DNA from: Roseobacter insulae
GTDB taxonomy: Bacteria > Pseudomonadota > Alphaproteobacteria > Rhodobacterales > Rhodobacteraceae
NCBI RefSeq assembly: GCF_019375555.1
Contig: NZ_JAHXDN010000002.1
Span: forward strand, 434,001-498,000
Direction of reading: 5' to 3'
Length of the DNA: 64,000 bases
In this document: piece after piece, positions 1 through 64,000 of the stretch
Position numbering within the stretch: the first letter of the stretch is position 1
How the letters are laid out: every line of letters begins with the position of its first letter
Translations under genes and position numbers: made by a program
Notes under the pieces: model-generated
The model's input: only the letters and a program-made list of their open reading frames with translations
Told to the model about the DNA's origin: nothing
Databases searched by the model: none

Positions 1-236
1 ACGATGGGATAACATTCCTCGAACAGCCACAGCGGAATCTCGGCCGCTTCCGCCGCCCATTCGCGCAGTTTTGTCGTGGTCACAACCCGCTTTGGCCGCC
101 GACCGGAAAACAGCGCCATCGTCCACATGCGGTCCTCATCGCGGGCTGTCTGGAAGTACTCGGCCAATGCGGCGACTTTGACGTTGGTCTTCGTGCTTTG
201 GTCAATGGCGTTGAACAGCCGGGCAAACCGATTCAT
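1..236 (-). CDS. ATP-dependent DNA ligase, N-terminal part (runs off the window)
   Basis: Only the first 78 residues are present. They begin MNRFARLFNAIDQ and continue through a segment containing FSGRRPKRVV and LWLFEECYPI, which matches the N-terminal domain of the bacterial ATP-dependent ligases that travel with a beta-CASP exonuclease. The adenylation lysine lies outside the window. The ATG overlaps the stop of the upstream exonuclease by four bases (ATGA), so the two are translationally coupled. The role is DNA nick sealing in repair, in addition to the NAD-dependent LigA that the cell should also have. Family assignment rests on the short N-terminus plus the diagnostic neighbour. Confidence 0.8.
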   Translation of the reverse strand, partial: MNRFARLFNAIDQSTKTNVKVAALAEYFQTARDEDRMWTMALFSGRRPKRVVTTTKLREWAAEAAEIPLWLFEECYPI

Positions 237-1246
237 TCGATGCCCTCCGTGTCCAGGGTTTCGCCCTCGAATTCCGTCGGGACAACCTGTGCATTCCAAC
301 CGTTTTCATTCAGGTAACGCGTGAATATATCCGTGTAACCATGTGTTACATATATGTTTTCAGCCTCAGTGAGTTTGATTGTATCCAGCAGGCCGTTCCA
401 ATCGGCGTGGTCCGAGATCACGAAGCCACGATCACCCGCACGCCTTCGCCGGACGCCGCGCAACTGCATCCACCCGCTGGCGAATGCGCTTTCCTGCGGA
501 CCGAATTTGCGCGCCCATTTGCTGCCCAGGGCAGAGGGCGGCGCCAAGACCAGGGCGCCTGCATACGCCTTGGGGTCGGTCTGCGGGGTAACGGGAATGG
601 TGTCGGGTAAATCCATACCTTGTCCGCGCAGAACGACATTCGTGGCTTCCACCGCGCCATGGGTCAGGATCGGGCCGATTTCCGGGTCCAGCATGTGCAT
701 CAACCGTTGCGCTTTGCCCAAGGCATACGCGCCGAGAAAGGCCGTCTTGCCCGCTGCCGCGCAGGCCGACCACCATCTGTTGACATCAGCCGCCACAGCT
801 GACTGCGGCTGCCAGTGAAACACCGGCAGGCCGAAAGTGGATTCGGTGATGAAGTGATGGCAGCGCTGCGGCTCGAAGGCCTCGGTCAGCCCGTCATTTT
901 CGGTTTTGTAATCCCCCGAAGCGACCCAGACCTCGCCCGCCACCTCCACCCGTATTTGCGCGGACCCGGGCACATGTCCAGCCGGGTGAAAGGAAACCAA
1001 GGCACCGCCGATGGCAAGGGTTTCGCCAAAGGACACGCCCTGTGCCGTGATCTCACCCAACCGGTGCCGCATGACGGGCAGGGCGGCGTGGGTTGCGAGA
1101 TACGAGCGGTGACCGCTGCGGGCATGGTCTGCATGCCCGTGCGTGATCAGGGCCTTATCCACCGGCCGCCACGGATCGATATAGAAGTCACCTGCCGCAC
1201 AATAGATGCCGCGGTCGGTGAAAGTCAGGGCGGGGTTGTTGTTCAT
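233..1246 (-). CDS. Ligase-associated DNA exonuclease (metallo-beta-lactamase/beta-CASP)
   Basis: The 337-residue protein has the metallo-beta-lactamase signature HGHADH at residues 36-41, a GDYKTE segment, and further conserved SDHADW and THGY elements near the C-terminus. This is the layout of the RNase J/CPSF-like family called ligase-associated or mRNA-3'-end-processing-like exonuclease. It is expected to trim DNA ends before the co-encoded ligase joins them. I chose the ATG at 1246 because GAGG lies just upstream; an in-frame TTG at 1255 adds only three residues. It overlaps the ligase by four bases. The helicase and phosphoesterase that often complete this repair operon are not seen on the visible side. 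Confidence 0.88.
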   Translation of the reverse strand: MNNNPALTFTDRGIYCAAGDFYIDPWRPVDKALITHGHADHARSGHRSYLATHAALPVMRHRLGEITAQGVSFGETLAIGGALVSFHPAGHVPGSAQIRVEVAGEVWVASGDYKTENDGLTEAFEPQRCHHFITESTFGLPVFHWQPQSAVAADVNRWWSACAAAGKTAFLGAYALGKAQRLMHMLDPEIGPILTHGAVEATNVVLRGQGMDLPDTIPVTPQTDPKAYAGALVLAPPSALGSKWARKFGPQESAFASGWMQLRGVRRRRAGDRGFVISDHADWNGLLDTIKLTEAENIYVTHGYTDIFTRYLNENGWNAQVVPTEFEGETLDTEGIE

Positions 1247-1285
1247 GAGCCTCAATCTAGAGGACGCCCGCAGATTGCCCAGCCC

Positions 1286-2233
1286 CTAGCCGTGCCCGCC
1301 GCTGAGAAAAAGCGCGGTCATCCGATCGAAAAGCGGACCTGCAACCGCGTCGCTTTCCATCAGCACTTCGTGTTCGCCCTCTTCGACAAGCTCCAATGCG
1401 CCGCGTTTCCACCCTTCCATCCGTCGATGGATCGCCGAGACATCAACGATGCGTTCGTTGGTGCCCAAGAAAGTCACACAAGGCAGGTTCGGGGCCGGTC
1501 GGCCCGCCAGATGCCGGGTTTCGGTCAGCGCCTCGCGCAGCCAGACAAAGCTGGGGCCGCCAAGCGCCAGTTCGGGATGCTTTTCAAGCTGGGTTTTCAT
1601 CTGCGCAAATTGCGTGGTGTCGCGGGTCAGCAGGTTTCCCTCGAAACCGTCGACGAGCACGTGATGTTCGACTTTCGTGCCGGGCGGCAACCGGTGGCCC
1701 TGACCGACACGCGGCATCAACTGGCTGCTGATCCAGGCCACGGGGCGCAAGTGCGGTGCGAGATAGATGCCCCACATCGGCCCGGTGAAAGCGGTCGCTT
1801 GTACCGGCAGACCTTCCATGGCCGCCCGCAGGCCGATCGCGCCCCCCATGGAGTGACCGAGCAGAAAGAAGGGCCGTGGCATGTTCAGGTCACGGGCTGC
1901 GCGCACCAGGCGGTCAACGTCTTTCTGGTAATCCGGAAAGTGGTCTACATGACCGATGAGCGGGTTTTCGAGCAGCCTGTCCGCCAGCCCCTGACCGCGC
2001 CAGTCGATGGCCATGGCGGCCAGGCCGCGCTGCGCCAGCGCACCAGCGACCCCGCTGTATTTTTCGATAAATTCGGTGCGCCCGGGAAAGATCAGGACAG
2101 TGCCCTTGGCTCCGGGTTGTGTCCAATGTCCGATGCGTATGCGGACGTCGTCGGACGTCTGTGCCCAATGCGCTGCCCCGCCCTTAAGACCAAAAGCGAT
2201 GTCGCTCAGGAACGGGGCGGGGGACAGCGCCAT
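1286..2233 (-). CDS. Alpha/beta hydrolase, lysophospholipase (PldB-like) family
   Basis: This 315-residue protein has the nucleophile elbow GHSMGG with the catalytic Ser at 128, an oxyanion-type IFPGRTEF segment near 48-55 and a late GEHEVL segment that should supply the catalytic His. These fit the serine aminopeptidase/lysophospholipase L2 (Hydrolase_4) family. No signal peptide is visible, so it is probably cytoplasmic; the substrate, a lysolipid or another ester, is inferred only from the family. The ATG shares one base with the stop of the SCP2 gene, so the two are co-translated. Longer in-frame readings upstream run through that gene and are not believable starts. Confidence 0.85.
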   Translation of the reverse strand: MALSPAPFLSDIAFGLKGGAAHWAQTSDDVRIRIGHWTQPGAKGTVLIFPGRTEFIEKYSGVAGALAQRGLAAMAIDWRGQGLADRLLENPLIGHVDHFPDYQKDVDRLVRAARDLNMPRPFFLLGHSMGGAIGLRAAMEGLPVQATAFTGPMWGIYLAPHLRPVAWISSQLMPRVGQGHRLPPGTKVEHHVLVDGFEGNLLTRDTTQFAQMKTQLEKHPELALGGPSFVWLREALTETRHLAGRPAPNLPCVTFLGTNERIVDVSAIHRRMEGWKRGALELVEEGEHEVLMESDAVAGPLFDRMTALFLSGGHG

Positions 2234-2523
2234 CAGGCAAGTGCGGACGCAAGCTGCATCGCCATGCCCATGTCGCCATCGACGCTGAGCTTGCCGGACA
2301 TGAAGGCGCTGGTCGGATTGGTGTCGCCGTCGAGAATGGATTTGAACGTTTCGGCGTCCGCGCTCAACGTGACATCCGCCGCCTCGTCGCCCGCGCGTGC
2401 GCCGGAACTGTCCATCATCACCGCGCCTTCGCCCGCGATGTCGAATTTCGCCGTGCCGCCAAAGTCTGTTCCCGCCAGTTTCTCGTTCAGCACCGTTACA
2501 GCTTCGTTCACAATATCGCTCAT
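2233..2523 (-). CDS. SCP2 sterol-binding domain protein
   Basis: The 96-residue protein is almost entirely one SCP2 domain: MSDIVNEAVTVLNEKL at the start, a FGGTAKFDI strand, then SADAETFKSILDGDTNPTSAFMSGKL, the typical lipid-pocket and helix region. Members bind hydrophobic ligands such as acyl groups. It is short and soluble with no signal peptide. It overlaps the following hydrolase by one base, which suggests that the binder presents or buffers a lipid for that enzyme. That functional link is inference. Confidence 0.85.
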   Translation of the reverse strand: MSDIVNEAVTVLNEKLAGTDFGGTAKFDIAGEGAVMMDSSGARAGDEAADVTLSADAETFKSILDGDTNPTSAFMSGKLSVDGDMGMAMQLASALA

Positions 2524-2597
2524 TATCAGGACCTTTTGTCTTGCGGCGCCTGCGGGTACTGGAATTGCCCGGCACGCCTGTTACATTCACAGGTGTT

Positions 2598-3155
2598 ATG
2601 GCTATCAAATCATGCATTCTCAAACGTGTCGTTACGGCATTTGCATTCCTTGCACTTTTTGTTGCTCCGTTGCACGCAGATGACGTGGAGCAGCAGCTGC
2701 TGGAACAGTTGCGTGTTGCGCCCGAATCAGAAGCGGCGCGGTTGGACCGGGAGTTGAGCCTGATCTGGGCGCGGTCCGGCTCGGCCGCGATGGATCTGTT
2801 GCTGAAGCGTGGCCGTGACGCGATGGAGGCGGAGGATACCGGCAAGGCGATCGATCACCTGACCGCGCTGACCGATCATGCCCCGGACTTCGCGGAAGGC
2901 TGGCACGCGCGCGCGACCGCCTTCTACCAGGCCGGCCTTTACGGTCCGGCGCTGGATGATCTGGAACGCGCATTGGCGCTGAACCCGCATAACTACAATG
3001 CTATTTTCGGGCTGGGTGTGATGTTTCAGGAGTTCGGCGATCTGGAACGCGCTGCAGAAGCCTTCGGTCGTGTTCTGGCCTTGCATCCGCATCACGAGAA
3101 CGCGAAAACGGCGATGGAGCAGCTGAAACGCAGCGGCATCGGTCGCACCCTCTGA
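2598..3155 (+). CDS. Exported tetratricopeptide-repeat protein
   Basis: The 185-residue protein starts MAIKSCILKR and has a hydrophobic stretch ending in LFVAPLHA, a signal peptide cleaved near residue 26. From about residue 65 there are three TPR-like helix pairs: AMDLLLKRGRDAMEAEDTGK, then FAEGWHARATAFYQAGLYGPALDD, then YNAIFGLGVMFQEFGDLERA. It is therefore a small periplasmic adaptor, with no enzyme motif. An in-frame reading extends upstream, but the ATG at 2598 gives the only proper signal peptide. It lies 27 bp before the helicase gene on the same strand and diverges from the SCP2 gene. Confidence 0.8.
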   Translation: MAIKSCILKRVVTAFAFLALFVAPLHADDVEQQLLEQLRVAPESEAARLDRELSLIWARSGSAAMDLLLKRGRDAMEAEDTGKAIDHLTALTDHAPDFAEGWHARATAFYQAGLYGPALDDLERALALNPHNYNAIFGLGVMFQEFGDLERAAEAFGRVLALHPHHENAKTAMEQLKRSGIGRTL

Positions 3156-3182
3156 CAGCATCTGAAAAGCAAGGACATCGCC

Positions 3183-6008
3183 GTGACAGGTGACACCCGG
3201 GTGGTGGCCGTACTGGGCCCCACCAACACAGGCAAAACCACCTATGCCGTCGAACGCATGCTTGGTCACCGGACCGGAATCATCGGCTTGCCGCTGCGGT
3301 TGCTGGCGCGGGAGGTTTACGACCGTATCGTTGCCGCGCGCGGCCCATCAGTGGTGGCGCTGGTGACCGGTGAAGAGCGGATCGTTCCGCCACGCACGCA
3401 GTATTGGGTCTGCACGGTCGAGGCGATGCCGCAGGGCATGGGGTGCGACTTTCTTGCCGTCGATGAAATTCAGCTTTGTGCCGATCCCGAACGCGGCCAT
3501 GTGTTCACGGACAGGCTGCTGCGTGCCCGCGGGCTGCACGAAACGCTGTTTCTGGGGGCCGACACGATGCGCGGCACCATTCGCGAACTGGTCCCCCAGG
3601 CGCAGTTCATTCAACGCGAGCGGATGTCGACGTTGACATACCTCGGGCCCAAGAAAATAAGCCGGATGCGGCCCCGCTCGGCGATCGTCGGGTTCTCGGT
3701 CGAGAATGTCTATGCGATCGCCGAACTGATCCGTCGTCAGAAAGGCGGCGCGGCTGTGGTCATGGGGGCCTTGTCGCCGCGCACCCGCAATGCACAGGTC
3801 GAGATGTACCAGAACGGTGACGTTGATTTTCTGGTTGCGACTGACGCGATTGGCATGGGTCTCAACCTCGACGTCGACCATGTTGCGTTTTCCAGCCTCA
3901 CCAAGTTCGACGGGCGGCGCATGCGGCCTTTGGCGCCTAATGAGCTGGCGCAGATCGCGGGCCGCGCCGGGCGCGGGATGAAGGACGGTACCTTCGGGGT
4001 CACCGGCGACGCCCCTGCCTTGGAGGACGGTGTTGCACAGGCGATCATGGATCATCGTTTCACGCCGCTGAAAAAGCTGAACTGGCGTAACCATGCGCTG
4101 CAATTCGGCTCCATCGACCGGCTGATCGCCACGCTGGAGGTAATGCCCGGGCACGAAATGCTGACCCGTGCCCGCGAAGCCGACGATCTGGGTGCGCTGA
4201 AAGCGTTGGGTCAGGTGGCAGAGGTTGTTGCCCGCTGCACCGACGGACCATCGGTCAAACTGCTGTGGGACGTATGCCGCATCCCGGATTTCCGGGGCAT
4301 CAGCCATGCCGAACATGCCGACCTGCTGGAGACGATTTTCAACTACCTGCACGAACTGGGGAAAATCCCGGATGACTGGCTGGCGCAACAAATCAAAAGA
4401 ATTGATCGAACCGATGGGGACATTGATGCGTTATCCAAGAGACTGGCGTTTATCCGCACATGGACGTATGTCGCGCAGCGCAAAGGCTGGACGATTGACG
4501 AATGTCATTGGCGCGGCCAAGCGCGTTCTGTAGAAGACCGATTGTCGGACGCGCTGCACGAGTGTCTGACGCAAAGATTCGTAGACCGGCGCACATCCGT
4601 GCTTTTGCGCCGGCTCGGCCAGAAGGAAGCCATGGTGGCAGAAGTATCGAATACCGGCGAAGTAACCGTCGAAGGCGAATTTGTGGGGCGGCTGGAAGGT
4701 TTCCGGTTCTCGCAGGACAGGGGCACCGGGGACGCTGAGACGAAGACGATCAAGACGGCGGCGCTTCAGGCGCTCGCGCCGCAATTCCACCTGCGGGCGG
4801 ATCGTTTTTACAACGCGCCGGACACGGAGATTGATTTCACCGAACAGGGCGGCCTGATGTGGGGCAAGGACGCGGTTGGCAAGCTTGTCGCCGGGGCCGA
4901 CGCACTGAAGCCGCAGGTCGAGGTTTTCGTGGATGACGTGGCCGGCCCCGAGGTCGCCCAGAAAGTTCAACGCCGGTTGCAGCACTTCATTGACCGCAAG
5001 GTCGCGGCCCTTTTCGAGCCGCTGCTCAACCTCAGCCGTGACGAAACGCTCGAAGGTCTGGCACGCGGTTTTGCGTTCCAGATGGTGGAGGGCCTTGGCG
5101 TTCTGCCGCGTGCCAGCGTGGCGGACGATGTCAAGGCGCTGGATCAGGATGCGCGTGGCGCGTTGCGCAAACATGGCATTCGCTTCGGTCAGTTCACGAT
5201 TTTCATGCCGCTGCTGCTGAAGCCCGCGCCGACACGGTTGCGGCTTGTGCTTTGGTCCCTGGCGCAGGGCGTGCAGAACTTCCCGGAATCCCCGCCGCCC
5301 GGTCTGGTCACCATTCCGGCCGATACCTCCGCGCCGACCGGTGCCGACACCATGTCCGGCTACCGCATCGCGGGTGAGCGGGCGATCCGGATCGATATGC
5401 TGGAGCGTCTGGCCGACATGCTGCGCGCAGAGAATTCGCGTGCGGGTTTCGAGGCGACGGCCGACATGCTGTCCATTACCGGCATGACGCTGGAGCAATT
5501 CGCGGACCTGATGCAGGGGCTGGGCTACAAGGCCGAAAAAGCCGAGAGGGTCAAGATCAAGGCCGCATCTCAGGACGCCAAGCCCGACACAGACGCTCCT
5601 GCCGAGGATGCGCCTGCCGCGCCTGTCCATGGGACCACCGCGGTGGCGACCGATACGCCGAAGGCTGAGGCACCGGCTGCACCCGCGAGCGAAACGGAAC
5701 CGACAACGGAAGGTGCCGCCGATGCGGCCGATGCCGCCGACGCAACACCGGAGATGGAGGTATTTTATACGTTCACCTGGGGGCGTCCGGCCCGCAACGC
5801 GGGCGCAACAAATCGACGGTCCGGCGATGACCGCCCGCAAGGTAAGGGCAAGGGCAAGCCGGGCGGCAAAGGCAAGCGCGGCGGTCCGCGTGGCAACAAG
5901 GGGCAGGGCCCCCAGAAATTCTCTGCCCGGCCACCGAAACCGGAAAAGAAAATCGACCCGGATAACCCGTTTGCCGCGGCCCTCATGGGGCTTAAGGACA
6001 CCAAGTAG
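3183..6008 (+). CDS. SUV3-type DExH RNA helicase with long basic tail
   Basis: The 941-residue protein has Walker A GPTNTGKTT at 12-20, the DEIQ box at 94-97 and motif VI QIAGRAGRG near 260. This short, compact helicase core is characteristic of the mitochondrial SUV3/alphaproteobacterial family. The core is followed by a conserved alpha-helical region. After about residue 790 the chain becomes an Ala/Pro/Glu-rich linker and then a Gly/Lys/Arg-rich tail (KGKGKPGGKGKRGG) suited to RNA binding. SUV3 works with exoribonucleases in RNA decay; that role here is by family. The start is GTG at 3183, preceded by AAGGAC. The S4 gene follows with no gap. Confidence 0.88.
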   Translation: MTGDTRVVAVLGPTNTGKTTYAVERMLGHRTGIIGLPLRLLAREVYDRIVAARGPSVVALVTGEERIVPPRTQYWVCTVEAMPQGMGCDFLAVDEIQLCADPERGHVFTDRLLRARGLHETLFLGADTMRGTIRELVPQAQFIQRERMSTLTYLGPKKISRMRPRSAIVGFSVENVYAIAELIRRQKGGAAVVMGALSPRTRNAQVEMYQNGDVDFLVATDAIGMGLNLDVDHVAFSSLTKFDGRRMRPLAPNELAQIAGRAGRGMKDGTFGVTGDAPALEDGVAQAIMDHRFTPLKKLNWRNHALQFGSIDRLIATLEVMPGHEMLTRAREADDLGALKALGQVAEVVARCTDGPSVKLLWDVCRIPDFRGISHAEHADLLETIFNYLHELGKIPDDWLAQQIKRIDRTDGDIDALSKRLAFIRTWTYVAQRKGWTIDECHWRGQARSVEDRLSDALHECLTQRFVDRRTSVLLRRLGQKEAMVAEVSNTGEVTVEGEFVGRLEGFRFSQDRGTGDAETKTIKTAALQALAPQFHLRADRFYNAPDTEIDFTEQGGLMWGKDAVGKLVAGADALKPQVEVFVDDVAGPEVAQKVQRRLQHFIDRKVAALFEPLLNLSRDETLEGLARGFAFQMVEGLGVLPRASVADDVKALDQDARGALRKHGIRFGQFTIFMPLLLKPAPTRLRLVLWSLAQGVQNFPESPPPGLVTIPADTSAPTGADTMSGYRIAGERAIRIDMLERLADMLRAENSRAGFEATADMLSITGMTLEQFADLMQGLGYKAEKAERVKIKAASQDAKPDTDAPAEDAPAAPVHGTTAVATDTPKAEAPAAPASETEPTTEGAADAADAADATPEMEVFYTFTWGRPARNAGATNRRSGDDRPQGKGKGKPGGKGKRGGPRGNKGQGPQKFSARPPKPEKKIDPDNPFAAALMGLKDTK

Positions 6009-6386
6009 TTGGCCGAGAAACTCCGTCTGGACAAATGGTTGTGGCACGCGCGGTTTTTCAAAACCCGGTCGCTTGCCGCGACCCGCGTCGCTGCGGGGGA
6101 TGTGCGGGTGAATGGGGACCGCACGGAAAAGCGCAGCCAGATGGTCGGCCCTGAGGACGTTCTGACCTTCGCGCAGGGCGATCAGGTGCGCGTGATCCGG
6201 ATCGAGGCAATTGGCCAGCGACGGGGGCCGGCATCCGAAGCGCAGGCGCTTTACACGGATTTGTCCCCTGCTGACCCCAAACCGAGGAAATCCGAACCGG
6301 TAAACCCCGCCTTCGAGGGAAAAGGTCGCCCAACCAAGCGTGATCGTCGCATCCTTGATCTTTCTAAGGCGCGCTCTCTTGAATGA
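6009..6386 (+). CDS. hslR: S4-domain RNA-binding protein, Hsp15 family
   Basis: This 125-residue protein has an S4 domain over roughly residues 3-65 (LRLDKWLWHARFFKTRSLA, then GDVRVNG) and a basic tail ending KRDRRILDLS. Hsp15 proteins bind ribosomal RNA and rescue stalled 50S subunits after heat shock. Here the function is by family. The start is an unusual TTG immediately after the helicase stop codon, so translation probably depends on ribosomes finishing the helicase gene. Together they form a two-gene RNA-handling unit. Confidence 0.85.
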   Translation: MAEKLRLDKWLWHARFFKTRSLAATRVAAGDVRVNGDRTEKRSQMVGPEDVLTFAQGDQVRVIRIEAIGQRRGPASEAQALYTDLSPADPKPRKSEPVNPAFEGKGRPTKRDRRILDLSKARSLE

Positions 6387-6439
6387 TCGGACCCGCTGAT
6401 TTAGCTACCCTCTGACACAAGCCGAAAAGAGGGTCCGAT
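6386..6439 (+). promoter_or_regulatory. Inverted repeats masking the fdxA ribosome-binding site
   Basis: Bases 6386-6394 (ATCGGACCC) are a perfect 9-bp inverted repeat of 6431-6439 (GGGTCCGAT), which covers the end of the Shine-Dalgarno sequence and the first two bases of the fdxA start codon. A second, mutually exclusive hairpin pairs 6407-6413 (ACCCTCT) with 6428-6434 (AGAGGGT), burying the same site. The inverted repeats are seen directly; translational control is inferred. Confidence 0.45.
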
Positions 6440-6776
6440 GACCTACATCGTGAATGACAGCTGCATTGCCTGCAAATACACCGACTGCGTCGAAGTGTGC
6501 CCGGTGGATTGCTTTTACGAGGGCGAGAACATGCTGGTTATTCACCCGGACGAGTGCATCGACTGCGGCGTCTGCGAGCCCGAATGCCCCGCTGATGCAA
6601 TCCGTCCGGACACCGAGCCGGACATGGAAAAATGGGTGGAGTTCAACCGCAAATACTCCGAGATGTGGCCGGTGATCATCACCAAGAAAGACCCGTTGCC
6701 CGATGCGGATGAGCGCGACGGCGAAACCGGCAAACTGGAGAAATACTTCTCCGAAGCACCCGGCGAGGGCGGGTGA
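6438..6776 (+). CDS. fdxA: Seven-iron ferredoxin FdxA
   Basis: The 112-residue protein has the 7Fe pattern. Cys9, Cys17 and Cys50 are placed for the [3Fe-4S] cluster, and Cys21, Cys40, Cys43 and Cys46 for the [4Fe-4S] cluster, with prolines after Cys21 and Cys50. Two extra cysteines (12 and 25) are present. The C-terminal extension, including [16 protein letters not shown], is typical of the proteobacterial FdxA group. It is a small soluble electron carrier whose redox partner cannot be told from the context. It follows the S4 gene by 51 bp, and its Shine-Dalgarno sequence lies inside competing hairpins. Confidence 0.95.
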
Positions 6777-6862
6777 GGCCAAAATCCCGATTCGAGCCGG
6801 AAAAATGGCAATCGCATACGGGTAAACAGCTCATTTCGCGCAGATTTTTCTGACGTTACGTT

Positions 6863-6889
6863 GCGGCAGCTTTTTTGCAGCAGCTTTTT
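6863..6889 (+). repeat. 13-bp tandem direct repeat upstream of carD
   Basis: GCGGCAGCTTTTT (6863-6875) and GCAGCAGCTTTTT (6877-6889) differ at one position and start 14 bp apart. They lie just ahead of a TATATT at 6894-6899 that could be a -10 element for carD. About 170 nt of leader would follow, in which TCACACT (near 6975) can pair with AGTGTGA (near 7012). Whether the repeat is an operator is unknown. Confidence 0.4.
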
Positions 6890-7069
6890 GTGTTATATTC
6901 CTGTTGCAAAGTAATAACGGACGACGCAATCGCCTGTCACTCTTATCGGAGGCGGGCACTGGAAAATCGGCATGTTCACACTTGGACGCGTGGCCTAACG
7001 GTCTCCGCTCAGTGTGATTTTGACTGTCGGATTTCAGACCTGGCAACGCCGTTTTCTAAGGAACACTGA

Positions 7070-7582
7070 ATGACCAAATCGAAGAAACTTGATTTCCGCC
7101 CCAACGAATTCGTTGTCTACCCCGCACATGGCGTGGGTCAGATCCTGTCGATCGAAGAACAGGAAGTGGCTGGAATTTCCCTGGAACTCTTCGTCATTTC
7201 CTTCGAGAAGGACAAGATGACGCTGCGGGTGCCGACGCATAAGGCGACAGAGATCGGGATGCGCGCGCTGAGCTCGCCGGACGTGATCACCCATGCGATG
7301 AAGACGCTGAAAGGCAAGGCCAAGGTCAAACGGGCCATGTGGTCGCGCCGGGCGCAGGAGTATGAGCAAAAGATCAACTCGGGCGATCTGATCGCCATCG
7401 CCGAGGTGGTGCGCGACCTGCACCGCACCGATGACCAGCGCGAGCAGAGCTATTCCGAGCGGCAGCTTTACGAAGCCGCCCTGGAGCGTCTGACCCGCGA
7501 AGTCGCGGCCGTGAGCGGCGGTGACGAACTGGCTGCGGCCAAGCAGGTTGGGGACGTTCTGGAAAGCCGCGTCGCAGCCTGA
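7070..7582 (+). CDS. carD: CarD/CdnL-family RNA polymerase-binding regulator
   Basis: The 170-residue protein has the N-terminal RNA-polymerase-interacting Tudor-like fold (FRPNEFVVYPAHGVGQILSI, then KMTLRVPTHKATEIGMR), followed by a helical DNA-contacting domain with the conserved MWSRRAQEYEQKINSGD segment. CarD/CdnL proteins bind the RNAP beta subunit and stabilise open complexes, especially at rRNA promoters. It is a single gene after a 293-bp intergenic region and ends at a strong terminator. Length and motifs are normal for the alphaproteobacterial group. Confidence 0.95.
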   Translation: MTKSKKLDFRPNEFVVYPAHGVGQILSIEEQEVAGISLELFVISFEKDKMTLRVPTHKATEIGMRALSSPDVITHAMKTLKGKAKVKRAMWSRRAQEYEQKINSGDLIAIAEVVRDLHRTDDQREQSYSERQLYEAALERLTREVAAVSGGDELAAAKQVGDVLESRVAA

Positions 7583-7605
7583 GCCCGTTCTTTTCCTGGA
7601 TTTTG

Positions 7606-7634
7606 AAACCGCGCCTGACCGGGCGCGGTTTTTT
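7606..7634 (+). terminator. Rho-independent terminator after carD
   Basis: A perfect 10-bp stem, 7606-7615 (AAACCGCGCC) with 7622-7631 (GGCGCGGTTT), encloses a 6-base loop and runs into a short T tract. It separates carD from the convergent cobS. Confidence 0.9.
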
Positions 7635-8395
7635 CACGTCAGATGCACCAGCAGTACGGCGAGAATTGCAACCTCGGACAGCTGTTGCGTGGTCCCCAGC
7701 ACATCACCGGTTTGTCCGGCGATTTTAGCCTTTGCAAGCGCGCCAAGGGCAAGAGCGACACCCAGCGCCACGATCAGGCACAGCACCGCCACCGCGCCGA
7801 CGCAAATCCCGGCTATCGCCAGCGACAGGCCGAGGCCCCAGATGGCTGTGGTTGTCTCCGGTCTGCCGACACTGCGCGATAACCCGGTCTCGCGCGCATG
7901 CGGAAGGGTCGCCATCACGCCGGGCATCACGCCCCGCGACAGCGAGGCGGCGGCGATCACCGGCGCCAGACCCAGCGGCAAGAGCAGCGCATAAGCGCTC
8001 CAGCGCAGACCGGTCACCATCAGCAGCGCCAGCAATCCGTAGGTGCCGAGATGACTGTCCTTCATGATCTCCAGACGCCGCGCGGCTTCGTAGCCGCCCC
8101 AGAAACCGTCGGCGGAATCTGCCAGCCCGTCTTCGTGCATGGCCCCGGTCAGCAGCATGAGCGCGGCAAGCAGGCCACCTGCCGCAAATGGGGCGGGCAC
8201 CCCAAGTCCAAGCAGCAGCAGTGCAAAAGACCCCGCGATGACGGCCAGAACCGTCCCCACGATCGGATAGGCCCAGACAGCCTTGGCCATGCGGGCAAAG
8301 GAGTCTTCCGGCACCCTCGGTAGTGGCAGGCGAGACAAAAGCGTGCCTGCCAGCAGCACGTCCATCAGCCAAATCGGCAATCTGTCGGTTTTCAT
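7634..8395 (-). CDS. cobS: Adenosylcobinamide-GDP ribazoletransferase CobS
   Basis: CobS joins adenosylcobinamide-GDP to alpha-ribazole at the inner membrane, the last ring-assembly step of vitamin B12 synthesis. The 253-residue protein is highly hydrophobic, with six or seven predicted membrane spans, and carries the family signature GAMHEDGLADSADGFWGG near residue 83 with the acidic catalytic residues. The ATG at 8395 gives the expected N-terminus MKTDRLPIWL; longer in-frame readings do not fit. It is transcribed divergently from cobT with about 80 bp between them. Confidence 0.93.
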   Translation of the reverse strand: MKTDRLPIWLMDVLLAGTLLSRLPLPRVPEDSFARMAKAVWAYPIVGTVLAVIAGSFALLLLGLGVPAPFAAGGLLAALMLLTGAMHEDGLADSADGFWGGYEAARRLEIMKDSHLGTYGLLALLMVTGLRWSAYALLLPLGLAPVIAAASLSRGVMPGVMATLPHARETGLSRSVGRPETTTAIWGLGLSLAIAGICVGAVAVLCLIVALGVALALGALAKAKIAGQTGDVLGTTQQLSEVAILAVLLVHLT

Positions 8396-8429
8396 GACAA
8401 AGGGGCCTTTTCGCGTCTTGCCGGTCCGT

Positions 8430-8452
8430 CTGCATTGCGTAATGAGATGCAG
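8430..8452. promoter_or_regulatory. Nested palindrome between cobS and cobT
   Basis: CTGCAT (8430-8435) and ATGCAG (8447-8452) form an inverted repeat that encloses a second one, CATT/AATG, around GCGT. It is the only structured element in the short divergent interval, so it is a candidate shared operator. There is no room for a cobalamin riboswitch. Confidence 0.35.
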
Positions 8453-8478
8453 GACATGTTGCAACTGAGGTGACTAAA

Positions 8479-9492
8479 ATGACAGCGGCTTTTTCCGATC
8501 TGGATGGGTTTCGTTCCATATTATCCGCGCAGCCCGGCCAGGATGCTGACGCGGTGTCTGCCGCGACCGCGCGAAACGGTCAGTTGACCAAGCCACCGGC
8601 TGCCCTCGGGCGGCTTGAGGATCTTGCCATCTGGTACGCGGGATGGCGCGGGGTGGATCGGCCGGAGATCAAACAGCCGCAAGTCATCGTTTTTGCCGGC
8701 AACCACGGGGTCGCTGCACAGGGTGTGTCTGCCTTTCCGCCCGAAGTAACGGAACAGATGGTCTTGAATTTCGAACATGGCGGCGCGGCGATCAACCAGC
8801 TGGCGGCGACCTTCGGCGCGCGTCTCGACGTTCACGCCCTGTCGCTTGATCAGCCGACCGCTGATTTCACCCAAGGGCCGGCAATGAGCGCGGCGGAGCT
8901 GACCGAAGCGCTTTTGGTTGGCTGGAACGCGGTCGACGAGAGCGCCGACGTGCTGGTGACCGGAGAGATGGGCATCGGGAACACGACACCGGCAGCAGCG
9001 CTTGCGACGGCATTATTCGGCGGTGACGCAGAAGACTGGACCGGGCGCGGTACCGGTGTGGATGATGCCGGACTGGTCAATAAAACACGGGTGGTCGCCG
9101 AAGGTGTCGCCCTGCACGGGGCGCAGGGTGATGGTCTTGAAACGCTGCGGCGACTGGGCGGGCGTGAACTGGCAGGGATGGCCGGGGCGATTGCCCGGGC
9201 GCGCACCCTGCGTATTCCGGTCCTGCTCGATGGATTTATCTGCTGTGCGGCGGCGGCGTGTCTTGAAAAAACCACCGGGGGCGCATTGGATCACTGTGTC
9301 GCCGGGCACCTGAGTGCCGAAGGCGCCCATGTGCGCATGTTGCAGGCGCTGGACAAGAAGCCTCTTTTGTCATTGGGGCTGCGGTTGGGCGAGGCCTCCG
9401 GCGGGGCGTTGTCCCTGGGGGTTCTCAAGGCGGCTGTGGCCTGCCTCAGCGGGATGGCGACCTTTGCCGAAGCAGGCGTTTCCGACAGCTGA
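8479..9492 (+). CDS. cobT: Nicotinate-nucleotide-dimethylbenzimidazole phosphoribosyltransferase CobT
   Basis: CobT makes alpha-ribazole phosphate from nicotinate mononucleotide and dimethylbenzimidazole, feeding the reaction of the neighbouring CobS. The 337-residue protein contains the family segments [26 protein letters not shown] and [12 protein letters not shown]; the Glu in the last is the expected catalytic base. I prefer the ATG at 8479, which has GAGG at a good distance, over an in-frame GTG at 8470. It is divergent from cobS, and a stem-loop follows the stop. Confidence 0.94.
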
Positions 9493-9501
9493 ACAGTGAG
9501 T

Positions 9502-9540
9502 GCCGCAAGCCCTTTAGCCCCTTTAGCGCGGGCTTGCGGC
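9502..9540 (+). terminator. Hairpin between cobT and the antiporter gene
   Basis: An 11-bp perfect stem pairs 9502-9512 (GCCGCAAGCCC) with 9530-9540 (GGGCTTGCGGC). There is no T run on either side, so it is a weaker or factor-assisted terminator between two convergent genes. Confidence 0.55.
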
Positions 9541-9549
9541 CCCTCAGCG

Positions 9550-11424
9550 TCAGGCGCGCTTCTGTTCGCTGTCGCGGCTCAGGAAGGCCGTTTCCAACTC
9601 TTTTTGCAGCTCTTTCGCGCGTTCCAGATAAGCGGGGTTCTGGCTTGCGGGCACGGCAGGATCCCACAGTTGAGCCAATTCCTGAACGGAATGGCGGTCG
9701 TGGTGGTAGAAGATCCTTTCGGCCTCGGCCGCCTCGTATTCGCTGAGGCCCATGTTCTCCAGCACGTAGCGGCCCGCCCGCAATGAGCTGTCGAAGAGTT
9801 CGCGCACGATGTCATCGGCACCTGCCTGATACAGGCGGTAGACATGGGTTCTGTCCCGCGCCCGCGCCACGATGTGCAGATCCGGGCGCAGTTTGCGGGC
9901 GTATTGAACCAGTTTGATTGCAGCTTCCTTGTCATCGAGCGCAACGACCAGAACCCGTGCCGAATCCAACCCGGCGGCGCGCAGGATATCGGGACGTGTC
10001 GGGTCACCGAGAAATCCCTTGAAGCCGAACCGTCGCATCACCGCGATCGTCTCCATATCATGGTCGAGCACAACCGTATTGAAACCGTTTGCCTGCACCA
10101 GCCGGTTCACGATCTGACCGAAGCGGCCGATGCCGGCAATGATTATCGGGCCTTCGATGTCGATCTCATCTTCGGGCTGCGGTTCCTGCGTGTCCTTGGC
10201 GCGTTTCGACAGGGTGTCATAGAGAATGAACAGCAAGGGCGTGATCAGCATTGTCATGGAAATCACCAGCAGCAGCGTCTCTGCAACATCCACCGGGATG
10301 ACCCCCTGCACAACGGAGAAGGAGACCAGCACAAATCCGAACTCACCGGCCTGCGCGAGGGCAAGCGCAAAAAGCCACTGGTCCTTGCGTTTGAGTTTGA
10401 AGGCGCGCCCGAGGATGTAAAGGATCAGCCCCTTGACGATGATCACCAGCAACGCCATCGCAATAATCGCCGGCCAGTTCTCAAAGAGCAGGACAAAATT
10501 GATGCCGGCGCCCACAGTGATGAAAAACAAGCCGAGCAACAGGCCTTTGAAAGGTTCGAGGTCGGTTTCCAGCTCGTGGCGGAATTCGGAGCTGGCCAGA
10601 ACCACGCCCGCGAGAAAAGCGCCGAGGGCCGGAGACAGGCCAACCAGTGTCATCAGGAAGGAAATGCCAACGACGATCAGCAGTGCAAGTGCTGTGTACA
10701 TCTCGCGTAGGCGGGCGGAATGGATGTAGCGAAACAACGGCCGGGTCAGGAAAACACCGGCCAGCACCACGGCGGCAATGGCGGCGATGGTAACCAGTGT
10801 GACCCCCCAGCCCGGCAGGCCCTCTACCAGTGACAGGCTGTGATGGGCCTTGCCATGTGCTTCTTCACCCGCCCGCAGGATGGAGCCGTCATCGGACATC
10901 TGCATCGGCACGGTCGCCACCAGCAGCGGCAAGAATGCGAGGATCGGGATGACCGCGATGTCCTGTGTCAGAAGAACCGAAAACACCGACCGCCCGCCGC
11001 TTGTCTGCATCAGGCCCTTTTCCGACAGGGTCTGCAGAACGATCGCAGTGGAACTCAGCGACAGGGTCAGGCCGATGGCCAGCGCCACGCCCCAGGGCTG
11101 GTGGTAGGCCATGGCGATGCCCATGATCGCCAGCGTGCTGAGCGTGATCTGCAAGCCGCCGAGGCCGATCAGCCGGTGACGCATGTCCCACAGGGCGCGG
11201 GGCTCCAGTTCGAGGCCGATCAGGAACAGCATCATCACCACGCCGAATTCCGCAAAATGCTGCAGGTCCTCGGTTTCCGCGCCGACGAGACCCAGGACAG
11301 GGCCGATGATGATGCCAGCCGCGAGGTAGCCCAGCACCGATCCCAGCCCGAGGCGCGCGGCAATCGGTACCGCGATCACAGCAGCAGCCAGGTAAATCGA
11401 AGCTTGGAAAAGGAAGCTTTCCAT
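9550..11424 (-). CDS. Kef-type monovalent cation:proton antiporter (CPA2)
   Basis: The 624-residue inner-membrane protein has an N-terminal CPA2 exchanger domain of about twelve spans (residues 1-390, with LGLGSVLGYLAAGIIIGP and LSLSSTAIVLQTLSE). A cytosolic RCK/TrkA-N Rossmann domain follows from about 410 (IIIAGIGRFGQIVNRL). This is the KefB/KefC architecture, which exports K+ and is gated by nucleotide or glutathione adducts. No ancillary KefF/KefG reductase gene lies beside it. The gene sits 25 bp downstream of the Lrp-type regulator on the same strand, so they may share a transcript. B versus C subtype is not resolved. Confidence 0.9.
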   Translation of the reverse strand: MESFLFQASIYLAAAVIAVPIAARLGLGSVLGYLAAGIIIGPVLGLVGAETEDLQHFAEFGVVMMLFLIGLELEPRALWDMRHRLIGLGGLQITLSTLAIMGIAMAYHQPWGVALAIGLTLSLSSTAIVLQTLSEKGLMQTSGGRSVFSVLLTQDIAVIPILAFLPLLVATVPMQMSDDGSILRAGEEAHGKAHHSLSLVEGLPGWGVTLVTIAAIAAVVLAGVFLTRPLFRYIHSARLREMYTALALLIVVGISFLMTLVGLSPALGAFLAGVVLASSEFRHELETDLEPFKGLLLGLFFITVGAGINFVLLFENWPAIIAMALLVIIVKGLILYILGRAFKLKRKDQWLFALALAQAGEFGFVLVSFSVVQGVIPVDVAETLLLVISMTMLITPLLFILYDTLSKRAKDTQEPQPEDEIDIEGPIIIAGIGRFGQIVNRLVQANGFNTVVLDHDMETIAVMRRFGFKGFLGDPTRPDILRAAGLDSARVLVVALDDKEAAIKLVQYARKLRPDLHIVARARDRTHVYRLYQAGADDIVRELFDSSLRAGRYVLENMGLSEYEAAEAERIFYHHDRHSVQELAQLWDPAVPASQNPAYLERAKELQKELETAFLSRDSEQKRA

Positions 11425-11449
11425 GGGGGCGCGGTCTCCTTCGGGGGCG

Positions 11450-11908
11450 TCAGGTGGGCAGGGGCCCGTCGGTTTTGAGTTGGTCCATCACGATCTGGCT
11501 GTGCACACGGGCCACAGCGGGATGGGGCAGCAATACGTCGTGAATCAATGCATTTAATGCCGGCAAGTCAGCGCAGTACACCCGTAATAGATAGTCCGCA
11601 TCGCCGGTCATTGTCCATGCGCTGGTGATCTCCTGACGGGCGTTTACGAGCCGCGCGAAGCTCTTGGAATGATCGGGCCCGTGGGTGCCGAGGTGAACCT
11701 GGACAAAGCCCTGTACATGCAGGCCAAGACGCGCGGGATCGAGCCGGGCGACATAGGCCTGGATGTAGCCTTCGGTTTCCAGTCTCTGGCGCCTGCGGCC
11801 CGCCTGACTGGGCGACAGGTTGAGCATTTCGCCCAGTTGCTGTGCCGTCAGATGCGCGTTTTTCTGGAGCGCGGCCAACAACCGTGTGTCCATGGTGTCC
11901 AGCATCAT
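11450..11908 (-). CDS. Lrp/AsnC-family transcriptional regulator
   Basis: The 152-residue protein has an N-terminal winged helix (DTRLLAALQKNAHLTAQQLGEMLNLSPSQAGRRRQRLE) and a C-terminal RAM effector domain (FVQVHLGTHG, then WTMTGDADYLLRVY). It is transcribed divergently from hppD across a 158-bp interval full of TGCGC half-sites, so control of tyrosine/phenylalanine catabolism is the natural inference. The start may be either of two adjacent ATGs (11908 or 11905). Confidence 0.9.
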   Translation of the reverse strand: MMLDTMDTRLLAALQKNAHLTAQQLGEMLNLSPSQAGRRRQRLETEGYIQAYVARLDPARLGLHVQGFVQVHLGTHGPDHSKSFARLVNARQEITSAWTMTGDADYLLRVYCADLPALNALIHDVLLPHPAVARVHSQIVMDQLKTDGPLPT

Positions 11909-11947
11909 GCGTACCTTTTTCGGAATTCATCAAAACTATGCGTGATT

Positions 11948-12024
11948 TTTGCGCAAACAGCTAGGGTAGACAGTCACAATGCGCGGAAAACGCGCATGTT
12001 TGGCGCTATCCTGCCTGTAACTTG
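11948..12024. promoter_or_regulatory. Repeated TGCGC(A) palindromes in the lrp-hppD interval
   Basis: TTTGCGCAAA at 11948-11957 is a perfect palindrome. ATGCGCG (11979-11985) and CGCGCAT (11991-11997) form an inverted repeat around GAAAA, and another TTGCGCA lies near 12020. The spacing suggests several operator copies for the divergent Lrp-family protein. Binding is inferred. Confidence 0.45.
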
Positions 12025-12066
12025 CGCAGATTGGCGCGACTCACCCGTTTTTCAAGGAGCACCAGC

Positions 12067-13161
12067 ATGGGTCCTTTCCCGCATGACGCACCCAAATCCA
12101 CTATCACGGCAGAGAACCCTGCCGGTACGGACGGTTTCGAATTCGTTGAATTTGCACATCCGGACCCTCAGGAGCTGCGCGATCTGTTTGCGCGGATGGG
12201 GTATGCGCATGTGGCAAACCACAAGTCCAAGAAAATCGAGCTGTGGCAGCAGGGTGACATTACGTATGTGCTGAATGCGGACCCGGACAGTTTTGCCGCG
12301 CGCTTTGTTGAAGAACACGGCCCCTGTGCACCGTCCATGGGGTGGCGTGTCGTCGATGCGCAGCATGCCTTCGATCACGCAGTGTCGAAGGGGGCCACAC
12401 CCTACGAGGGCGCGGGCAAGGCGCTCGATGTTCCCGCGATTGTCGGGATCGGCGGGTCGCTGCTGTACTTCGTGGATCAGTATTACGACACGAGCCCCTA
12501 TAACACCGAGTTCGACTGGATCGAACAGTCCAAGCCCGCGGGTGTCGGATTTTACTACCTCGATCACCTGACCCACAACGTTCACAAGGGCAACATGGAT
12601 AAGTGGTTTAAGTTCTACGGCGACCTGTTCAACTTCAAGGAAATCCGGTTTTTCGACATCGAAGGGAAATTCACCGGCCTGCTGAGCCGTGCCCTGACAT
12701 CGCCCTGCGGCCGCATTCGCATTCCGATCAACGAGGATCGGGGTGAAACCGGCCAGATTGTCGCCTATCTGAAGAAATACAAAGGTGAGGGCATTCAGCA
12801 CATCGCCGTTGGATCGAGCAACATCTACGACAGTACAGACGAGATCGCCGCGCGGGGCCTCAAATTCATGCCGGGCCCGCCCGAGACTTACTACGCCATG
12901 AGCCGTGACCGGGTGAGCGGCCATGAAGAACCCATCGACCGGATGAAAAAGCACGGCATTCTGATCGACGGCGAAGGTGTCGTGGATGGCGGGGAAACCA
13001 AGATCCTGTTGCAGATTTTTTCGAAGACGGTTATCGGGCCGATCTTTTTCGAATTCATTCAGCGCAAGGGCGACGACGGCTTCGGCGAGGGCAACTTCAA
13101 GGCATTGTTCGAGAGCATTGAGCAAGAGCAGATCGACAACGGTGAACTGGCCGCTGAATAA
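12067..13161 (+). CDS. hppD: 4-hydroxyphenylpyruvate dioxygenase
   Basis: HPPD converts 4-hydroxyphenylpyruvate to homogentisate in tyrosine catabolism. The 364-residue protein has the two-barrel VOC fold. The three iron ligands can be placed at His167 (LDHLTHNV), His245 (GIQHIAV) and Glu329 (FFEFIQRKG). The ATG at 12067 is well supported by AAGGAG eight bases upstream; the longer in-frame reading is spurious. No homogentisate dioxygenase gene is adjacent, so the rest of the pathway lies elsewhere. Confidence 0.96.
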   Translation: MGPFPHDAPKSTITAENPAGTDGFEFVEFAHPDPQELRDLFARMGYAHVANHKSKKIELWQQGDITYVLNADPDSFAARFVEEHGPCAPSMGWRVVDAQHAFDHAVSKGATPYEGAGKALDVPAIVGIGGSLLYFVDQYYDTSPYNTEFDWIEQSKPAGVGFYYLDHLTHNVHKGNMDKWFKFYGDLFNFKEIRFFDIEGKFTGLLSRALTSPCGRIRIPINEDRGETGQIVAYLKKYKGEGIQHIAVGSSNIYDSTDEIAARGLKFMPGPPETYYAMSRDRVSGHEEPIDRMKKHGILIDGEGVVDGGETKILLQIFSKTVIGPIFFEFIQRKGDDGFGEGNFKALFESIEQEQIDNGELAAE

Positions 13162-13247
13162 CGGCGGCTCACCTCTCTCAATCGCCGGGGCACAGGGCTG
13201 TGATCTGACGTCGTGAGGTTGCGGGCCACCGGCGAAGCCCGGGCAGG

Positions 13248-15566
13248 TTACCCTTTCGGCATCTTCAACACGAGGTTGCGGCCGCTCTTTTGGTATCGCA
13301 ATTCGCTGTCACCGATGGCGGAGATGCGCCCGCCATCTATGCGGTCGCCGACCTGCACCTTCTTGTAGCGGCCATTGGAGAGGCGCACGAGCGCCCGGCG
13401 GTCAGACGGGGTGCCGTAAACGCCAATCAGGTTCACCTTGCGCAGGTTGATTGCGTTGCGCACGGTTGCTTCCCGCGCGACGGATGCGCTTGTGGGTATC
13501 TTCGGTGTGACCGTGCGGGGGGCGATGCTGGCCGCGCCGACGGACGCAGCGCTGGCCGCGGTTTTCTGCGCGCGCGCCACGATCTGGTTGAAATTGCTTG
13601 GGCGTGCGCCGGGTCGCAAGGACGCCGCCAGCGCCAGACGGCTGTCACTGGCCTGAACGGTCGGTGTTTCCTGCGCGGCCGGGGCGGCTGAGGCATCTTC
13701 GAGTGGTACAAGACTTGCTGCCGCCGCGGCCGTTGCCGTTTCAACGGCGGAGACCGGCCGGACCGGCGGGCGGTACTGCGCCAATTCCAATCGCGTTAAC
13801 CCATCCAGTGTCGCCCGCTCCGTCGTTTCTTTGAGATCGCCGGGGCGTGGGCGCGGGCGAAAGGCCGCCAGCTCCGTTTGCACGGGGCTGAGCAGGGCAG
13901 CGGGCGTGTCGCGCTGTGGAAAGGTTGCGGGGCGGGCGGGCGGAGCGCCTGCAAATATCTTGATGCCGTCAGGGCTGATTGTCCCCTCGGGGCTGGCGGT
14001 CACAAGCCCGCGCTGATCAAGCGCAAATACTGTTCCCGCGGCGGCAGGCGTTCCGGGGTCTTCGAGCGTGATGTCACCTTCGAAACCGGATGCCGGTGGC
14101 AGGGCCACGGCGTCAAACGCAGGCTCGATCGGATCGATGCTGGTCACGTATAGATCTTCGATATCCACGAGGGCCGGCGGCTGCGGCACCTCGGGCGCGT
14201 GCGGCCAGATCCCCGTTACCGCGTAGCTGGCGCGGTGGTCCTCGTCTGTCGCGATGGACGCTGCCTCGGTATCGTCGTCAATCAGTGGGGTGCGCAGCGC
14301 GTCCAGCACCGCCGCATCCTCGTCGGAGAGGTTGGGATCAAGAGAAGCCAGTTCAGGGCTGTCATCTCCGGGGGGCGCAGGCTCCAGTAACGGCGGTGAT
14401 ACCTGTACGGCCTGAGTTTCAATGCTGGCCTTGCCCTTGCTGTCAAAGAAACCGGCCAGCCCGTCCTGCACGAAGCCGGAAGCCCACGCGGCAATACCCG
14501 CCAGCACGACAAGAAGCGCAACCGTCAGCGCGAAAGCTACATACCACGGGGCACCCTGGCGGGTTTTGGCCTCGCGTGCGCCAAAGACCGTCAGCCGCTC
14601 GGCGTCGACCTTCGGGCCTTTGCTGGGGCGCGGAACAGAGACCGGCGGCACACGGACAGAGCGCGGTTTCGGTGCGACCAGCGTCGGCACGGCCGGTTCG
14701 GCAAAGCCCTGCACCGGTTCGGGTGCCGCTGCTTGCGGAAAGGTGGTTTCCGACGCCGCGCGTCGTGGTTTACGGCGACTGCTGAAGGCCGCGGTCTGCG
14801 AGATTACGTCGCGCGGCGGGACCTCTGGGTCCGCAATCTCGGGTATGGGCTGCTCGCTTCTGCGAAAGCTCGCCAGCGCATCGCCGAGGCGGTCACGTTC
14901 GGAAGCATCATCGGCGGGGGCGGTTTTGACGGTCGGCGCTGGCTGGGTTTCGGCTATTGCGACCGGGGCCTTGGGAATGCCGGCATCCCGCTCGGCAAGC
15001 GATATATCGGGCCGCTCGGCCTCGCCGATCATCACGATTGCCACGCCATCGGGCTCAACACTCTGGCCCGGGCCAAGCAACGTTCTCGCCGCCTTCGACG
15101 GGCCGAAGAATGGTTCGCCGAGGTAGGTGTTGTCACCCGGAATCGCAACAAAGCTGACCGGGTGGAACCGATGTTCTTCGGCAAAGGCCTCGGCTTCGTC
15201 AAGCGTTTCATATGCAACAGCCGCAATATGGGTTCTGTCGCCATCTTCGGAGATGTCGAAGGCCAGTTCATCGACCGGATAGGGTGTCGCGCCATCCAGG
15301 GCGGCGCGCGCGGCATCCCGCCGCGCAAGCGTGTCCATGCCCGGCGTGTCGATGCTGAGGTAGCGTATCTGTTCGTTGGGAATAACCAATTTGCAGCGCA
15401 GCCCGTCGGGAGCCAGCGCCGTGGCGGTCTTGCGCAGCACGGCCAGTTCACCGGCAAGGCCCGGATCGCCCGGCATAACTTCGCCGACCAGCCGCCACCC
15501 CCCTGCGGCACGGAGCAGCAGGCGAACACCTTCAACGGACAGAGAAAGCGCAAAGTTTGGTTTCAT
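13248..15566 (-). CDS. GspL/PilM-like N-domain fused to GspC/PilP-like C-domain (unknown function)
   Basis: The 772-residue protein has three parts. Residues 1-180 resemble the cytoplasmic actin-like domain of GspL/PilM (ALSLSVEGVRLL, KLVIPNEQIRYLSID, ATPYPVDELAFDI). A Pro/Ala-rich linker leads to a single membrane span near 341-364. A long Pro/Ala/Thr-rich periplasmic segment then ends in a compact domain at about 698-772 (IGVYGTPSDRRALVRLSNG, KKVQVGDRIDGGRISAIGD) that looks like the HR/PilP domain of secretin partners. No secretin, ATPase or pseudopilin gene is near. Similar proteins in Roseobacters often carry generic or misleading names. Domain calls are by pattern; function is not known. 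Confidence 0.7.
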   Translation of the reverse strand: MKPNFALSLSVEGVRLLLRAAGGWRLVGEVMPGDPGLAGELAVLRKTATALAPDGLRCKLVIPNEQIRYLSIDTPGMDTLARRDAARAALDGATPYPVDELAFDISEDGDRTHIAAVAYETLDEAEAFAEEHRFHPVSFVAIPGDNTYLGEPFFGPSKAARTLLGPGQSVEPDGVAIVMIGEAERPDISLAERDAGIPKAPVAIAETQPAPTVKTAPADDASERDRLGDALASFRRSEQPIPEIADPEVPPRDVISQTAAFSSRRKPRRAASETTFPQAAAPEPVQGFAEPAVPTLVAPKPRSVRVPPVSVPRPSKGPKVDAERLTVFGAREAKTRQGAPWYVAFALTVALLVVLAGIAAWASGFVQDGLAGFFDSKGKASIETQAVQVSPPLLEPAPPGDDSPELASLDPNLSDEDAAVLDALRTPLIDDDTEAASIATDEDHRASYAVTGIWPHAPEVPQPPALVDIEDLYVTSIDPIEPAFDAVALPPASGFEGDITLEDPGTPAAAGTVFALDQRGLVTASPEGTISPDGIKIFAGAPPARPATFPQRDTPAALLSPVQTELAAFRPRPRPGDLKETTERATLDGLTRLELAQYRPPVRPVSAVETATAAAAASLVPLEDASAAPAAQETPTVQASDSRLALAASLRPGARPSNFNQIVARAQKTAASAASVGAASIAPRTVTPKIPTSASVAREATVRNAINLRKVNLIGVYGTPSDRRALVRLSNGRYKKVQVGDRIDGGRISAIGDSELRYQKSGRNLVLKMPKG

Positions 15567-15723
15567 GCGTAGGGTTTAACAGTCCCTTGTGAACTTGGAC
15601 AGAAGGTAAAATTCTTTCCAGATGATATAGCAGGTCTTTGCCGAGAAAAAGTAAATGCGGTCTTAATCGCTTGCCCTTGGCAGAGCAGCGGTGTCTGCTG
15701 AAGCGGTATTTTGGAGGATAGTG

Positions 15724-16416
15724 ATGAGACAGGTTTTAAGCGTGTTGATGGTCATGATCTGTTGCGCTGGTGCCGCGTCCGCGGACCAGCTTAGGGTCAT
15801 CAGCACGACCGGTCACGGTGCCGTGGAAGCCGCGCCGGATATGGCGACGCTGCGGCTAGGCGTCACGCATGAAGCCCGGCAGGCCGCCGACGCGATGACC
15901 GCCACATCGCAAGGGGTCGGTGCAGTGTTGTCCCGGCTGACAGAGGCGGGGGTCGCTGCGCGGGATATGCAGACGGACAGTGTCTCGTTGCAGCCGGTCT
16001 GGTCAGGTCGCGGGTCGACGTCCACCGCGCCCCCCAAAATCACCGGGTTCGTCGCGAGCAATTCATTGACCGTCCGGGTACGGGATCTCGACACGCTGGG
16101 CGGCATTCTTGATCTGGTGGTTAGCGATGGGGCCAATACTTTCAATGGCTTGTCGTTTGGCCTGCAGGAGCCGAAGCCAGCCGCGGATGCGGCCCGGGCA
16201 GAGGCCGTGCGGGATGCGATCGACCGGGCGCAACAGTTGGCCGAGGCCGCCGGGTTGGCTCTGGGTCCCATCCAGTCAATCACCGAAAGTGGCGCAATGC
16301 CGCGCCCGCAGATGATGGAGATGGCCGCCGCGCGCCAGATGGATGCCCCCATCGCGGCGGGTGAACTGACGGTTGAGGCGCAGGTTCACATCGTCTTCGC
16401 CATCGAGGACGACTAG
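15724..16416 (+). CDS. Periplasmic SIMPL-domain protein
   Basis: The 230-residue protein has a clear signal peptide (VLSVLMVMICCAGAASA, cleaved near residue 20) followed by one SIMPL (DUF541) domain with ISTTGHGAVEAAPDMATLRLGV at its start and AEARAEAVRDAIDRAQQLAEAAGL-type helices later. Bacterial SIMPL proteins are envelope proteins linked to oxidative-stress tolerance; their biochemical role is unsettled. The ATG at 15724 has GGAGG at a good distance. The gene stands alone and ends at a strong terminator. Confidence 0.88.
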   Translation: MRQVLSVLMVMICCAGAASADQLRVISTTGHGAVEAAPDMATLRLGVTHEARQAADAMTATSQGVGAVLSRLTEAGVAARDMQTDSVSLQPVWSGRGSTSTAPPKITGFVASNSLTVRVRDLDTLGGILDLVVSDGANTFNGLSFGLQEPKPAADAARAEAVRDAIDRAQQLAEAAGLALGPIQSITESGAMPRPQMMEMAAARQMDAPIAAGELTVEAQVHIVFAIEDD

Positions 16417-16437
16417 CCCCCCAGCGACCCGACGTGA

Positions 16438-16467
16438 AAGGGCGCTCGGTGATAGCGCCCTTTTTTT
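16438..16467 (+). terminator. Rho-independent terminator after the SIMPL gene
   Basis: A 9-bp stem, 16438-16446 (AAGGGCGCT) with 16454-16462 (AGCGCCCTT), is followed by a run of T to 16467. It lies just before the end of the convergent metY gene. Confidence 0.93.
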
Positions 16468-16470
16468 GTA

Positions 16471-17763
16471 TCAGCTTGTCGCCTTGGCCAGAGCCTGATC
16501 TAGATCGGCGATCAGGTCATCGGCGCTCTCGATCCCGATTGATACCCGCACGACACCGGGGCCGGCACCGGCCGCTTCCTGCTGTTCCGCCGTCAGCTGA
16601 CGGTGCGTGGTCGAGGCGGAATGGATCACCAGGCTGCGGGTGTCGCCCAGGTTCGCAACGTGGCTGAAAATCTCCAGCGCGTTCACGAATTTCACGCAGG
16701 AATCGTAGCCGCCCTTGATGGCGAAAGTGAAAAGCCCGCCAGCGCCTTTCGGGCAGATCTTCTTGACCCGGTCATTATAGGGGGAGGATTTCAACCCGGC
16801 GTATGTCACGTAGTCGACACGTGGGTCATTCTCCAGCCAGGTTGCAAGTTTCTCGGCGTTCTCAACGTGACGTTCCATCCGCAGGGACAGGGTTTCGGTG
16901 CCCATCAGCGTGTAATGCGCCGCTTGCGGGTTCATCGTCATGCCCAGATCACGCAGACCGATGGCGATGGAGTGAAAGGTGAAGGCGAGCGGGCCGAAGG
17001 TCTCGTGGAACTTCAGACCGTGATACGCGGGTTCGGGCTGGCTGAGCGATGGGAACTTGTCGTTCGCGGACCAGTCGAATTTGCCGGAATCCACGATACA
17101 GCCGCCTGTCACCGTCCCGTTGCCGGTAAGGTATTTGGTGGTTGAATGCACAACCAGCGTCGCGCCGTGCTCAATGGGACGGCAGAGAAAGGGCGTGGCC
17201 GAAGTGTTGTCCACGATCAGCGGAAGGCCTGCCGCGTCTGAAATCTTGGAGATTGCATCCAGATCCGTGATGTAGCCGCCGGGGTTGGCAATGGATTCGC
17301 AGAATACCGCGCGCGTGTCGTCGTTGATCGCCGCCTTGACCGCGTCGAGATCATCGAAGTCGACAAAGGTCGCCTCCCAGCCAAAGCGGTTGATGGTGTG
17401 TGAAAACTGGGTGACCGTGCCACCGTAAAGCCGGGTCGACACGACGATGTTCTTACCCGGCCCCATCAGCGGGAAAAGCGCCATGATCTGAGCGGCATGC
17501 CCCGACGAACAGCAGGCGGCGCCCACGCCGCCTTCGAGTGTGGCGATACGTTCCTGCAGCACGGCGACGGTCGGGTTGGTCAGGCGCGAGTAGATGAAAC
17601 CCACTTCCTGAAGGTTGAAAAGCGCTGCCGCATGGTCCGCATCCCGGAACACATAGGCCGTGGTCTGGTAGATCGGCGTCTGGCGTGCACCGGTTGCCGG
17701 GTCGGGGCGGGCGCCCGCGTGAATTTGCAAGGTGTCAAAGCCGTAGCTGGGGCCGTCTGTCAT
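16471..17763 (-). CDS. metY: O-acetylhomoserine aminocarboxypropyltransferase (sulfhydrylase)
   Basis: The enzyme makes homocysteine from O-acetylhomoserine and sulfide, the direct sulfhydrylation route to methionine. The 430-residue protein is a Cys/Met-metabolism PLP enzyme; the Schiff-base lysine is Lys210 in VVHSTTKYLTGNG, and the SGHAAQ and TNPT segments near residues 60-95 are typical. The ATG at 17763 has AGGAGG just upstream; a longer in-frame reading is rejected. Only 84 bp separate it from the glycosyltransferase gene upstream, and I see no SAM riboswitch there. Confidence 0.93.
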   Translation of the reverse strand: MTDGPSYGFDTLQIHAGARPDPATGARQTPIYQTTAYVFRDADHAAALFNLQEVGFIYSRLTNPTVAVLQERIATLEGGVGAACCSSGHAAQIMALFPLMGPGKNIVVSTRLYGGTVTQFSHTINRFGWEATFVDFDDLDAVKAAINDDTRAVFCESIANPGGYITDLDAISKISDAAGLPLIVDNTSATPFLCRPIEHGATLVVHSTTKYLTGNGTVTGGCIVDSGKFDWSANDKFPSLSQPEPAYHGLKFHETFGPLAFTFHSIAIGLRDLGMTMNPQAAHYTLMGTETLSLRMERHVENAEKLATWLENDPRVDYVTYAGLKSSPYNDRVKKICPKGAGGLFTFAIKGGYDSCVKFVNALEIFSHVANLGDTRSLVIHSASTTHRQLTAEQQEAAGAGPGVVRVSIGIESADDLIADLDQALAKATS

Positions 17764-17847
17764 GGGGTTCCTCCTGAGGACTTCATTGCGCACATCGTTA
17801 GGCCAAGGGGCCAAGGCACACAAGGGCAGGGCGCGGGATCGTCCGGG

Positions 17848-18855
17848 TCAGCGCATCCAGAACCCGGCAGATTTGATCCTGTTGCGGATTGCGGCTTCGC
17901 GGCGCGGCAAATTGTTTTGATCAAACAGCGCGCGGACTTTCGCTCCACGTCCCTGGTAGACCGTGCGCTTGATCGCGGCATGCGCCTTGAGCAACTTCTT
18001 GATCTTGTTGGGTGCGGCAACCTCATGGAGCACCTTGATAACGTGATCGCTTTCGCGGGCATAGAGCAGCGGAAACGTGCGATAATGACAACTGACCACC
18101 CCATCCAGCAGACCCGCTGGCAGGGTGTGGCGACCGCCCCGCAAGGCGTGGATAACCAGCGGAAGCGCTATCTGATCAAGCCAGGGAAACACTTCCTGTG
18201 CACAAAGCGCCTCGGGCGGTGTGTCGCGGATCGCCAGCGCGTATTCCTCGAACCGTTTGCCGAAGGCGCGGGGGCACTTGTAATAGAAATACCCCGCGTT
18301 GAAATAGAGATATCGTTGCCAGTACTCGTCTGGTTGTTCGAGATCGAGCGAGCTTTCGAAATCCAACCCGAACTTGTCGTAGAGCGACCGCCAGAGCCCG
18401 CCGTAGCCAGGCCCGTAGAGTTCCGGCTTCGGCCATGTGCCTTCGCGTCGGAGCGAGGCGCTGGGGCGGTTGAAATCAAACGGCACCGTCATCAGCTCGC
18501 CGGTGATCAGCGTGTCGGTGTCGAAAAAGACAAAGGGTTCCTTTTCCGGCAGCGCGTGCAGCATCTCGATCTTGTTGCCATAGGGATATTGCGCGCCGAA
18601 ATGACGGCTCTTGAAGGGAAGGATCTGTGCGCCAAGCACTCCCAGCATCTCCCGCACACCGCGGTCCGAGATGCGCGGATCCTTGGGCCATAAGGGTCCC
18701 GGTTGCGGTTCCATGATCATCAGGCGCCCGGCGAAACCCGGGCTGGCGTGGCGTAAAGAGGCGGCAAAAAGCAAAGCCTCATAGGTGAGCCGCCCCTGCT
18801 GGGCCACGATCACAATGTTGAAGTCTGATCCTGGGGTGTCAGCCGATCCGGCCAT
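17848..18855 (-). CDS. Putative GT-A-fold glycosyltransferase
   Basis: The 335-residue protein begins with a Rossmann-like strand (FNIVIVAQQGRLTYEALLFAASLR) and carries FVFFDTDTL with a DxD pair at Asp112/Asp114, the metal and nucleotide-sugar binding signature of GT-A glycosyltransferases. Later segments (YLYFNAGYFYY, QEVFPWLDQIALPL) resemble family-8-like enzymes. There is no signal peptide or membrane span, so it acts in the cytosol. Donor and acceptor are unknown, and it does not sit in a polysaccharide cluster. The basic C-terminus might hold it near the membrane. Confidence 0.6.
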   Translation of the reverse strand: MAGSADTPGSDFNIVIVAQQGRLTYEALLFAASLRHASPGFAGRLMIMEPQPGPLWPKDPRISDRGVREMLGVLGAQILPFKSRHFGAQYPYGNKIEMLHALPEKEPFVFFDTDTLITGELMTVPFDFNRPSASLRREGTWPKPELYGPGYGGLWRSLYDKFGLDFESSLDLEQPDEYWQRYLYFNAGYFYYKCPRAFGKRFEEYALAIRDTPPEALCAQEVFPWLDQIALPLVIHALRGGRHTLPAGLLDGVVSCHYRTFPLLYARESDHVIKVLHEVAAPNKIKKLLKAHAAIKRTVYQGRGAKVRALFDQNNLPRREAAIRNRIKSAGFWMR

Positions 18856-19097
18856 AGGTGCCCGTCCCGCAAGGGTGTTTTCGCCGACTATAAGGGCAAG
18901 TCACATCCGACTAAAGCGGTTTGCGTGAAGGACGTCGGTGGCAGACTGTCAAATCGTGGAGCATCTCAAGCAGACAAGCCGGTCCAATTCCCTTGGAGGG
19001 CGCTTCGCTGGCCTTGAGTTGTCTAATGCTGCATCGCGACATCGGTCAAGGAGACACCCGGGTGTCTTGCGTTGCGATAAGTTGTACGTCGGGGAAA

Positions 19098-19181
19098 TGG
19101 TGGGCGACCCTGGAATCGAACCAGGCGTGCGTCTCCGCGAGGGAGTTACAGTCCCCTGCCACACCTTGCGGCCTGTCGCCC
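19098..19181 (-). tRNA. tRNA-Tyr (GTA)
   Basis: On the minus strand the molecule starts GGGCGAC at 19181 and ends GTCGCCC-A-CCA at 19098, so CCA is encoded. The anticodon stem GGGGA/TCCCT holds loop CTGTAAC with anticodon GTA. A class-II variable arm (GCG-GAGA-CGC) and T arm CCTGG/CCAGG are present. It is 84 nt long and divergent from rlmB. Confidence 0.96.
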
Positions 19182-19291
19182 ACGCCGCTCTTGCATTGCA
19201 TGAACGGTGAAGGCGTGATTACAAGCGGTGCCATGAGGCGTCAAGGCGAAATCAGAACCTTTTTGACGCGGGCAGCATCGGGATCGGGCAG

Positions 19292-20068
19292 ATGAAAAAA
19301 CCAAAGTGGGTGGTGCAGAAAGAACAGGGCAAAAAAGCCCAGACCCGCGAAACCCTGTGGCTGTTCGGGTTGCACGCGGTGCGCGATGCGCTGTCGAATC
19401 CGCGCCGTGAAAAGCTGCGGCTGATCGTGACGCTGAATGCGCAGAACAAGCTCGCGGATGCCATAGCAGCAGCGGGCATCACGCCGGAAGTTGTGGACCC
19501 CAGAAAGTTCAACGCGCCACTGGATCCCGGATCGGTGCATCAGGGGGCGGCGCTCGAAGTGAAGCCGCTGGAGTGGGGCCGTCTGGAAGATGTCTGCATC
19601 GGACCGGCTTCGCCGCGGGTTATCTTGCTGGACCGGGTGACCGACCCGCACAACGTGGGAGCGATCCTGCGCTCTGCCGAAGTGCTTGGTGCGTCCGCGG
19701 TGATTGGCACGCGGCATCATTCCGCCCCGGAAACCGGCGCGCTTGCCAAGACGGCAAGCGGCGCCCTGGAACGGCAGCCTTACCTGCGGGTGCGCAACCT
19801 CGCGGATGCCATCCGGGCGCTGCAGGACATGGGGTATCTGGTGCTGGGGCTCGATGGTGAGGCGACGCAGTCAATCGACGCCGCGATGGAGGGCAAGCGC
19901 ACACGTCCCGTGGCGCTGGTGCTGGGCGCGGAAGGACCGGGGTTACGCGAAAAAACCAAGGAAACCGTGGATGCGCTGGTGCGTATTGACGCGGCAGGCC
20001 GGTTTGGCTCGCTCAACGTCTCAAATGCCGCCGCAATTGCCCTATATGCTACCAGAGCGTCAGGCTAG
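19292..20068 (+). CDS. rlmB: 23S rRNA (guanosine-2'-O)-methyltransferase RlmB (TrmH/SpoU family)
   Basis: The 258-residue protein has an N-terminal substrate-binding domain (LWLFGLHAVRDALSNP) and a C-terminal SPOUT domain with its three motifs: DRVTDPHNVGAILRSAE, LVLGAEGPGLRE and GSLNVSNAAAIALY. RlmB methylates the 2'-OH of G2251 in 23S rRNA; a tRNA-modifying TrmH role is the alternative. The basic N-terminal extension (MKKPKWVVQKEQGKKAQ) suits RNA binding. The gene is divergent from tRNA-Tyr and is followed 25 bp later by a zinc-ribbon gene, probably in the same transcript. Confidence 0.9.
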   Translation: MKKPKWVVQKEQGKKAQTRETLWLFGLHAVRDALSNPRREKLRLIVTLNAQNKLADAIAAAGITPEVVDPRKFNAPLDPGSVHQGAALEVKPLEWGRLEDVCIGPASPRVILLDRVTDPHNVGAILRSAEVLGASAVIGTRHHSAPETGALAKTASGALERQPYLRVRNLADAIRALQDMGYLVLGLDGEATQSIDAAMEGKRTRPVALVLGAEGPGLREKTKETVDALVRIDAAGRFGSLNVSNAAAIALYATRASG

Positions 20069-20093
20069 GGCGCGCGACCAAGAAGGACGCCGA

Positions 20094-20408
20094 ATGCGGT
20101 ATTCGACCAAGATTGCCACCTGTTGTTACTGTGGAACCCGCGCCGCTCTCGTCCTGGGAAAGAACCGGCATGAGCTGTCGTGTTCAAGCTGCGGTGCACC
20201 GCTGCATGAACTCAAGCGCCTGCCGCAGGAGCATCCGGGCAAGACGGAGTTGGTGAAACCCTCCGCCGTGCGGCACACGACATCGCGCCCTGAGAAGAAA
20301 AAATACAAAAAATATAAACCAAGGCCGAAGCCCTACAAACGCCGCAAAAGCTTTGTGAAACATATGCTGGAAGAGGCATTTGACGTGATCGAGGATATTT
20401 TTGACTAG
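20094..20408 (+). CDS. Small zinc-ribbon protein with strongly basic tail
   Basis: The 104-residue protein has two CxxC knuckles, Cys10/Cys13 and Cys30/Cys33, giving a zinc ribbon in the first 35 residues. A Lys/Arg/Tyr-rich stretch follows (KKKYKKYKPRPKPYKRRK at about 69-86), and the chain ends in an acidic helix (LEEAFDVIEDIFD). I do not recognise a named family. The layout suggests a nucleic-acid-binding protein, and co-transcription with rlmB suggests rRNA. The ATG at 20094 has AAGGAC upstream. The stop is followed by a 220-bp region holding a terminator. Confidence 0.75.
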   Translation: MRYSTKIATCCYCGTRAALVLGKNRHELSCSSCGAPLHELKRLPQEHPGKTELVKPSAVRHTTSRPEKKKYKKYKPRPKPYKRRKSFVKHMLEEAFDVIEDIFD

Positions 20409-20491
20409 CTTCACCGGCGTGTTTTCGCGGCCTCCGATTAACGGATCGTTCACAGATTTGCGAGAAGGTCTGGATATACGCGGTTGCGTAC

Positions 20492-20614
20492 TTACTTACG
20501 TTTCATATCGATGGGCCCGGAACGCTCGTCGATTTTCAAGACTGTCCCTCGTTCCGTACCTTTGTGCGCCCCGTGCTTCTTAGCATTGGGCGCTCTTTTT
20601 TTCCGTGATGACAT
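20492..20614 (-). CDS. Possible 40-residue basic protein
   Basis: An uninterrupted frame on the minus strand begins MSSRKKRAPNAKKHGAHKG, continues with VLKIDERSGPIDM and ends KRK. The chain is very basic and reads like a small RNA- or ribosome-associated protein, but I do not recognise a family. Against it, no Shine-Dalgarno sequence is visible, and the first third is antisense to a good terminator for the plus strand, which alone would explain the lysine-rich start. Treat as a candidate only. Confidence 0.25.
   Translation of the reverse strand: MSSRKKRAPNAKKHGAHKGTERGTVLKIDERSGPIDMKRK
20566..20602 (+). terminator. Rho-independent terminator after rlmB/zinc-ribbon unit
   Basis: Outer stem GCGCCC (20566-20571) pairs with GGGCGC (20588-20593), inner stem TGCT (20574-20577) pairs with AGCA (20582-20585) around a 4-base loop, and TCTTTTTTT follows. 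It lies about 160 bp beyond the last plus-strand stop, leaving a long 3' UTR. Confidence 0.8.
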
Positions 20615-20631
20615 GGTGTTAGGGTAAGTCC

Positions 20632-21099
20632 ATGACGTATGCAGATGCTTTTCTGAAAGACGTGCTGACCAAAACGCGCCGGATCGCGGTCGTCGGTGTG
20701 TCCATGAACCCGGTGCGGCCCAGTTACTACGTCGCGCGGTATCTGACGCTCAAGGGGTATGAAGTTGTCCCCGTAAACCCCGGTCATGTGGGCAAGGTTC
20801 TCTTTGGGCAAACCGTGGTGAGCAGTCTGAAGGAGATTGCCGGGGAGGTGGACATGGTCGACATTTTTCGACGCTCGGACGCAGTGCCCGCGATTGTCGA
20901 GGAAGCCCTGGCGGTGTTCCCAAACCTGCAAACGATCTGGATGCAGATAGGTGTACAACATCCCGAGGCCGCGGCCATGGCCGAAGCGCGCGGCGTGACG
21001 GTCATTCAGAACCGCTGTCCCAAGATCGAGTATCAGCGGCTGTTCGGCGAGTTGCGGATGGGCGGATTTGCCACCGGGGTCATTTCGTCGAAGCTATGA
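20632..21099 (+). CDS. CoA-binding domain protein (YccU family)
   Basis: The 155-residue protein is a single Rossmann-type CoA-binding domain: RRIAVVGVSMNPVRPSYYVARYL at the N-terminus, GYEVVPVNPGHVG, then VDMVDIFRRSDAVPAIVEEAL and WMQIGVQHPEAAAMAEARGV. This is the stand-alone YccU/succinyl-CoA-ligase-like family, which binds CoA or acyl-CoA; its role is unsettled. The final segment NRCPKIEYQRLF is typical. It converges on hisE with only seven bases between stops. Confidence 0.85.
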   Translation: MTYADAFLKDVLTKTRRIAVVGVSMNPVRPSYYVARYLTLKGYEVVPVNPGHVGKVLFGQTVVSSLKEIAGEVDMVDIFRRSDAVPAIVEEALAVFPNLQTIWMQIGVQHPEAAAMAEARGVTVIQNRCPKIEYQRLFGELRMGGFATGVISSKL

Positions 21100-21106
21100 A
21101 CGAGGC

Positions 21107-21415
21107 CTAAGAGCGTGCGGCCTTTTCCGCGACGCCCGATTGCGACTGCCGCCGCGCGAGCTCGCTCATCACATCATCCAGAGAGACGTCGCGGGCGACC
21201 AGCATGACCAGCAGGTGGTAGAGCACATCTGCGGCCTCCGTTGTCAGCGCTGCCTTGTCACCCCTGACCGCCTCGACAATGGCCTCAATCGCCTCTTCAC
21301 CGAATTTCTCGGCGCATTTTTCGGGGCCTTTTGCCAGCAACTGCGCCGTCCAGCTGTCTGATGGGTCTGCGGATTTGCGGGTCTGAAGTGTCTCGTACAA
21401 GTCTTGCAACGTCAT
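21107..21415 (-). CDS. hisE: Phosphoribosyl-ATP pyrophosphatase HisE
   Basis: HisE hydrolyses phosphoribosyl-ATP to phosphoribosyl-AMP in step two of histidine synthesis. The 102-residue helical protein has the MazG-like metal site [22 protein letters not shown] followed by [13 protein letters not shown]. Its ATG overlaps the hisF stop by four bases. HisI is not fused here and must be encoded elsewhere. Confidence 0.93.
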
Positions 21416-22173
21416 GTCAGCCTCATCGGAATGCCAGCAGCGGCCATATGGGCCTTGGCCTCGGCGATCGTGAAATCGCCGAAGTGAAAGATCGAAGCGG
21501 CGAGTACGGCGGAAGCACCGCCTTTCGTCACGCCTTCGACCAGATGGTCGAGCGTACCGACGCCGCCCGATGCGATGACCGGAACGGATACGGCATCGGA
21601 TATCGCGCGGGTCAGCGGGAGGTTGAATCCGGCCCTCGTGCCGTCACGGTCCATCGAGGTGAGCAGGATCTCCCCTGCGCCCCTGCGCGTGACGGTTTGT
21701 GCGAATTCAACCGCGTCAATGCCGGTGGGTTTGCGCCCGCCGTGGGTAAAGATTTCCCATTTTCCGGGGCTGACGGTCTTGGCGTCGATGGCCACGACGA
21801 TGCACTGGCTGCCAAACTGATCGGCCGCTTCGGCCACAACGTCGGGGTTGGCCACGGCGGCCGAGTTGAAGGACACCTTATCAGCACCCGCCAACAACAG
21901 CGCGCGCACGTCCGCAGATGTGCGTACGCCACCGCCCACGGTGAGTGGAATGTAGCAATGCTCGGCCGTACGAGTGACCACGTCAAACATCGTGCCCCGG
22001 TTCTCGTGGGTTGCATGAATGTCGAGGAAACACAGCTCGTCGGCGCCAGCCGCATCATAGGCGACGGCGGCATCCACCGGATCGCCTGCATCGCGCAGGT
22101 CGACGAAATTCACACCTTTGACAACACGCCCGTCGGCGACGTCGAGACAGGGAATAATGCGGGTTTTCAACAT
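21412..22173 (-). CDS. hisF: Imidazole glycerol phosphate synthase, cyclase subunit HisF
   Basis: HisF is the (beta/alpha)8 cyclase that receives ammonia from HisH. In this 253-residue protein the two catalytic aspartates fall at the canonical positions Asp11 (IIPCLDV) and Asp130 (VVAIDAK). VGGGVRT and SGGVGTLDH are the phosphate-binding loops. The ATG at 22173 restores the standard numbering; longer readings enter the upstream DUF2867 gene. It overlaps hisE by four bases and follows the DUF2867 gene by seven bases. Confidence 0.96.
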
Positions 22174-22180
22174 GATGCGG

Positions 22181-22672
22181 TCATTCTGGCAGAGGAGGGG
22201 CCTGCTGATCTGGCGCGGCCCCCGTCGCAACCCGCGCAAGCGCATTCCGGGCGATCAGGATATGGAAGGGCAGGATCGTCGCGAGATAGAGCCTGCCACC
22301 GATGTTGTGCGGATGAACCCACGTGGCAAGATAAATCTCACCGGCTGCGCTGAAGACGCTCACCCGAAAATCAAGGTGCCGGTCGTTGAACCCGGCAATC
22401 ACCTCCTGCGGCGATGACATCTCGACCGGGAAAAGGCCGAGTTTCTCTTTCGCCGCAGGCCCGTCTTTCTTCAGCCCAAAGGGTACAGTCAGGATGTTGC
22501 GTAACGCGACCAACCCCTGCGCCCAGCCTGGAAAATCAACAATGATCACGGCGGCATCGGGGGCCGTCATAGTGCTGGTCACCTTGTAGCAGTCGAGGAA
22601 ATCACCGCCCGCGACGCGGGCATGCAACTGGCTGTCCGTGGGAAGTTGTGTCTTTTCTACACGTGGCTTCAT
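22181..22672 (-). CDS. DUF2867-family protein inside the his operon
   Basis: The 163-residue protein contains [21 protein letters not shown], then [12 protein letters not shown] and a terminal [23 protein letters not shown] segment, which match my recollection of the DUF2867 family. The C-terminal stretch is hydrophobic and could contact the membrane; no signal peptide is visible. It lies seven bases before hisF and five bases after hisA on the same strand, so it must be co-transcribed with histidine genes. No function is known, and a histidine role is only suggested by position. Confidence 0.7.
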
Positions 22673-22677
22673 TGGGT

Positions 22678-23400
22678 TTACGCTGCCAGAGCAGCAAGCG
22701 CCTCCTTAAGATCAATCGCCCCATCATAGAGCGCCCGACCGGAAATTGCGCCGTTCAAATCTGCGCCACAATCACGCAGGGCCAGCAGATCCTCCAGCGA
22801 TGAGACACCGCCCGAAGCGATCACCGGGATCGACACCGCGCGGGCCAGAGCGGCCGTGGCGTCGATGTTGGGGCCGCCCATCGCCCCGTCCCGCAGAATA
22901 TCGGTGTAGATGATCGCGGCGACACCTGCGTCTTCGAAAGACCTGGCCAGATCGGTAACCTGAACATCTGTTTCCTGTGCCCAGCCCTTGGTCGCGACAT
23001 AGCCGTTGCGGGCATCGATCCCCACGGCGACCTGCCCGGGAAATTCCCGTGCCGCTTCATGTACAAGCTCGGGGTTTTCGACGGCCACGGTACCCAGAAT
23101 GACGCGGGACAACCCCTTGCCGAGCCACGTCTCGATCGTGTCGAGGTCGCGGATGCCGCCACCCAGTTGGGTGGGCACCCGGCAGGCCTTCAGAATGGCC
23201 TCCACCGGGGCGGCATTGACCGGTGTACCAGCAAAGGCGCCATTAAGGTCTACCAGATGCAACCACGCGCAGCCCGCGGCGACAAAGGCCCTGGCCTGCG
23301 CGGCGGGGTCGTCGTTGAACACGGTTGCCTTGTTCATGTCACCATGTACGAGCCGCACGGCCTGACCGTCCTTGAGATCAATGGCGGGGTAGAGGATCAT
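22678..23400 (-). CDS. hisA: ProFAR isomerase HisA
   Basis: HisA is the (beta/alpha)8 isomerase that opens the ribose of ProFAR in histidine synthesis. The 240-residue protein has the first catalytic Asp at position 8 ([10 protein letters not shown]), [13 protein letters not shown], the second catalytic Asp in [16 protein letters not shown], and [10 protein letters not shown] near the end. Two ATGs stand together; the one at 23400 gives the usual numbering. It heads the hisA-DUF2867-hisF-hisE unit. Confidence 0.96.
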
Positions 23401-23542
23401 CATTCATTCCAGTCGAATAGCGCGCCAGATGGCCTTTTGCGCTTCATGCACGCAAAGCGACGCATTTGCAACGCGACGCAGGGTCATACTTGCGCACGGC
23501 TGCACCGCCGGACAAAGCTCCCGATCAACAGGAGGAAACATC

Positions 23543-23929
23543 ATGAAAAAACTGATCGCAACTGCCGCCCTTTGCGGTGTGATGGGTGGGGCTGCCATGG
23601 CTGATCCCATTGAGGGCACATGGCAGACACAGAAGGACGACGGTGCATTTGCACTGGTGAAAATCGCGCCTTGTGGCCCGAATTTCTGTGGCAAGATCGA
23701 CCGCACCTTCAACGCCGACGGCGAATATGCATCCCCCAACATCGGCAAGACACTGGTGATCGACATGGCCGCCCGGGGCGGTGGCAAGTACAATGGCAAG
23801 GTATGGCGGCCGTCCAACGACAAGATTTACATCGGCAAGATCGCGTTGAACGGCGATAGCATGAAACTGTCGGGCTGTGTTGCCGGCGGCCTGATCTGCT
23901 CAAAGCAGACATGGGCACGCGTGAAGTAA
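23543..23929 (+). CDS. Exported DUF2147 protein
   Basis: The 128-residue protein has a signal peptide (MKKLIATAALCGVMGGAAMA, cleaved after residue 20) and a mature part beginning DPIEGTWQTQKDDGAFALVKI, with GKIYNGKVWRPSNDK-like and GCVAGGLICSKQTWARV segments, matching DUF2147. Four cysteines in the mature part may form disulfides. The family is periplasmic and of unknown function. AGGAGG lies just before the ATG. It interrupts the histidine region on the opposite strand. Confidence 0.85.
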   Translation: MKKLIATAALCGVMGGAAMADPIEGTWQTQKDDGAFALVKIAPCGPNFCGKIDRTFNADGEYASPNIGKTLVIDMAARGGGKYNGKVWRPSNDKIYIGKIALNGDSMKLSGCVAGGLICSKQTWARVK

Positions 23930-24034
23930 GCCGGTTTCGCGTGGGTTTTGGTGCATCAAGGACAGGCTTTGGAGGCGGGGTGATAGGTTAGACTTGGTCG
24001 CATGGGGGGCGTTGGGTTCAACGCTTCATTAAGA

Positions 24035-24083
24035 GGTGGTGGATTAAAACAGAGACCAAGCTCCACCACCCTTTACCGGGTGG
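24035..24083 (+). promoter_or_regulatory. Competing hairpins upstream of the 24122 gene
   Basis: GGTGGTGGA (24035-24043) pairs perfectly with TCCACCACC (24062-24070), and CCACCC within the right arm can instead pair with GGGTGG near 24078-24083. The two structures exclude each other. There is no T run, so translational control or a DNA operator is as likely as attenuation. Confidence 0.35.
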
Positions 24084-24121
24084 CGGGTTCATTCTGTCCA
24101 GATTTCGTACCGGGCCAATAC

Positions 24122-24595
24122 ATGCCGCATCGACGCAAACCAGCCTCCGAAGTGACGCCAGAATACGAAGACGCGGGCTTGTTCAAAAACAAGGTCGGCC
24201 AGATTGCCGTCGAATTGGTGCCGCAGATGACCCGCAATTCGCGCCAGGACCTCGTGGTGCGCGGCTTCGTAAACGGCAACATCGAGATCGAAGTTGTCTT
24301 CGCGGGCCGCCGTACGAAAGAAATCGGCCCGTTGGAGGCCCAGCTGCGTTCCCTGCGGGCGCATGCGCTGAGTGTTGCAGCGAAGGTGGGGGAGCCGACA
24401 CCTGACATCGACTTTGTCCGGCTGCCGATCATGGTTGAGGGGGCATGGCGCCCGCGGTTCAAACGCGACCAGACCGGATGGGAAACCCGGAGTTTCAATC
24501 TGTTTGCGGCCCGGTGGTCTCTTCGCGACGAAAACGGCACATCGGTTTCCTTTGGTGTGCCACCGGCGGTCACACCCTCGCGGGTGGCCGACTAG
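24122..24595 (+). CDS. Protein of unknown function (157 aa)
   Basis: The chain starts MPHRRKPASEVTPEYEDAGL and contains NKVGQIAVELVPQMTRN, LVVRGFVNGNIEIEVVFAGRR and VEGAWRPRFKRDQTGWETRSFNLFAARW. It is soluble and mixed alpha/beta with no signal peptide; I recognise no family. The open frame extends upstream to 24002, but that part runs through a hairpin and reads poorly, so the ATG at 24122 is preferred. No strong Shine-Dalgarno is visible for either. It converges on hisH. Confidence 0.6.
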   Translation: MPHRRKPASEVTPEYEDAGLFKNKVGQIAVELVPQMTRNSRQDLVVRGFVNGNIEIEVVFAGRRTKEIGPLEAQLRSLRAHALSVAAKVGEPTPDIDFVRLPIMVEGAWRPRFKRDQTGWETRSFNLFAARWSLRDENGTSVSFGVPPAVTPSRVAD

Positions 24596-24623
24596 CCGTT
24601 GACATCCCGCGGCCCGCCCGGCG

Positions 24624-25262
24624 TCAGGGCCGCCAGCTGAGAAAATTTGCGATCATCCGCAACCCTGCCGATTGACTTTTTTCCGGGTGAAACTGCAGGC
24701 CGATCATCGTGCCTGTGCCGACAACGGCCGTGACCTCACCGCCATAGTCAACATGCGCAAGCCGTTGCGCGGCATCGGAAACCGCCATGTGGTAACTGTG
24801 CACGAAATAGGCATGGTCACCGGTTTTTATTCCCGCGAACACCGGGTGATCGTCATCCAGGATCAGGTCATTCCAGCCCATGTGAGGCACTTTCAGCGTC
24901 GGATCCCGAGGTTCAATTTTCACAACCTCGCCCGCTACCCAGTCAAGGCCACGGGTGTCTTGGTACTCTCGTCCCCAAGTCGCCATAAGTTGCATGCCCA
25001 CGCAGATGCCCATGAAAGGGCGGCCCTTCTCCTCGATAGCTTCGGTCATGGCGGCATACAGCCCCGAATGCCCCTTGAGTGCGGCCATGCAGGCCGGAAA
25101 AGCCCCATCACCGGGCAGCACGATGCGGTCGGCATTCGCCACTACTTCCGCATCGCCGGTGACAACGATGTCGCCGCCGCCGGTTTCCATCGCCATGCGC
25201 TCGAACGCCTTATGGGCGGAGTGCAGGTTGCCGCTCTCGTAGTCGATGATTGCCGTTAACAC
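24624..25262 (-). CDS. hisH: Imidazole glycerol phosphate synthase, glutaminase subunit HisH
   Basis: HisH releases ammonia from glutamine for HisF. The 212-residue class-I glutaminase has the nucleophile Cys87 in MGICVGMQLM and the His/Glu pair in LQFHPEKSQ near the C-terminus. The start is GTG at 25262, one base after the hisB stop; a longer in-frame reading overlaps hisB. It is separated from hisF by two plus-strand genes, so the two subunits come from different transcripts. Confidence 0.95.
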   Translation of the reverse strand: MLTAIIDYESGNLHSAHKAFERMAMETGGGDIVVTGDAEVVANADRIVLPGDGAFPACMAALKGHSGLYAAMTEAIEEKGRPFMGICVGMQLMATWGREYQDTRGLDWVAGEVVKIEPRDPTLKVPHMGWNDLILDDDHPVFAGIKTGDHAYFVHSYHMAVSDAAQRLAHVDYGGEVTAVVGTGTMIGLQFHPEKSQSAGLRMIANFLSWRP

Positions 25263-25263
25263 G

Positions 25264-25851
25264 TCACAGCGCGCCCTTGGTCGATGGAATGGCATCCGTC
25301 TTGCGCGGGTCTACTTCAACCGCGTCCCGCAAGGCGCGCGCGACCGATTTGAAGGCCGCCTCGGCGATGTGGTGGCTGTTCAGCCCGTGCAGCATATCGA
25401 CATGCAGGGTGATGCCTCCATGCGTGCTCAGGGCCTGAAAGAATTCGCGCACCAGTTCACAGTCAAAACTGCCGATCTTCGATGTCGGCAGATCAACATT
25501 CCAGATCAGGAAAGGCCGCGCTGAAAGGTCAAGCGCGCAGCGAACCAAGGCATCATCCATCGGCAGCAGACACGCGCCATAGCGCCGGATGCCGCGTTTG
25601 TCCCCCAAAGCCGCGCTCAGCGCCTGCCCCAGTGCGATGCCGGTATCTTCAACGGTGTGGTGGTCATCGACGTGCAGATCGCCCGTGGCACGGACCGTCA
25701 TATCGATCAGCGAGTGGCGCGCCAACTGGTCCAGCATATGGTCGAAAAACCCGACACCCGTCTGATTGTCGTAAGCGCCCGCGCCATCGAGATCGATGGT
25801 GACGGTGATCTCTGTTTCAGCGGTCGAGCGGGTCAGGGTATGGCTGCGCAT
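25264..25851 (-). CDS. hisB: Imidazoleglycerol-phosphate dehydratase HisB
   Basis: This is the monofunctional dehydratase of 195 residues, without the N-terminal phosphatase of enterobacterial HisB. The paired metal-binding motifs are [14 protein letters not shown] and [12 protein letters not shown]. The ATG at 25851 gives the usual start [15 protein letters not shown]; the longer in-frame reading is not supported. It precedes hisH by one base and diverges from the small RAM-domain gene. Confidence 0.95.
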
Positions 25852-25991
25852 AAGGGCCTCCGGGCCAATGGTATCGCGCGCTCTTATAACAGGCTGTGAA
25901 GGCAGGCCAAGACGCGACATTCGGGATTGCGGCCCCTGTGCCGGATATGTCAGCTTAGGGGCAGGGCGCGATGCCCGATCAAGGAGCATTC

Positions 25992-26231
25992 ATGGCCACC
26001 TGCGTCTTCATCCAGATCCGTTGCACACCCGGCAAGACGTATCGCGTCGCGGAAGAAATCGCGCTGCGCGAAATTCACTCCGAGCTCTATTCAACGAGTG
26101 GCGATTTCGACCTTCTGATGAAGCTCTACATTCCCAAAGAGGCTGACGTGGGAAAATACATCAACGACAAGCTGCTGGACATCGACGGAATTGAGCGATC
26201 ATTGACCACAATGACGTTCAAAGTCTTTTGA
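25992..26231 (+). CDS. Stand-alone Lrp/AsnC ligand-binding (RAM) domain protein
   Basis: The 79-residue protein is only the effector half of an Lrp regulator: CVFIQIRCTPGKTYRVAEEIAL, then STSGDFDLLMKLYIP and IDGIERSLTTMTFKVF. There is no DNA-binding winged helix. Such proteins form dimers and decamers and bind amino acids; they may modulate full-length Lrp proteins. AAGGAG at 25981 supports the ATG at 25992. It is divergent from hisB, and its stop overlaps the next start. Confidence 0.85.
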   Translation: MATCVFIQIRCTPGKTYRVAEEIALREIHSELYSTSGDFDLLMKLYIPKEADVGKYINDKLLDIDGIERSLTTMTFKVF

Positions 26232-26572
26232 GGCGGTTCCTGTTCCCCTGGGTGGCGATGGCGATGATTGTGGCGGTTCCTGCCCAAGCCCAGCAACGTA
26301 TCTATTCCGGTGAAGAGGCGGCTGCCCTGCGGTGCGCCAACACGATGGCCTTTACTGCCGTGGCGCTGGAATCCACGGGGCGTCTGGGTGCGGCTGAAAA
26401 AGAGGTCATGCTGAACATTACCGTTCGCATCCTTGACCTGCATGTCAGCGGCACATGGCGCCAGAAGAAAGCCGCGCTGCGGATCGTGCGCGACCGCCGC
26501 GATGTTTTCGAGACGCTGGAAGACTTCGAGCGCTACGCGAATCAGTGTCTGGTGCAGTTTCCGATCAACTGA
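26228..26572 (+). CDS. Exported protein of unknown function (114 aa)
   Basis: A signal peptide (MRRFLFPWVAMAMIVAVPAQA) leads to an 90-odd residue helical mature chain with two cysteines, one in LRCANTMAF and one in ANQCLVQF, plausibly disulfide-bonded. I recognise no family. The start is a TTG overlapping the RAM-gene stop (TTGA); the next Met would cut the signal peptide short, so TTG is preferred. Translational coupling to the RAM protein is likely. Confidence 0.7.
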   Translation: MRRFLFPWVAMAMIVAVPAQAQQRIYSGEEAAALRCANTMAFTAVALESTGRLGAAEKEVMLNITVRILDLHVSGTWRQKKAALRIVRDRRDVFETLEDFERYANQCLVQFPIN

Positions 26573-26686
26573 TACCCCGGTTTTAGCCGTCTCGCCATTT
26601 GGTCCGATCCCGCTTGATTTTGCGGTTTTTCTGGACACACGCGAGAATTGTACCCTAAGATTATTCTATTTTAGGGGGAATTATTC

Positions 26687-27454
26687 ATGTTTATGTATCT
26701 GCGCTATTGCGTGTTTTTTGTTGCGCTTGCCGCCTGTGGTCCCACTGCGGAACGCGTGACGGCGAATTTCCAGTACTCGAATGCGGGCAGTCTCGGGACA
26801 CAGAACGCCGGTCTTTTTGAGCCGGGGTCGCTGTTTTTGTGGAACACCCAGACCAACGAGTTGAGCTTTCTCGACGTGCTGGATCTGACACCTGTGGGCG
26901 GATCGCCAGCGCCCGCCAATATCACCTCATCGAATGTTTCGGCGATTGAGATCAGTGGCGTGCCTGTCGGCAGCAACAATGATCTGGTGCGCGCGCGGGT
27001 CGGCGCGCAGGCGGCCTTCACCGCGAAATCTGCCTTGCGCGAGGACTACAAGAACCTTGTAACGGCCCTGGCCAATTACGTCGGCGAAATGGTTGCCGAA
27101 GGGACCGACCCGGATCTTGCGTTGCGACCCCGCGACCCCGGATTCCGGCTGGTGCTTGTCAGATCCGTCATTCGCGCCGAGGATTCGGAGTTGCGCATCG
27201 GGGGGACGGACGCCACCGACCCCAACAGTGTTGTCGCGGTCGACGTGGGGTCCGGCGTGTCCTTCAATGTGCGGGCGGGCAGCAGCACGTCATGTTCCAA
27301 CCCGCAGGGTTCGGCGTCTGGGACTTTGCCGGCCTGTTTCTTCAACGTCGCGATTTTCGATCCGCAATACGTCGAGGGCAATCCGCGCATGCAGTTCAAC
27401 AGGGTGGTTGAACCCGCGGATAATCTCGCGGATGCCCTGCGCAGCCTGCGCTGA
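26687..27454 (+). CDS. Putative lipoprotein of unknown function (255 aa)
   Basis: The N-terminus MFMYLRYCVFFVALAAC has a lipobox (LAAC) with the acylated Cys at 17, so the protein should be a membrane-anchored lipoprotein. The mature part is rich in Asn, Ser and Gly and contains VRARVGAQAAFTAKSALREDYKNLVTALANYVGEM and a Cys pair (SCSNPQ, PACFFNV). I recognise no family. It stands alone 114 bp after the previous gene, in sequence noticeably more AT-rich upstream (TTATTCTATTTTAGGG), and converges on an exported-protein gene. Confidence 0.7.
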   Translation: MFMYLRYCVFFVALAACGPTAERVTANFQYSNAGSLGTQNAGLFEPGSLFLWNTQTNELSFLDVLDLTPVGGSPAPANITSSNVSAIEISGVPVGSNNDLVRARVGAQAAFTAKSALREDYKNLVTALANYVGEMVAEGTDPDLALRPRDPGFRLVLVRSVIRAEDSELRIGGTDATDPNSVVAVDVGSGVSFNVRAGSSTSCSNPQGSASGTLPACFFNVAIFDPQYVEGNPRMQFNRVVEPADNLADALRSLR

Positions 27455-27478
27455 AGCCACGTCAAGGGTCGGGCAGGC

Positions 27479-27889
27479 CTAGGGGCAATACTCTGCCTGC
27501 GGCGTCGTGGTGTTCTTGCCCCGGGCGCAGAGGTACTGCACGCCCGCGTCAGAGACATAGTACCGCGCGCCGTGCTGCTGCACGATGACCCGGTAGTTCT
27601 CGCCCGCAAGGCTGTCGTCCAGATACTCCCGTAGCTTGAAATCAAACACGTAGCCCTGTGCCGTCTGCTCCACAATGAGTGAGATCTTGCTGTCGCCGAC
27701 AGTGGCACCCACAAGGCTCAGAAAATCATCCGCCAGTGCAAAGGGCGTCTGACTGGACAGATCGATCTTGGGCAGCTCAATGGCGCGATACCCTTCCAGC
27801 AGATGGGTATCGGCCATCGCGCCGGACGGAAGTGCCAATGCAGCCATGCAGGCCAGGCCGGTCAATAGTTTACGCGTCTTTGGGATCAA
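27479..27889 (-). CDS. Exported protein of unknown function, partner of the amidase gene
   Basis: The 136-residue protein has a signal peptide (KLLTGLACMAALALPSGAMA, cleaved near residue 27) and a mature domain of about 110 residues ending in YLCARGKNTTTPQAEYCP, whose two Cys may be bonded. I recognise no family. It overlaps the end of the upstream amidase gene by 20 bases, so the two are translated together. A small periplasmic protein coupled to a cell-wall amidase could be an immunity or targeting factor. That is inference from layout. Confidence 0.7.
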   Translation of the reverse strand: MIPKTRKLLTGLACMAALALPSGAMADTHLLEGYRAIELPKIDLSSQTPFALADDFLSLVGATVGDSKISLIVEQTAQGYVFDFKLREYLDDSLAGENYRVIVQQHGARYYVSDAGVQYLCARGKNTTTPQAEYCP

Positions 27890-28496
27890 GAAAGTCTACC
27901 TCGTCAAGATGGCGCACGATTTTCCTGCCGGGACACGCCGTTGCTTTCACATCCCCATGAGCAAATACCTTTCTGCCGCTGGGGGCAAGAGAGCCAAGGT
28001 TCTTCATTTCCCTGAATTGCCCGTAATCGGGATGGCTGGGGTCGAATTTCAGCCAGCCGAGAAAATATGACAGCAGTTTCATCTTGCCCTTGAGGTCAGC
28101 ACCGTCGACCGACAGGTCTTCAAAATTGCCTGCGAACGAAACGGCAATCGCCCTGGTGTTGTGACCTTTCGTATGCGCGCCGGTGCGGTCTTCGCCGCGG
28201 CCTTCGCAAATGTTCAGATCGCCGTTGGCCATGATGAAGGCAACGAAATTATACGCGACATCAAGGCCGAGTTCCGGGCGAATGACCTGCAACTGGCGCA
28301 TTCTGGCAAAGGTCTCCTCTTCGTTTTCCCAGATGTTCGGCGTGCTGTCAGAGTCCGGCGTGACCGTATGGTGTATGAAGACATGTGTCCGATCGCTGCG
28401 GTCCACCCGCCCCCCCAAACGCGGCAGGACGGTGTTGGTAACCCATTCTTTCCGGCTGAAAAAATTCAGATGCGGGACAATTTCAAATCTGGCCAT
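27870..28496 (-). CDS. PGRP-type N-acetylmuramoyl-L-alanine amidase (Amidase_2)
   Basis: The 208-residue protein is a single PGRP/T7-lysozyme-like domain. Zinc ligands can be placed at His42 (or His43) in VFIHHTV, His170 in VFAHGDV and Cys178 in TACPG, with the His-to-Cys spacing of eight seen in T7 lysozyme. Tyr82 (AYNF) matches the catalytic tyrosine. GEDRTGAHTKGHNTRAIAVSFAGNF is typical of PGRPs. The activity should be cleavage between MurNAc and the stem peptide. No signal peptide is present, which is odd for a wall hydrolase unless it recycles, is secreted by another route, or needs lysis. AAAGGAG precedes the ATG. Confidence 0.85.
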   Translation of the reverse strand: MARFEIVPHLNFFSRKEWVTNTVLPRLGGRVDRSDRTHVFIHHTVTPDSDSTPNIWENEEETFARMRQLQVIRPELGLDVAYNFVAFIMANGDLNICEGRGEDRTGAHTKGHNTRAIAVSFAGNFEDLSVDGADLKGKMKLLSYFLGWLKFDPSHPDYGQFREMKNLGSLAPSGRKVFAHGDVKATACPGRKIVRHLDEVDFLDPKDA

Positions 28497-28887
28497 GGTA
28501 AATTTCTCCTTTAAAAAATAGCCAATTATTGGCGAAATTTGCTCAAAAAATCAAGTTTGGGTTGTTTTTCGAGGCGGTATTCCCTCTGATCTTCTGGCCT
28601 GCGGGAACTGATTTCGACGGTGAACCCGTGCGCGCTCGGTCACGAATACTGCTCAGGTCATCGCATCTGAAAACCACAGTGCGCGCTCTGGCGCGCGCAG
28701 TTGCCACCGCCCCGCAATCATCCGTCTGCCGTGTCCCGACTGTCGGCGTCACCACCGGGGGACTTGCCGTAAGAAAAATCCGCTGCTTTACTGGAGGGCA
28801 TTGGTTTTCCAGTCTTTGCGCGCGACAGCGCCCTGCGTCAATTTTTCTGACATGTGCAGGCAGGACCGAAATGCATTTGAGGAAAAA
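28497..28887. other. Divergent intergenic region, AT-rich on the amidase side
   Basis: This 391-bp gap separates the amidase from the desaturase. The left 60 bp are AT-rich and hold a 13-bp perfect palindrome, GCCAATTATTGGC at 28521-28533. On the minus strand a TTGATT...AATAAT promoter-like pair at 18-bp spacing overlaps it. The remaining ~300 bp show no credible gene. Confidence 0.5.
28521..28533 (-). promoter_or_regulatory. Palindrome overlapping the putative amidase promoter
   Basis: GCCAATTATTGGC is a perfect inverted repeat 25-37 bp upstream of the amidase ATG. It covers the likely -10 region, so it is a candidate operator. No regulator gene lies next to it. Confidence 0.4.
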
Positions 28888-29487
28888 ATGGATATTTTAT
28901 TGTACGCTCTTCAATTCTTTCTGATCTATCTCGCGGCGGACCTTCTGGGCGGGGTCTTCCACTGGGCGGAGGATACGCTGGGGGATGAGAACACCCCGCT
29001 GTGGGGTCGGCATGTTGTCGCCAGTAATGTCATTCATCATAACGATCCGACAGCGATGAACCGCATTCACTGGTTGAAAAACAACGCGTCGTCTTTTGGC
29101 GCGTCGGCCCTGGTGATCCTGGGGGCCTATGCCGGCGCCGTGCTGACATGGCAGCTGTGCGCCTTTGCCATTCTGGCCGGTCTCAACCAACAGGTGCACC
29201 GCTTTGCGCATGCGCCACGCCTGTCCCTGCCGTCATGGGTCATCGCGTTGCAGCGTTGGGGCGTGCTTCAGGACGCCGCACATCACTGGCGCCACCACAA
29301 GGCGCCCCACACAACGCATTATTGCGTAATGTCGCCAATGCTTAACCCAGTGCTGGACAAAATCGGGTTCTGGCGTCTGGCAGAACGCCTGCTGGTGCCG
29401 ATATGTGGTGCGCCCCGCCGCGATGATCTCAGGGGCGAACCCTGGTACCATCCTGCCGAGCTCAGGCGCGGGCCGGGCTGCGGCTGA
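28888..29487 (+). CDS. CarF/PEDS1-like lipid desaturase (plasmanylethanolamine desaturase family)
   Basis: The 199-residue membrane protein carries the histidine-rich lipid-desaturase-domain pattern: DLLGGVFHWAEDTLG (His25, Asp29), RHVVASNVIHHNDP (His42, His50, His51), QQVHRFAHAP (His104, His108) and DAAHHWRHHKAPH (His132, His133, His136, His137). This is the family of human TMEM189/PEDS1, Myxococcus CarF and plant FAD4. PEDS1/CarF makes the vinyl-ether bond of plasmalogens; FAD4 makes a trans-3 bond in phosphatidylglycerol. Which reaction applies here is not known. TGAGG supports the ATG at 28888. It is a single gene; no ether-lipid synthesis gene is adjacent. Confidence 0.85.
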   Translation: MDILLYALQFFLIYLAADLLGGVFHWAEDTLGDENTPLWGRHVVASNVIHHNDPTAMNRIHWLKNNASSFGASALVILGAYAGAVLTWQLCAFAILAGLNQQVHRFAHAPRLSLPSWVIALQRWGVLQDAAHHWRHHKAPHTTHYCVMSPMLNPVLDKIGFWRLAERLLVPICGAPRRDDLRGEPWYHPAELRRGPGCG

Positions 29488-29517
29488 TACGGTCCAAGCC
29501 ACATCCTTCACGCGACC

Positions 29518-30594
29518 TCACGCACCGTTCCCTTCCAGCAACTTGGCCGCGGCGGCCGAGATCAGCGCCGTGATGATCGGTGCCAGAACCGCAAGCGCCT
29601 TTTCCAGTATCTTCACGATCTGGCGCGGCATGCTGTCTTCGGTCAGCTCGCCGGATTTGGCATGTTCCAGGCCGGATATCTTGGCGTTCAGGTACAAAAC
29701 GGTGGGCAGGTAAAAAGACAGGATGACGAGGGTGAAAGACGTACCCCAGAACAACGCGATGGAGTTCTGCAATGTCCGAAACGCGGTTTGCTGATCGCCC
29801 TCCAGAAACTGTGCTGGCCAGCCTGACCATGTGTAGACGCACAGCATCGCCCCCGTGAACAGCACCGAGGAAACATAGAGAAAGAGGTTTGGCAGTCGGA
29901 ACACCTGCGCGCGCGTCCAGGTCATCAACTCGACCCGCGAGATGCAGACTGCGCGGGCCGTTCCCAGCGAACAGGCCGCCAATCCGATGGCCGCCAGATA
30001 GGTGATCAGGTCCAGATACAGGTTGAAACCACTGGGGGGATTACCGGCGCTGTATGCGCCGAAGGTACAATCGGCATCCTGCGCGTGCACTTCGTGACAA
30101 TGGTTCAGGATGCTGATGAAAAGCTCGCTCCCAAGGTTCTTGTAGTTGCGGTTTTCGCCCGCAACGCTGCCAAACATTAATGCGATCCCGATGGTCACGC
30201 TGATGAGAAACAGGAAGAACAGGATTTCTTCCCACGCGCCGAACCGTTTTTCCGCCCGAGGCCCCTGAATTTTCCGCATTGAAAACAGTTGGAGGCCGAC
30301 ACCGGCCAGGACTTCCTTGAGAAACAGGCAGACGGCACCGACGACCAGCCAGAAGTAAAAGATCAGGGCCGCCTGCAAGGTGAAGCGCGTGGCGTTATCG
30401 TAATAGGTGCTCTCTGTTTCGAACGTGGGCGTGAGACCGTTGATAACGGGATTGTTCAGCCGGTATGTGAGCAGCTCCGTGGTAGCATAGAAAACCAGCG
30501 GCAGGGTTCCGATCAGGAACATCAGCCATTTGCCGGTTCGTTCTGGTTCCCTGACGGTGGAATGCCCGGAGGCCGGACGATCATCTTGGTTCAT
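29518..30594 (-). CDS. Polytopic membrane protein of unknown function (358 aa)
   Basis: About seven membrane spans are visible (WLMFLIGTLPLVFYATTELL near 24; then around 75, 125, 195, 235, 285 and 335). Between spans three and four is a soluble loop with His and Cys residues (NHCHEVHAQDADCTFG). The last segment is an amphipathic, Ala-rich helix. I recognise no transporter or enzyme motif. It converges on the desaturase gene with 30 bp between stops, and its promoter must lie in the AT-rich 240 bp before tRNA-Gly. Confidence 0.7.
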   Translation of the reverse strand: MNQDDRPASGHSTVREPERTGKWLMFLIGTLPLVFYATTELLTYRLNNPVINGLTPTFETESTYYDNATRFTLQAALIFYFWLVVGAVCLFLKEVLAGVGLQLFSMRKIQGPRAEKRFGAWEEILFFLFLISVTIGIALMFGSVAGENRNYKNLGSELFISILNHCHEVHAQDADCTFGAYSAGNPPSGFNLYLDLITYLAAIGLAACSLGTARAVCISRVELMTWTRAQVFRLPNLFLYVSSVLFTGAMLCVYTWSGWPAQFLEGDQQTAFRTLQNSIALFWGTSFTLVILSFYLPTVLYLNAKISGLEHAKSGELTEDSMPRQIVKILEKALAVLAPIITALISAAAAKLLEGNGA

Positions 30595-30789
30595 AATTAA
30601 CCCTGATGCCTGTTGAAATTGAGATAAAATTCAAAAGCCAATGCAGCCGATGATTGTATGGACAAGCGTTTTGGTCAACAAAAACTGACGCCTGACCTGC
30701 CGCAGCCACTGTCTGGACGGCGGTCAGAACGGATGCACCGTGCCGATAAAGCGTGCTCGTGGGCAGGGGACTAACGGGATGGATCAAAC

Positions 30790-30827
30790 AAAACAGGCGT
30801 CACAACCCATGTTGCGACGCCTGTTTT
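30790..30827 (-). terminator. Terminator downstream of tRNA-Gly
   Basis: A 12-bp perfect stem pairs 30790-30801 with 30816-30827, and an inner CAAC/GTTG pair lies within the loop. On the minus strand the hairpin ends in four T, just past the 3' end of tRNA-Gly. Confidence 0.8.
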
Positions 30828-30838
30828 GAAAGACCCAT

Positions 30839-30913
30839 TGGAGCGGGCGAGGCGATTCGAACGCCCGACCCTAACCTTGGCAAGGTTATGCTCTACCCCT
30901 GAGCTACGCCCGC
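30839..30913 (-). tRNA. tRNA-Gly (GCC)
   Basis: On the minus strand GCGGGCG (from 30913) pairs with CGCCCGC before T-CCA at 30839. The anticodon loop is CTTGCCAA with anticodon GCC. D, anticodon and T arms (GGGCG/CGCCT with TTCGAAT) are complete. It is 75 nt long with encoded CCA. Confidence 0.97.
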
Positions 30914-30989
30914 TTCCTTGGGTGAGGCGTGAAATACCCGCGCTGAACGCCTCCTGCAAGCGAAAAATCAGCGTTTGATCCAAAAATGT

Positions 30990-31409
30990 TCAGCCGTTCG
31001 CACGGGCAGGTTGGGCGCGCCTGCCGGGTCGTGCGGCTTTCTGGATGAGGTCCCAGCGATTGCCGAAAGGATCGCGAAAAACGGCCACGGTTCCATAGGT
31101 TTCGGTGCGCGGCTCTTCTTCGAACACGATCCCCTTCGCCAGCAACCGAGCGTGATCCCGGGCGAAATCGTCGGTGTCCAGAAACAGCCAGACACGTCCG
31201 GCGCCCTGATCGCCGATCGCGGCCCTTTGACGGTCGTTCTCGGCGCGGGCCAGCACGATCCTCACCGGACTGCCGGGGGCGGAGACGGTCACCCACCGCT
31301 TATGGCCCTGCGGGATATCTTCGATCAGATCAAACCCCAGGGTGTCGCAGAAAAAGGTGATCCCGATGTCATAGTCGGGCACGATGAGAGACAGCGCTGC
31401 AAGTTTCAT
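30990..31409 (-). CDS. VOC-family protein (glyoxalase/bleomycin-resistance-like)
   Basis: The 139-residue protein holds two beta-alpha-beta-beta-beta modules of the vicinal-oxygen-chelate fold: LAALSLIVPDYDIGITFFCDTLGFDLIED and VWLFLDTDDFARDHARLLAKGI with the closing VAVFRDPFGNRWDLIQ. A Glu/Asp-rich site for a metal is possible, but the substrate is unknown. The ATG at 31409 gives the normal length; the longer frame is not supported. The last residues are basic (GRRAQPARANG). Confidence 0.8.
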   Translation of the reverse strand: MKLAALSLIVPDYDIGITFFCDTLGFDLIEDIPQGHKRWVTVSAPGSPVRIVLARAENDRQRAAIGDQGAGRVWLFLDTDDFARDHARLLAKGIVFEEEPRTETYGTVAVFRDPFGNRWDLIQKAARPGRRAQPARANG

Positions 31410-31761
31410 GGTGCGCTTATGCCAAAGGTGGCAGGAAAGGCCTACCCGCATTTTCAACGGGGTTATGGCTCGCCGAATCTGCCGTCTACAGAGCCACGGC
31501 GCGCAAGCAACCCCCCTTGTGATTTTGCGCAAGATCCGAAGTCATGGGTATCTGGGGGTGTTCTGATACACCAGCTTTCTCGCCATGCTTGAATGAATTC
31601 ATCCCCTGCGGGAACCGTACCCCGAAATCGGCGTAATTCGTTTCCAATACCTGCGGTTTCCACTAGCATTTTTACATTGAGCGGAGATTTTTTGGCGTGC
31701 TGATGCGCCGATATGAGCGCTGTGCCTTATTCAGGCAGCGGCGAGGGGATTGGAGGACCGA
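31410..31761. other. Intergenic region without a recognisable gene
   Basis: These 352 bp hold no frame with a familiar protein. A 10-bp palindrome (ATGAATTCAT, 31593-31602) is the only notable element. The stretch before 31750 is AT-richer and probably contains the promoter of the VPLPA-CTERM gene. Confidence 0.4.
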
Positions 31762-32358
31762 ATGAATTGGATTTTAAGGGTGTGTACTGCGGGCGTATTG
31801 GCGCTGGGTGTCAGCACGGATGCGGAAGCGGCGGTCGTTGATGGCGTCTGCAATCTTGGCGATACGCGCATAACGGTCGGGTATGTCGCGGCGAACGATG
31901 CAAACCATGTGGAATGCAGCGCCGGCAATCCAAGCTACAACACCGGGAAGCGCTTTTTCTTCGATATGGAGTACCAGCTGAGCTACAAATCAGACGGGTC
32001 CGACAAGGCTGACAGCTACGTGACCTTCTCCAACTCGCTGCTCGACAACAACGCGGCCGACAACGATTGGTCTCTGAATGTACCGGCTCTGGTTGAAAGC
32101 GTAATTCTGTTGTTCAAACAATCCAACGGATACGCGGCTTTCCTGGTATCGGGAACGTCCGGCACATGGGACATTTCGAAGTACAACAAGAACGGATGTG
32201 ACAAGCTGGGCTGTTACGAGACCAAGAACGACTACTCGCACGTGGATATTTGGTACAAGCTGGGCGACGCGACACCGGTACCGCTGCCGGCAGCAGGGTG
32301 GATGTTGCTGGCAGGTCTGGGCGGTCTAGGCGCCATGCGGCGCCTTCGCAAGTCCTGA
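31762..32358 (+). CDS. VPLPA-CTERM sorting-domain protein
   Basis: The 198-residue protein has a signal peptide (ILRVCTAGVLALGVSTDAEA) and a mature part with several cysteines. It ends in VPLPAAGWMLLAGLGGLGAM followed by RRLRKS. That terminal motif, transmembrane helix and basic tail form the VPLPA-CTERM signal recognised by exosortase XrtD in Rhodobacterales, which transfers the protein to the cell surface or exopolysaccharide. No exosortase gene is in the window. GGAGG at 31752 supports the ATG at 31762. A terminator follows. Confidence 0.85.
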   Translation: MNWILRVCTAGVLALGVSTDAEAAVVDGVCNLGDTRITVGYVAANDANHVECSAGNPSYNTGKRFFFDMEYQLSYKSDGSDKADSYVTFSNSLLDNNAADNDWSLNVPALVESVILLFKQSNGYAAFLVSGTSGTWDISKYNKNGCDKLGCYETKNDYSHVDIWYKLGDATPVPLPAAGWMLLAGLGGLGAMRRLRKS

Positions 32359-32380
32359 TCGCAACCCGGTTCTGGTTTTG

Positions 32381-32411
32381 AAAGCGGCCCCCGGCGGGGC
32401 CGCTTTTCTTT
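32381..32411 (+). terminator. Rho-independent terminator after the VPLPA-CTERM gene
   Basis: An 11-bp stem, 32381-32391 (AAAGCGGCCCC) with 32396-32406 (GGGGCCGCTTT), with a 4-base loop leads into TTTTCTTT. It also separates the convergent pyruvate carboxylase gene. Confidence 0.9.
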
Positions 32412-32416
32412 GGCCG

Positions 32417-35400
32417 TCAGTCCAGCTCCACCAGCAGGTCCTTGGCATCGATCTGACCACCGGCGCTGACATGCACCGCCTTGATCACCGCGTCCCGTTC
32501 GGCGTGGATGCCGGTTTCCATCTTCATCGCTTCGATGGTCAGCAGCAGATCACCGGCCTTGACCTTGCTGCCGGTGCTTGCCGCCACGGAGGCGACAACA
32601 CCCGGCATGGGCGCGCCGATGTGATTGGGGTTGCCGACCTCGGCCTTGGGCCGCTGCGCCGTGGACGCCTTGACCAGCCGGTTCGGCACCCGGATGACCC
32701 GGGGCTGGCCGTTGAGTTCAAAGAACACCTTGACCTCGCCGTCCTCGTTGGTATCGCCGACCGCCTGCAACCTGATCTCCAGTGTCTTGCCGGGGTCGAT
32801 CTCGGCAGAGATTTCCTCGCCCGGCTCCATGCCGTAGAAAAAGGTCTTGGTCGGCAGCGCCCGCACCGGCCCGTAGATTCGGTGACGCCCCATGTAGTCG
32901 AGAAAGACCTTGGGATACATCAGGTATCCGCTGAGGTCCTCGTCATCGACCTCGCGCCCCTCCATCGCGTCGGAGGCTTCACGCCGCAGCGCTTCGAGAT
33001 CGGCGGGGGGCAGGTGCTTGCCGGGCCGTTCGGTATTGGGTTTCTCGTCCTTGAGCACTTTCTTGACGATGGACTTCGGAAACCCGCCGGGTGGCTGGCC
33101 AAGGTTGCCGCGCATCATGTCCACCACGCTGTCAGGGAAGGATACCTCGGTATCCACGTCCTCGACCTCCGCCCGTGTCAGGCCCTGTGCCACCATCATC
33201 AACGCCATGTCGCCCACCACCTTGGACGAGGGCGTGACCTTCACGATATCGCCGAACATCTGGTTCACGTCCGCATAGGTCCGCGCCACCTCCGGCCAGC
33301 GGTCCTCCAGCCCCAGAGACGCGGCCTGTGCCTTGAGGTTGGTGAACTGCCCGCCCGGCATCTCATGCAGATAGACCTCGGAGGAGGGCGCCTGCATGCC
33401 GGTCTCAAAGGCGGCGTAATGGCCGCGCACCTCTTCCCAGTAATCCGATATTTCGCGTACCGCCTGCATCGACAAACCGGTGTCCCTGTCGGTGTGTTTC
33501 AAGGCCTCGACCACCGAGCCCAGCGTCGCCTGAGAGGTATTGCCCGAGAGCGCATCCATCGCGCAGTCCACCGCATCCACTCCCGCCTCGGAGGCGGCAA
33601 GGATCGTGGCGGAGGCCACGCCTGCGGTATCATGGGTGTGGAAGTGAATGGGCAGGCCCACCTCGCTTTTCAGCGCCCTGAACAGCTGACGCGCGGCTGC
33701 GGGTTTCAGCAGGCCCGCCATGTCCTTGAGCCCCAGCACATGCGCGCCTGCGTCCCGCAGTTCCTTGCCCATATCAACGTAATACTTCAGATTGTACTTG
33801 GCGCGGTCCGGGTCGTTGATGTCGCCGGTGTAGCAGATCGCCCCTTCGCAGATCTTGCCGTTTTCGATCACCGCATCCATCGCGACGCGCATATTCTCCA
33901 CCCAGTTGAGGCTGTCGAAGACGCGGAAGACATCAACGCCCGTCTTGGCCGCGACGCGCACGAATTCCTGCACCACGTTGTCGGGGTAGTTGGTATAGCC
34001 CACGCCGTTGGAGGCGCGCAGCAGCATCTGCGTCATCACGTTGGGCATCGCCGCGCGCAGGTCGCGCAACCGCTGCCACGGACACTCCTGCAGGAAACGG
34101 TAGGCCACGTCGAAGGTCGCCCCGCCCCAGCACTCAACCGAGAAGAGCTGCGGCAGGTTCGCCGCGTAGCTCGGCGCGACCTTGATCATGTCATGGCTGC
34201 GCATCCGTGTGGCCAGAAGCGATTGGTGACCATCCCGCATCGTGGTGTCGGTGATCAGCAAAGGGCGCTGCTGCCCCATCCAGTCGGCGACCGCCTGCGG
34301 GCCTTTCTGCTCCAGCAGATTGCGCGTGCCCATCATCGGCTCGGCTTTGAGCGCGGGCGGTTTGGGATCTTTCACATGGGCGCCGGGGCGCGGGTGCTCC
34401 TTGGTTTCTGGGTGCCCGTTCACCGTGATATCGGCGATGTAGGTCAGCACCTTGGTGCCCCGGTCTCGGCGCTTGGAGAACTGGAAGAGGTCCGGCGTCT
34501 CGTCGATGAACTTGGTGTGATAGGTATTGTCGAGGAACGTCGGGTGCTTGAGCAGGTTCTCGACAAAGGCGATGTTGGTGGAAACGCCGCGAATGCGGAA
34601 TTCGCGCAGTGCGCGGTCCATCCGTGCAATCGCTGCTTCGGGGGTCTGCGCCTTCGCCGTCACTTTCACCAGCAGGCTGTCATAGTATCGCGTGATCACG
34701 CCACCGGAATAGGCGGTGCCGCCGTCGAGCCGAATGCCCATGCCGGTTGCTTCGCGAAAGGCGGTGATGCGGCCATAGTCGGGGATGAAGTTGTTCTGCG
34801 GGTCTTCCGTGGTGATCCGCGTCTGCAGGGCGTGGCCAGTCAGCGTCACGTCATCCTGGGTCGGCTTGCCCGTGGCCTCGGCAATGGTCTTGCCTTCAGC
34901 GATCAGAATTTGTGCCTGTACGATGTCGATGCCGGTGACTTCCTCCGTCACCGTATGTTCGACCTGCACGCGCGGGTTGACCTCGATGAAGTAGAACTGC
35001 TCGGTTTCCATATCCATCAGGAACTCGACCGTGCCCGCACATTCGTAGTTCACGTGTTTACAGATCTTGTAGCCCAGCTCGCAGATCTCGCGCCGCTGCA
35101 GATCGGTGAGGTAGGGGGCGGGCGCGCGTTCCACGACCTTCTGGTTGCGCCGCTGCACCGAGCAGTCCCGCTCGTACAGGTGATACATGCCACCGTGCTT
35201 GTCGCCAAGGATCTGAACCTCGACATGCCGGGCTTTCAGGATCATCTTTTCCAGATAGCCCTCGCCATTGCCAAAGGCGGCCTCGGCTTCGCGGCGGCCC
35301 TCCAGCACCTTTTCTTCGAGTTCGCCTTCAGCCTGAATGGGCCGCATTCCACGCCCGCCGCCGCCCCAGGAGGCCTTGAGCATCAGCGGATAGCCGATGT

Positions 35401-35857
35401 CCATGGCTTCCGCCTTGATCGCCTTCATGTCATCGCCCAGCACTTCTGTGGCGGGGATCACCGGCACGCCGGCCGCCATCGCCACGCGCCGCGCAGAGGC
35501 CTTGTCGCCGAGCGCGCGCATGGTCTCGGCCCTGGGGCCGATAAAGGTGATGCCGTTCTTTTCACAGGCGTCCACGAAATCGGGGTTTTCCGACAGCAGC
35601 CCGTAGCCCGGATGGATCGCATCCGCGCCCGAAGCCTTCGCCACCCTGATCATCTCGTCAATCGACAGATACGCGGCGACCGGCCCGAGCCCCTCGCCGA
35701 TGCGGTAGGCTTCATCTGCCTTGAACCGATGCAGCCCCAGCTTGTCCTCTTCGGCGTAAACCGCGACCGTCTTCTTGCCCATCTCATTGGCCGCGCGCAT
35801 GATGCGGATGGCGATCTCACCCCGGTTGGCGATCAGGATCTTGCGAAATTCGGTCAT
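32417..35857 (-). CDS. pyc: Pyruvate carboxylase
   Basis: This is a complete single-chain enzyme of 1146 residues that replenishes oxaloacetate from pyruvate, CO2 and ATP. The biotin carboxylase domain comes first (KILIANRGEIAIRI, GGGGRGM ATP loop, EVNPRVQVEHTVTE), then the carboxyltransferase (TDTTMRDGHQSLLATRMR at ~535, VFRVFDSLNW, HFHTHDTAG), the PC tetramerisation/allosteric region and a C-terminal biotinyl domain with biotinylated Lys1112 in EAMKMETG. The gene stands alone. Its strand bias leaves a huge open antisense frame that is not a gene. Confidence 0.97.
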   Translation of the reverse strand: MTEFRKILIANRGEIAIRIMRAANEMGKKTVAVYAEEDKLGLHRFKADEAYRIGEGLGPVAAYLSIDEMIRVAKASGADAIHPGYGLLSENPDFVDACEKNGITFIGPRAETMRALGDKASARRVAMAAGVPVIPATEVLGDDMKAIKAEAMDIGYPLMLKASWGGGGRGMRPIQAEGELEEKVLEGRREAEAAFGNGEGYLEKMILKARHVEVQILGDKHGGMYHLYERDCSVQRRNQKVVERAPAPYLTDLQRREICELGYKICKHVNYECAGTVEFLMDMETEQFYFIEVNPRVQVEHTVTEEVTGIDIVQAQILIAEGKTIAEATGKPTQDDVTLTGHALQTRITTEDPQNNFIPDYGRITAFREATGMGIRLDGGTAYSGGVITRYYDSLLVKVTAKAQTPEAAIARMDRALREFRIRGVSTNIAFVENLLKHPTFLDNTYHTKFIDETPDLFQFSKRRDRGTKVLTYIADITVNGHPETKEHPRPGAHVKDPKPPALKAEPMMGTRNLLEQKGPQAVADWMGQQRPLLITDTTMRDGHQSLLATRMRSHDMIKVAPSYAANLPQLFSVECWGGATFDVAYRFLQECPWQRLRDLRAAMPNVMTQMLLRASNGVGYTNYPDNVVQEFVRVAAKTGVDVFRVFDSLNWVENMRVAMDAVIENGKICEGAICYTGDINDPDRAKYNLKYYVDMGKELRDAGAHVLGLKDMAGLLKPAAARQLFRALKSEVGLPIHFHTHDTAGVASATILAASEAGVDAVDCAMDALSGNTSQATLGSVVEALKHTDRDTGLSMQAVREISDYWEEVRGHYAAFETGMQAPSSEVYLHEMPGGQFTNLKAQAASLGLEDRWPEVARTYADVNQMFGDIVKVTPSSKVVGDMALMMVAQGLTRAEVEDVDTEVSFPDSVVDMMRGNLGQPPGGFPKSIVKKVLKDEKPNTERPGKHLPPADLEALRREASDAMEGREVDDEDLSGYLMYPKVFLDYMGRHRIYGPVRALPTKTFFYGMEPGEEISAEIDPGKTLEIRLQAVGDTNEDGEVKVFFELNGQPRVIRVPNRLVKASTAQRPKAEVGNPNHIGAPMPGVVASVAASTGSKVKAGDLLLTIEAMKMETGIHAERDAVIKAVHVSAGGQIDAKDLLVELD

Positions 35858-36040
35858 GGAGGGGCCTCGTCACTGTTGGCAGTTGCGTCTGTGTAGAAAC
35901 AATATTGCTCTGCGTAAACGCGTAGTATTGGGTAGGTTTCCCAGCCTTCTGCCGCACCGCAGCATTTTGCGACGGAAATGTAAAGTGACCCAGCGGCATA
36001 TTTAGGGCGAATTACGGCAGCGGGGACATCCCCGGGAAGA

Positions 36041-37180
36041 TCAATCCAGACGGAAGGGCGCTGGCAGCCCTTGCAGAGACGTGGCGCCGATCTGGCCCAT
36101 GTTGGCCTCGAGATCCTTCGTCAGTAAGTCGATCAGATGGTCAATTCCGGAGGGACCAAGCGCCGCCAGTGCGAAATGGAAGGCGCGGCCCAGCATCACG
36201 AAATCGGCACCCGAAGCGAGCGCGCGCAGTATGTCCAACCCGCCCTCGACACCGGAATCGAAGATCAGCGGCAGCTCTGTCGCCGCCCTGACCGCGGGCA
36301 AGGCCTCTATCGCGGCGGGGGCTGCATCGAACTGGCGTCCGGCATGATTGGACACCCACAGCGCATCGACCCCGATGGCTTCGAGTTTCGGCGCGTCTTC
36401 CGGTCGCAACACGCCCTTGATCACAAAGGCGTCCGGCCATTCATCGCGCAGCCATTGCACGTAACTCCAGTCGGGCGACGTGCGCAGCAGGTACCCTGCG
36501 TGTTGCGTGGACGACAGGGCGGTCGCGGTTTTGGTCGTGTATTTATCCAATCCACGCATCCGCGGCATGCCGCGCCGCGCCATGCCCATCGCCCATGCCG
36601 GGCAGGTTGCCACCTGCGCAAGCAGGCGCCGGGTCAGGCGCGGCGGCTGCGTCAGGCCCGAGCGCGTCTGGCGTTCCCGGCGCGACGCCACGGGAACGTC
36701 GACGGTCAGGATAAGCGTGTGAAATCCTGCGGTGCGGGCGCGCGCCAGCATGTCCTTGCGAATTTCCTCGTCCCGGGGCGGGTACATCTGGAACCACGCC
36801 TCGGGGCCAATGTGTGGCGCAAGCTCTTCCGGCGACTGGCTGGCAACGGTTGAGAGCGAATAGGGTATGCCCGCTTTGGCGGCCGCGCGGGCAAGATGGC
36901 CTTCGGCATCCGGCCACATCAGACCCGACATGCCTACCGGCGCGATGCCAAAGGGCAGGGGCAGATCACGACCCATCAACCGCGTGCGCAAATCCGCATC
37001 GCCTTCGCCGTGCAGAATGGAAGGCATCAGCCCGACCCGGTCCAGCGCTGCACGGTTGCGGCGTTTCGTGGCCTCGGTGCCGGTTGCGGAATCCAGATAT
37101 TCCCAGACGAACCGGGGAATCCGCCGACGCGCCGCTGTCCGCAGGTCGCTGATGGCCGGGTATCGTGCATGAGGGTTCAT
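36041..37180 (-). CDS. lldD: FMN-dependent alpha-hydroxy-acid dehydrogenase (L-lactate dehydrogenase type)
   Basis: The 379-residue TIM-barrel flavoprotein has the family pattern: FVWEYLDSATGTE at the start, PFGIAPVGMSGLMWPDAE, WFQMYPPRD, LTVDVPVASRRERQ, the catalytic His in WVSNHAGRQFD and FDSGVEGGLDILRALASGADFVMLGR for FMN phosphate. It should oxidise L-lactate to pyruvate with electrons to quinone; other 2-hydroxy acids are possible. It lies 184 bp from pyruvate carboxylase on the same strand, so lactate carbon could feed directly into oxaloacetate. The two may not share a transcript. Confidence 0.88.
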   Translation of the reverse strand: MNPHARYPAISDLRTAARRRIPRFVWEYLDSATGTEATKRRNRAALDRVGLMPSILHGEGDADLRTRLMGRDLPLPFGIAPVGMSGLMWPDAEGHLARAAAKAGIPYSLSTVASQSPEELAPHIGPEAWFQMYPPRDEEIRKDMLARARTAGFHTLILTVDVPVASRRERQTRSGLTQPPRLTRRLLAQVATCPAWAMGMARRGMPRMRGLDKYTTKTATALSSTQHAGYLLRTSPDWSYVQWLRDEWPDAFVIKGVLRPEDAPKLEAIGVDALWVSNHAGRQFDAAPAAIEALPAVRAATELPLIFDSGVEGGLDILRALASGADFVMLGRAFHFALAALGPSGIDHLIDLLTKDLEANMGQIGATSLQGLPAPFRLD

Positions 37181-37226
37181 CAGGTCCCGCCCCCAAGCCT
37201 TGTGTTTTGACAGTGCAGCTGACCCA

Positions 37227-38060
37227 TCACGCGGCGGAGGAGGGGGAGGCTTCCGCTTCGGCGGGCACCTTGACAGTCAGGTCCTTCAGCAGCGGGAAAT
37301 AGGGCATTGCCTTCTCAATCGCCTCGGCGGAGAGCGCGACATCATCGTGCATGGCACGGCTGTCGTTGGAATCATGCACTGCGCGGATGTAATAGGGACG
37401 CTGATCGTAGTTCACCCGTACCGCGTGGCGCCGTGCGACTTTCTTGTGAGCCAGCATATAGGGGTTCTTGCTTGTGTCTGTCGGAGCGACAAGCGCAAGG
37501 CCCAGATTGGTGAACGGCACCACCCGCGGCATCAGGGTAATCCCGTCATCTTCAAAACGCGCTGTCATACCCGTTGCATAGGACAGGTAAACACAGTCCT
37601 GATCGTCGCGAAACCGGCTAAGCGCGAACTCTCCCTCGCGCTTGCAGGATTCCACGAAATCAACCGATACCGCATCATCGTCGTCCAGAACGATCTGCGC
37701 GGAGTGGCTATGGGTGTTCAATCGCCTCTGGGTGAATTTCTGCAGCCAGCGTCCGGCGCTGCCCGGCGCCCGGGCAATCACATGCGCCCGTTTTTTGCCG
37801 ATCACGTCGTGACAGGCTTCGGTGAGCAGCTTGAGATGATCCTGGGGCAGGAGAGAGGAGGTCAGCACCACCAGCTTGAAATCGGGATCGGACTGGTCGC
37901 GCAGGCAGGCAAGGTTCATCTTGAGAAACAGGTCGAGCCGCTTGTTCAGCCTCTCAGGGTCAAACAACAGCTCCTGTGCCTTGCTGGTATCCGAGCGCCA
38001 CCCAGATTGCCCGAAAAACGAATACCGGGTCTGGAAAACCGCCTGCAGGCTGCTGGACAT
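37227..38060 (-). CDS. Putative rhamnosyltransferase-type glycosyltransferase
   Basis: The 277-residue protein contains LACLRDQSDPDFKLVVLTSSLLP, then AQIVLDDDDAVSVDFVESC, an acidic metal-binding cluster typical of GT-A enzymes, and resembles the putative rhamnosyl transferase family found in Rhodobacterales. It is soluble and the C-terminus is Ala/Glu/Ser-rich. The donor sugar is not proven. An in-frame GTG two codons upstream of the ATG at 38060 is an alternative start. There is no polysaccharide cluster around it. Confidence 0.65.
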   Translation of the reverse strand: MSSSLQAVFQTRYSFFGQSGWRSDTSKAQELLFDPERLNKRLDLFLKMNLACLRDQSDPDFKLVVLTSSLLPQDHLKLLTEACHDVIGKKRAHVIARAPGSAGRWLQKFTQRRLNTHSHSAQIVLDDDDAVSVDFVESCKREGEFALSRFRDDQDCVYLSYATGMTARFEDDGITLMPRVVPFTNLGLALVAPTDTSKNPYMLAHKKVARRHAVRVNYDQRPYYIRAVHDSNDSRAMHDDVALSAEAIEKAMPYFPLLKDLTVKVPAEAEASPSSAA

Positions 38061-38369
38061 GATCACGCTACCGTTTTGCTGCTCGTCTGTCGGGGAATCC
38101 TAGGCGGGTCACTCTGCGCGCGCAAGCTCCTGTCAGCAGTGCCGCCACAGGTGATGCCTTGAGGTGACGCTGCCTCGAAGGCCGGCGCTGTCCTCACCTT
38201 CGGGATCTGCGGGTCCGCATGAACCTATGCCCGCCCAGGATCGTCGCAGGCGACAATCAGGACGGCCGACCCGCGGCTCTCACGCTCCTGACAGAAATAC
38301 CGGCCACGAAGGCGGAACAGAAGCCGAACATGCCTTTTCTTTCCTGCGCGCCAAAGCTATGCTCCCGGC
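38061..38369. other. Intergenic region before uvrD, no gene seen
   Basis: These 309 bp between divergent genes contain no convincing coding frame, RNA gene or terminator. Promoters for both neighbours must lie here, but I see no clear -35/-10 pair. Confidence 0.4.
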
Positions 38370-40712
38370 ATGAGCAGCTATGACGAAATGGACGCCTTCG
38401 ACGGGGCCTCTCTCTCCGCCCGCGCGATGGCGGCACGGCCACAACCTTATCTGGACGGTCTGAACCCGGCACAGCGTGCCGCCGTTGAACAGCTGGAGGG
38501 TCCGGTTTTGATGCTGGCGGGCGCCGGCACCGGGAAAACCCGTGCCCTCACGGCGCGCATCGTGCATTTGCTGAACACAGGCCGCGCGCGTCCGAATGAG
38601 GTACTGGCGGTGACCTTCACCAACAAGGCCGCGCGGGAGATGAAAAACCGCGTGGGCCAGATGCTGGGGCAGCAGATCGAGGGAATGCCGTGGCTGGGCA
38701 CCTTCCATGCGATCTGCGTGAAACTGCTGCGCCGCCATGCGGAACTGGTCGGGCTCAAGTCGAATTTCACCATTCTGGATACCGACGATCAACTGCGCCT
38801 GCTCAAACAACTGGTGGCGGCGGATGGCATTGACGACAAGCGCTGGCCTGCGCGGCAGCTGGCAAATATCATTGACGGATGGAAGAACCGGGCGCTGACG
38901 CCCGATAAGGTCCCGGCCAGTGACGGGGGTGCTTACAACCATCGCGGCGTGGTGCTTTATGCGCAGTACCAGGAACGGTTAAAAGAACTCAACGCGACGG
39001 ATTTCGGTGATCTGTTGCTGCACATGGTGACGATCTTTCAAACGCACGGCGATGTCCTGGCGCAGTACCAGCGCTGGTTCGCGTACATTCTGGTGGACGA
39101 GTATCAGGACACCAACGTCGCGCAATATCTCTGGCTGCGGCTTCTGGCGGGCGGGCATAAGAACATCTGCTGCGTGGGCGACGATGACCAGTCAATCTAT
39201 GGCTGGCGCGGGGCCGAAGTGGGCAATATCCTGCGGTTCGAAAAGGATTTTCCGGGCGCGCATGTGGTGCGGCTGGAGCAGAACTACCGCTCCACCCCGC
39301 ATATCCTCGCGGCCGCCTCGGGTGTCATCGAAGGCAACCAGGGACGTCTGGGCAAAACGCTGTTCACTGAGCTCACCGAGGGTGAGAAAGTGCGCCTGAT
39401 CGGCCACTGGGACGGCGAGGAAGAGGCCCGCTGGATCGGTGAAGAAGTGGAAGCGGCACAACGTGGCACGCGGGGACTGGCGAAATTCGGCCTTGACCAG
39501 ATGGCCATTCTGGTGCGTGCGTCGCACCAGATGCGGGCCTTCGAGGACCGGTTCCTGACCATCGGGCTGCCCTACCGCGTGATCGGCGGGCCAAGGTTTT
39601 ACGAGCGGATGGAGATCCGCGATGCCATGGCCTATTTCCGCGTGGTGGTCAGCCCGGATGACGATCTCGCCTTTGAGCGGATCGTCAATACGCCAAAACG
39701 CGGATTGGGCGACAAGGCACGTCAGACGATCCAGCGCACCGCGCGCGAAAACGGCGTCAGCCTTGTGGAAGGCGCCCGGCTTGTGGTTGACACCAAGGCG
39801 GTTGGCGGCAAGGGCGGGGTGGAACTGGCCAAGCTGATCAGTGGGATTGATCGTTGGGGCCACATGGCGGGAGACAAGGACCTCAGCCATATGGAACTGG
39901 CCGAAATCATCCTGGATGAGAGCGGCTACACCGCCCATTGGCAGAATGACAAGACACCGGAAGCCCCCGGGCGGCTCGAAAACCTCAAGGAACTCGTCAA
40001 GGCGCTGGAGCAATTCGACAACCTGCAGGGTTTTCTCGAACATGTCAGCCTGATCATGGACAACGAAAGCGACGATGGCGGGGAAAAAGTCTCCATCATG
40101 ACACTGCACGCGGCCAAGGGGCTGGAGTTTCCGGTGGTGTTCCTGCCGGGTTGGGAAGATGGGCTTTTCCCCTCTCAACGGTCGATGGATGAAAGCGGGC
40201 TCAAGGGTCTGGAGGAGGAGCGCAGGCTTGCCTACGTGGGTATCACGCGGGCCGAAGAGGTCTGCACGATCTCCTTTGCGGCGAACCGGCGCGTTTTCGG
40301 TCAGTGGCAGAGTTCAATGCCTTCGCGATTCATCGACGAATTGCCGCAGGATCACGTTGAGGTTCTGACCCCGCCCGGCCTTTACGGAGGAGGATACGGC
40401 GCCGCCGCGCCGACATCTAACCTGCACGACGCTGCAGCCGAGGCAAATGTCTACAACTCGCCGGGGTGGCGGCGGCTGCAGGCGCGCAGTCAGGAGCGCC
40501 CGGTCAGCCAGCCGCGCGAGTCAAAAAACACGGTGATCGACATGTCCGCCGTGTCGAGCTTTGTTGTGGGAGAGCGGGTTTTCCATCAAAAGTTCGGCTA
40601 TGGCGCTATTCAGGGCATCGAGGGTGACAAACTTGAGATCGCATTCGAAAAGGCCGGTCTCAAAAAAGTCGTCGCGAAATTCGTGACCGGCTGTGACGAT
40701 ATTCCATTCTGA
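38370..40712 (+). CDS. uvrD: UvrD/PcrA-family DNA helicase
   Basis: UvrD is the 3'-5' superfamily-1 helicase of mismatch and excision repair. The 780-residue protein has LNPAQRAAVEQLEGPVLMLAGAGTGKT (Walker A near 48), VTFTNKAAREMK, the Walker B VDEYQDTN, DDDQSIYGWRGA, LEQNYRS, TLHAAKGLEFPVVF and VGITRAEE. The C-terminal tail ends in the small Tudor-like RNAP-binding domain (VFHQKFGYGAIQGIEGDKLEIAFEKAGLKKV). The ATG at 38370 gives a normal length. Confidence 0.95.
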   Translation: MSSYDEMDAFDGASLSARAMAARPQPYLDGLNPAQRAAVEQLEGPVLMLAGAGTGKTRALTARIVHLLNTGRARPNEVLAVTFTNKAAREMKNRVGQMLGQQIEGMPWLGTFHAICVKLLRRHAELVGLKSNFTILDTDDQLRLLKQLVAADGIDDKRWPARQLANIIDGWKNRALTPDKVPASDGGAYNHRGVVLYAQYQERLKELNATDFGDLLLHMVTIFQTHGDVLAQYQRWFAYILVDEYQDTNVAQYLWLRLLAGGHKNICCVGDDDQSIYGWRGAEVGNILRFEKDFPGAHVVRLEQNYRSTPHILAAASGVIEGNQGRLGKTLFTELTEGEKVRLIGHWDGEEEARWIGEEVEAAQRGTRGLAKFGLDQMAILVRASHQMRAFEDRFLTIGLPYRVIGGPRFYERMEIRDAMAYFRVVVSPDDDLAFERIVNTPKRGLGDKARQTIQRTARENGVSLVEGARLVVDTKAVGGKGGVELAKLISGIDRWGHMAGDKDLSHMELAEIILDESGYTAHWQNDKTPEAPGRLENLKELVKALEQFDNLQGFLEHVSLIMDNESDDGGEKVSIMTLHAAKGLEFPVVFLPGWEDGLFPSQRSMDESGLKGLEEERRLAYVGITRAEEVCTISFAANRRVFGQWQSSMPSRFIDELPQDHVEVLTPPGLYGGGYGAAAPTSNLHDAAAEANVYNSPGWRRLQARSQERPVSQPRESKNTVIDMSAVSSFVVGERVFHQKFGYGAIQGIEGDKLEIAFEKAGLKKVVAKFVTGCDDIPF

Positions 40713-40990
40713 AATCCGGCGCTTCGGCGATACCTTTATCGTTTTGACGTCCGCTATCGGGGCATCGCGGCTTTCGCGGCATTGCGCTGAATTCGACTGT
40801 GGAGGAGCCGTTCAGCGAACGGTCGGTCTCAGTGTTGCTGAATATCTGCATCAAACCCCTGGCCGCAATATGCCCGGACAGTCGATCATGGGCGGTTCCG
40901 TGCTGCGGCTATTGATCCGAGTTGTCTTGGCGTGCCAAAAGCATGGTGAATTTGTGTGGGTGGCCAGACTTCCGAAAAGGAATACGCAGC

Positions 40991-41407
40991 ATGATTGCCT
41001 ACGTCACCGTCGGTGCCGATGACATCGCTCTCGCCAAGCGGTTTTACTCTGCGTTCCTGCCAGCCCTCGGTTACGGGCTGGATGAGGTGCATGGGGACCT
41101 GAGTTTCGCACTGCCCGTACAACCGGGCCAGTCACCCGTTCTGCCGGATTTCTATGTTAAATCACCCTTCGACGGAAGTCCGGCCTCGGCTGGGAATGGT
41201 ACCATGGTTGCCTTCGAGGCGCGCAATCAGCAGCAGGTACGCGATCTCCACGCCGCAGCCCTTGCCGCAGGCGGCCTTGACGAAGGCCAGCCGGGCTTCC
41301 GCGCGTCGTACGGCCCGCATTTTTATGTTGGCTACCTTCGCGACCCTCAAGGCAACAAGATCGCCCTGTTCTCCAGCAATCCGGACGAACCCGGACGAGA
41401 CGGATAA
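40991..41407 (+). CDS. VOC-family protein
   Basis: The 138-residue protein begins MIAYVTVGADDIALAKRFYSAFLPALGYG and ends with YFVGYLRDPQGNKIALFS-type segments of a glyoxalase/dioxygenase fold. A TMVAFEARNQQQVRDLHAAALAAGG helix-strand unit lies between. Substrate and metal are unknown. The 278 bp between uvrD and this gene contain nothing I recognise. The ATG at 40991 gives the expected family N-terminus. Confidence 0.8.
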   Translation: MIAYVTVGADDIALAKRFYSAFLPALGYGLDEVHGDLSFALPVQPGQSPVLPDFYVKSPFDGSPASAGNGTMVAFEARNQQQVRDLHAAALAAGGLDEGQPGFRASYGPHFYVGYLRDPQGNKIALFSSNPDEPGRDG

Positions 41408-41630
41408 CGCGGGTTTCGCAGGAGACGACTGCGCATTTTTCGCGTGCCCGACCCGAAGACCGCGCGCTATGGGGCGCAGCGGACCGATCTTGTTTCGCGC
41501 GGCTACGATCCTCGTCCAAACCCAAAGCCGCTGTTGAAGGTTTTTCCGCTTGCGCATAATAGCAGCCATTCGCCACCTTTCAGAAGGTCAGGAAAGGGGT
41601 CACAGCGGCCTTTGAAATCTCGCCCTTCCG

Positions 41631-41668
41631 TAAAAAAAAGGCGACTCCCGGGAGGTGGGAGCCGCCTT
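41631..41668 (-). terminator. Terminator of the DUF1127-CcsR transcript
   Basis: On the minus strand a 12-bp stem (AAGGCGGCTCCC with GGGAGTCGCCTT, one G-U pair) is followed by eight T. The loop carries CACCTCCC, a degenerate copy of the array motif. The G-U pair shows that the RNA is read from the minus strand. Confidence 0.93.
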
Positions 41669-41681
41669 CTCGTATCCGCCT

Positions 41682-41709
41682 CAAGAAGCAGGGAGGAGGA
41701 AGCTTCTTG
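41682..41709 (-). ncRNA. CcsR-like hairpin 5
   Basis: A perfect 8-bp stem (41682-41689 with 41702-41709) displays CCUCCUCCC (complement of 41691-41699) in the loop of the minus-strand RNA. It is the last unit before the terminator. Confidence 0.8.
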
Positions 41710-41750
41710 GACGTATCGCGGCAGGCCTTGCGGCCCGAATAAAAAGGGAC

Positions 41751-41781
41751 GGTGACATCTGGGAGGAGGATAGATGCCACC
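41751..41781 (-). ncRNA. CcsR-like hairpin 4
   Basis: A 10-bp stem (41751-41760 with 41772-41781, including one G-U pair in the minus-strand RNA) exposes CCUCCUCCC (complement of 41761-41769). The stem sequence differs from the other units while the loop is conserved. Confidence 0.8.
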
Positions 41782-41790
41782 GCCTTACGC

Positions 41791-41821
41791 AGACGCCCCA
41801 GGGAGGAGGAAAGGCGCGCCT
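41791..41821 (-). ncRNA. CcsR-like hairpin 3
   Basis: The loop again reads CCUCCUCCC (complement of 41801-41809). The stem of 41791-41799 with 41813-41821 contains one G-U pair and one mismatch, so it is less perfect than its neighbours. Confidence 0.75.
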
Positions 41822-41900
41822 GATCTTGGTTCCCTGCCGGACCCGAAAGAAGGGTCTGAAGCAGGTGCTCACGTCATCCCGCGAGCTGGAATTCGTGCGA

Positions 41901-41926
41901 CGACATCAGGGGAGGAGGAGATGTCG
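41901..41926 (-). ncRNA. CcsR-like hairpin 2
   Basis: A perfect 7-bp stem (CGACATC, 41901-41907, with 41920-41926) presents CCUCCUCCC (complement of 41910-41918). Between this unit and unit 3 lies a separate spacer hairpin (GACCC/GGGTC, 41840-41856) without the motif. Confidence 0.8.
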
Positions 41927-41936
41927 CCGCGAAGTG

Positions 41937-41968
41937 TCACGCGTCCTAGGGAGGAGATGGGCGCGTGA
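41937..41968 (-). ncRNA. CcsR-like hairpin 1 (next to the DUF1127 gene)
   Basis: A perfect 7-bp stem (TCACGCG, 41937-41943, with 41962-41968) holds CUCCUCCC, one base shorter than in the other units, in a longer loop. It starts about 12 nt after the DUF1127 stop codon on the same strand. Confidence 0.75.
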
Positions 41969-41980
41969 TCCCGAACAGGC

Positions 41981-42217
41981 TTACTTGCCTGTGTGCGATT
42001 GTGCCGCTTCGTATGCCAGACCTCTGATCATGGACCGGCTGAGGCCCAGATCGTTCAGTTCGCGGTCGTTCAGACCTGCGAGCTCATTGTATGTCTGACG
42101 GTAGACACGGTAGCGTGCATAACGTTGTGCTGCTGCATTCAGCAGGGATGCGGTGGCGGCCAGGCCCCGTTCAATCAGGCTGGCGGTCGCTGTGTTCGTA
42201 TGTGTGTAATAGGCCAT
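41981..42217 (-). CDS. DUF1127 small protein, CcaF1-like
   Basis: The 78-residue protein ends in the DUF1127 motif (YNELAGLNDRELNDLGLSRSMIRGLAYEAA), preceded by an Arg/Tyr-rich helix. In Rhodobacter sphaeroides the DUF1127 protein CcaF1 is encoded immediately upstream of, and co-transcribed with, the CcsR sRNAs, and acts in RNA turnover under stress. The same order is seen here. The ATG at 42217 has GAGG nine bases upstream. The call rests on motif plus synteny. Confidence 0.88.
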   Translation of the reverse strand: MAYYTHTNTATASLIERGLAATASLLNAAAQRYARYRVYRQTYNELAGLNDRELNDLGLSRSMIRGLAYEAAQSHTGK

Positions 42218-42260
42218 GATGTTTGCCTCGTGTTCTTGTTCATCTTCGTGTTGTGACCGT

Positions 42261-42288
42261 TATGTATGCTTATGCTGCACTTGCACAA
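42261..42288 (-). promoter_or_regulatory. Candidate promoter of the DUF1127-CcsR operon
   Basis: On the minus strand TTGTGC and TACATA are separated by 16 bp, ending about 45 bp before the ATG. In R. sphaeroides this operon is driven by heat-shock-type sigma factors, so the real elements may differ. Confidence 0.4.
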
Positions 42289-42435
42289 TAGACAGCTCGA
42301 CAATGCTGCTATGCAGCAATTGCATGGGCGACCTAGCGTAAATTTATGCGTGCCGCTATAGGGTTAGGCAGTTGGAGAGCTTACATCCCGTTAGCGGAAA
42401 CAGGTGCTGGCAAAAGCGGCGCACGTGAGGAGAAA

Positions 42436-43512
42436 ATGAGCATGTCTGTGACGAAAGCTGAAATAGAGGCGGCGCTGGAGCGCATCGCACTTCCCGACGG
42501 GAAAAGCCTTTTGGCGCATGATTTGATTCGTGCCCTCGCGGTTGATGGCGGTTCTGTACGCTTTGTTATCGAAGCGCCGACGCCCGAGGTGGCCCGCCAG
42601 ATGGGACCATTGCGGGACGCTGCTGAAAAGCTTGTGTCAGAGTTGCCGGGGGTGTCGCGTGTCTCTGTCGCGCTGACGGCGCATGGGCCGGCGGAAAAAC
42701 CGGCAGCACCCAGCCTGAAGATCGGCGGGCATCCAAAGCCGCAGGCGGGTCCAACCAAACCGAGCGGTGTAAAACGCATTCTGGCAATTGGATCCGGCAA
42801 GGGAGGGGTCGGCAAATCCACCGTCGCCTCGAACCTCGCGGTTGCCCTGGCGCGGGCGGGTCGGAAAGTGGGGCTGCTGGACGCCGACATCTACGGGCCG
42901 TCCCAGCCGCGCATGATGGGGGTCAGCAAGCGTCCGGCGTCCCCCGACGGTAAAACGATTATCCCGCTGCACGCCCATGGCGTCACGCTTATGTCGATCG
43001 GCTTCATGCTGGAAGAAGGCAAGGCAGTTGTGTGGCGCGGGCCGATGCTGATGGGCGCCCTGCAACAGATGCTGGGTCAGGTAGAGTGGGGGGAGCTGGA
43101 CATATTGCTTGTCGATCTGCCGCCGGGCACTGGTGATGTGCAACTGACACTTTGCACCAAGTCGGAGCTGACGGGCGCCATCGTCGTGTCCACGCCGCAG
43201 GATGTGGCCCTGATCGATGCGCGCAAAGCGCTTGATATGTTCGATACGCTGAAGACACCGGTGCTGGGGCTGATCGAGAACATGTCGATGTTTGTCTGTC
43301 CGGACTGCGGAGCGGAGCACCAGATATTCGGGCAAGGCGGTGTCGCTGCCGAGGCGCAGAAGCTGGGCGTGCCGTTGCTGGGGGCGCTGCCGATTGATCT
43401 GGACACCCGTCTGGCCGGCGATGGTGGCACCCCGATCGCGGCAGGCGACAGCGCAATGGCGCAGGCTTATGCGCAGATTGCGGAGGGGTTGATCAAGGGC
43501 GGCATGGCATGA
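42436..43512 (+). CDS. mrp: Mrp/ApbC-type P-loop iron-sulfur carrier
   Basis: The 358-residue protein has an N-terminal DUF59/MIP18 domain (VTKAEIEAALERIALPDGKSL), a Pro/Lys-rich linker, and a deviant Walker A P-loop (GSGKGGVGKST) at about 120. The cluster-binding CxxC is in FVCPDCGAEHQIFG. Mrp/ApbC proteins assemble or transfer [4Fe-4S] clusters to target enzymes. GAGGAG supports the ATG at 42436. It converges on a membrane-protein gene and has no suf/isc neighbours. Confidence 0.92.
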   Translation: MSMSVTKAEIEAALERIALPDGKSLLAHDLIRALAVDGGSVRFVIEAPTPEVARQMGPLRDAAEKLVSELPGVSRVSVALTAHGPAEKPAAPSLKIGGHPKPQAGPTKPSGVKRILAIGSGKGGVGKSTVASNLAVALARAGRKVGLLDADIYGPSQPRMMGVSKRPASPDGKTIIPLHAHGVTLMSIGFMLEEGKAVVWRGPMLMGALQQMLGQVEWGELDILLVDLPPGTGDVQLTLCTKSELTGAIVVSTPQDVALIDARKALDMFDTLKTPVLGLIENMSMFVCPDCGAEHQIFGQGGVAAEAQKLGVPLLGALPIDLDTRLAGDGGTPIAAGDSAMAQAYAQIAEGLIKGGMA

Positions 43513-43528
43513 TGCCGCCCCGGGCGGA

Positions 43529-44296
43529 TCAGGTAAGTGGTCGCCCTTGTATCAAGTGACCGTACAATGTGCTGAGCACGCTGACGTAAATCAGCGATTG
43601 AATGACGATCTGGATACTGCCGACGGCAATAGACAGCCCGGGCAGCATCGCAGCAATGCCGCCCGATAGCTCCGCAATGACAAAGTTCAGTACGCCCAGC
43701 AAGACCGCCGTCCAGAACACATCGCGCGAGATCGTACCAGTGGCGCGCCAGCTTTCGGACAACTTCAGTTTCTGACCAATCGCCGCGGCCGGCAGGATCA
43801 GACTGACCCGCAGGGCGATCCAGCTGAGGAAAATGCCGAGCATCGCGCCGAGGGCCACGCCAATCAGGTAACTGGCGCTCGCTGTCTGCGGGAAGATCGC
43901 CGCCAGAAGGCCGATGACGAACCCTCCCGGGATGCTCGCAACGAAGGTGATGCCGAAAATGATGATCGCACCCAGCAGGTATTGACCGAACACGCCTGCC
44001 GATGGGCGCATAACCTCCGCCCTTGCGTCATCAGTCAAAAGCGCGTGCCGGTGCCAGAGAACTGCAAAAGCGATGATGCCGAACGCGCCGATCACCAGCG
44101 CGCAGATGAAGAGCAGCGGATTTGTAACCGATGGAACGGCCAGGTCCGTCGCGTCCAAACCGGTAACACTTGCGCCGGTCAGAATTGCTGCGACGGTGCA
44201 GGCAATCACCCCGGGGGAGATGACTTTCAGAGTTTGTCCGGGTTCCGCGAAGATCAAAGCAAAGGTGCGGTTGAAGATGTTGATAGGTGTACTCAA
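43529..44296 (-). CDS. Polytopic membrane protein of unknown function (255 aa)
   Basis: About six membrane spans are visible, starting with KVISPGVIACTVAAILTGASV and ending LSIAVGSIQIVIQSLIYVSVLSTLYGHLI. Polar loops are short, and no enzyme or transporter motif stands out. Proteins of this type are common single genes in Rhodobacterales. It diverges from the mraZ leader region with nearly 500 bp between them. Confidence 0.75.
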   Translation of the reverse strand: MSTPINIFNRTFALIFAEPGQTLKVISPGVIACTVAAILTGASVTGLDATDLAVPSVTNPLLFICALVIGAFGIIAFAVLWHRHALLTDDARAEVMRPSAGVFGQYLLGAIIIFGITFVASIPGGFVIGLLAAIFPQTASASYLIGVALGAMLGIFLSWIALRVSLILPAAAIGQKLKLSESWRATGTISRDVFWTAVLLGVLNFVIAELSGGIAAMLPGLSIAVGSIQIVIQSLIYVSVLSTLYGHLIQGRPLT

Positions 44297-44530
44297 GGGA
44301 CTGTCACTTTCAATTGTGTGCTGGTCTCGTCTCTATCGCGTGATGGCGCTGGCAGGAACACCGCGGCGTGAATTTCGCCAGTCGCAAGGCTATGGGAATT
44401 GATGGGACGATCTGATTGCGAGGCTGCGTGATCCGGCGTCGCGCAGCGCTGAACGAATCAATTTACCTTTTGAAACCGTGTTTAAGGGCGATTTTCCGTA
44501 GTTCGGAATAAGAACAAAATATGAACAATT

Positions 44531-44590
44531 GGAGTGAGTAAGGCCGTATCTGGAAAAAGTTGGGAATTCAGGGGAGCAAATAGGGGGAAT
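44531..44590 (+). repeat. Distal 10-bp-periodic GGGA repeats upstream of the dcw promoter
   Basis: TGGAA (44551), TGGGA (44561), GGGGA (44571) and TAGGG (44581) start exactly 10 bp apart, and a looser GGAGT starts at 44531. This resembles MraZ boxes (TGGGN with 5-bp spacers) in the orientation opposite to the promoter-proximal set, about 140-160 bp upstream of it. The surrounding region is AT-rich and empty of genes. Confidence 0.4.
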
Positions 44591-44710
44591 TTCACGAATC
44601 AATATGTTGTGGCGATATCTCATTTCAATACAATTTATTGTCCATATCCAGCAAATTTTGACCAAAACACTAATCTTCGTTAAGGTTAATGGCGAGGATT
44701 AGGGAATTCG

Positions 44711-44755
44711 TAACCAAAAATCCCTTGCTGTACCATGATTTCCCACGTTATACCT
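44711..44755 (-). promoter_or_regulatory. MraZ-box array over the dcw promoter
   Basis: Read on the minus strand, five pentamers recur with an exact 10-bp period: GGTTA (44715-44711), AGGGA (44725-44721), TGGTA (44735-44731), TGGGA (44745-44741) and AGGTA (44755-44751). MraZ is known to bind TGGGN repeats with 5-bp spacers upstream of its own gene. The boxes cover both promoter elements, which fits repression. Confidence 0.65.
44725..44753 (+). promoter_or_regulatory. Candidate sigma-70 promoter of the dcw cluster
   Basis: TTGCTG (44725-44730) and TTATAC (44748-44753) are separated by 17 bp. Transcription would start near 44760, leaving a leader of about 275 nt before mraZ. Confidence 0.65.
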
Positions 44756-44759
44756 TATG

Positions 44760-44969
44760 ACATCAGATGAGAACGAGCCGGGGCACCAAACGACCCCACG
44801 CAAAACAAAAAACTCTAGCAGGTTTCATACAGGCACCTCGCTTTCAGCTGACCAAGAGATCCGGCGCGCGAGCGAGCAGACATCCCCCCAGGTGGCGCGC
44901 GCAGCTGGACTTCCCCGCAGATGCGGGACGAGGGCGGCGGGTTGATCAGTGGCAGCAGATCAACCCGCC
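44760..44969 (+). ncRNA. UpsM-like sRNA from the mraZ 5' leader
   Basis: In Rhodobacter sphaeroides the dcw cluster has an unusually long leader from which the abundant sRNA UpsM (about 200 nt) arises by partial termination; it is targeted by the sRNA StsR. Here the predicted start near 44760 and a 12-bp perfect hairpin (44936-44947 with 44958-44969) give about 210 nt. The primary sequence outside these elements was not compared, and the hairpin lacks a good T run. Homology is by position, length and structure. Confidence 0.55.
44936..44969 (+). terminator. Strong hairpin in the mraZ leader
   Basis: GGCGGGTTGATC (44936-44947) pairs perfectly with GATCAACCCGCC (44958-44969) around a 10-base loop. 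It is followed by GTTTCC rather than a T tract, so it may terminate only partly or define an sRNA 3' end. Confidence 0.55.
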
Positions 44970-45035
44970 GTTTCCATTTCACGACAGGGGGATAGGCGTC
45001 AACCTCAGCGGGGCGCGGAAGATTGGGATAAGGCA

Positions 45036-45539
45036 GTGAGCCGCAGGTTCAGAGGCGAAAGCCATCACAAGGTCGATGCAAAGGGGCGGGTCTCTATCCC
45101 AGCCTCTTTTCGGCGTGTGATCGAGGCCGCTGATCCCAACTGGACCTCGGGCGACGCCCCCGAACTGGTTATCGTCTACGGCGATCACCGCCGCAATTAT
45201 CTTGAATGCTATACAATGGAAGCGATCAACGAGGTTGACGACAAGATCGACGCGCTGCCCCGGGGGTCGATGGAGCGAAAGATGCTCCAGCGTCTTTTCC
45301 ACGGGCAATCCTTTCCAACCTCGGTGGATGAGACCGGGCGCCTGGTGCTGCCGGCCAAGCTGCGGCAGAAGATCGGTCTGGACAAGGAAGCGTTTTTCAT
45401 TGCCGCCGGTGACACTTTCCAGATCTGGCAACCGGAAACCTACGATGCCGAGGAAAACGCCAGGACAGAAGCGTGGCTGGATGAGTTGCCGGATGATTTT
45501 GACCCGCTGGTCTTTCTGGATGGTAAGCAAGGGGAGTAA
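45036..45539 (+). CDS. mraZ: Transcriptional regulator MraZ
   Basis: The 167-residue protein has two AbrB-like MraZ domains, each with its DEKGRV-like signature: HKVDAKGRVSIPASFRR near residue 10 and TSVDETGRLVLPAKLRQKIGL near 90. MraZ forms a ring and represses its own promoter and the dcw operon. The start is GTG at 45036, preceded by AAGG; a longer in-frame reading enters the leader hairpin. It ends three bases before rsmH. Confidence 0.95.
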   Translation: MSRRFRGESHHKVDAKGRVSIPASFRRVIEAADPNWTSGDAPELVIVYGDHRRNYLECYTMEAINEVDDKIDALPRGSMERKMLQRLFHGQSFPTSVDETGRLVLPAKLRQKIGLDKEAFFIAAGDTFQIWQPETYDAEENARTEAWLDELPDDFDPLVFLDGKQGE

Positions 45540-45542
45540 GTC

Positions 45543-46535
45543 ATGGCTGCTGCGGCCTCCTCTGACACGTCTGCCCCGCATATTCCGGTTCTGTTGTCCG
45601 CCATCCTCAGGGCTGTCGAACCCGTCACCGGAACCTGGCTGGACGGTACCTTCGGTGCCGGTGGATACACGCGCGGGCTGCTGGACGCGGGCGCTGATCG
45701 GGTGATCGCGGTGGACCGGGATCCGCTGGCCTTTGACATGGCGGCCACATGGGCGGACACCTACGGGGATCGCCTTGTGCAACAGCAGGGCGTGTTCTCA
45801 AAAATGGATGACTATGCGACGGAACTGGATGGCGTGGTTCTGGATCTGGGCGTTTCCTCCATGCAGCTTGATCTGGCGGCGCGCGGGTTTTCATTCATGC
45901 GCGACGGCCCGCTCGACATGCGCATGAGCCAGGAGGGCATGTCGGCGGCGGATATCGTCAACGACGCCCCCGAGGAGACCATTGCCAACATCCTGTTTCT
46001 TTATGGAGAGGAGCGGGCCAGCCGCCGCATCGCCAAGGCCATTGTGCGCGAGCGCGCTCAGGAAAAGATCACGACAACCCTGCGGCTGGCCGCCATCATC
46101 GAAAGCTGCCTTCCCCGTTCCAAGCCCGGTCAGTCGCACCCTGCAACCCGCAGCTTCCAGGCTCTGAGAATTGCGGTGAACAACGAATATGGCGAGCTTT
46201 TCCAAGGGCTTATGGCTGCTGAACGCGCGCTTAAGTCGGGCGGATATCTCGCGGTTGTCACCTTCCACTCTGTCGAAGACCGCATGGTAAAACGCTTTCT
46301 GACGGCGCGCGCCGGGGCTGGCGGCAATGCCAACCGTTACGCGCCGGAGGCGGCGCAGGAACCGCCGGGTTTCATCCTGAAATCGCGTAAAGCGATTGTT
46401 GCCGACGCATCGGAAATCGCGGCCAATCCGCGGGCGCGCTCGGCCAAGTTGCGTGTGGCTGTCCGGACAGAGGCGCCAGCCAAGGACATTGAAGCAAGGG
46501 CCATCGGCATGCCGATGCTTAAAGAGGTCATCTGA
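45543..46535 (+). CDS. rsmH: 16S rRNA (cytosine-1402-N4)-methyltransferase RsmH
   Basis: RsmH (MraW) methylates C1402 in the ribosomal P site. The 330-residue protein has the SAM-binding loop [18 protein letters not shown] near 37, [14 protein letters not shown], and the late [13 protein letters not shown] segment. It shares one base with ftsL. The position after mraZ is the universal dcw order. Confidence 0.96.
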
Positions 46536-46897
46536 TGCGGACGTTTTTCTATATCCTGACAACACTCAGCGTCATCGGACTGGCATTCTGGGCCTACCGT
46601 GAAAACTATGCGACCCAGGCGGCTCTGTCAGAGACGAACGCGCTGCGTCAGGACATCCGCGAGGCCCATGAACGTCTTGCCGTACTGCGTGCGGAATGGG
46701 CATATCTGAACCGTCCGGACCGTTTGCGGGATCTGGCAGAGATCAATTTCGACCGGATGGGATTGCTCGAACTGCATCCCGAACAGTTTGGATATGTCGA
46801 TCAGGTTGCCTATCCACCAGACCCGCTGGTCCCGATCACAAACCCGGTGGATGTCATCAATCTGACCGAAGAGACGACAGGTGAGGCCCGCCCATGA
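46535..46897 (+). CDS. ftsL: Cell division protein FtsL
   Basis: The 120-residue protein has one N-terminal membrane span (FFYILTTLSVIGLAFWAY, residues 4-21) and a periplasmic coiled coil (ALSETNALRQDIREAHERLAVLRAEWAYLNRP), the FtsL layout. It is the small bitopic partner of FtsB and FtsQ. Sequence conservation is weak in this family, so the call rests on topology and position between rsmH and ftsI, with overlaps of one and four bases. Confidence 0.88.
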   Translation: MRTFFYILTTLSVIGLAFWAYRENYATQAALSETNALRQDIREAHERLAVLRAEWAYLNRPDRLRDLAEINFDRMGLLELHPEQFGYVDQVAYPPDPLVPITNPVDVINLTEETTGEARP

Positions 46898-48675
46898 TCC
46901 GCACGCCGCTCCGCCCGCTGGCCCGTATTCTGGACGCCCGTGCCAAGGGTGAAAACCCTGATGCGATTGAGCGGGAGAATATTCGTATCCGTCATGAACA
47001 GATGCGCGATCAGGCGCGCCAGCGTGCCGAGGGGCGGCTTTTGGTGCTGGGGCTGTTTTTCGTCGTCGCCTTCAGCGTTGTGGGCACCCGGATGGGCTTG
47101 CTGGCCACTGCGGAGCCGACCGAGCCGCAGGTGGAAGCGCCGGGCAGTCGCATACACGCCTCGCGCGCTGATATCGTCGACCGGCATGGGCGGCTGCTTG
47201 CGACCAACTTCGAAACCCATTCTCTTTATGCCCAGCCCCCGCAGATGATCGACCCGGCCCATTCGGCGCGGGCGTTGGCCGCCGTTTTCCCGGACCTTGA
47301 CGAGAACGAACTGCTGGCGGATTTCACCGGGCCGCGCAAATTCATCTGGATCAAGCGGAAAATCAGTCCGGAGCAGATGCAGGCAGTGCATGAGATTGGC
47401 GATCCGGGCCTGCTGTTCGGATCGCGCGACATGCGCCTTTACCCTAACGGGCGGCTGGCGGCGCATGTGCTGGGCGGGGCGAGCTATGGCCGCGAGGGCG
47501 TTCATGCCGCAGAGGTCATCGGCGTGGCCGGTGTCGAAAAGTATTTTGACGACCACCTGCGCGATCCGGCCAACGGCAACAAACCGCTGGCACTGTCATT
47601 GGATCTGACCGTTCAGGCCGCGGCAGAACGGGTGCTTTACGGCGGCATGAAACTGATGAATGCCAAGGGCGCGACATCCATTCTGATGGATGTGCATACC
47701 GGTGAAGTGATCAGCGTGGTATCGCTGCCGACCTTTGACCCGAATAATCGCCCCCGGCCAGCCACCACCGGCGACCAATCCGACAGCCCCTTGTTCAACC
47801 GCTCCGTGCAGGGGGTGTATGAGCTCGGATCGACCTTCAAGATCTTTACCGTCGCACAGGCAATGGATCTGGGGCTGGTGAACCCCGAGACCGTCATAGA
47901 CACCAAGGGGCCGCTGCGCTGGGGCAAATTCCGGATCCGCGACTTCCGCAATTATGGCGACACGCTGACCGTTTCGAAGATCATCGAAAAAAGCTCGAAC
48001 ATCGGCACCGCGCGGCTGGCCATGCAGATCGGTACTGATCGTCAGCGCGCGTTTCTGCAGGAACTGGGCATGCTGGAGGCCACGGATTTCGAGATCGTGG
48101 AGGCGGCGACGGGCAAACCTCTCCTGCCGAAAAAGTGGTCGGAGCTGAGCACGATGACGATATCCTACGGCCATGGCCTGTCGACGTCGCCCATGCATCT
48201 GGCAGCGGGCTACGCCGCCATCGCGAATGGTGGGTTTAAGGTTCAGCCCACCATTCTCAGGCAGAGCGGTCCACAATTGGGCGAGCGGGTCTTTTCTGAA
48301 CGTTCGTCTGCCGCCGCGCGGCGGATGCTGCGCAAGGTGGTCACGGACGGCACCGCCTCTTTCGGGGACGTGGCAGGCTACGCCGTGGGGGGCAAAACCG
48401 GCACGGCGGACAAACCGCGCCCGCAGGGTGGCTACTACGATGACAAGGTCATCGCGACATTCGCGTCGATTTTCCCGGCGCATGATCCGCGCTATGTTCT
48501 TATAGTCACGCTGGACGAGCCGGTGGACACCATCGGCGACAAGCCACGCCGCACCGCGGGCTGGACAGCGGTTCCGGTGGCCGCCGAGATGATCAAGCGT
48601 GTTGCGCCGCTGCTGGGATTGCGGCCAACCGTTGAACCTCGGGAATTGACAGATATAAAGCTCACCAAGAATTAA
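46894..48675 (+). CDS. ftsI: Septal transpeptidase FtsI (PBP3)
   Basis: FtsI crosslinks septal peptidoglycan together with FtsW. The 593-residue class-B PBP has a cytosolic tail, a membrane span at about 48-68, a pedestal domain (residues 80-230) and the transpeptidase with Ser313-Thr-Phe-Lys316 in ELGSTFKIF, SSN in IIEKSSNIGT and the KTGTA box in VGGKTGTADKP. Length is typical. Confidence 0.96.
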   Translation: MIRTPLRPLARILDARAKGENPDAIERENIRIRHEQMRDQARQRAEGRLLVLGLFFVVAFSVVGTRMGLLATAEPTEPQVEAPGSRIHASRADIVDRHGRLLATNFETHSLYAQPPQMIDPAHSARALAAVFPDLDENELLADFTGPRKFIWIKRKISPEQMQAVHEIGDPGLLFGSRDMRLYPNGRLAAHVLGGASYGREGVHAAEVIGVAGVEKYFDDHLRDPANGNKPLALSLDLTVQAAAERVLYGGMKLMNAKGATSILMDVHTGEVISVVSLPTFDPNNRPRPATTGDQSDSPLFNRSVQGVYELGSTFKIFTVAQAMDLGLVNPETVIDTKGPLRWGKFRIRDFRNYGDTLTVSKIIEKSSNIGTARLAMQIGTDRQRAFLQELGMLEATDFEIVEAATGKPLLPKKWSELSTMTISYGHGLSTSPMHLAAGYAAIANGGFKVQPTILRQSGPQLGERVFSERSSAAARRMLRKVVTDGTASFGDVAGYAVGGKTGTADKPRPQGGYYDDKVIATFASIFPAHDPRYVLIVTLDEPVDTIGDKPRRTAGWTAVPVAAEMIKRVAPLLGLRPTVEPRELTDIKLTKN

Positions 48676-48693
48676 GCCGAAAAGGCGGGGGCG

Positions 48694-50175
48694 ATGAGCG
48701 TACAGGTAAAGACACTTTCATCCTTGGGCCTGACGGCCAAAGCGGGCCGCAACCCGGATGTGACCGGTCTGGCCGTGGACAGCCGGGATGTGGAGGAGGG
48801 GTTTCTCTTCGCCGCGATGCCCGGTGTCAAACTGCACGGGGCAGAGTTTATTCAATATGCCCTGCGCATGGGGGCTGCGGCCATTCTGACCGATGCGGAA
48901 GGTGCCCGGATCGCGCAGGACGATCTGGCACGCAGCGATGCCGCCGTCGTCGTGACACCCGCCCCGCGCGAGGCATTGGCGCGTGCCGCATCGCTTTGGT
49001 TTGGGCGCCAGCCCCCTGTCATGGTGGCCGTCACCGGCACCAACGGAAAAACCTCGGTCAGTACCTTCGTGCGCCAGATCTGGACCCTGTTGGGGCACGC
49101 GGCCATCAATCTCGGCACCACCGGCGTGGAAGGCGCATGGACCGCGCCGCTGATGCACACAACCCCTGAACCGATCACCCTGCACCGGGCGCTGGCCCAG
49201 GCGGCAGAGAACGGCGTTACCCACGCGGCGATGGAAGCCTCCAGCCACGGGCTGGACCAGCGGCGGCTGGACGGGGTCACGCTGAAAGCGGCGGGATTCA
49301 CCAACTTCTCGCAGGATCATCTGGATTACCACGAGAGCTTCGAGGCCTATTTCGATGCCAAGGCCGGGCTCTTTGCCCGGGTGTTGCCTGAGGATGCCAA
49401 GGCCGTCATCAACATCGAGGAAGAACGCGGTGTCGATATGGCCGCCATTGCAACAGCCCGCGGCTGTCCGGTGGTGAGCGTCGGGCGCGACATCGGAGAC
49501 TTTCACCTCGGCAACATTCAGGTGGACGCGACCGGACAAACCGTGCGGTTCCTGCACCTGGGCAAATCCTACGTGCGGCGGTTGAACCTGATCGGCGATT
49601 TTCAGGCGGAAAACGTGATGCTGGCCGCAGCGCTGGTCATTGCCTGCGGGGAAAAGCCCAACAACGTCTTCGATACCTTCGAAGATCTCAAAACCGTGCG
49701 CGGACGCATGCAACTGGTCGCCAAGCGCGACAACGGGGCGACTGTCTTTGTCGACTACGCTCATACGCCGGATGCCATCGCCACCGCCCTGAAAGCCCTG
49801 CGCCCGCATGTTCTCGGGCGTCTGATCGTCATCATTGGTGCCGGTGGTGACAGGGATGCCACCAAGCGGCCGCTGATGGGGCAGGCGGCCTCGGAAAACG
49901 CGGATATGGTGATTGTCACGGATGACAACCCACGCAGCGAGGACCCCGAAATGATCCGGGCAGAGGTCTTGCTGGGCACGCCGGATGCGCAGGAGGTGGG
50001 TGACCGGGCCGAAGCGATCCTGCGGGGGGTGGATGCGCTGGGGCCGGGCGATGCTCTGCTGATCGCCGGCAAAGGGCATGAAACCGGTCAGACGGTGGGG
50101 GACGATGTATTACCCTTCGACGATGCCGAACAGGCCAGTGTCGCCGTGGCGGCCCTCGATGGGAGGATTCCATGA
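48694..50175 (+). CDS. murE: UDP-MurNAc-tripeptide synthetase MurE
   Basis: MurE adds the third residue, meso-diaminopimelate in this lineage, to UDP-MurNAc-dipeptide. The 493-residue Mur ligase has the P-loop GTNGKTSVSTFVRQ near 115, EASSHGLDQRRLDG, and the C-terminal DNPRSEDP segment whose DNPR motif marks diaminopimelate specificity. It overlaps murF by four bases. Confidence 0.96.
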   Translation: MSVQVKTLSSLGLTAKAGRNPDVTGLAVDSRDVEEGFLFAAMPGVKLHGAEFIQYALRMGAAAILTDAEGARIAQDDLARSDAAVVVTPAPREALARAASLWFGRQPPVMVAVTGTNGKTSVSTFVRQIWTLLGHAAINLGTTGVEGAWTAPLMHTTPEPITLHRALAQAAENGVTHAAMEASSHGLDQRRLDGVTLKAAGFTNFSQDHLDYHESFEAYFDAKAGLFARVLPEDAKAVINIEEERGVDMAAIATARGCPVVSVGRDIGDFHLGNIQVDATGQTVRFLHLGKSYVRRLNLIGDFQAENVMLAAALVIACGEKPNNVFDTFEDLKTVRGRMQLVAKRDNGATVFVDYAHTPDAIATALKALRPHVLGRLIVIIGAGGDRDATKRPLMGQAASENADMVIVTDDNPRSEDPEMIRAEVLLGTPDAQEVGDRAEAILRGVDALGPGDALLIAGKGHETGQTVGDDVLPFDDAEQASVAVAALDGRIP

Positions 50176-51608
50176 GCTTGTGGACAGCGCAGGCCGCCGC
50201 AACCGCGACGCACGGCAAGACGCAGGGGGGCTGGGTTGCAACAGGTGTTTCCATTGACACGCGTACCCTGCAGCCGGGGGATCTGTTCGTGGCCCTCAAA
50301 GATCAGCGGGACGGTCATGAATTCGTGGCGCAGGCGCTGGACAAGGGGGCCGCGGCAGCGCTGGTCGATCACGTGCCCGAAGGGGTCGCCGCCGACGCAC
50401 CGCTGCTGATTGTCCCGGATGTGCTGACCGCCTTGGACGATCTGGGCCGCGCCGCACGGGCCCGGATGACCGGCAAGGTTGCCGCGGTCACCGGCAGCGT
50501 CGGCAAGACCTCCACCAAGGAAATGCTGGCGGAGATGCTGTCGGCGCAGGGGCGCGCCCATGCCTCTGTTGCAAGCTACAATAACCATTGGGGTGTACCG
50601 CTGACCCTGGCGCGCATGCCGCAGGATACCGACTTTGCCGTGATCGAGATCGGCATGAACCATCCCGGTGAAATCGCCCCGCTGGCCCGGATGGCGCGAC
50701 CGCACGTGGCGCTGGTGACGATCGTCGCGGCCGCTCATCTGGAAGCATTCGACGACATCACCGGGATCGCGGTTGAGAAGGCGTCGATCTTCGAAGGGGT
50801 TGAGCCGGGCGGGGTGGCGGTCCTGAACGCGGATATGGACACCGCGGCAATTGTCATGGCCAAGGCGCTTGATTGCAAGCTGCGCGACATCAGCTTCGGC
50901 GCGGAAGGGTATGATTTCAAACTAATCCGTGCCGATCTGCGTGATGAAACGACGGTTGTGCAGGCCCGGATGGGCGATGCGCCGCTGTTGTTCAAGATCG
51001 CCTCGCCGGGGCGGCATTTCGCGATGAATGCGCTGGGGGCGCTGGCGGTTGTGGCCGCGTTGGGCGGCGACATTGCCCTCGCGGTCGGGTCGCTCGGGCG
51101 GTGGAAGCCTTATAAGGGCCGGGGTCAGCGCGAAAGGATATACCTGGATGCGGTTGATACACGCTTGTCGCTCGACCTGATCGATGACAGCTACAACGCC
51201 AATCCGACCTCGATGGCTGCCGCGCTGGAGGTGCTGGCCGCCGCGCCGGTGACCAACGACACGGGGCGCGTTTCCAAGGGTCGGCGAATTGCCTATCTGG
51301 GCGATATGAAGGAACTGGGCCCTGACGAGGTCGCCCTGCACGCCGGGCTGGCGCATCTGCCCGCCACGCAATCCCTCGACGTCATTCATTGCATCGGACC
51401 CCTGATGCGGGCGCTTCACGACTTGCTGCCCGATGCGCAACGCGGCGGCTGGTACGAAACCTCCGACGCGGTGCTGCCCAGACTGAAACGCCATCTCGAC
51501 AGCGGCGACGTGGTGCTGGCGAAGGGATCGCTGAGCATGAAACTCGGGCTGATCGTTGACGCCATTCGCAAAATGGGACATGCCCCGCTGGACGAGGAAG
51601 AAGGATAA
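50172..51608 (+). CDS. murF: UDP-MurNAc-tripeptide D-Ala-D-Ala ligase MurF
   Basis: MurF attaches D-Ala-D-Ala, the product of Ddl encoded later in the cluster. The 478-residue protein has an N-terminal substrate domain (ATGVSIDTRTLQPGDLFVAL), the P-loop GSVGKTSTKEMLAEML, and DDSYNANPTSMAAALEVL in the last domain. It lies three bases before mraY. Confidence 0.96.
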   Translation: MSLWTAQAAATATHGKTQGGWVATGVSIDTRTLQPGDLFVALKDQRDGHEFVAQALDKGAAAALVDHVPEGVAADAPLLIVPDVLTALDDLGRAARARMTGKVAAVTGSVGKTSTKEMLAEMLSAQGRAHASVASYNNHWGVPLTLARMPQDTDFAVIEIGMNHPGEIAPLARMARPHVALVTIVAAAHLEAFDDITGIAVEKASIFEGVEPGGVAVLNADMDTAAIVMAKALDCKLRDISFGAEGYDFKLIRADLRDETTVVQARMGDAPLLFKIASPGRHFAMNALGALAVVAALGGDIALAVGSLGRWKPYKGRGQRERIYLDAVDTRLSLDLIDDSYNANPTSMAAALEVLAAAPVTNDTGRVSKGRRIAYLGDMKELGPDEVALHAGLAHLPATQSLDVIHCIGPLMRALHDLLPDAQRGGWYETSDAVLPRLKRHLDSGDVVLAKGSLSMKLGLIVDAIRKMGHAPLDEEEG

Positions 51609-51611
51609 TCG

Positions 51612-52694
51612 ATGCTGTATTGGCTCACGCTGCTGTCGGACGGAGGGGATGTCTTTAACCTTTTCCGCTACATTACGTTCCGCGCTGGTGGCGCCTTCCT
51701 GACCGCGCTCGTCTTTGGGTTTCTCTTCGGAAGGCCGCTTATCGCAGTGCTGCGCCGGCGTCAGGGCAAGGGCCAGCCCATCCGCGACGATGGGCCGGAG
51801 GGGCATTTTGCCAAGGCCGGAACCCCGACGATGGGCGGGCTGCTGATCGTGGGCGCCTTGCTGACATCAACGCTTCTGTGGGCGCGGCTGGACAATCCGT
51901 TCATCTGGATCGTGCTTTTCGTGACGATGTCCTTTGCCGCCATCGGGTTCATGGATGATTACGCCAAGGTCTCCAAACAGACGAGCGCCGGTGTGCCGGG
52001 GCGTGTGCGCCTGCTGCTTGGCTTTGCCATTGCGGCCATCGCGGCCTACTGGGCGGCGCAGCACCACCCCGACGCCCTGCAAAACCGCCTCGCACTGCCT
52101 GTCTTCAAAGACACGCTGCTGAACCTTGGCTACATGTTCGTACCCTTCGCGATCATCGTCATTGTGGGGTCCGCCAATGCGGTGAATCTCACGGACGGTC
52201 TGGACGGTCTGGCCATCATGCCGGTGATGATCGCTGCGGGAACGCTTGGCGTGATCTCCTACGCGGTCGGCCGGGTCGACTTCACCGAGTATCTGGACGT
52301 GCATTACGTCGCCGGTACCGGGGAGATTCTGATCTTCACAGCCGGGATATTCGGTGGCGGGCTGGGCTTTCTTTGGTACAATGCGCCGCCCGCTGCTGTC
52401 TTCATGGGAGATACGGGCAGCCTTGCCCTTGGTGGCGCATTGGGCGCAATCGCCGTCTCCACCAAACACGAGATCGTGCTGGCGATTGTCGGCGGCCTCT
52501 TCGTGGTCGAAGCGATGAGCGTGATCATCCAGGTGCTCTATTTCAAGCGAACCGGCAAGCGCGTGTTCCTGATGGCGCCGATCCACCATCACTATGAGAA
52601 AAAAGGATGGGCAGAATCGACCATCGTCATCCGGTTCTGGATTATTTCCCTGATCCTCGCGATGATCGGTCTGGCCACGCTAAAGGTGCGCTGA
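51612..52694 (+). CDS. mraY: Phospho-MurNAc-pentapeptide transferase MraY
   Basis: MraY transfers phospho-MurNAc-pentapeptide to undecaprenyl phosphate, making lipid I at the inner membrane. The 360-residue, roughly ten-span protein has the conserved DDYAKV ([20 protein letters not shown]), [16 protein letters not shown] and the cytosolic [15 protein letters not shown] loop. The stop shares one base with the following small gene. Confidence 0.97.
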
Positions 52695-53023
52695 TGCCCC
52701 ATGCCGAAATCCGATATTCAGATGATCTGACCCTCGATGCGCCTGCCGTTCTGGCAGAGATCGAGGAGGTGATCCTGCGCCATGACCCCGAAGCGGGCGC
52801 GTGCAAGGGGCGTGCATATCCCGCCGCGTTCTCTCATCACACGCATCTTCTGCTGGCCTTGACGCTGCTGAAAAAGCCGCACAGGGATGCCGCCTTCACC
52901 GCCTCCCTGATGGCGGATCTGGAGGCTGCGGTGAAAGCACATATCCCTCAAAGCTGCTTTTTCTCGTTCAGGCTCGACTATTCGGATGGCCATTACGTCA
53001 CGAACCGCCACGAGGTGGCGTGA
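52694..53023 (+). CDS. Tautomerase-superfamily protein resembling CHMI (HpcD), within dcw
   Basis: The 109-residue protein starts [11 protein letters not shown]. The N-terminal Pro would be exposed after Met removal, as in the 5-carboxymethyl-2-hydroxymuconate isomerase family of tautomerases, whose members begin MPHxxxEYSxN. The remaining layout, including a [10 protein letters not shown] strand and an [19 protein letters not shown] helix, also fits. No homoprotocatechuate pathway gene is near. The gene overlaps mraY by one base and precedes murD by 28 bp, so it is expressed with cell-wall genes. The assignment is by pattern and could be wrong. Confidence 0.55.
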
Positions 53024-53051
53024 TGCAAGGCGTGCAGCGAAAGCCCTATCG

Positions 53052-54443
53052 ATGATCGCGGTGCAGGGTCTGGCCGGTGCGCGTGTCGCGGTGCTCGGGT
53101 TGGGGCGATCCGGGCTCAGCGCGGCGCGCGCACTTGCCGAAGGGGGGGCTGTGCCCCTGTGTTGGGATGACACGCCGTCGGCCCGCGAGCGCGCCGAAGC
53201 CGAAGGGTTCCAGTGTCAGCCCTTTCGCGATGCCCGTGACTTTGATGGCATTGCGCGCCTGATTGTCAGCCCCGGCATTCCACACCTCTATCCTGCGCCC
53301 AATCCCGTGGTTGCGGCCGCGTATCTGGCGGGCGTTCCGGTGGACAATGACATCGGCCTCTTCTTTCAGTCTTTTGCCACGTCGGCCTGGCACAGCTTCG
53401 ACGTCGCGCCGCGGGTCGTTGCGGTGACGGGCTCGAACGGCAAATCGACCACATCGGCGTTGATCCACCATATCCTCACAGATGTGGGCCGCCCGTGTCA
53501 GCTGGCGGGCAACATCGGGCGCGGGGTTCTGGACATAGACGCCCCGCATGACGGGGAAGTCGTTGTGCTGGAACTGTCAAGCTACCAGACGGACCTTGCG
53601 CGCAGCCTGACACCGGACATTGCCGTCTTTACAAACCTCAGCCCGGATCATCTGGACCGTCATGCGGGCATGGGGGGCTATTTCGCCGCCAAGCGCCGGT
53701 TGTTTGCCGAGGGTGGACCGGACAGGGCGGTGATTGGCGTGGATGAGCCGGAAGGCCGCTATCTAGCCGGGCAACTCTCCGAAGGACCGTCGGATGACCG
53801 TGTCATCCGCGTCTCGGTCGAGGCCAGGCTAACCGGCCCGGGCTGGCAGGTCTTTGCCCGCAAGGGGTATCTGTCGGAATATCGCAAGGGCAAGCAGACG
53901 GCCTCCATCGACCTGCGACATGTGCCGGGCCTGCCGGGGGCGCATAACCATCAGAACGCCTGCGCGGCCTACGCGGCATGCCGGTCTCTCGGACTGGCCC
54001 CCAAGGTCATTGAAAAGGCGTTTCACAGTTTCGCAGGGCTTCCGCACCGCAGCCAGCTGGTTGGAGAAAAGGACGGTGTGAAGTTCGTGAACGACAGCAA
54101 GGCCACGAACGTCGATGCCGCGGCCAAGGCGCTTTCCGCCTTTGATCGGGTGCGCTGGATTTGCGGTGGCCTGGAAAAAGAGGGCGGGCTGGGCGCGCTT
54201 GGCGATGCGCCCACGGTGCGCAAAGCCTATGTCATTGGCCGCGAAGCCGCCGGTTTTGCCATGCAGTTGCCTGTTGAGGCCGAAGTCTGCACCACGATGG
54301 AAAAGGCCGTGGCACAAGCGGTTGCAGAGGCTGAACCGGGCGACGTGGTGCTGTTGGCGCCTGCGGCGGCGAGTTTTGACCAATACGACAATTTCGAAAA
54401 GCGCGGCGATGCCTTCGTGGCCGAGGTCAAGAAGTATCTGTAA
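53052..54443 (+). CDS. murD: UDP-MurNAc-L-Ala-D-Glu ligase MurD
   Basis: MurD adds D-glutamate to UDP-MurNAc-L-Ala. The 463-residue protein has a Rossmann N-domain ([20 protein letters not shown]), the P-loop [25 protein letters not shown], and [11 protein letters not shown] in the C-domain. The ATG at 53052 begins MIAVQGLAG; longer in-frame readings overlap the small tautomerase-like gene and are rejected. It is the last plus-strand gene before the dcw cluster is interrupted. Confidence 0.95.
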
Positions 54444-54470
54444 CGTGGTGCGGTGCCTCAGCGAAGGCAT

Positions 54471-55646
54471 CTACCGCGATAGGGCGCGTGCTGCGGCCAT
54501 GGCCGATGACCACGCCCACTGGAAATTATACCCACCCAGCCACCCGGTGACGTCCACGGCCTCGCCGATGAAAAAGAGGCCGGGAACCTTGTTGGTCTCC
54601 ATCGTTTTGGCCGACAGCTCGTCCGTGTCGATCCCCCCGAGTGTCACCTCTGCGGTGCGATACCCTTCCGTCCCGGTGGGTGCCATTGTCCAGTGGCCGA
54701 GGGCCTGTGTCATGTCGCGCAGTTTAGCGTCAGACTGGTCTGCAAGGTTGCCGGTCAGGTCCGTCTTACGCGCAAGGTGCTCAACCAGTCGTGCCGGCAG
54801 GTGCTCCGCCAATACCGTTGTCAGGTTGCGTCGCCCGGTCCGCGTGCGTTTCTCGCGCAGCGCCGCATAGAGATCGTGATCCGGCGACAGGTTTACCGAG
54901 ATCTCTTCACCGTCACGCCAATAAGAGGATGCCTGCAGGACGGCAGGACCGGACAGACCCCGGTGGGTGAAGAGCAACGCCTCCTCAAAGCTCTGCCCGC
55001 CCGCCGTGACGCGCGCCTGTGTCGAAACGCCGGCAAGGCCGGCAAAGCGCTCCTTGGCGAAGGTGAAGGGTACCAATGCAGGGCGTGTCTGCGTCACCTT
55101 CAGGCCGAACTGTGCGGCCACCTCGTAGGCCATGCCCGTCGCCCCCATTTTCGGAATGGATTTGCCCCCGGTGCAGATGACCAGCGTCCGCGCCCGCACG
55201 GTTGTGCGCCGCCCGTCCTGCGACAGGGCAAACGAGAACCCGTCCGCGGTTCTTTCGATATCATGCGCGGTTGACTGCAGGCGCAGATCGACGCCGTTTT
55301 GCTGCATCAGCCCCCGCAGCATCGCGATGATCTGCTTGGCGGAGGTGTCGCAGAAGAGCTGGCCAAGGGTCTTTTCATGCCAGGCGATCCGGTGGCGGTC
55401 GACAAGATCGATGAAATCCCACTGTGTGTAACGGGCCAGCGCCGATTTGGCGAAATGCGGGTTGCCGGAGATAAACGCGCCGGCATCGGCATGCAGGTTG
55501 GTGAAATTGCACCGACCGCCGCCGGAGATGCGAATTTTCTCTCCCGGCGCGCGGGCATGATCCACAAGCAGAATGCGGCCCCGTGCATGGGCGGCGCACA
55601 TCATCCCCGCGGCCCCTGCGCCGATTATCGCCGTGTCAACCTGCAT
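54471..55646 (-). CDS. HI0933-family NAD(P)/FAD-dependent oxidoreductase, antisense within dcw
   Basis: The 391-residue flavoprotein starts MQVDTAIIGAGAAGMMCA, the GxGxxG FAD fold, followed by EKIRISGGGRCNFTN, ICTGGKSIPKMGATG and the closing WLGGYNFQWAWSSAMAAA. These define the HI0933/YhiN (BaiN/RdsA) family, whose cellular reductive role is not well established. The ATG at 55646 is the only start that opens directly on the FAD motif. It lies on the opposite strand between murD and ftsW, so ftsW must have its own promoter or long read-through. Confidence 0.88.
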   Translation of the reverse strand: MQVDTAIIGAGAAGMMCAAHARGRILLVDHARAPGEKIRISGGGRCNFTNLHADAGAFISGNPHFAKSALARYTQWDFIDLVDRHRIAWHEKTLGQLFCDTSAKQIIAMLRGLMQQNGVDLRLQSTAHDIERTADGFSFALSQDGRRTTVRARTLVICTGGKSIPKMGATGMAYEVAAQFGLKVTQTRPALVPFTFAKERFAGLAGVSTQARVTAGGQSFEEALLFTHRGLSGPAVLQASSYWRDGEEISVNLSPDHDLYAALREKRTRTGRRNLTTVLAEHLPARLVEHLARKTDLTGNLADQSDAKLRDMTQALGHWTMAPTGTEGYRTAEVTLGGIDTDELSAKTMETNKVPGLFFIGEAVDVTGWLGGYNFQWAWSSAMAAARALSR

Positions 55647-55782
55647 GCTGGCCAACTGGCGTGATTTGGGGCAAATGGCAAGCCTTCGGGCTAGCGCTGT
55701 GGATGATTTCACGCTACTATACCCCATCAGACCCCGCAAAGGGGCGCATCGAGGCAGTGTAAACAGTTCAAGGCAGGCACCC

Positions 55783-56952
55783 ATGACAGAAATGGTCTAT
55801 GGCGCAGTTCCGGTACGCGATGGCGAACCGATCCTCCCCAAATGGTGGCGCACGATCGACAAATGGGCAATGTCCTGCATCCTGATGCTCTTTGCGGTTG
55901 GGTTGTTGCTGGGCCTCGCAGCTTCACCCCCCCTGGCAGCCAAGAACGGATTTGAACCCTTTCATTACGTGCAGCGACAGGCGGCTTTCGGTGGTCTGGC
56001 TCTCGTGGCGATGTTGATGACCTCGATGATGTCGCCCGTTCTGGTGCGGCGCCTCGCGGTGCTGGGGTTCATCGTGTCTTTCATAGCGCTGGCGCTGCTG
56101 CCGTTCTTCGGCACCGATTTCGGCAAGGGCGCTGTGCGCTGGTACGGTTTGGGTTTCGCGTCACTCCAGCCATCCGAATTCCTCAAGCCGGGGTTTGTCG
56201 TGGTCGCCGCGTGGATGATGGCGGCCGCGTCCGATCTGAATGGCCCGCCCGGTAAAACATGGTCGTTCGCCCTGTGCATCGCGATTGTCCTGATGCTGGT
56301 GATGCAGCCGGACTTCGGACAGGGCTGCCTGGTGCTGTTTTCATGGGGTGTTATGTATTTCGTTGCAGGCGCACCAATGGCCTTGCTGGTCGGGATGGCG
56401 TTGCTGGTCGTCTTCGGTGGTACCATCGCCTATTCGAATTCAGAACACTTTGCGCGGCGGATTGACGGGTTTCTGAACCCCGATGTCGATCCGCGTACCC
56501 AGCTTGGATATGCAACCAACGCGATCCAGGAGGGGGGTTTTTTCGGTGTCGGCGTGGGCGAGGGGCAGGTGAAATGGTCCTTGCCGGATGCCCATACGGA
56601 TTTCATCATCGCGGTGGCCGCAGAGGAATACGGCCTTGTTCTGGTGCTGGTCATTATCGCGCTGTACACCACGGTCGTGGTGCGCTCGTTGCTGCGCCTG
56701 GTGCGGGAGCGTGACCCGTTCATCCGCCTCGCCGGAACCGGTCTGGCCTGTACGCTGGGCGTTCAGGCGATGATCAATATGGGCGTGGCGGTCCGCCTGC
56801 TGCCCGCCAAGGGGATGACGCTGCCCTTTGTCAGCTACGGCGGCTCCTCGGTGATTGCCAGCGGGATTGCGGTAGGCATGCTGCTGGCGTTTACCCGCAC
56901 GCGCCCACAGGGCGAAATCAGTGATCTGCTGTCGCGCGGGAGAGTCCGGTGA
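55783..56952 (+). CDS. ftsW: Septal glycosyltransferase FtsW
   Basis: FtsW is the SEDS-family polymerase that works with FtsI at the septum. The 389-residue protein has about ten membrane spans, [43 protein letters not shown] and the terminal [21 protein letters not shown]. The ATG at 55783 follows GGCAGG. Its stop overlaps the murG start by four bases. The upstream flavoprotein forces a fresh transcription start here. Confidence 0.95.
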
Positions 56953-58052
56953 GCGGACAACCTCTCCTGGTTATTGCCGCAGGCGGAACGGGCGGTCACA
57001 TGTTCCCGGCGCAGGCGCTGGCCGAGGCAATGCTGGCCAGGGGGTGGCGGGTAAAGCTGTCAACCGATGAACGGGGCGCCCGGTACACTGGCGGGTTTCC
57101 GCATTCCACGGAAATCGAACAGATACGCAGCGCAACTTTTGCCCGCGGCGGATTGGTTGAGAAAGTGACCGCGCCCTTCAAGCTCGGGTTGGGGGTTCTG
57201 GGGGCCCTGGCAGGCTTGTGGCGCGACAGGCCCGCCGTGGTTGTTGGGTTTGGAGGGTATCCGGCAATTCCCGCGATGGCTGCCGCACAGCTGCTGAAGC
57301 TGCCCCGCATGATTCACGAACAGAATGGTGTGTTGGGCAAGGTGAATGCGTTCTTTGCACCGCGCGTCGATGCCGTGGCCTGCGGCACCTGGCCTGCGGA
57401 GCTGCCGGAAGGCGTCGAGGGGGTGCATACCGGCAACCCGGTGCGCAGCGCCATCTTGGAACGGGCCGAGGCGGGCTATATCTCACCGGGGGACTACCCG
57501 ATGGAAATGCTGGTGATCGGCGGATCACAGGGCGCGCGGATCCTCAGCGATGTCGTGCCACCGGCGATTGCCGCGCTGCCGATGAAGATATTGCGCAACA
57601 TCCGGGTCAGCCATCAGGCGCGCGAAGAGGATCAGGAGCGGGTGGCGAAGTTCTACGCGGACAACGGGATTACCGCGGATGTTCAGCCGTTTTTTCACGA
57701 TGTGCCGCGCCGCATGACCGAGGCGCAGCTTGTCATCAGCCGGTCCGGCGCGTCGTCCGTGGCGGATCTGTCGGTGATCGGGCGCCCGTCGATCCTGATC
57801 CCCTATGCGGCGGCGGCGGGGGATCATCAAACCGCCAACGCGCGTGGTCTGGTGGCCGCGGGGGGCGCGATCATGGTGCCGGAAAGCCAGGCCAGCGTTG
57901 ACGCCCTCGCGGAACAGATCGCGTCGGTACTGGACAATCCGGACGGCGCGATGCAAATGGCCCGCTCAGCCGCGAAATTTGGTAAACCGGAGGCAACGGA
58001 GCTGTTGGTTGAGATGGTCGAGGGGCTTGCGGGCAAAGGACAAGAGATATGA
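56949..58052 (+). CDS. murG: Lipid II synthase MurG
   Basis: MurG adds GlcNAc to lipid I, making lipid II on the cytosolic membrane face. The 367-residue GT-B enzyme has the G-loop [19 protein letters not shown] at residues 10-28, [16 protein letters not shown], a C-domain [11 protein letters not shown] and the donor-site segment [11 protein letters not shown]. The start is GTG in a GTGA overlap with ftsW, and the stop overlaps murC by four bases. Confidence 0.96.
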
Positions 58053-59455
58053 GCGCAGCAACAAAACTGCCGGGAGACGTGGGACCGATCCATTTCGTTG
58101 GGATCGGCGGTATCGGCATGTCGGGGATCGCGGAGGTTCTGCTGAACCACGGCTACACGGTTCAGGGGTCCGATCTGAAAGCCACGCCGATCACAAGGCG
58201 TCTGGCCGAACTCGGGGCTCATATCTTCGAAGGCCAGAACGCGGACAACGTCACTAACGCCGAGGTCGTCGTGATTTCCAGCGCGATCAAACCCGGGAAC
58301 GCCGAGCTGGATGCGGCCCGCACGATGGGCCTGCCGATCGTGCGCCGGGCGGAGATGCTGGCCGAACTGATGCGTCTGAAATCCAACATCGCGGTCGCGG
58401 GGACGCACGGCAAAACCACGACCACGACAATGGTAGCGACGCTTCTGGATGCGGGCGATTTCGACCCCACGGTCGTGAATGGCGGGATCATTCACGCCTA
58501 CGGGTCGAATGCCCGTGCCGGTGAAGGCGAATGGATGGTGGTCGAAGCCGATGAGAGCGACGGCACCTTCAACCGGTTGCCCGCGACGATTGCAATTGTG
58601 ACCAACATCGACCCTGAACACATGGAACACTGGGGGGATTTCGACACGCTGCGTCAGGGCTTCCTCGATTTCGTGTCCAACATTCCCTTCTATGGCGTGG
58701 CGGTCTGCAATACCGATCATCCGGAAGTGCAGTCGCTGGTCGGCAGGATCACCGACCGTCGCGTGGTGACCTACGGGTTCAACGCTCAGGCGGATGTGCG
58801 CGCGGTCAACCTGCGCTATGACAACGGGATCGCGCATTTCGACGTGGCCCTGCAGGCCGAGGGCATCATGATCGAAGGGTGTTCGCTGCCGATGCCGGGT
58901 GATCACAATGTCTCCAACGCCTTGTCGGCCATCGCGGCGGCGCGGCACCTGGGCATGAAGGGCGACCAGATTCGTGATGCGTTAGCCAAGTTTGGCGGCG
59001 TTAACAGGCGCTTTACCCGCGTCGGCGAGATTGATGGCGTGACGATCATTGATGACTATGGCCACCACCCGGTTGAAATTACGGCCGTGCTGAAAGCAGC
59101 GCGGCAGGCCACCGAGGGCCGTGTTATCGCTGTGCACCAACCGCACCGCTACACACGTCTGTCCGACCTCTTCGATGAATTCTGCGCCTGTTTCAACGAT
59201 GCGGACGTGGTGGGCATCGCCGATGTATACGCCGCGGGCGAAGATCCGATCGAAGGTGCAAGCCGCGATGATCTGGTGGCCGGGCTGATCCGCCATGGAC
59301 ACCGTCATGCCCGTGCAGTGGTTGGCGAGGATGACCTGGAGCGACTGGTTCGGGAGCAGGCGCGGCCCGGCGACATGGTGGTTTGTCTTGGGGCAGGTAC
59401 CATCAGCGCCTGGGCCAACGGGCTGCCGGCACGGCTGCGCAAAGGAGCTGCATGA
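58049..59455 (+). CDS. murC: UDP-MurNAc-L-alanine ligase MurC
   Basis: MurC adds the first amino acid to UDP-MurNAc. The 468-residue protein has [18 protein letters not shown] at the N-terminus, the P-loop [16 protein letters not shown] near 113, [14 protein letters not shown], and the C-domain [10 protein letters not shown] with FQPHRYTRL-like [13 protein letters not shown]. It overlaps the next small gene by four bases. Confidence 0.97.
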
Positions 59456-59703
59456 TGCTGTTGTGGGCCTGTCTGCTATGGGTATTTGCCTCTGTTGCAG
59501 TGGCCATGTTGCCTATGCGTCTTCAGTATGTTCCCGGCGTCGTTCTGCTGATCGCCGCCCCTGTGTTGATTTTCTGGATCGGTCAGGAAGTGGCGTGGTG
59601 GGCTGCGGCTTTGGCGCTGTTTGCTGTCGTGTCGATGTTTCGCAATCCGCTGCGCTATTTTCTGGCGCGGGCGCGCGGTGAGACACCGGAGATCCCGAAA
59701 TGA
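59452..59703 (+). CDS. Small membrane protein, DUF2484 family (first of a pair)
   Basis: The 83-residue protein is mostly membrane: [20 protein letters not shown], then [18 protein letters not shown] and [28 protein letters not shown]. This matches the DUF2484 family, which I recall as restricted to Rhodobacterales. It overlaps murC by four bases (ATGA) and the next gene by four. A second in-frame ATG three bases later is an equal candidate start. The function is unknown; three short helices and the location point to the divisome or precursor pathway. Confidence 0.8.
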
Positions 59704-59948
59704 GCCTGTCCCTGACGATTGCGGCCATCTGGGCGCTGGTCGCCAACGTGTTGGCCATGACCCCCAGCAAGGACCACCACTGGCGCAACGCCTATGCCCT
59801 GATCGCCATCGGCATTCCGATCGTCGGCTACGTGACGTGGCAGCACGGCCCCTGGGTTGGCCTGCTTGTGCTGGCGGCGGGCGTTTCCGTTCTGCGCTGG
59901 CCCGTCATATATCTGGGCCGATGGATAAAACGGCGCACCCTGAGATAG
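59700..59948 (+). CDS. Small membrane protein, paralogue of the preceding DUF2484 gene
   Basis: The 82-residue protein aligns with its neighbour along its whole length: [13 protein letters not shown] matches [14 protein letters not shown], and [23 protein letters not shown] matches [25 protein letters not shown]. It therefore arose by tandem duplication within the cluster. The C-terminus is basic (WIKRRTLR), so it is probably cytosolic. It ends ten bases before murB. The function is unknown. Confidence 0.75.
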
Positions 59949-59958
59949 GCTCGGTTAC

Positions 59959-60876
59959 ATGACGGATATGCCCGATGTACGCGGCCGCCTGACACCGGAC
60001 CGCCCCCTGAGCGATCTGACCTGGCTGCGGGTTGGCGGTCCGGCCGACTGGCTTTTCCAACCTGCCGATCTGGATGATCTGAGCGCTTTTCTGGCCGCTT
60101 TGCCCCAAGATGTTGCCGTGTTTCCCATGGGCGTCGGGTCCAACCTGATTGTCCGGGATGGGGGTTTGCGCGCTGTCGTGGTCCGCCTTGGACGGGGTTT
60201 CAACAGCATCGAAACCGAAGGAACGCGGGTGATCGCCGGCGCGGCTGCCCTGGATGCGCATGTGGCCAAAAAGGCGGCCGACGCGGGGCTTGATCTGACC
60301 TTTCTGCGCACGATCCCGGGCAGCATCGGCGGCGCTGTGCGCATGAATGCGGGTTGTTATGGCACCTACACGGCGGATGTGCTGGTCGAGGCACAGGCCG
60401 TCACGCGCGCGGGGAAATGCATCACCCTCACACCGCAGGACTTGCAATTTGACTACCGTCAAACCCAGCTGCCGGAGGGTTGCGTTCTGACGCAAGCCAC
60501 CTTTGAGGCGCCGCGCGGGGATGCGCAGGCGCTGCATGCGCGCATGGGTGACCAGCTTGCCAGACGAGATGCAACACAACCCACGCGGGATCGGAGCGCC
60601 GGATCAACGTTCCGGAACCCGGCCGGGTTTTCCTCCACCGGGCGGGACGACGACGTGCATGATCTCAAGGCATGGAAGGTCATCGACGATGCCGGCATGC
60701 GCGGCGCGCGGCAGGGCGGCGCGCAGATGAGCGAGAAGCACTCCAACTTTCTGATCAACACCGGTGATGCGACCGCCGCCGATCTTGAGGGATTGGGCGA
60801 AGAGGTGCGAAAAAAGGTTTACGCACAAAGCGGTATCACGCTAGAATGGGAAATCATGCGCATTGGCGAAAATTAA
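59959..60876 (+). CDS. murB: UDP-N-acetylenolpyruvoylglucosamine reductase MurB
   Basis: MurB reduces UDP-GlcNAc-enolpyruvate to UDP-MurNAc with NADPH and FAD. The 305-residue protein has the FAD segments [16 protein letters not shown] and [17 protein letters not shown], the [16 protein letters not shown] loop, [10 protein letters not shown] with the catalytic Ser, and a terminal [12 protein letters not shown] with the conserved Glu. It is of the type I/III length class. Confidence 0.96.
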
Positions 60877-60995
60877 TGGCTCGTTAACCAGATAGCCGCC
60901 AGACTGCATGCATAAGACGAGACGGTGAACCGGCGCAAAAGCCGGATAAACACAATTAAAAACGGGCCGAAATGGCCCGACACAGAGGCACCACA

Positions 60996-61916
60996 GTGGG
61001 TCAGTCGAGCAGGACACCCCGGCGTGTGGCGGTATTGATGGGAGGCCCTTCGGCAGAGCGCGAAGTGTCCCTGTCCAGCGGGCAAGCCTGCGCTGCCGCC
61101 CTACGGGGAGAAGGATTTGAAGTGATCGAGGTCGATGCGGACCGCGACCTTTGTTCCGTTCTGCACAAGATATCTCCGGAAGCCGTTTTGAACTGCCTGC
61201 ACGGTCGCTGGGGCGAGGACGGCTGTGTGCAGGGCCTGCTGGAATGGATGGGCATGCCCTATACGCATTCCGGCGTGCTCGCGTCCGCCCTGGCGATGGA
61301 CAAACAGCGCAGCAAGGCGGCTTTCGCGGCAGCGGGTCTGCCGGTTGTGGGCAGCGTTCTTGCCCCGGCCGCCGAGGTGCGCACGCGCCACGTGATGCGC
61401 CCGCCCTATGTGGTGAAGCCGAATTGCGAAGGCTCGTCTGTCGGTGTCTACCTCGTGCACGAAGCGAGCAACGGACCGCCGCAGCTGTCATCGGACATGC
61501 CCGACGAGGTAATGGTGGAAACCTATGCGCCCGGTCGCGAACTGACGACCACGGTCATTGGCGATCGCGCGCTGACGGTGACCGACATTCTTACGGATGG
61601 CTGGTACGATTACGATGCCAAGTACAAACCCGGCGGGTCGCGCCATGTTGTGCCTGCCGATCTGCCCGCGGATATATTCGACCTCTGCATGGACTATGCG
61701 CTGCGCGCGCATCGCGCTTTGGGCTGTCGCGGTGTCAGCCGGACCGATTTTCGCTGGGACGAGGCGAGAGGCGAGGACGGCCTGATCCTGCTGGAAACAA
61801 ATACGCAACCCGGCATGACGGCAACATCACTGACGCCCGAGCAGGCCCAGACCTGCGGGATGAGCTTGGGCCAGCTTTGCGCGTGGATGGTGGAGGACGC
61901 GTCATGCGATCGCTGA
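60996..61916 (+). CDS. ddl: D-alanine-D-alanine ligase Ddl
   Basis: Ddl makes the D-Ala-D-Ala that MurF uses. The 306-residue ATP-grasp enzyme has [19 protein letters not shown] at the start, [25 protein letters not shown], the [11 protein letters not shown] loop and [15 protein letters not shown] for metals. I prefer GTG at 60996 with GAGG upstream; an in-frame ATG at 60972 lies inside a GGGCC/GGCCC hairpin and adds an unusual extension. The 119-bp gap after murB includes that hairpin and a lone TTAACC motif. Confidence 0.94.
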
Positions 61917-62779
61917 TCTTGCGCAGACGGAATGCGTGCGATCCGGCACCCTCCCGCTGGGCGTGGCGAATGCAGCGCCTGATGCTGACGCCAACCTTTC
62001 TGGTGCTGTTGCGCGCGGGTGTCCCGATGGCGCTGACCTTTGCCGCCGGCGGCTTGTACCTGTCGGATGAAGCGCGGCGTCTGGCGATCCAAGACACCGT
62101 GGCCGAGGCGCGCGCCAGTTTTGAAACCCGCCCCGAGTTCATGGTGCAGCTGATGGCCATTGACGGTGTTGCGGGCGACCTGGCCGAGGACATCCGCGAG
62201 GTTGTGCCGATTGATTTCCCCACCAGCTCTTTTGACCTCGACCTCAGGGAAATTCGCGCGACGATCGCAGATCTGCCGCCCGTCCAGACGGTCTCGGTGC
62301 GCATCCGGCCCGGCGGCATCTTGCAGATCGACGTGACCCCGCGCACGCCTGTCGCCATCTGGCGCGGGCGCGAAGGCCTCGTGCTGGTGGATGTCACCGG
62401 CGCGCATGTTGGCACCCTGCACCAGCGCATGGACAGGCCCGACCTTATGGTGATCGCGGGAGAGGGCGCGCAGGCGCATGTCAAGGACGCGCTCGACCTT
62501 TATCGTGCGGCCGCTCCCCTGGGGTCGCGGCTGCGCGGGATTGTACGGATGGGCGAGCGGCGCTGGGATGTCGTGCTGGACCGGGAGCAGCGCATCTTGC
62601 TGCCGGAAGCCGGCGCGGTGCAGGCGCTGGAACGGGTGATCGCCCTGGATGGTGCGCAGGATATTCTTGCGCGTGATGTGGTGCGGGTCGACCTGCGCCT
62701 CGGCGCACGCCCGACGGTGCAGATGAGCGAACAGGCCACAGCATTGTGGTGGGAAATAAAACAAGGGTCGGGGCAGTAA
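61904..62779 (+). CDS. ftsQ: Cell division protein FtsQ
   Basis: FtsQ links FtsL/FtsB to the divisome. The 291-residue protein has a basic cytosolic tail ([22 protein letters not shown]), a membrane span around 31-52 and a POTRA domain at roughly 70-150 ([22 protein letters not shown]), then the FtsQ beta domain with [18 protein letters not shown]. The ATG at 61904 has GGAGG upstream and overlaps ddl by 13 bases. Confidence 0.93.
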
Positions 62780-62784
62780 CAACG

Positions 62785-64000
62785 ATGGATTTATACGACA
62801 GCCAGCGCCAGATGCGCAACATGCGCAAAGCCGCCATGCACCGCGGTGTGGTGGCCATTCTGGACGTGGGTAGCTCCAAGATCTCCTGCCTTGTTCTGCG
62901 GTTCGACGGCACGGGCGATCTTGGCGACGAAGGGGAGATCGGCTCGCTGGCCGGCCAGTCCGGCTTCCGCGTCATCGGGGCGGCGACAACCCGGTCCCGG
63001 GGTGTGCGTTTTGGCGAGATCTGCGCCATGCAGGAAACCGAACGCGCCATTCGCACCGCGCTGCAGGGCGCCCAGAAAATGGCGGGCATCCGCGTCGATC
63101 ACGTGATTGCCTGCTTTGCCGGGGCGGAGCCGCGCTCTTACGGGCTGGACGCGCAGATCGCGCTGGAAGGCGAGGCGGTGGACGAGCAGGATGTCGCCCG
63201 CGTGCTGGCTGCCTGCGACGTGCCGGACTATGGCTCCGGGCGCGAAGTGCTGCACGCGCAACCGGTCAATTTCGCCATCGATCACCGCTCTGGTCTCGGC
63301 GATCCACGTGGGCAGTTGGGCAACTCCCTCTCCGTGGACATGCACATGCTGACGGTCGATGGCTCTGCCGTTCAGCACCTGGCGCATTGCATCAAGCGCT
63401 GCGACCTTGAACTCGCCGGGATTGCGTCCTCGGCCTATACAAGCGGCATCGCGGCGCTGGTGGAGGATGAGCAGGAACTGGGGGCCGCCTGTATCGATCT
63501 GGGCGGCGGCTCTACCGGGGTGTCGATCTTCATCAAGAAACACATGATCTACGCGGATTCGGTGCGGATGGGGGGCGATCATGTCTCCGGCGATATCTCC
63601 ATGGGTCTGCAGGTTCCGATGACCATGGCGGAGCGCATCAAGACCATGCACGGCGGCGTGCATGCAACCGGCATGGATGACCGCGAGATGATCGAGATCG
63701 GCGGCGACACCGGCGATTTCGAGCATGATCGCCGGACGGCCAGCCGGGCGGAGGTCATCGGCATCATGCGTCCAAGGGTCGAGGAAATTCTGGAAGAAGT
63801 GCGTGCCCGGCTGGATGCTGCCGGATTTGATCATCTGCCCAGCCAGCAGATCGTGCTGACGGGCGGTGGCAGCCAGATTCCGGGGATGGACGGTCTGGCC
63901 AGCAAGATACTGGGCCAGCAGGTCCGGCTGGGGCGGCCATTGCGCGTGCACGGGCTGCCGCAGGCGGCGACGGGTCCTGCCTTCGCCTCGGTTGTCGGTC
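62785..64000 (+). CDS. ftsA: Cell division protein FtsA (C-terminus beyond the window)
   Basis: FtsA is the actin-like membrane tether of FtsZ. The 405 visible residues cover most of the protein: VVAILDVGSSKISCLVLRF (phosphate loop 1), the SHS2 1C domain around 100-190, ACIDLGGGSTGVSIF (phosphate 2), and IVLTGGGSQIPGMDGLASKILG (adenosine). It has an N-terminal extension of about 20 residues before the core. The ATG at 62785 lies five bases after the ftsQ stop. The frame stays open to the end, and the C-terminal membrane helix is not visible. Confidence 0.95.
   Translation, partial: MDLYDSQRQMRNMRKAAMHRGVVAILDVGSSKISCLVLRFDGTGDLGDEGEIGSLAGQSGFRVIGAATTRSRGVRFGEICAMQETERAIRTALQGAQKMAGIRVDHVIACFAGAEPRSYGLDAQIALEGEAVDEQDVARVLAACDVPDYGSGREVLHAQPVNFAIDHRSGLGDPRGQLGNSLSVDMHMLTVDGSAVQHLAHCIKRCDLELAGIASSAYTSGIAALVEDEQELGAACIDLGGGSTGVSIFIKKHMIYADSVRMGGDHVSGDISMGLQVPMTMAERIKTMHGGVHATGMDDREMIEIGGDTGDFEHDRRTASRAEVIGIMRPRVEEILEEVRARLDAAGFDHLPSQQIVLTGGGSQIPGMDGLASKILGQQVRLGRPLRVHGLPQAATGPAFASVVG

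Follow-up and report, generated by a model that had tools for sequence, protein, structure and literature searches.

The closest described counterpart of the locus analyzed here is the ccaF1-CcsR1-4 operon of Rhodobacter sphaeroides (RSP_6037; RF02791; CIN1), with which it shares a small DUF1127 gene followed by tandem two-hairpin units with CCUCCUCCC loops, a Rho-independent terminator and a single upstream promoter, the latter being predicted from sequence in our case. The R. sphaeroides promoter is described as RpoHI/RpoHII-dependent (PMC10253847), the RNA as consisting of two stem-loops (PMC3927594), CcsR1-4 as targeting the flhR mRNA, and CcaF1 as binding RNA and working with RNase E (PMC8307010, PMC10253847). 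The NfeR1/alpha-r14 sRNA of Sinorhizobium (RF02344) likewise presents CCUCCUCCC-loop hairpins with variable stems and a promoter containing an LsrB site, TGCA-N6-GCAT, and its anti-Shine-Dalgarno (aSD) motifs silence ntrB (PMC10746234). Unlike the locus described below, however, NfeR1 is a separate 123-nt RNA of three hairpins with its own sigma-70 promoter. The regulator family, a similar operator box and the kinds of targets, namely DUF1127 proteins and aSD-type sRNAs, are also shared with the VtlR/LsrB regulons of Brucella, Agrobacterium and Sinorhizobium (AbcR sRNAs, DUF1127 genes). In those regulons, the sRNAs are described as genes distinct from the regulated DUF1127 genes, whereas here both belong to one locus, and this in Rhodobacterales. 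LsrB has been stated to be found only in Rhizobiales (PMC11975290, 2025).

Our analysis considered a 64-kb stretch of Roseobacter insulae DNA, referred to in its full length as the window. We read its locus as a CIN1-type ccaF1-CcsR (cuckoo) locus, whose transcript, presumed to be stress-responsive, would give rise to two-hairpin aSD sRNAs and whose activation by an LsrB/VtlR-type regulator is probable. We place the probability of this reading at roughly 0.8, because RF02791 matches three times in a row, a DUF1127 gene lies upstream, the locus occurs in every genus member tested, its stems covary, promoter and array are linked, and a gene for the regulator is present in the genome. The locus itself is a real and well-formed CIN1 locus of an already known type, extending the system studied in R. 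sphaeroides to a genus of the Roseobacter group; the interest lies in its promoter.

Anatomy and strand of the hairpin array

The features of the locus are collected in Table 1. The minus-strand sequence and a stem search place, directly 3' of the DUF1127 gene at 41635-41968, a terminator hairpin preceded by five stem-loops whose loops are (C)CUCCUCCC, such that a short DUF1127 gene (78 aa) and CcsR-like RNAs directly downstream of it on the same strand, both hallmarks of CIN1, are found together. Four of the six loops are exact CCUCCUCCC, one is CUCCUCCC and one is CCACCUCCC, the degenerate terminal copy and the variant first copy being differences from R. sphaeroides. The DUF1127 protein is 82% identical to that of a congener over the aligned 60-residue C-terminal part. 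A DUF1127 search of plasmids matched nothing. The first-pass annotation of this DNA, which had described the gene, the five minus-strand stem-loops and a terminator with a degenerate loop copy in the CcsR/cuckoo layout known after ccaF1 in R. sphaeroides, thus read the anatomy correctly.

Table 1 Features of the locus and of related elements. Positions refer to the window unless a contig (C) or another locus (L) is named.
Feature	Position	Strand	Evidence or remark
Putative LsrB/VtlR (LysR-type) operator 1, CAATTGCTGCATAGCAGCATTG region	42300-42321	-	contains TGCATAGCAGCATTG at 42301-42315
Putative LsrB operator 2, TGCAAGTGCAGCAT = TGCA-N6-GCAT	42272-42285	-	overlaps -35
Predicted core promoter, TTGTGC-N17-ACATAA	42260-42288	-	inferred from position and conservation
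DUF1127 protein, 78 aa, CcaF1-like	41981-42217	-	Pfam PF06568, E 1.4e-15
Hairpin 1 (unit 1)	41937-41968	-	loop CUCCUCCC
Hairpin 2 (unit 1)	41897-41930	-	loop CCUCCUCCC; RF02791 match 41892-41971, 27.9 bits
Motif-free hairpin A, between units 1 and 2	41867-41886	-	folding; position kept across genus
Motif-free hairpin B, between units 1 and 2	41833-41865	-	folding; position kept across genus
Hairpin 3 (unit 2)	41790-41822	-	loop CCUCCUCCC; RF02791 match 41744-41825, 48.4 bits, E 1.1e-9; covariation
Hairpin 4 (unit 2)	41748-41784	-	loop CCUCCUCCC; covariation
Third motif-free hairpin	41722-41737	-	folding
Hairpin 5 (unit 3)	41677-41713	-	loop CCUCCUCCC; RF02791 match 41633-41717, 31.8 bits
Hairpin 6 = intrinsic terminator (unit 3)	41635-41671	-	degenerate loop CCACCUCCC, then U run
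LsrB/VtlR-like LysR regulator gene (L259), outside window	C10:639813-640715		reciprocal best match
L127 box promoters	L127: 2549, 2773	-	pattern match

The RNA of the array is assigned to the minus strand, as first proposed, because the folding energy of 41633-41971 on this strand (-156.3 kcal/mol) lies far below that of shuffled sequences (-118.9 +/- 5.8; z -6.5), while the plus strand of the same region reaches a z of only -1.3. Chance hairpins can be ruled out: as compared to the five motif hairpins found, 2000 dinucleotide shuffles of the region gave at most one per shuffle (seven shuffles had one), and the genome's 20 other CCTCCTCCC sites are mostly stemless, with two reaching -6 kcal/mol or better. 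The five are also the sole motif hairpins within the 64-kb window. A second cuckoo locus was not found in the genome, the two extra RF02791 matches (E 0.43 and 0.83) being devoid of motif hairpins. Directly after hairpin 4, within 41741-41784, stands CCCUUUUUAUU, a U run that not all congeners keep; together with this hairpin, it could form a partial internal terminator behind unit 2.

We aligned unit 2 from 17 genomes of the genus. In this alignment, 90.8% of the cells are paired, and two-sided changes occur in 11 of 24 pairs (5.3 in shuffles, with none of 500 shuffles as high) and number 29 in total, as opposed to 9.6 after shuffling. Sliding the partner strand lowers pairing to 32-48%. Hairpin 4 alone has 98.6% of its cells paired and two-sided changes in seven of 13 pairs. 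The loop is thus the conserved unpaired element, while the stems are free to vary from unit to unit as long as pairing is kept; the stem covariation in related genomes on which the first-pass annotation had staked its proposal is, indeed, observed.

These data bear on two other explanations of the array. Were it a mobile or low-complexity repeat (REP-like or CRISPR-like) devoid of any regulatory role, one could understand why the motif recurs at short intervals and why arrays such as that of L163 were recently duplicated in tandem, but not why only one locus exists in the genome, why the promoter and gene context is fixed across the family, or why orthologous stems covary; this explanation is largely refuted already and carries almost no weight. 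The array could also be a stability or termination element in the 3' UTR of the DUF1127 mRNA, acting only in cis. Its strong terminal hairpin and dense structure would suit such an element, yet an unpaired loop is conserved while stems differ between units, arrays are known without a DUF1127 gene (see below) and the R. sphaeroides relatives act in trans. We consider this very improbable, and retain the CIN1-type reading.

Units and copy number

The Rfam model RF02791 (CcsR1) is 83 nt long and comprises two hairpins, and the spacing of the loops in the window follows the same division, with 39-41 nt inside a pair and 70-109 nt from pair to pair. The CcsR unit is the hairpin pair, and the window contains three such units, i.e., six hairpins. 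This corrects the counting unit: the first-pass statement that R. sphaeroides has four copies and the present locus five set single hairpins against pairs, since each of CcsR1-4 comprises two hairpins. As four CcsR RNAs amount to about eight hairpins in R. sphaeroides, the window, with six, has fewer. A further difference from R. sphaeroides is the pair of motif-free hairpins that separates unit 1 from unit 2. All of the 16 genus loci have motif-free hairpins at this position; almost without exception they form a tandem pair, with unrelated sequences, and in 10 of the 11 loci tested they fold with a z no higher than -2.2. As an idea only, this pair may represent a former unit whose loops have been lost; the count would then be back at four.

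It should be noted that the best match in the window, at 48.4 bits, lies below the RF02791 gathering score of 65.3, and the array is therefore not filed under RF02791 proper. As 0 of the 59 genomes searched reach this score, the model is narrow. The NfeR1 model (RF02344, ar14) matches 41634-41788 (E 3.5e-5, 41.6 bits), with a further match of 24.6 bits, both below its gathering cut-off of 58.8.

Each of the 19 genus members searched has the locus, with 3-6 hairpins per locus and six in about half. In most congeners, the sixth, terminal hairpin keeps CCUCCUCCC, which has decayed to CCACCUCCC in the R. insulae window. Across Rhodobacterales, arrays span 1-16 hairpins, and the number in the window is thus ordinary. 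The longest arrays, with 16, 15, 13, 12 and 12 CCUCCUCCC hairpins, belong to L141, L159, L057, L146 and L167, respectively, while L163 consists of near-identical tandem units, pointing to array growth through tandem duplication.

The promoter and its putative operators

Upstream of the DUF1127 gene we found a conserved promoter pattern, TGCATRGCRGCATTG-N10-12-TTGTGCA-N3-GCAGCA. Putative operator 1 agrees in 13 of 15 bases with the VtlR box published for Brucella, CAATGCAGCCATGCA (PMC12595884), when that box is read as its reverse complement, while putative operator 2 has the form of the LsrB site in the S. meliloti NfeR1 promoter (PMC10746234). Among orthologous loci, which were gathered with the RNA model and not with the box, only one of 30 lacks the upstream box; 24 of 29 have a perfect TGCATRGCRGCATTG, and TTGTGCANNNGCAGCA is found in 27 of 29, mostly 10-12 nt after the box. 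LysR-type activators usually have two sites arranged in this way, the first some 20 nt ahead of the -35 element and the second overlapping that element. The box at 42300-42321 falls outside the interval 41631-42288 to which the first-pass annotation was confined. That annotation was thus right about layout, strand, covariation, terminator and the aSD nature of the loops, but wrong about copy number, and it missed the conserved upstream operator.

When used alone to search genome contigs, the promoter pattern gave at least 116 matches, and among the 80 matches listed, the names are those of Rhodobacterales or of unspecific alphaproteobacterial or proteobacterial MAGs. After 81 pattern sites, we found two or more motif hairpins in 66 cases, one in seven and none in eight, seven of these eight having less than 510 nt of sequence remaining. 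The exact pattern occurs in 86 of 198 genomes of the family, where a reversed-pattern control gave 0 matches, and in two of 190 genomes of the class, both Rhodobacteraceae. Single box matches, on the other hand, mean little, as an exact 15/15 VtlR box at 27836-27850 of the window lies inside an ORF, in a coding signal peptide (GLACMAALAL), and was taken as chance. Other exact matches, at C1:1036615 and C13:356803, were also rejected, as they are not followed by a TTGTGCA site and overlap opposite-strand ORFs.

In two loci (L106 and L163), the box runs straight into a CCUCCUCCC array and DUF1127 is absent. In L127, the first box precedes an RNA of two hairpins that has a terminator of its own, and the second precedes the DUF1127 gene; L131 resembles it, although its sequence ends early. 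Such arrangements are relevant to the proposal that the main role of the hairpins is to sponge up an RNA-binding protein (e.g., the DUF1127 protein), with the loops titrating the protein and so providing operon feedback. Many identical loops on unrelated stems would be expected of a sponge, and in R. sphaeroides the co-transcribed RNA-binding DUF1127 protein affects CcsR maturation (PMC10253847) and CcsR levels fall with excess CcaF1 (PMC8307010). Box-driven arrays nonetheless exist without a DUF1127 gene, even if other DUF1127 proteins may act in trans, and the loop, noted at first pass as anti-Shine-Dalgarno-like, is exactly complementary to the Shine-Dalgarno sequence, while published relatives pair with mRNAs. 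A sponge as the main function is thus unlikely, and the CIN1-type reading, with aSD sRNAs as products, is preferred.

With regard to the sigma factor, the -35 element in the window contains the TTG that RpoHI and RpoHII both require according to their logo (PMC3441632). The -10 element is CCATCTT or CCATGTT in several other genera, while in the genus Roseobacter it is ACATAA, AAATAT or similar, with no clear match to the RpoH logo. As the -10 is not RpoH-like in this genus, control by heat or singlet oxygen, a notion carried over from R. sphaeroides, should not be assumed here. The LsrB/VtlR-like operator pair may be a further difference between the present locus and that of R. sphaeroides.

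A candidate regulator and the proposed mechanism

The genome encodes, outside the window, one LysR-type protein that is LsrB/VtlR-like. The trxB-adjacent LysR regulator of another family (L226) finds this gene at E 1.1e-59 (next gene, 5.5e-33), while R. leguminosarum VtlR scores 611 against it (next gene, 365), with 41 of 57 residues identical in the HTH part. The closest solved structure is a LysR regulator, PDB 9hh1 (E 1e-71). Each of the 35 family genomes searched contains one counterpart, with 59-100% identity. The regulator's best match lies directly beside trxB in nine genomes of other families, and the gene order in R. leguminosarum is lrp-trxB-VtlR (VtlR being the NCBI name). In R. insulae itself, trxB (C17) is adjoined by lrp but by no LTTR, which is a point of synteny and not a property of the protein. 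The LTTR tree does not resolve how the branches within the LsrB/VtlR group are ordered, and three long-branched paralogues lie near this group.

Taken from sequence comparison, this evidence speaks against the confinement of LsrB to Rhizobiales. The conserved promoter predicts a redox-linked regulator of the LsrB/VtlR class over these operons across Rhodobacterales, and this candidate link to CcsR-type operons appears to be new. We lean towards the more specific proposal that the single-copy LsrB/VtlR-type regulator directly activates both the Rhodobacterales ccaF1-CcsR operon and the box-driven CCUCCUCCC arrays without DUF1127. Operator and regulator gene together offer a testable link between two bodies of work that have so far stood apart, one on CcsR/CcaF1 in Rhodobacter and one on the regulation of aSD sRNAs and DUF1127 proteins by LsrB/VtlR in Rhizobiales. 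If the proposal is true, the circuit in which LsrB/VtlR controls DUF1127 proteins and aSD sRNAs would be of ancient alphaproteobacterial origin.

The mechanism that we propose begins with one promoter, presumed to be stress-responsive, which the LsrB/VtlR-type regulator would probably activate by binding to the paired upstream operators, the sigma factor being either of RpoH type or the housekeeping one. The resulting transcript would encode the DUF1127 RNA-binding protein and carry a 3' UTR of six aSD hairpins. By analogy with published relatives, from which we infer both processing and target pairing, RNase E, aided by the DUF1127 protein, would cut this 3' UTR into two-hairpin sRNAs, the CCUCCUCCC loops of which may pair with Shine-Dalgarno sites resembling GGGAGGAGG in target mRNAs and so lower the translation or stability of these targets.

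In a genome search for possible targets, GGGAGGAG-N3-10-ATG was found at 14 sites, as compared to two for the reversed pattern, although this control is weak, since Shine-Dalgarno sequences are purine-rich by nature, and two of the 14 sites are the CcsR locus read backwards. Candidate targets include TRAP DctQ, TRAP DctP (C11:319749), FadL-type porin and response-regulator genes. In the DctQ gene (G000:C2:45141-45160), GGGAGGAGG lies just 5' of the ATG, presenting a nine-base perfect complement to the loops.

Follow-up and report, generated by a model that had tools for sequence, protein, structure and literature searches.

A predicted UpsM-type small RNA in the mraZ leader and a StsR orthologue within one 64-kb window of Roseobacter insulae

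In R. sphaeroides, mraZ is preceded by a leader of 268 nt which contains a terminator and gives rise to a 206-nt sRNA named UpsM (RSs0682), from which RNase E generates a product of 130 nt (Weber 2016, PMC5089854), with read-through into the dcw cluster being estimated at approximately 1 in 100 (PMC5089854). UpsM is described as a stable RNA and as the most abundant Hfq-bound sRNA of this bacterium, its cleavage by RNase E being conditional, and weak translation from an ORF within the leader has also been reported (PMC5089854). The long mraZ leader with its terminator represents a feature of the Rhodobacteraceae, in which the hairpins R2 to R4 are conserved and R1 is hardly so; a riboswitch was raised for R. 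sphaeroides in the same work, where refolding of R2 to R4 applies to that species only and not to the family consensus (Weber 2016, PMC5089854). The second component of the system is StsR (RSs0827), an sRNA which R. sphaeroides produces in stationary phase (PMC8307010, PMC11354728) and the transcription of which under stress depends on RpoHI/RpoHII. StsR pairs with UpsM and with the dcw leader and opens an RNase E site (PMC8307010, PMC11354728, PMC8625941).

Considering that this type of leader has been published for the Rhodobacteraceae since 2016 (Weber 2016, PMC5089854), the idea of a long, terminator-bearing mraZ leader in the present lineage is less new than the preliminary description of this DNA had implied. 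In the literature compared, to which the main StsR study (Grutzner 2021) does not belong, the UpsM/StsR circuit is worked out for R. sphaeroides only, open-access work on StsR outside that species was not identified, and two parts of the present analysis have no published counterpart that was identified, these being the StsR orthologue in this genome and the complementarity seen across the family at the start of mraZ. A more distant parallel is provided by SreA/SreB of Listeria, where premature termination in a leader likewise yields a trans-acting RNA (PMC5089854). SreA/SreB are derived from riboswitches, whereas the leader analysed here has no known ligand, and the likeness concerns the mode of action, no homology being claimed.

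In the current work, the window denotes the whole stretch of DNA that was analysed (64 kb, contig positions 434001-498000 of a 4.88-Mb genome), and coordinates are given with respect to it. The mraZ gene was identified with NF001476 (231.9 bits, the cut-off being 162) as well as PF02381, and the region at its 5' side contains the following features:

44725-44754, plus strand: predicted leader promoter, read from the sequence (TTGCTG at 44725-44730, 18 nt, TATACC at 44749-44754)
44763-44975, plus strand: predicted UpsM orthologue of ~213 nt, presumed to arise when transcription of the mraZ leader terminates prematurely (C. johrii alignment and R2-R4 homology)
44841/44842, plus strand: position matching the RNase E cut known from R. 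sphaeroides (..CGC^UUUCA..), where cleavage would yield a 3' fragment of ~134 nt (published 130-nt product counted in C. johrii)
44860-44909, plus strand: R2 hairpin with a near-invariant C-rich loop, ACAUCCCCCCAGG (44880-44892); in 31 sequences, pairing holds in 99.6% of cells and 2 pairs have both bases changed
44914-44927, plus strand: R3 hairpin, from folding; 97.5% of cells paired
44934-44975, plus strand: R4 terminator hairpin (12-bp core 44936-44969) with a weak U-tract; 7 of 16 helix pairs changed on both sides
45036-45539, plus strand: mraZ, the gene with which the dcw cluster begins (NF001476, PF02381), start codon GTG at 45036

The perfect 12-bp hairpin was found at 44936-44969, exactly where the preliminary description had placed it, and consists of the stem strands GGCGGGTTGATC (44936-44947) and GATCAACCCGCC (44958-44969) enclosing the 10-nt loop AGTGGCAGCA (44948-44957), with the stem being lengthened by the pairs C44935-G44970 and G44934-T44971. 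The transcript ends were estimated by measuring off the lengths published for R. sphaeroides along the sequence of C. johrii, which stands in for strain 2.4.1, and by transferring the resulting positions through alignment. By this procedure the start site would correspond to ~44763, so that the leader would measure ~273 nt and the RNA, with its end near 44975, ~213 nt (published 268/206 nt); a leader of ~275 nt and an RNA of ~210 nt had been proposed beforehand. The start near 44760 put forward there is plausible in view of the elements TTGCTG and TATACC. The equivalents of the start site, the cut site and the 3' end are all located on conserved sequence, and GCAGGTTTCATACAGGCACC occurs just 5' of the RNase E-equivalent position in 76 of 78 leaders (allowing up to 3 edits). 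The segment 44760-44985 (226 nt) is predicted to fold at -87 kcal/mol (z = -3.57), a stability which was reached by none of 200 shuffled sequences.

Generic searches returned little at these positions. The terminator pattern scan was silent at the R4 hairpin because the U-tract, GUUUCCAUUU, is broken and too weak, and the sigma-70 scan was silent at the leader promoter, the -10 element of which is imperfect; its sole promoter-like match was on the opposite strand and at chance level. The spacer of the leader promoter (zone 44725-44759) contains C-rich direct repeats of the CCCAT type with 10-nt spacing, the copy in this genome appearing degenerate, and MraZ-type repeats are present in the promoter zone of 37 of 78 family leaders (0.2 expected). 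Such repeats are expected for MraZ autoregulation, and we take their resemblance to be one to MraZ operator repeats. A 90-codon ORF (44767-45039) spans the entire leader and terminator, with its TGA overlapping the GTG of mraZ; a conserved leader peptide was considered and is unsupported, as just 23 of 77 leaders keep this frame open across the terminator.

The preliminary description had interpreted this region as an UpsM-like leader and had proposed a covariance comparison with UpsM together with a genome search for StsR. Among 30 mraZ loci of the family (L003-L032), the leader core is present in 27; the three without it (L022, L026 and L031) were excluded from the alignment, and L026 was dropped again for the set of paired RNAs. 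The mraZ leaders of Cereibacter changlensis, Luteovulum azotoformans and C. johrii align with the leader of this genome. In the resulting R2-R4 alignment of 31 sequences, standard pairs occupy 98.8% of the pair cells and 10 pairs are changed on both sides, so that the hairpins covary; these levels were attained by none of 500 shuffles, and controls in which the pairing was slid remained below 40%. The present leader matches the R2-R4 model with 158.3 bits, this model having been built with the leader included, and a profile derived from the 30 other sequences recovers 44841-44983 at E=7e-41, its sole further match being the palindrome on the opposite strand (E=0.003). Two attributes taken as diagnostic of UpsM, an intrinsic-type terminator hairpin in a long leader directly 5' of mraZ and the conserved R2, R3 and R4 structure, are thus both present, and the mraZ leader is assigned, from sequence and structural homology, as an orthologue of R. 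sphaeroides UpsM, in agreement with the preliminary reading. It resembles UpsM with respect to its place before mraZ, its predicted lengths (~273/213 versus 268/206 nt), its three hairpins and the position of the RNase E site, and differs in its 5' part (R1), which has diverged, as is usual in the family (PMC5089854). No Rfam family was matched at its gathering score by the leader or by the StsR locus, the sub-threshold matches being HCV_SL588 for the leader (E=0.05, minus strand) and suhB/mmgR (E=0.28) and SNORD88 (E=0.44) for StsR. Membership of StsR in the suhB/mmgR family was rejected at 16.9 bits, with a cut-off of 41.

The search for StsR led to the same window, a location which had gone unnoticed in the preliminary description: stsR lies ~24,000 bases upstream of the leader on the same strand. 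The published 20-mer StsR probe, which has an exact complement in Cereibacter changlensis, Luteovulum azotoformans and C. johrii, finds no match within 3 mismatches in this genome because the bases flanking the core differ (AGACUG versus UUCACUG). The gene was instead located through synteny, by identifying the orthologue of the CoA-binding gene and then the RNA gene upstream of it, which yielded the following features:

19292-20068, plus strand: rlmB, upstream neighbour of StsR (TIGR00186, 181.6 bits)
20513-20602, plus strand: StsR orthologue, ends approximate (match to model R1 at 20502-20609, 70.7 bits, E=6.8e-20)
20541-20555, plus strand: StsR core ACTGTCCCTCGTTCC, single-stranded seed candidate (conservation in 79 sequences)
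20566-20602, plus strand: StsR intrinsic terminator, a GC stem followed by a U-tract (sequence and structure)
20632-21099, plus strand: gene for a CoA-binding protein, immediately 3' of StsR (PF13380, 129.3 bits; orthologue matched in the family survey)

A profile built from 31 other StsR sequences, with the window excluded, has its sole match in the window at 20510-20604 (E=9.3e-15). Like the StsR of R. sphaeroides, the RNA possesses the core ACUGUCCCUCGUUCCG, a 5' hairpin presenting GGAAC in its loop, and an intrinsic terminator. As in C. johrii, rlmB is located upstream and the CoA-binding gene downstream, and hisE and hisF belong to the same cluster; we take the C. johrii genes to be his genes, hisF included, from inspection of their translations by eye. 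A small ORF between rlmB and StsR distinguishes the present locus. Homology to a probe-matched RNA and a shared genomic neighbourhood, the two grounds on which StsR was to be recognised, are thus both found. Across 79 StsR sequences, 12 of the 15 core positions are identical in all and the remaining 3 in 78, an invariance which is partly a selection effect since the sequences were chosen by a core match with up to 2 mismatches. GGAAC precedes the core in every one of the 79, and in 78% of StsR sequences the core is flanked by a stem of 5 or more pairs, versus 15% with shuffled flanks. Within 20517-20556, the GGAAC of the first-hairpin loop and the GUUCC with which the core ends are complementary, a pairing that was also selected by RNAalifold, so that a pseudoknot or a switch between the 5' hairpin and the seed is possible.

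Both RNAs are widely distributed within the family. R2-R4 was detected in 177 of 198 family genomes (28 of which contributed sequences to the model) and StsR in 171 of 198 (29 of which did so), and at 28 of the 29 loci that were inspected the StsR core adjoins the CoA-binding gene, the exception (L068) having no core. When 289 Alphaproteobacteria were surveyed, four genomes of the same family gave strong matches with both models; among the other 285 none was strong, marginal matches amounting to 3 for model R2 (leader; E at least 2.6e-4) and 18 for model R1 (StsR; E at least 2.4e-5). These counts are to be read with the stricter filters applied to surveys of more than 40 genomes, at which weak matches are lost, and with the composition of both models, which include the window and many of the surveyed genomes; the test on the window was for its part repeated with the window left out, as given above. 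Nine genomes are devoid of both RNAs, which exceeds chance (Fisher p = 0.0004, uncorrected for relatedness or assembly gaps).

Complementarity between the two RNAs was examined in the 76 genomes from which both were obtained, 3 of these, in which no mraZ start motif was recognised, being dropped from the segment-shuffle test; the start-motif counts refer to 76 leaders with that motif, 3 of them having no StsR sequence. Leaders are related, so the counts are not independent, and one lineage is counted twice, G091 and G198 having identical leaders and StsR cores. The near-invariant core ACUGUCCCUCGUUCC has its complements in GGRCAGUG at the start of mraZ and in the linker between R3 and the terminator. 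Between terminator and start, GGRCAGTG, which complements the core and its usual flanking C, is present in 32 of 76 leaders (0.3 expected), its GTG usually being the predicted start codon of mraZ, and GGGRCAG in 44 of 76 (7.4 expected); neither motif was found in an equal length of coding sequence from the 76 leaders. In a decoy test on 75 leaders (every second one being used for the decoys, p-values uncorrected for 8 segments), the StsR core was equalled by 1 of 300 decoy seeds in the post-terminator segment, by 1 in the start segment and by 3 in the R3-linker, as opposed to 38 at the 5' end and 230 in the coding segment. The UpsM 5' end as a family-wide StsR site is favoured by segment shuffles (24 of 73 at p <= 0.05) but not by decoys. 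In the linker, a 10-nt complement of the core including one G-U pair, GGGACGAGGG, is found in 42 of 75 leaders; in Cereibacter it is replaced by GGGACAG, for which the pairing partner is the adjacent portion of the core, and mraZ is preceded there by the start-proximal GGACAGTGAAGG.

In the present genome two candidate sites on the leader stand out:

44771-44777, plus strand: GAACGAG near the UpsM 5' end, a 7-nt perfect complement of CUCGUUC in StsR (p = 0.06 for this genome when duplexes of the 5' segment were shuffled)
44921-44934, plus strand: strongest predicted StsR-pairing site, 14 nt in the 3' arm of R3 and the linker, AUGCGGGACGAGGG (duplex -23.5 kcal/mol)

Neither GGRCAGUG at the start codon nor GGGRCAG is present in this leader, and no single leader segment reaches p = 0.05 for StsR complementarity in its segment shuffles. 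Once the costs of opening are included, the site at 44921-44934 is weak, at -5.8 kcal/mol for the complete leader and -1.9 for the RNA that ends at the terminator. The corresponding values for C. johrii are -18.8 and -11.5, its strongest site being located just 5' of mraZ (-18.8), and the StsR complement at the C. johrii UpsM 5' end, GGGACAGUGAA, is absent here, only GAACGAG being left. StsR contacts are thus predicted by these duplex models to be weaker or different here than in Cereibacter.

Taken with the StsR orthologue in the window, the UpsM homology of the leader supports its interpretation as UpsM/StsR-type, and the circuit of R. sphaeroides, comprising termination, read-through and StsR-directed RNase E cleavage, is probably carried by this genome. 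This reading builds on what was observed: both RNAs have homologues, the hairpins covary, the StsR neighbourhood is syntenic, the two RNAs are present throughout much of the family and tend to co-occur, and complementarity between them is enriched there. That the hairpin should instead be an ordinary intergenic inverted repeat, or the terminator of an upstream transcript, with no sRNA function, would fit its poor U-tract and its being missed by generic scans; this is extremely improbable given that its position, loop and compensatory pattern are the same in family genomes and that its presence is restricted to the family. A purely cis-acting attenuator or riboswitch, in which the C-rich R2 loop would sense a ligand, a protein or the state of the ribosome and choose between termination at R4 and read-through, the short RNA being a by-product and StsR secondary, draws on the conservation of this loop and its flanks beyond what pairing needs and on the riboswitch raised for R. 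sphaeroides. It is nonetheless considered unlikely: the refolding belongs to that species and not to the family consensus (PMC5089854), StsR co-occurs with the leader, and a switch partner for the C6 loop was not recognised in the read-through RNA, pairing with the post-terminator G-run (here 44986-44990) having been rejected since 39 of 76 leaders contain GGGGG downstream, versus 35.8 in dinucleotide shuffles.

The enriched motif over the start codon, the decoy results for the post-terminator and start segments and the best C. johrii site just before mraZ all point to a further possibility, namely that StsR acts mainly by pairing at the mraZ translation start to block ribosomes, UpsM being chiefly a sponge for StsR. 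This possibility is the less probable one, as the motif is missing from the present leader and could instead serve translation or MraZ binding, and the co-variation of StsR and mraZ beside the core, when own and swapped partners were compared, is not significant (n = 43, p = 0.07). A related proposal, put forward tentatively and rather doubtful as a whole, would hold for the Rhodobacteraceae at large: the StsR core would be kept mainly for pairing with GGGACAGUG over the mraZ start codon and with GGGACGAGGG in the linker before the UpsM terminator, StsR would act as a brake under stress, silencing the translation of mraZ and resetting the terminator, UpsM would be a sponge that sets the threshold, and the lineage examined here would have lost the start contact and kept the linker contact.

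Under the preferred reading, that of a circuit as in R. sphaeroides, the promoter ~273 nt 5' of mraZ would drive the leader, and most polymerases would halt at the R4 hairpin with release of the ~213-nt sRNA, a minority, aided by the poor U-tract, reading through into mraZ and the remaining dcw genes. The stsR gene, 24 kb upstream on the same strand, would presumably be transcribed from an RpoH-type promoter, and StsR would accumulate under stress or in stationary phase; two RpoH-like sigma factors are present in the genome (368.8 bits, above the cut-off, and 268.2 bits, below it). The core of StsR would then pair with the linker between R3 and the terminator (44921-44934 in this leader) and, in many related bacteria, also with the sequence at the mraZ start codon; this pairing may reshape the leader, open the RNase E site at ~44841/44842 and lower dcw output. 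By analogy with R. sphaeroides, we infer that the termination, abundance, RpoH-control, Hfq and RNase E steps would apply here, and we can only infer the StsR contact site in this species.

With an UpsM-like leader and an upstream stsR, the R. sphaeroides circuit appears to be present, at least in parts, across the family. The prevalence of StsR, its CoA-binding neighbour and its association with UpsM suggest that control of cell division by one sRNA acting on another is widespread in the Rhodobacteraceae. Concrete candidate contact sites for mutation are now available, and pairing at the start codon, if true, would explain the near-unchanging StsR core.

Two minor observations concern the RNAs themselves. 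The R2 loop ACAUCCCCCCAGG is nearly invariant across the 31 sequences with no structural reason being found, and a protein or RNA partner is possible. Several genomes, among them G075, G196 and G015, contain 2 or 3 matches each to the StsR model, which are possibly StsR paralogues.
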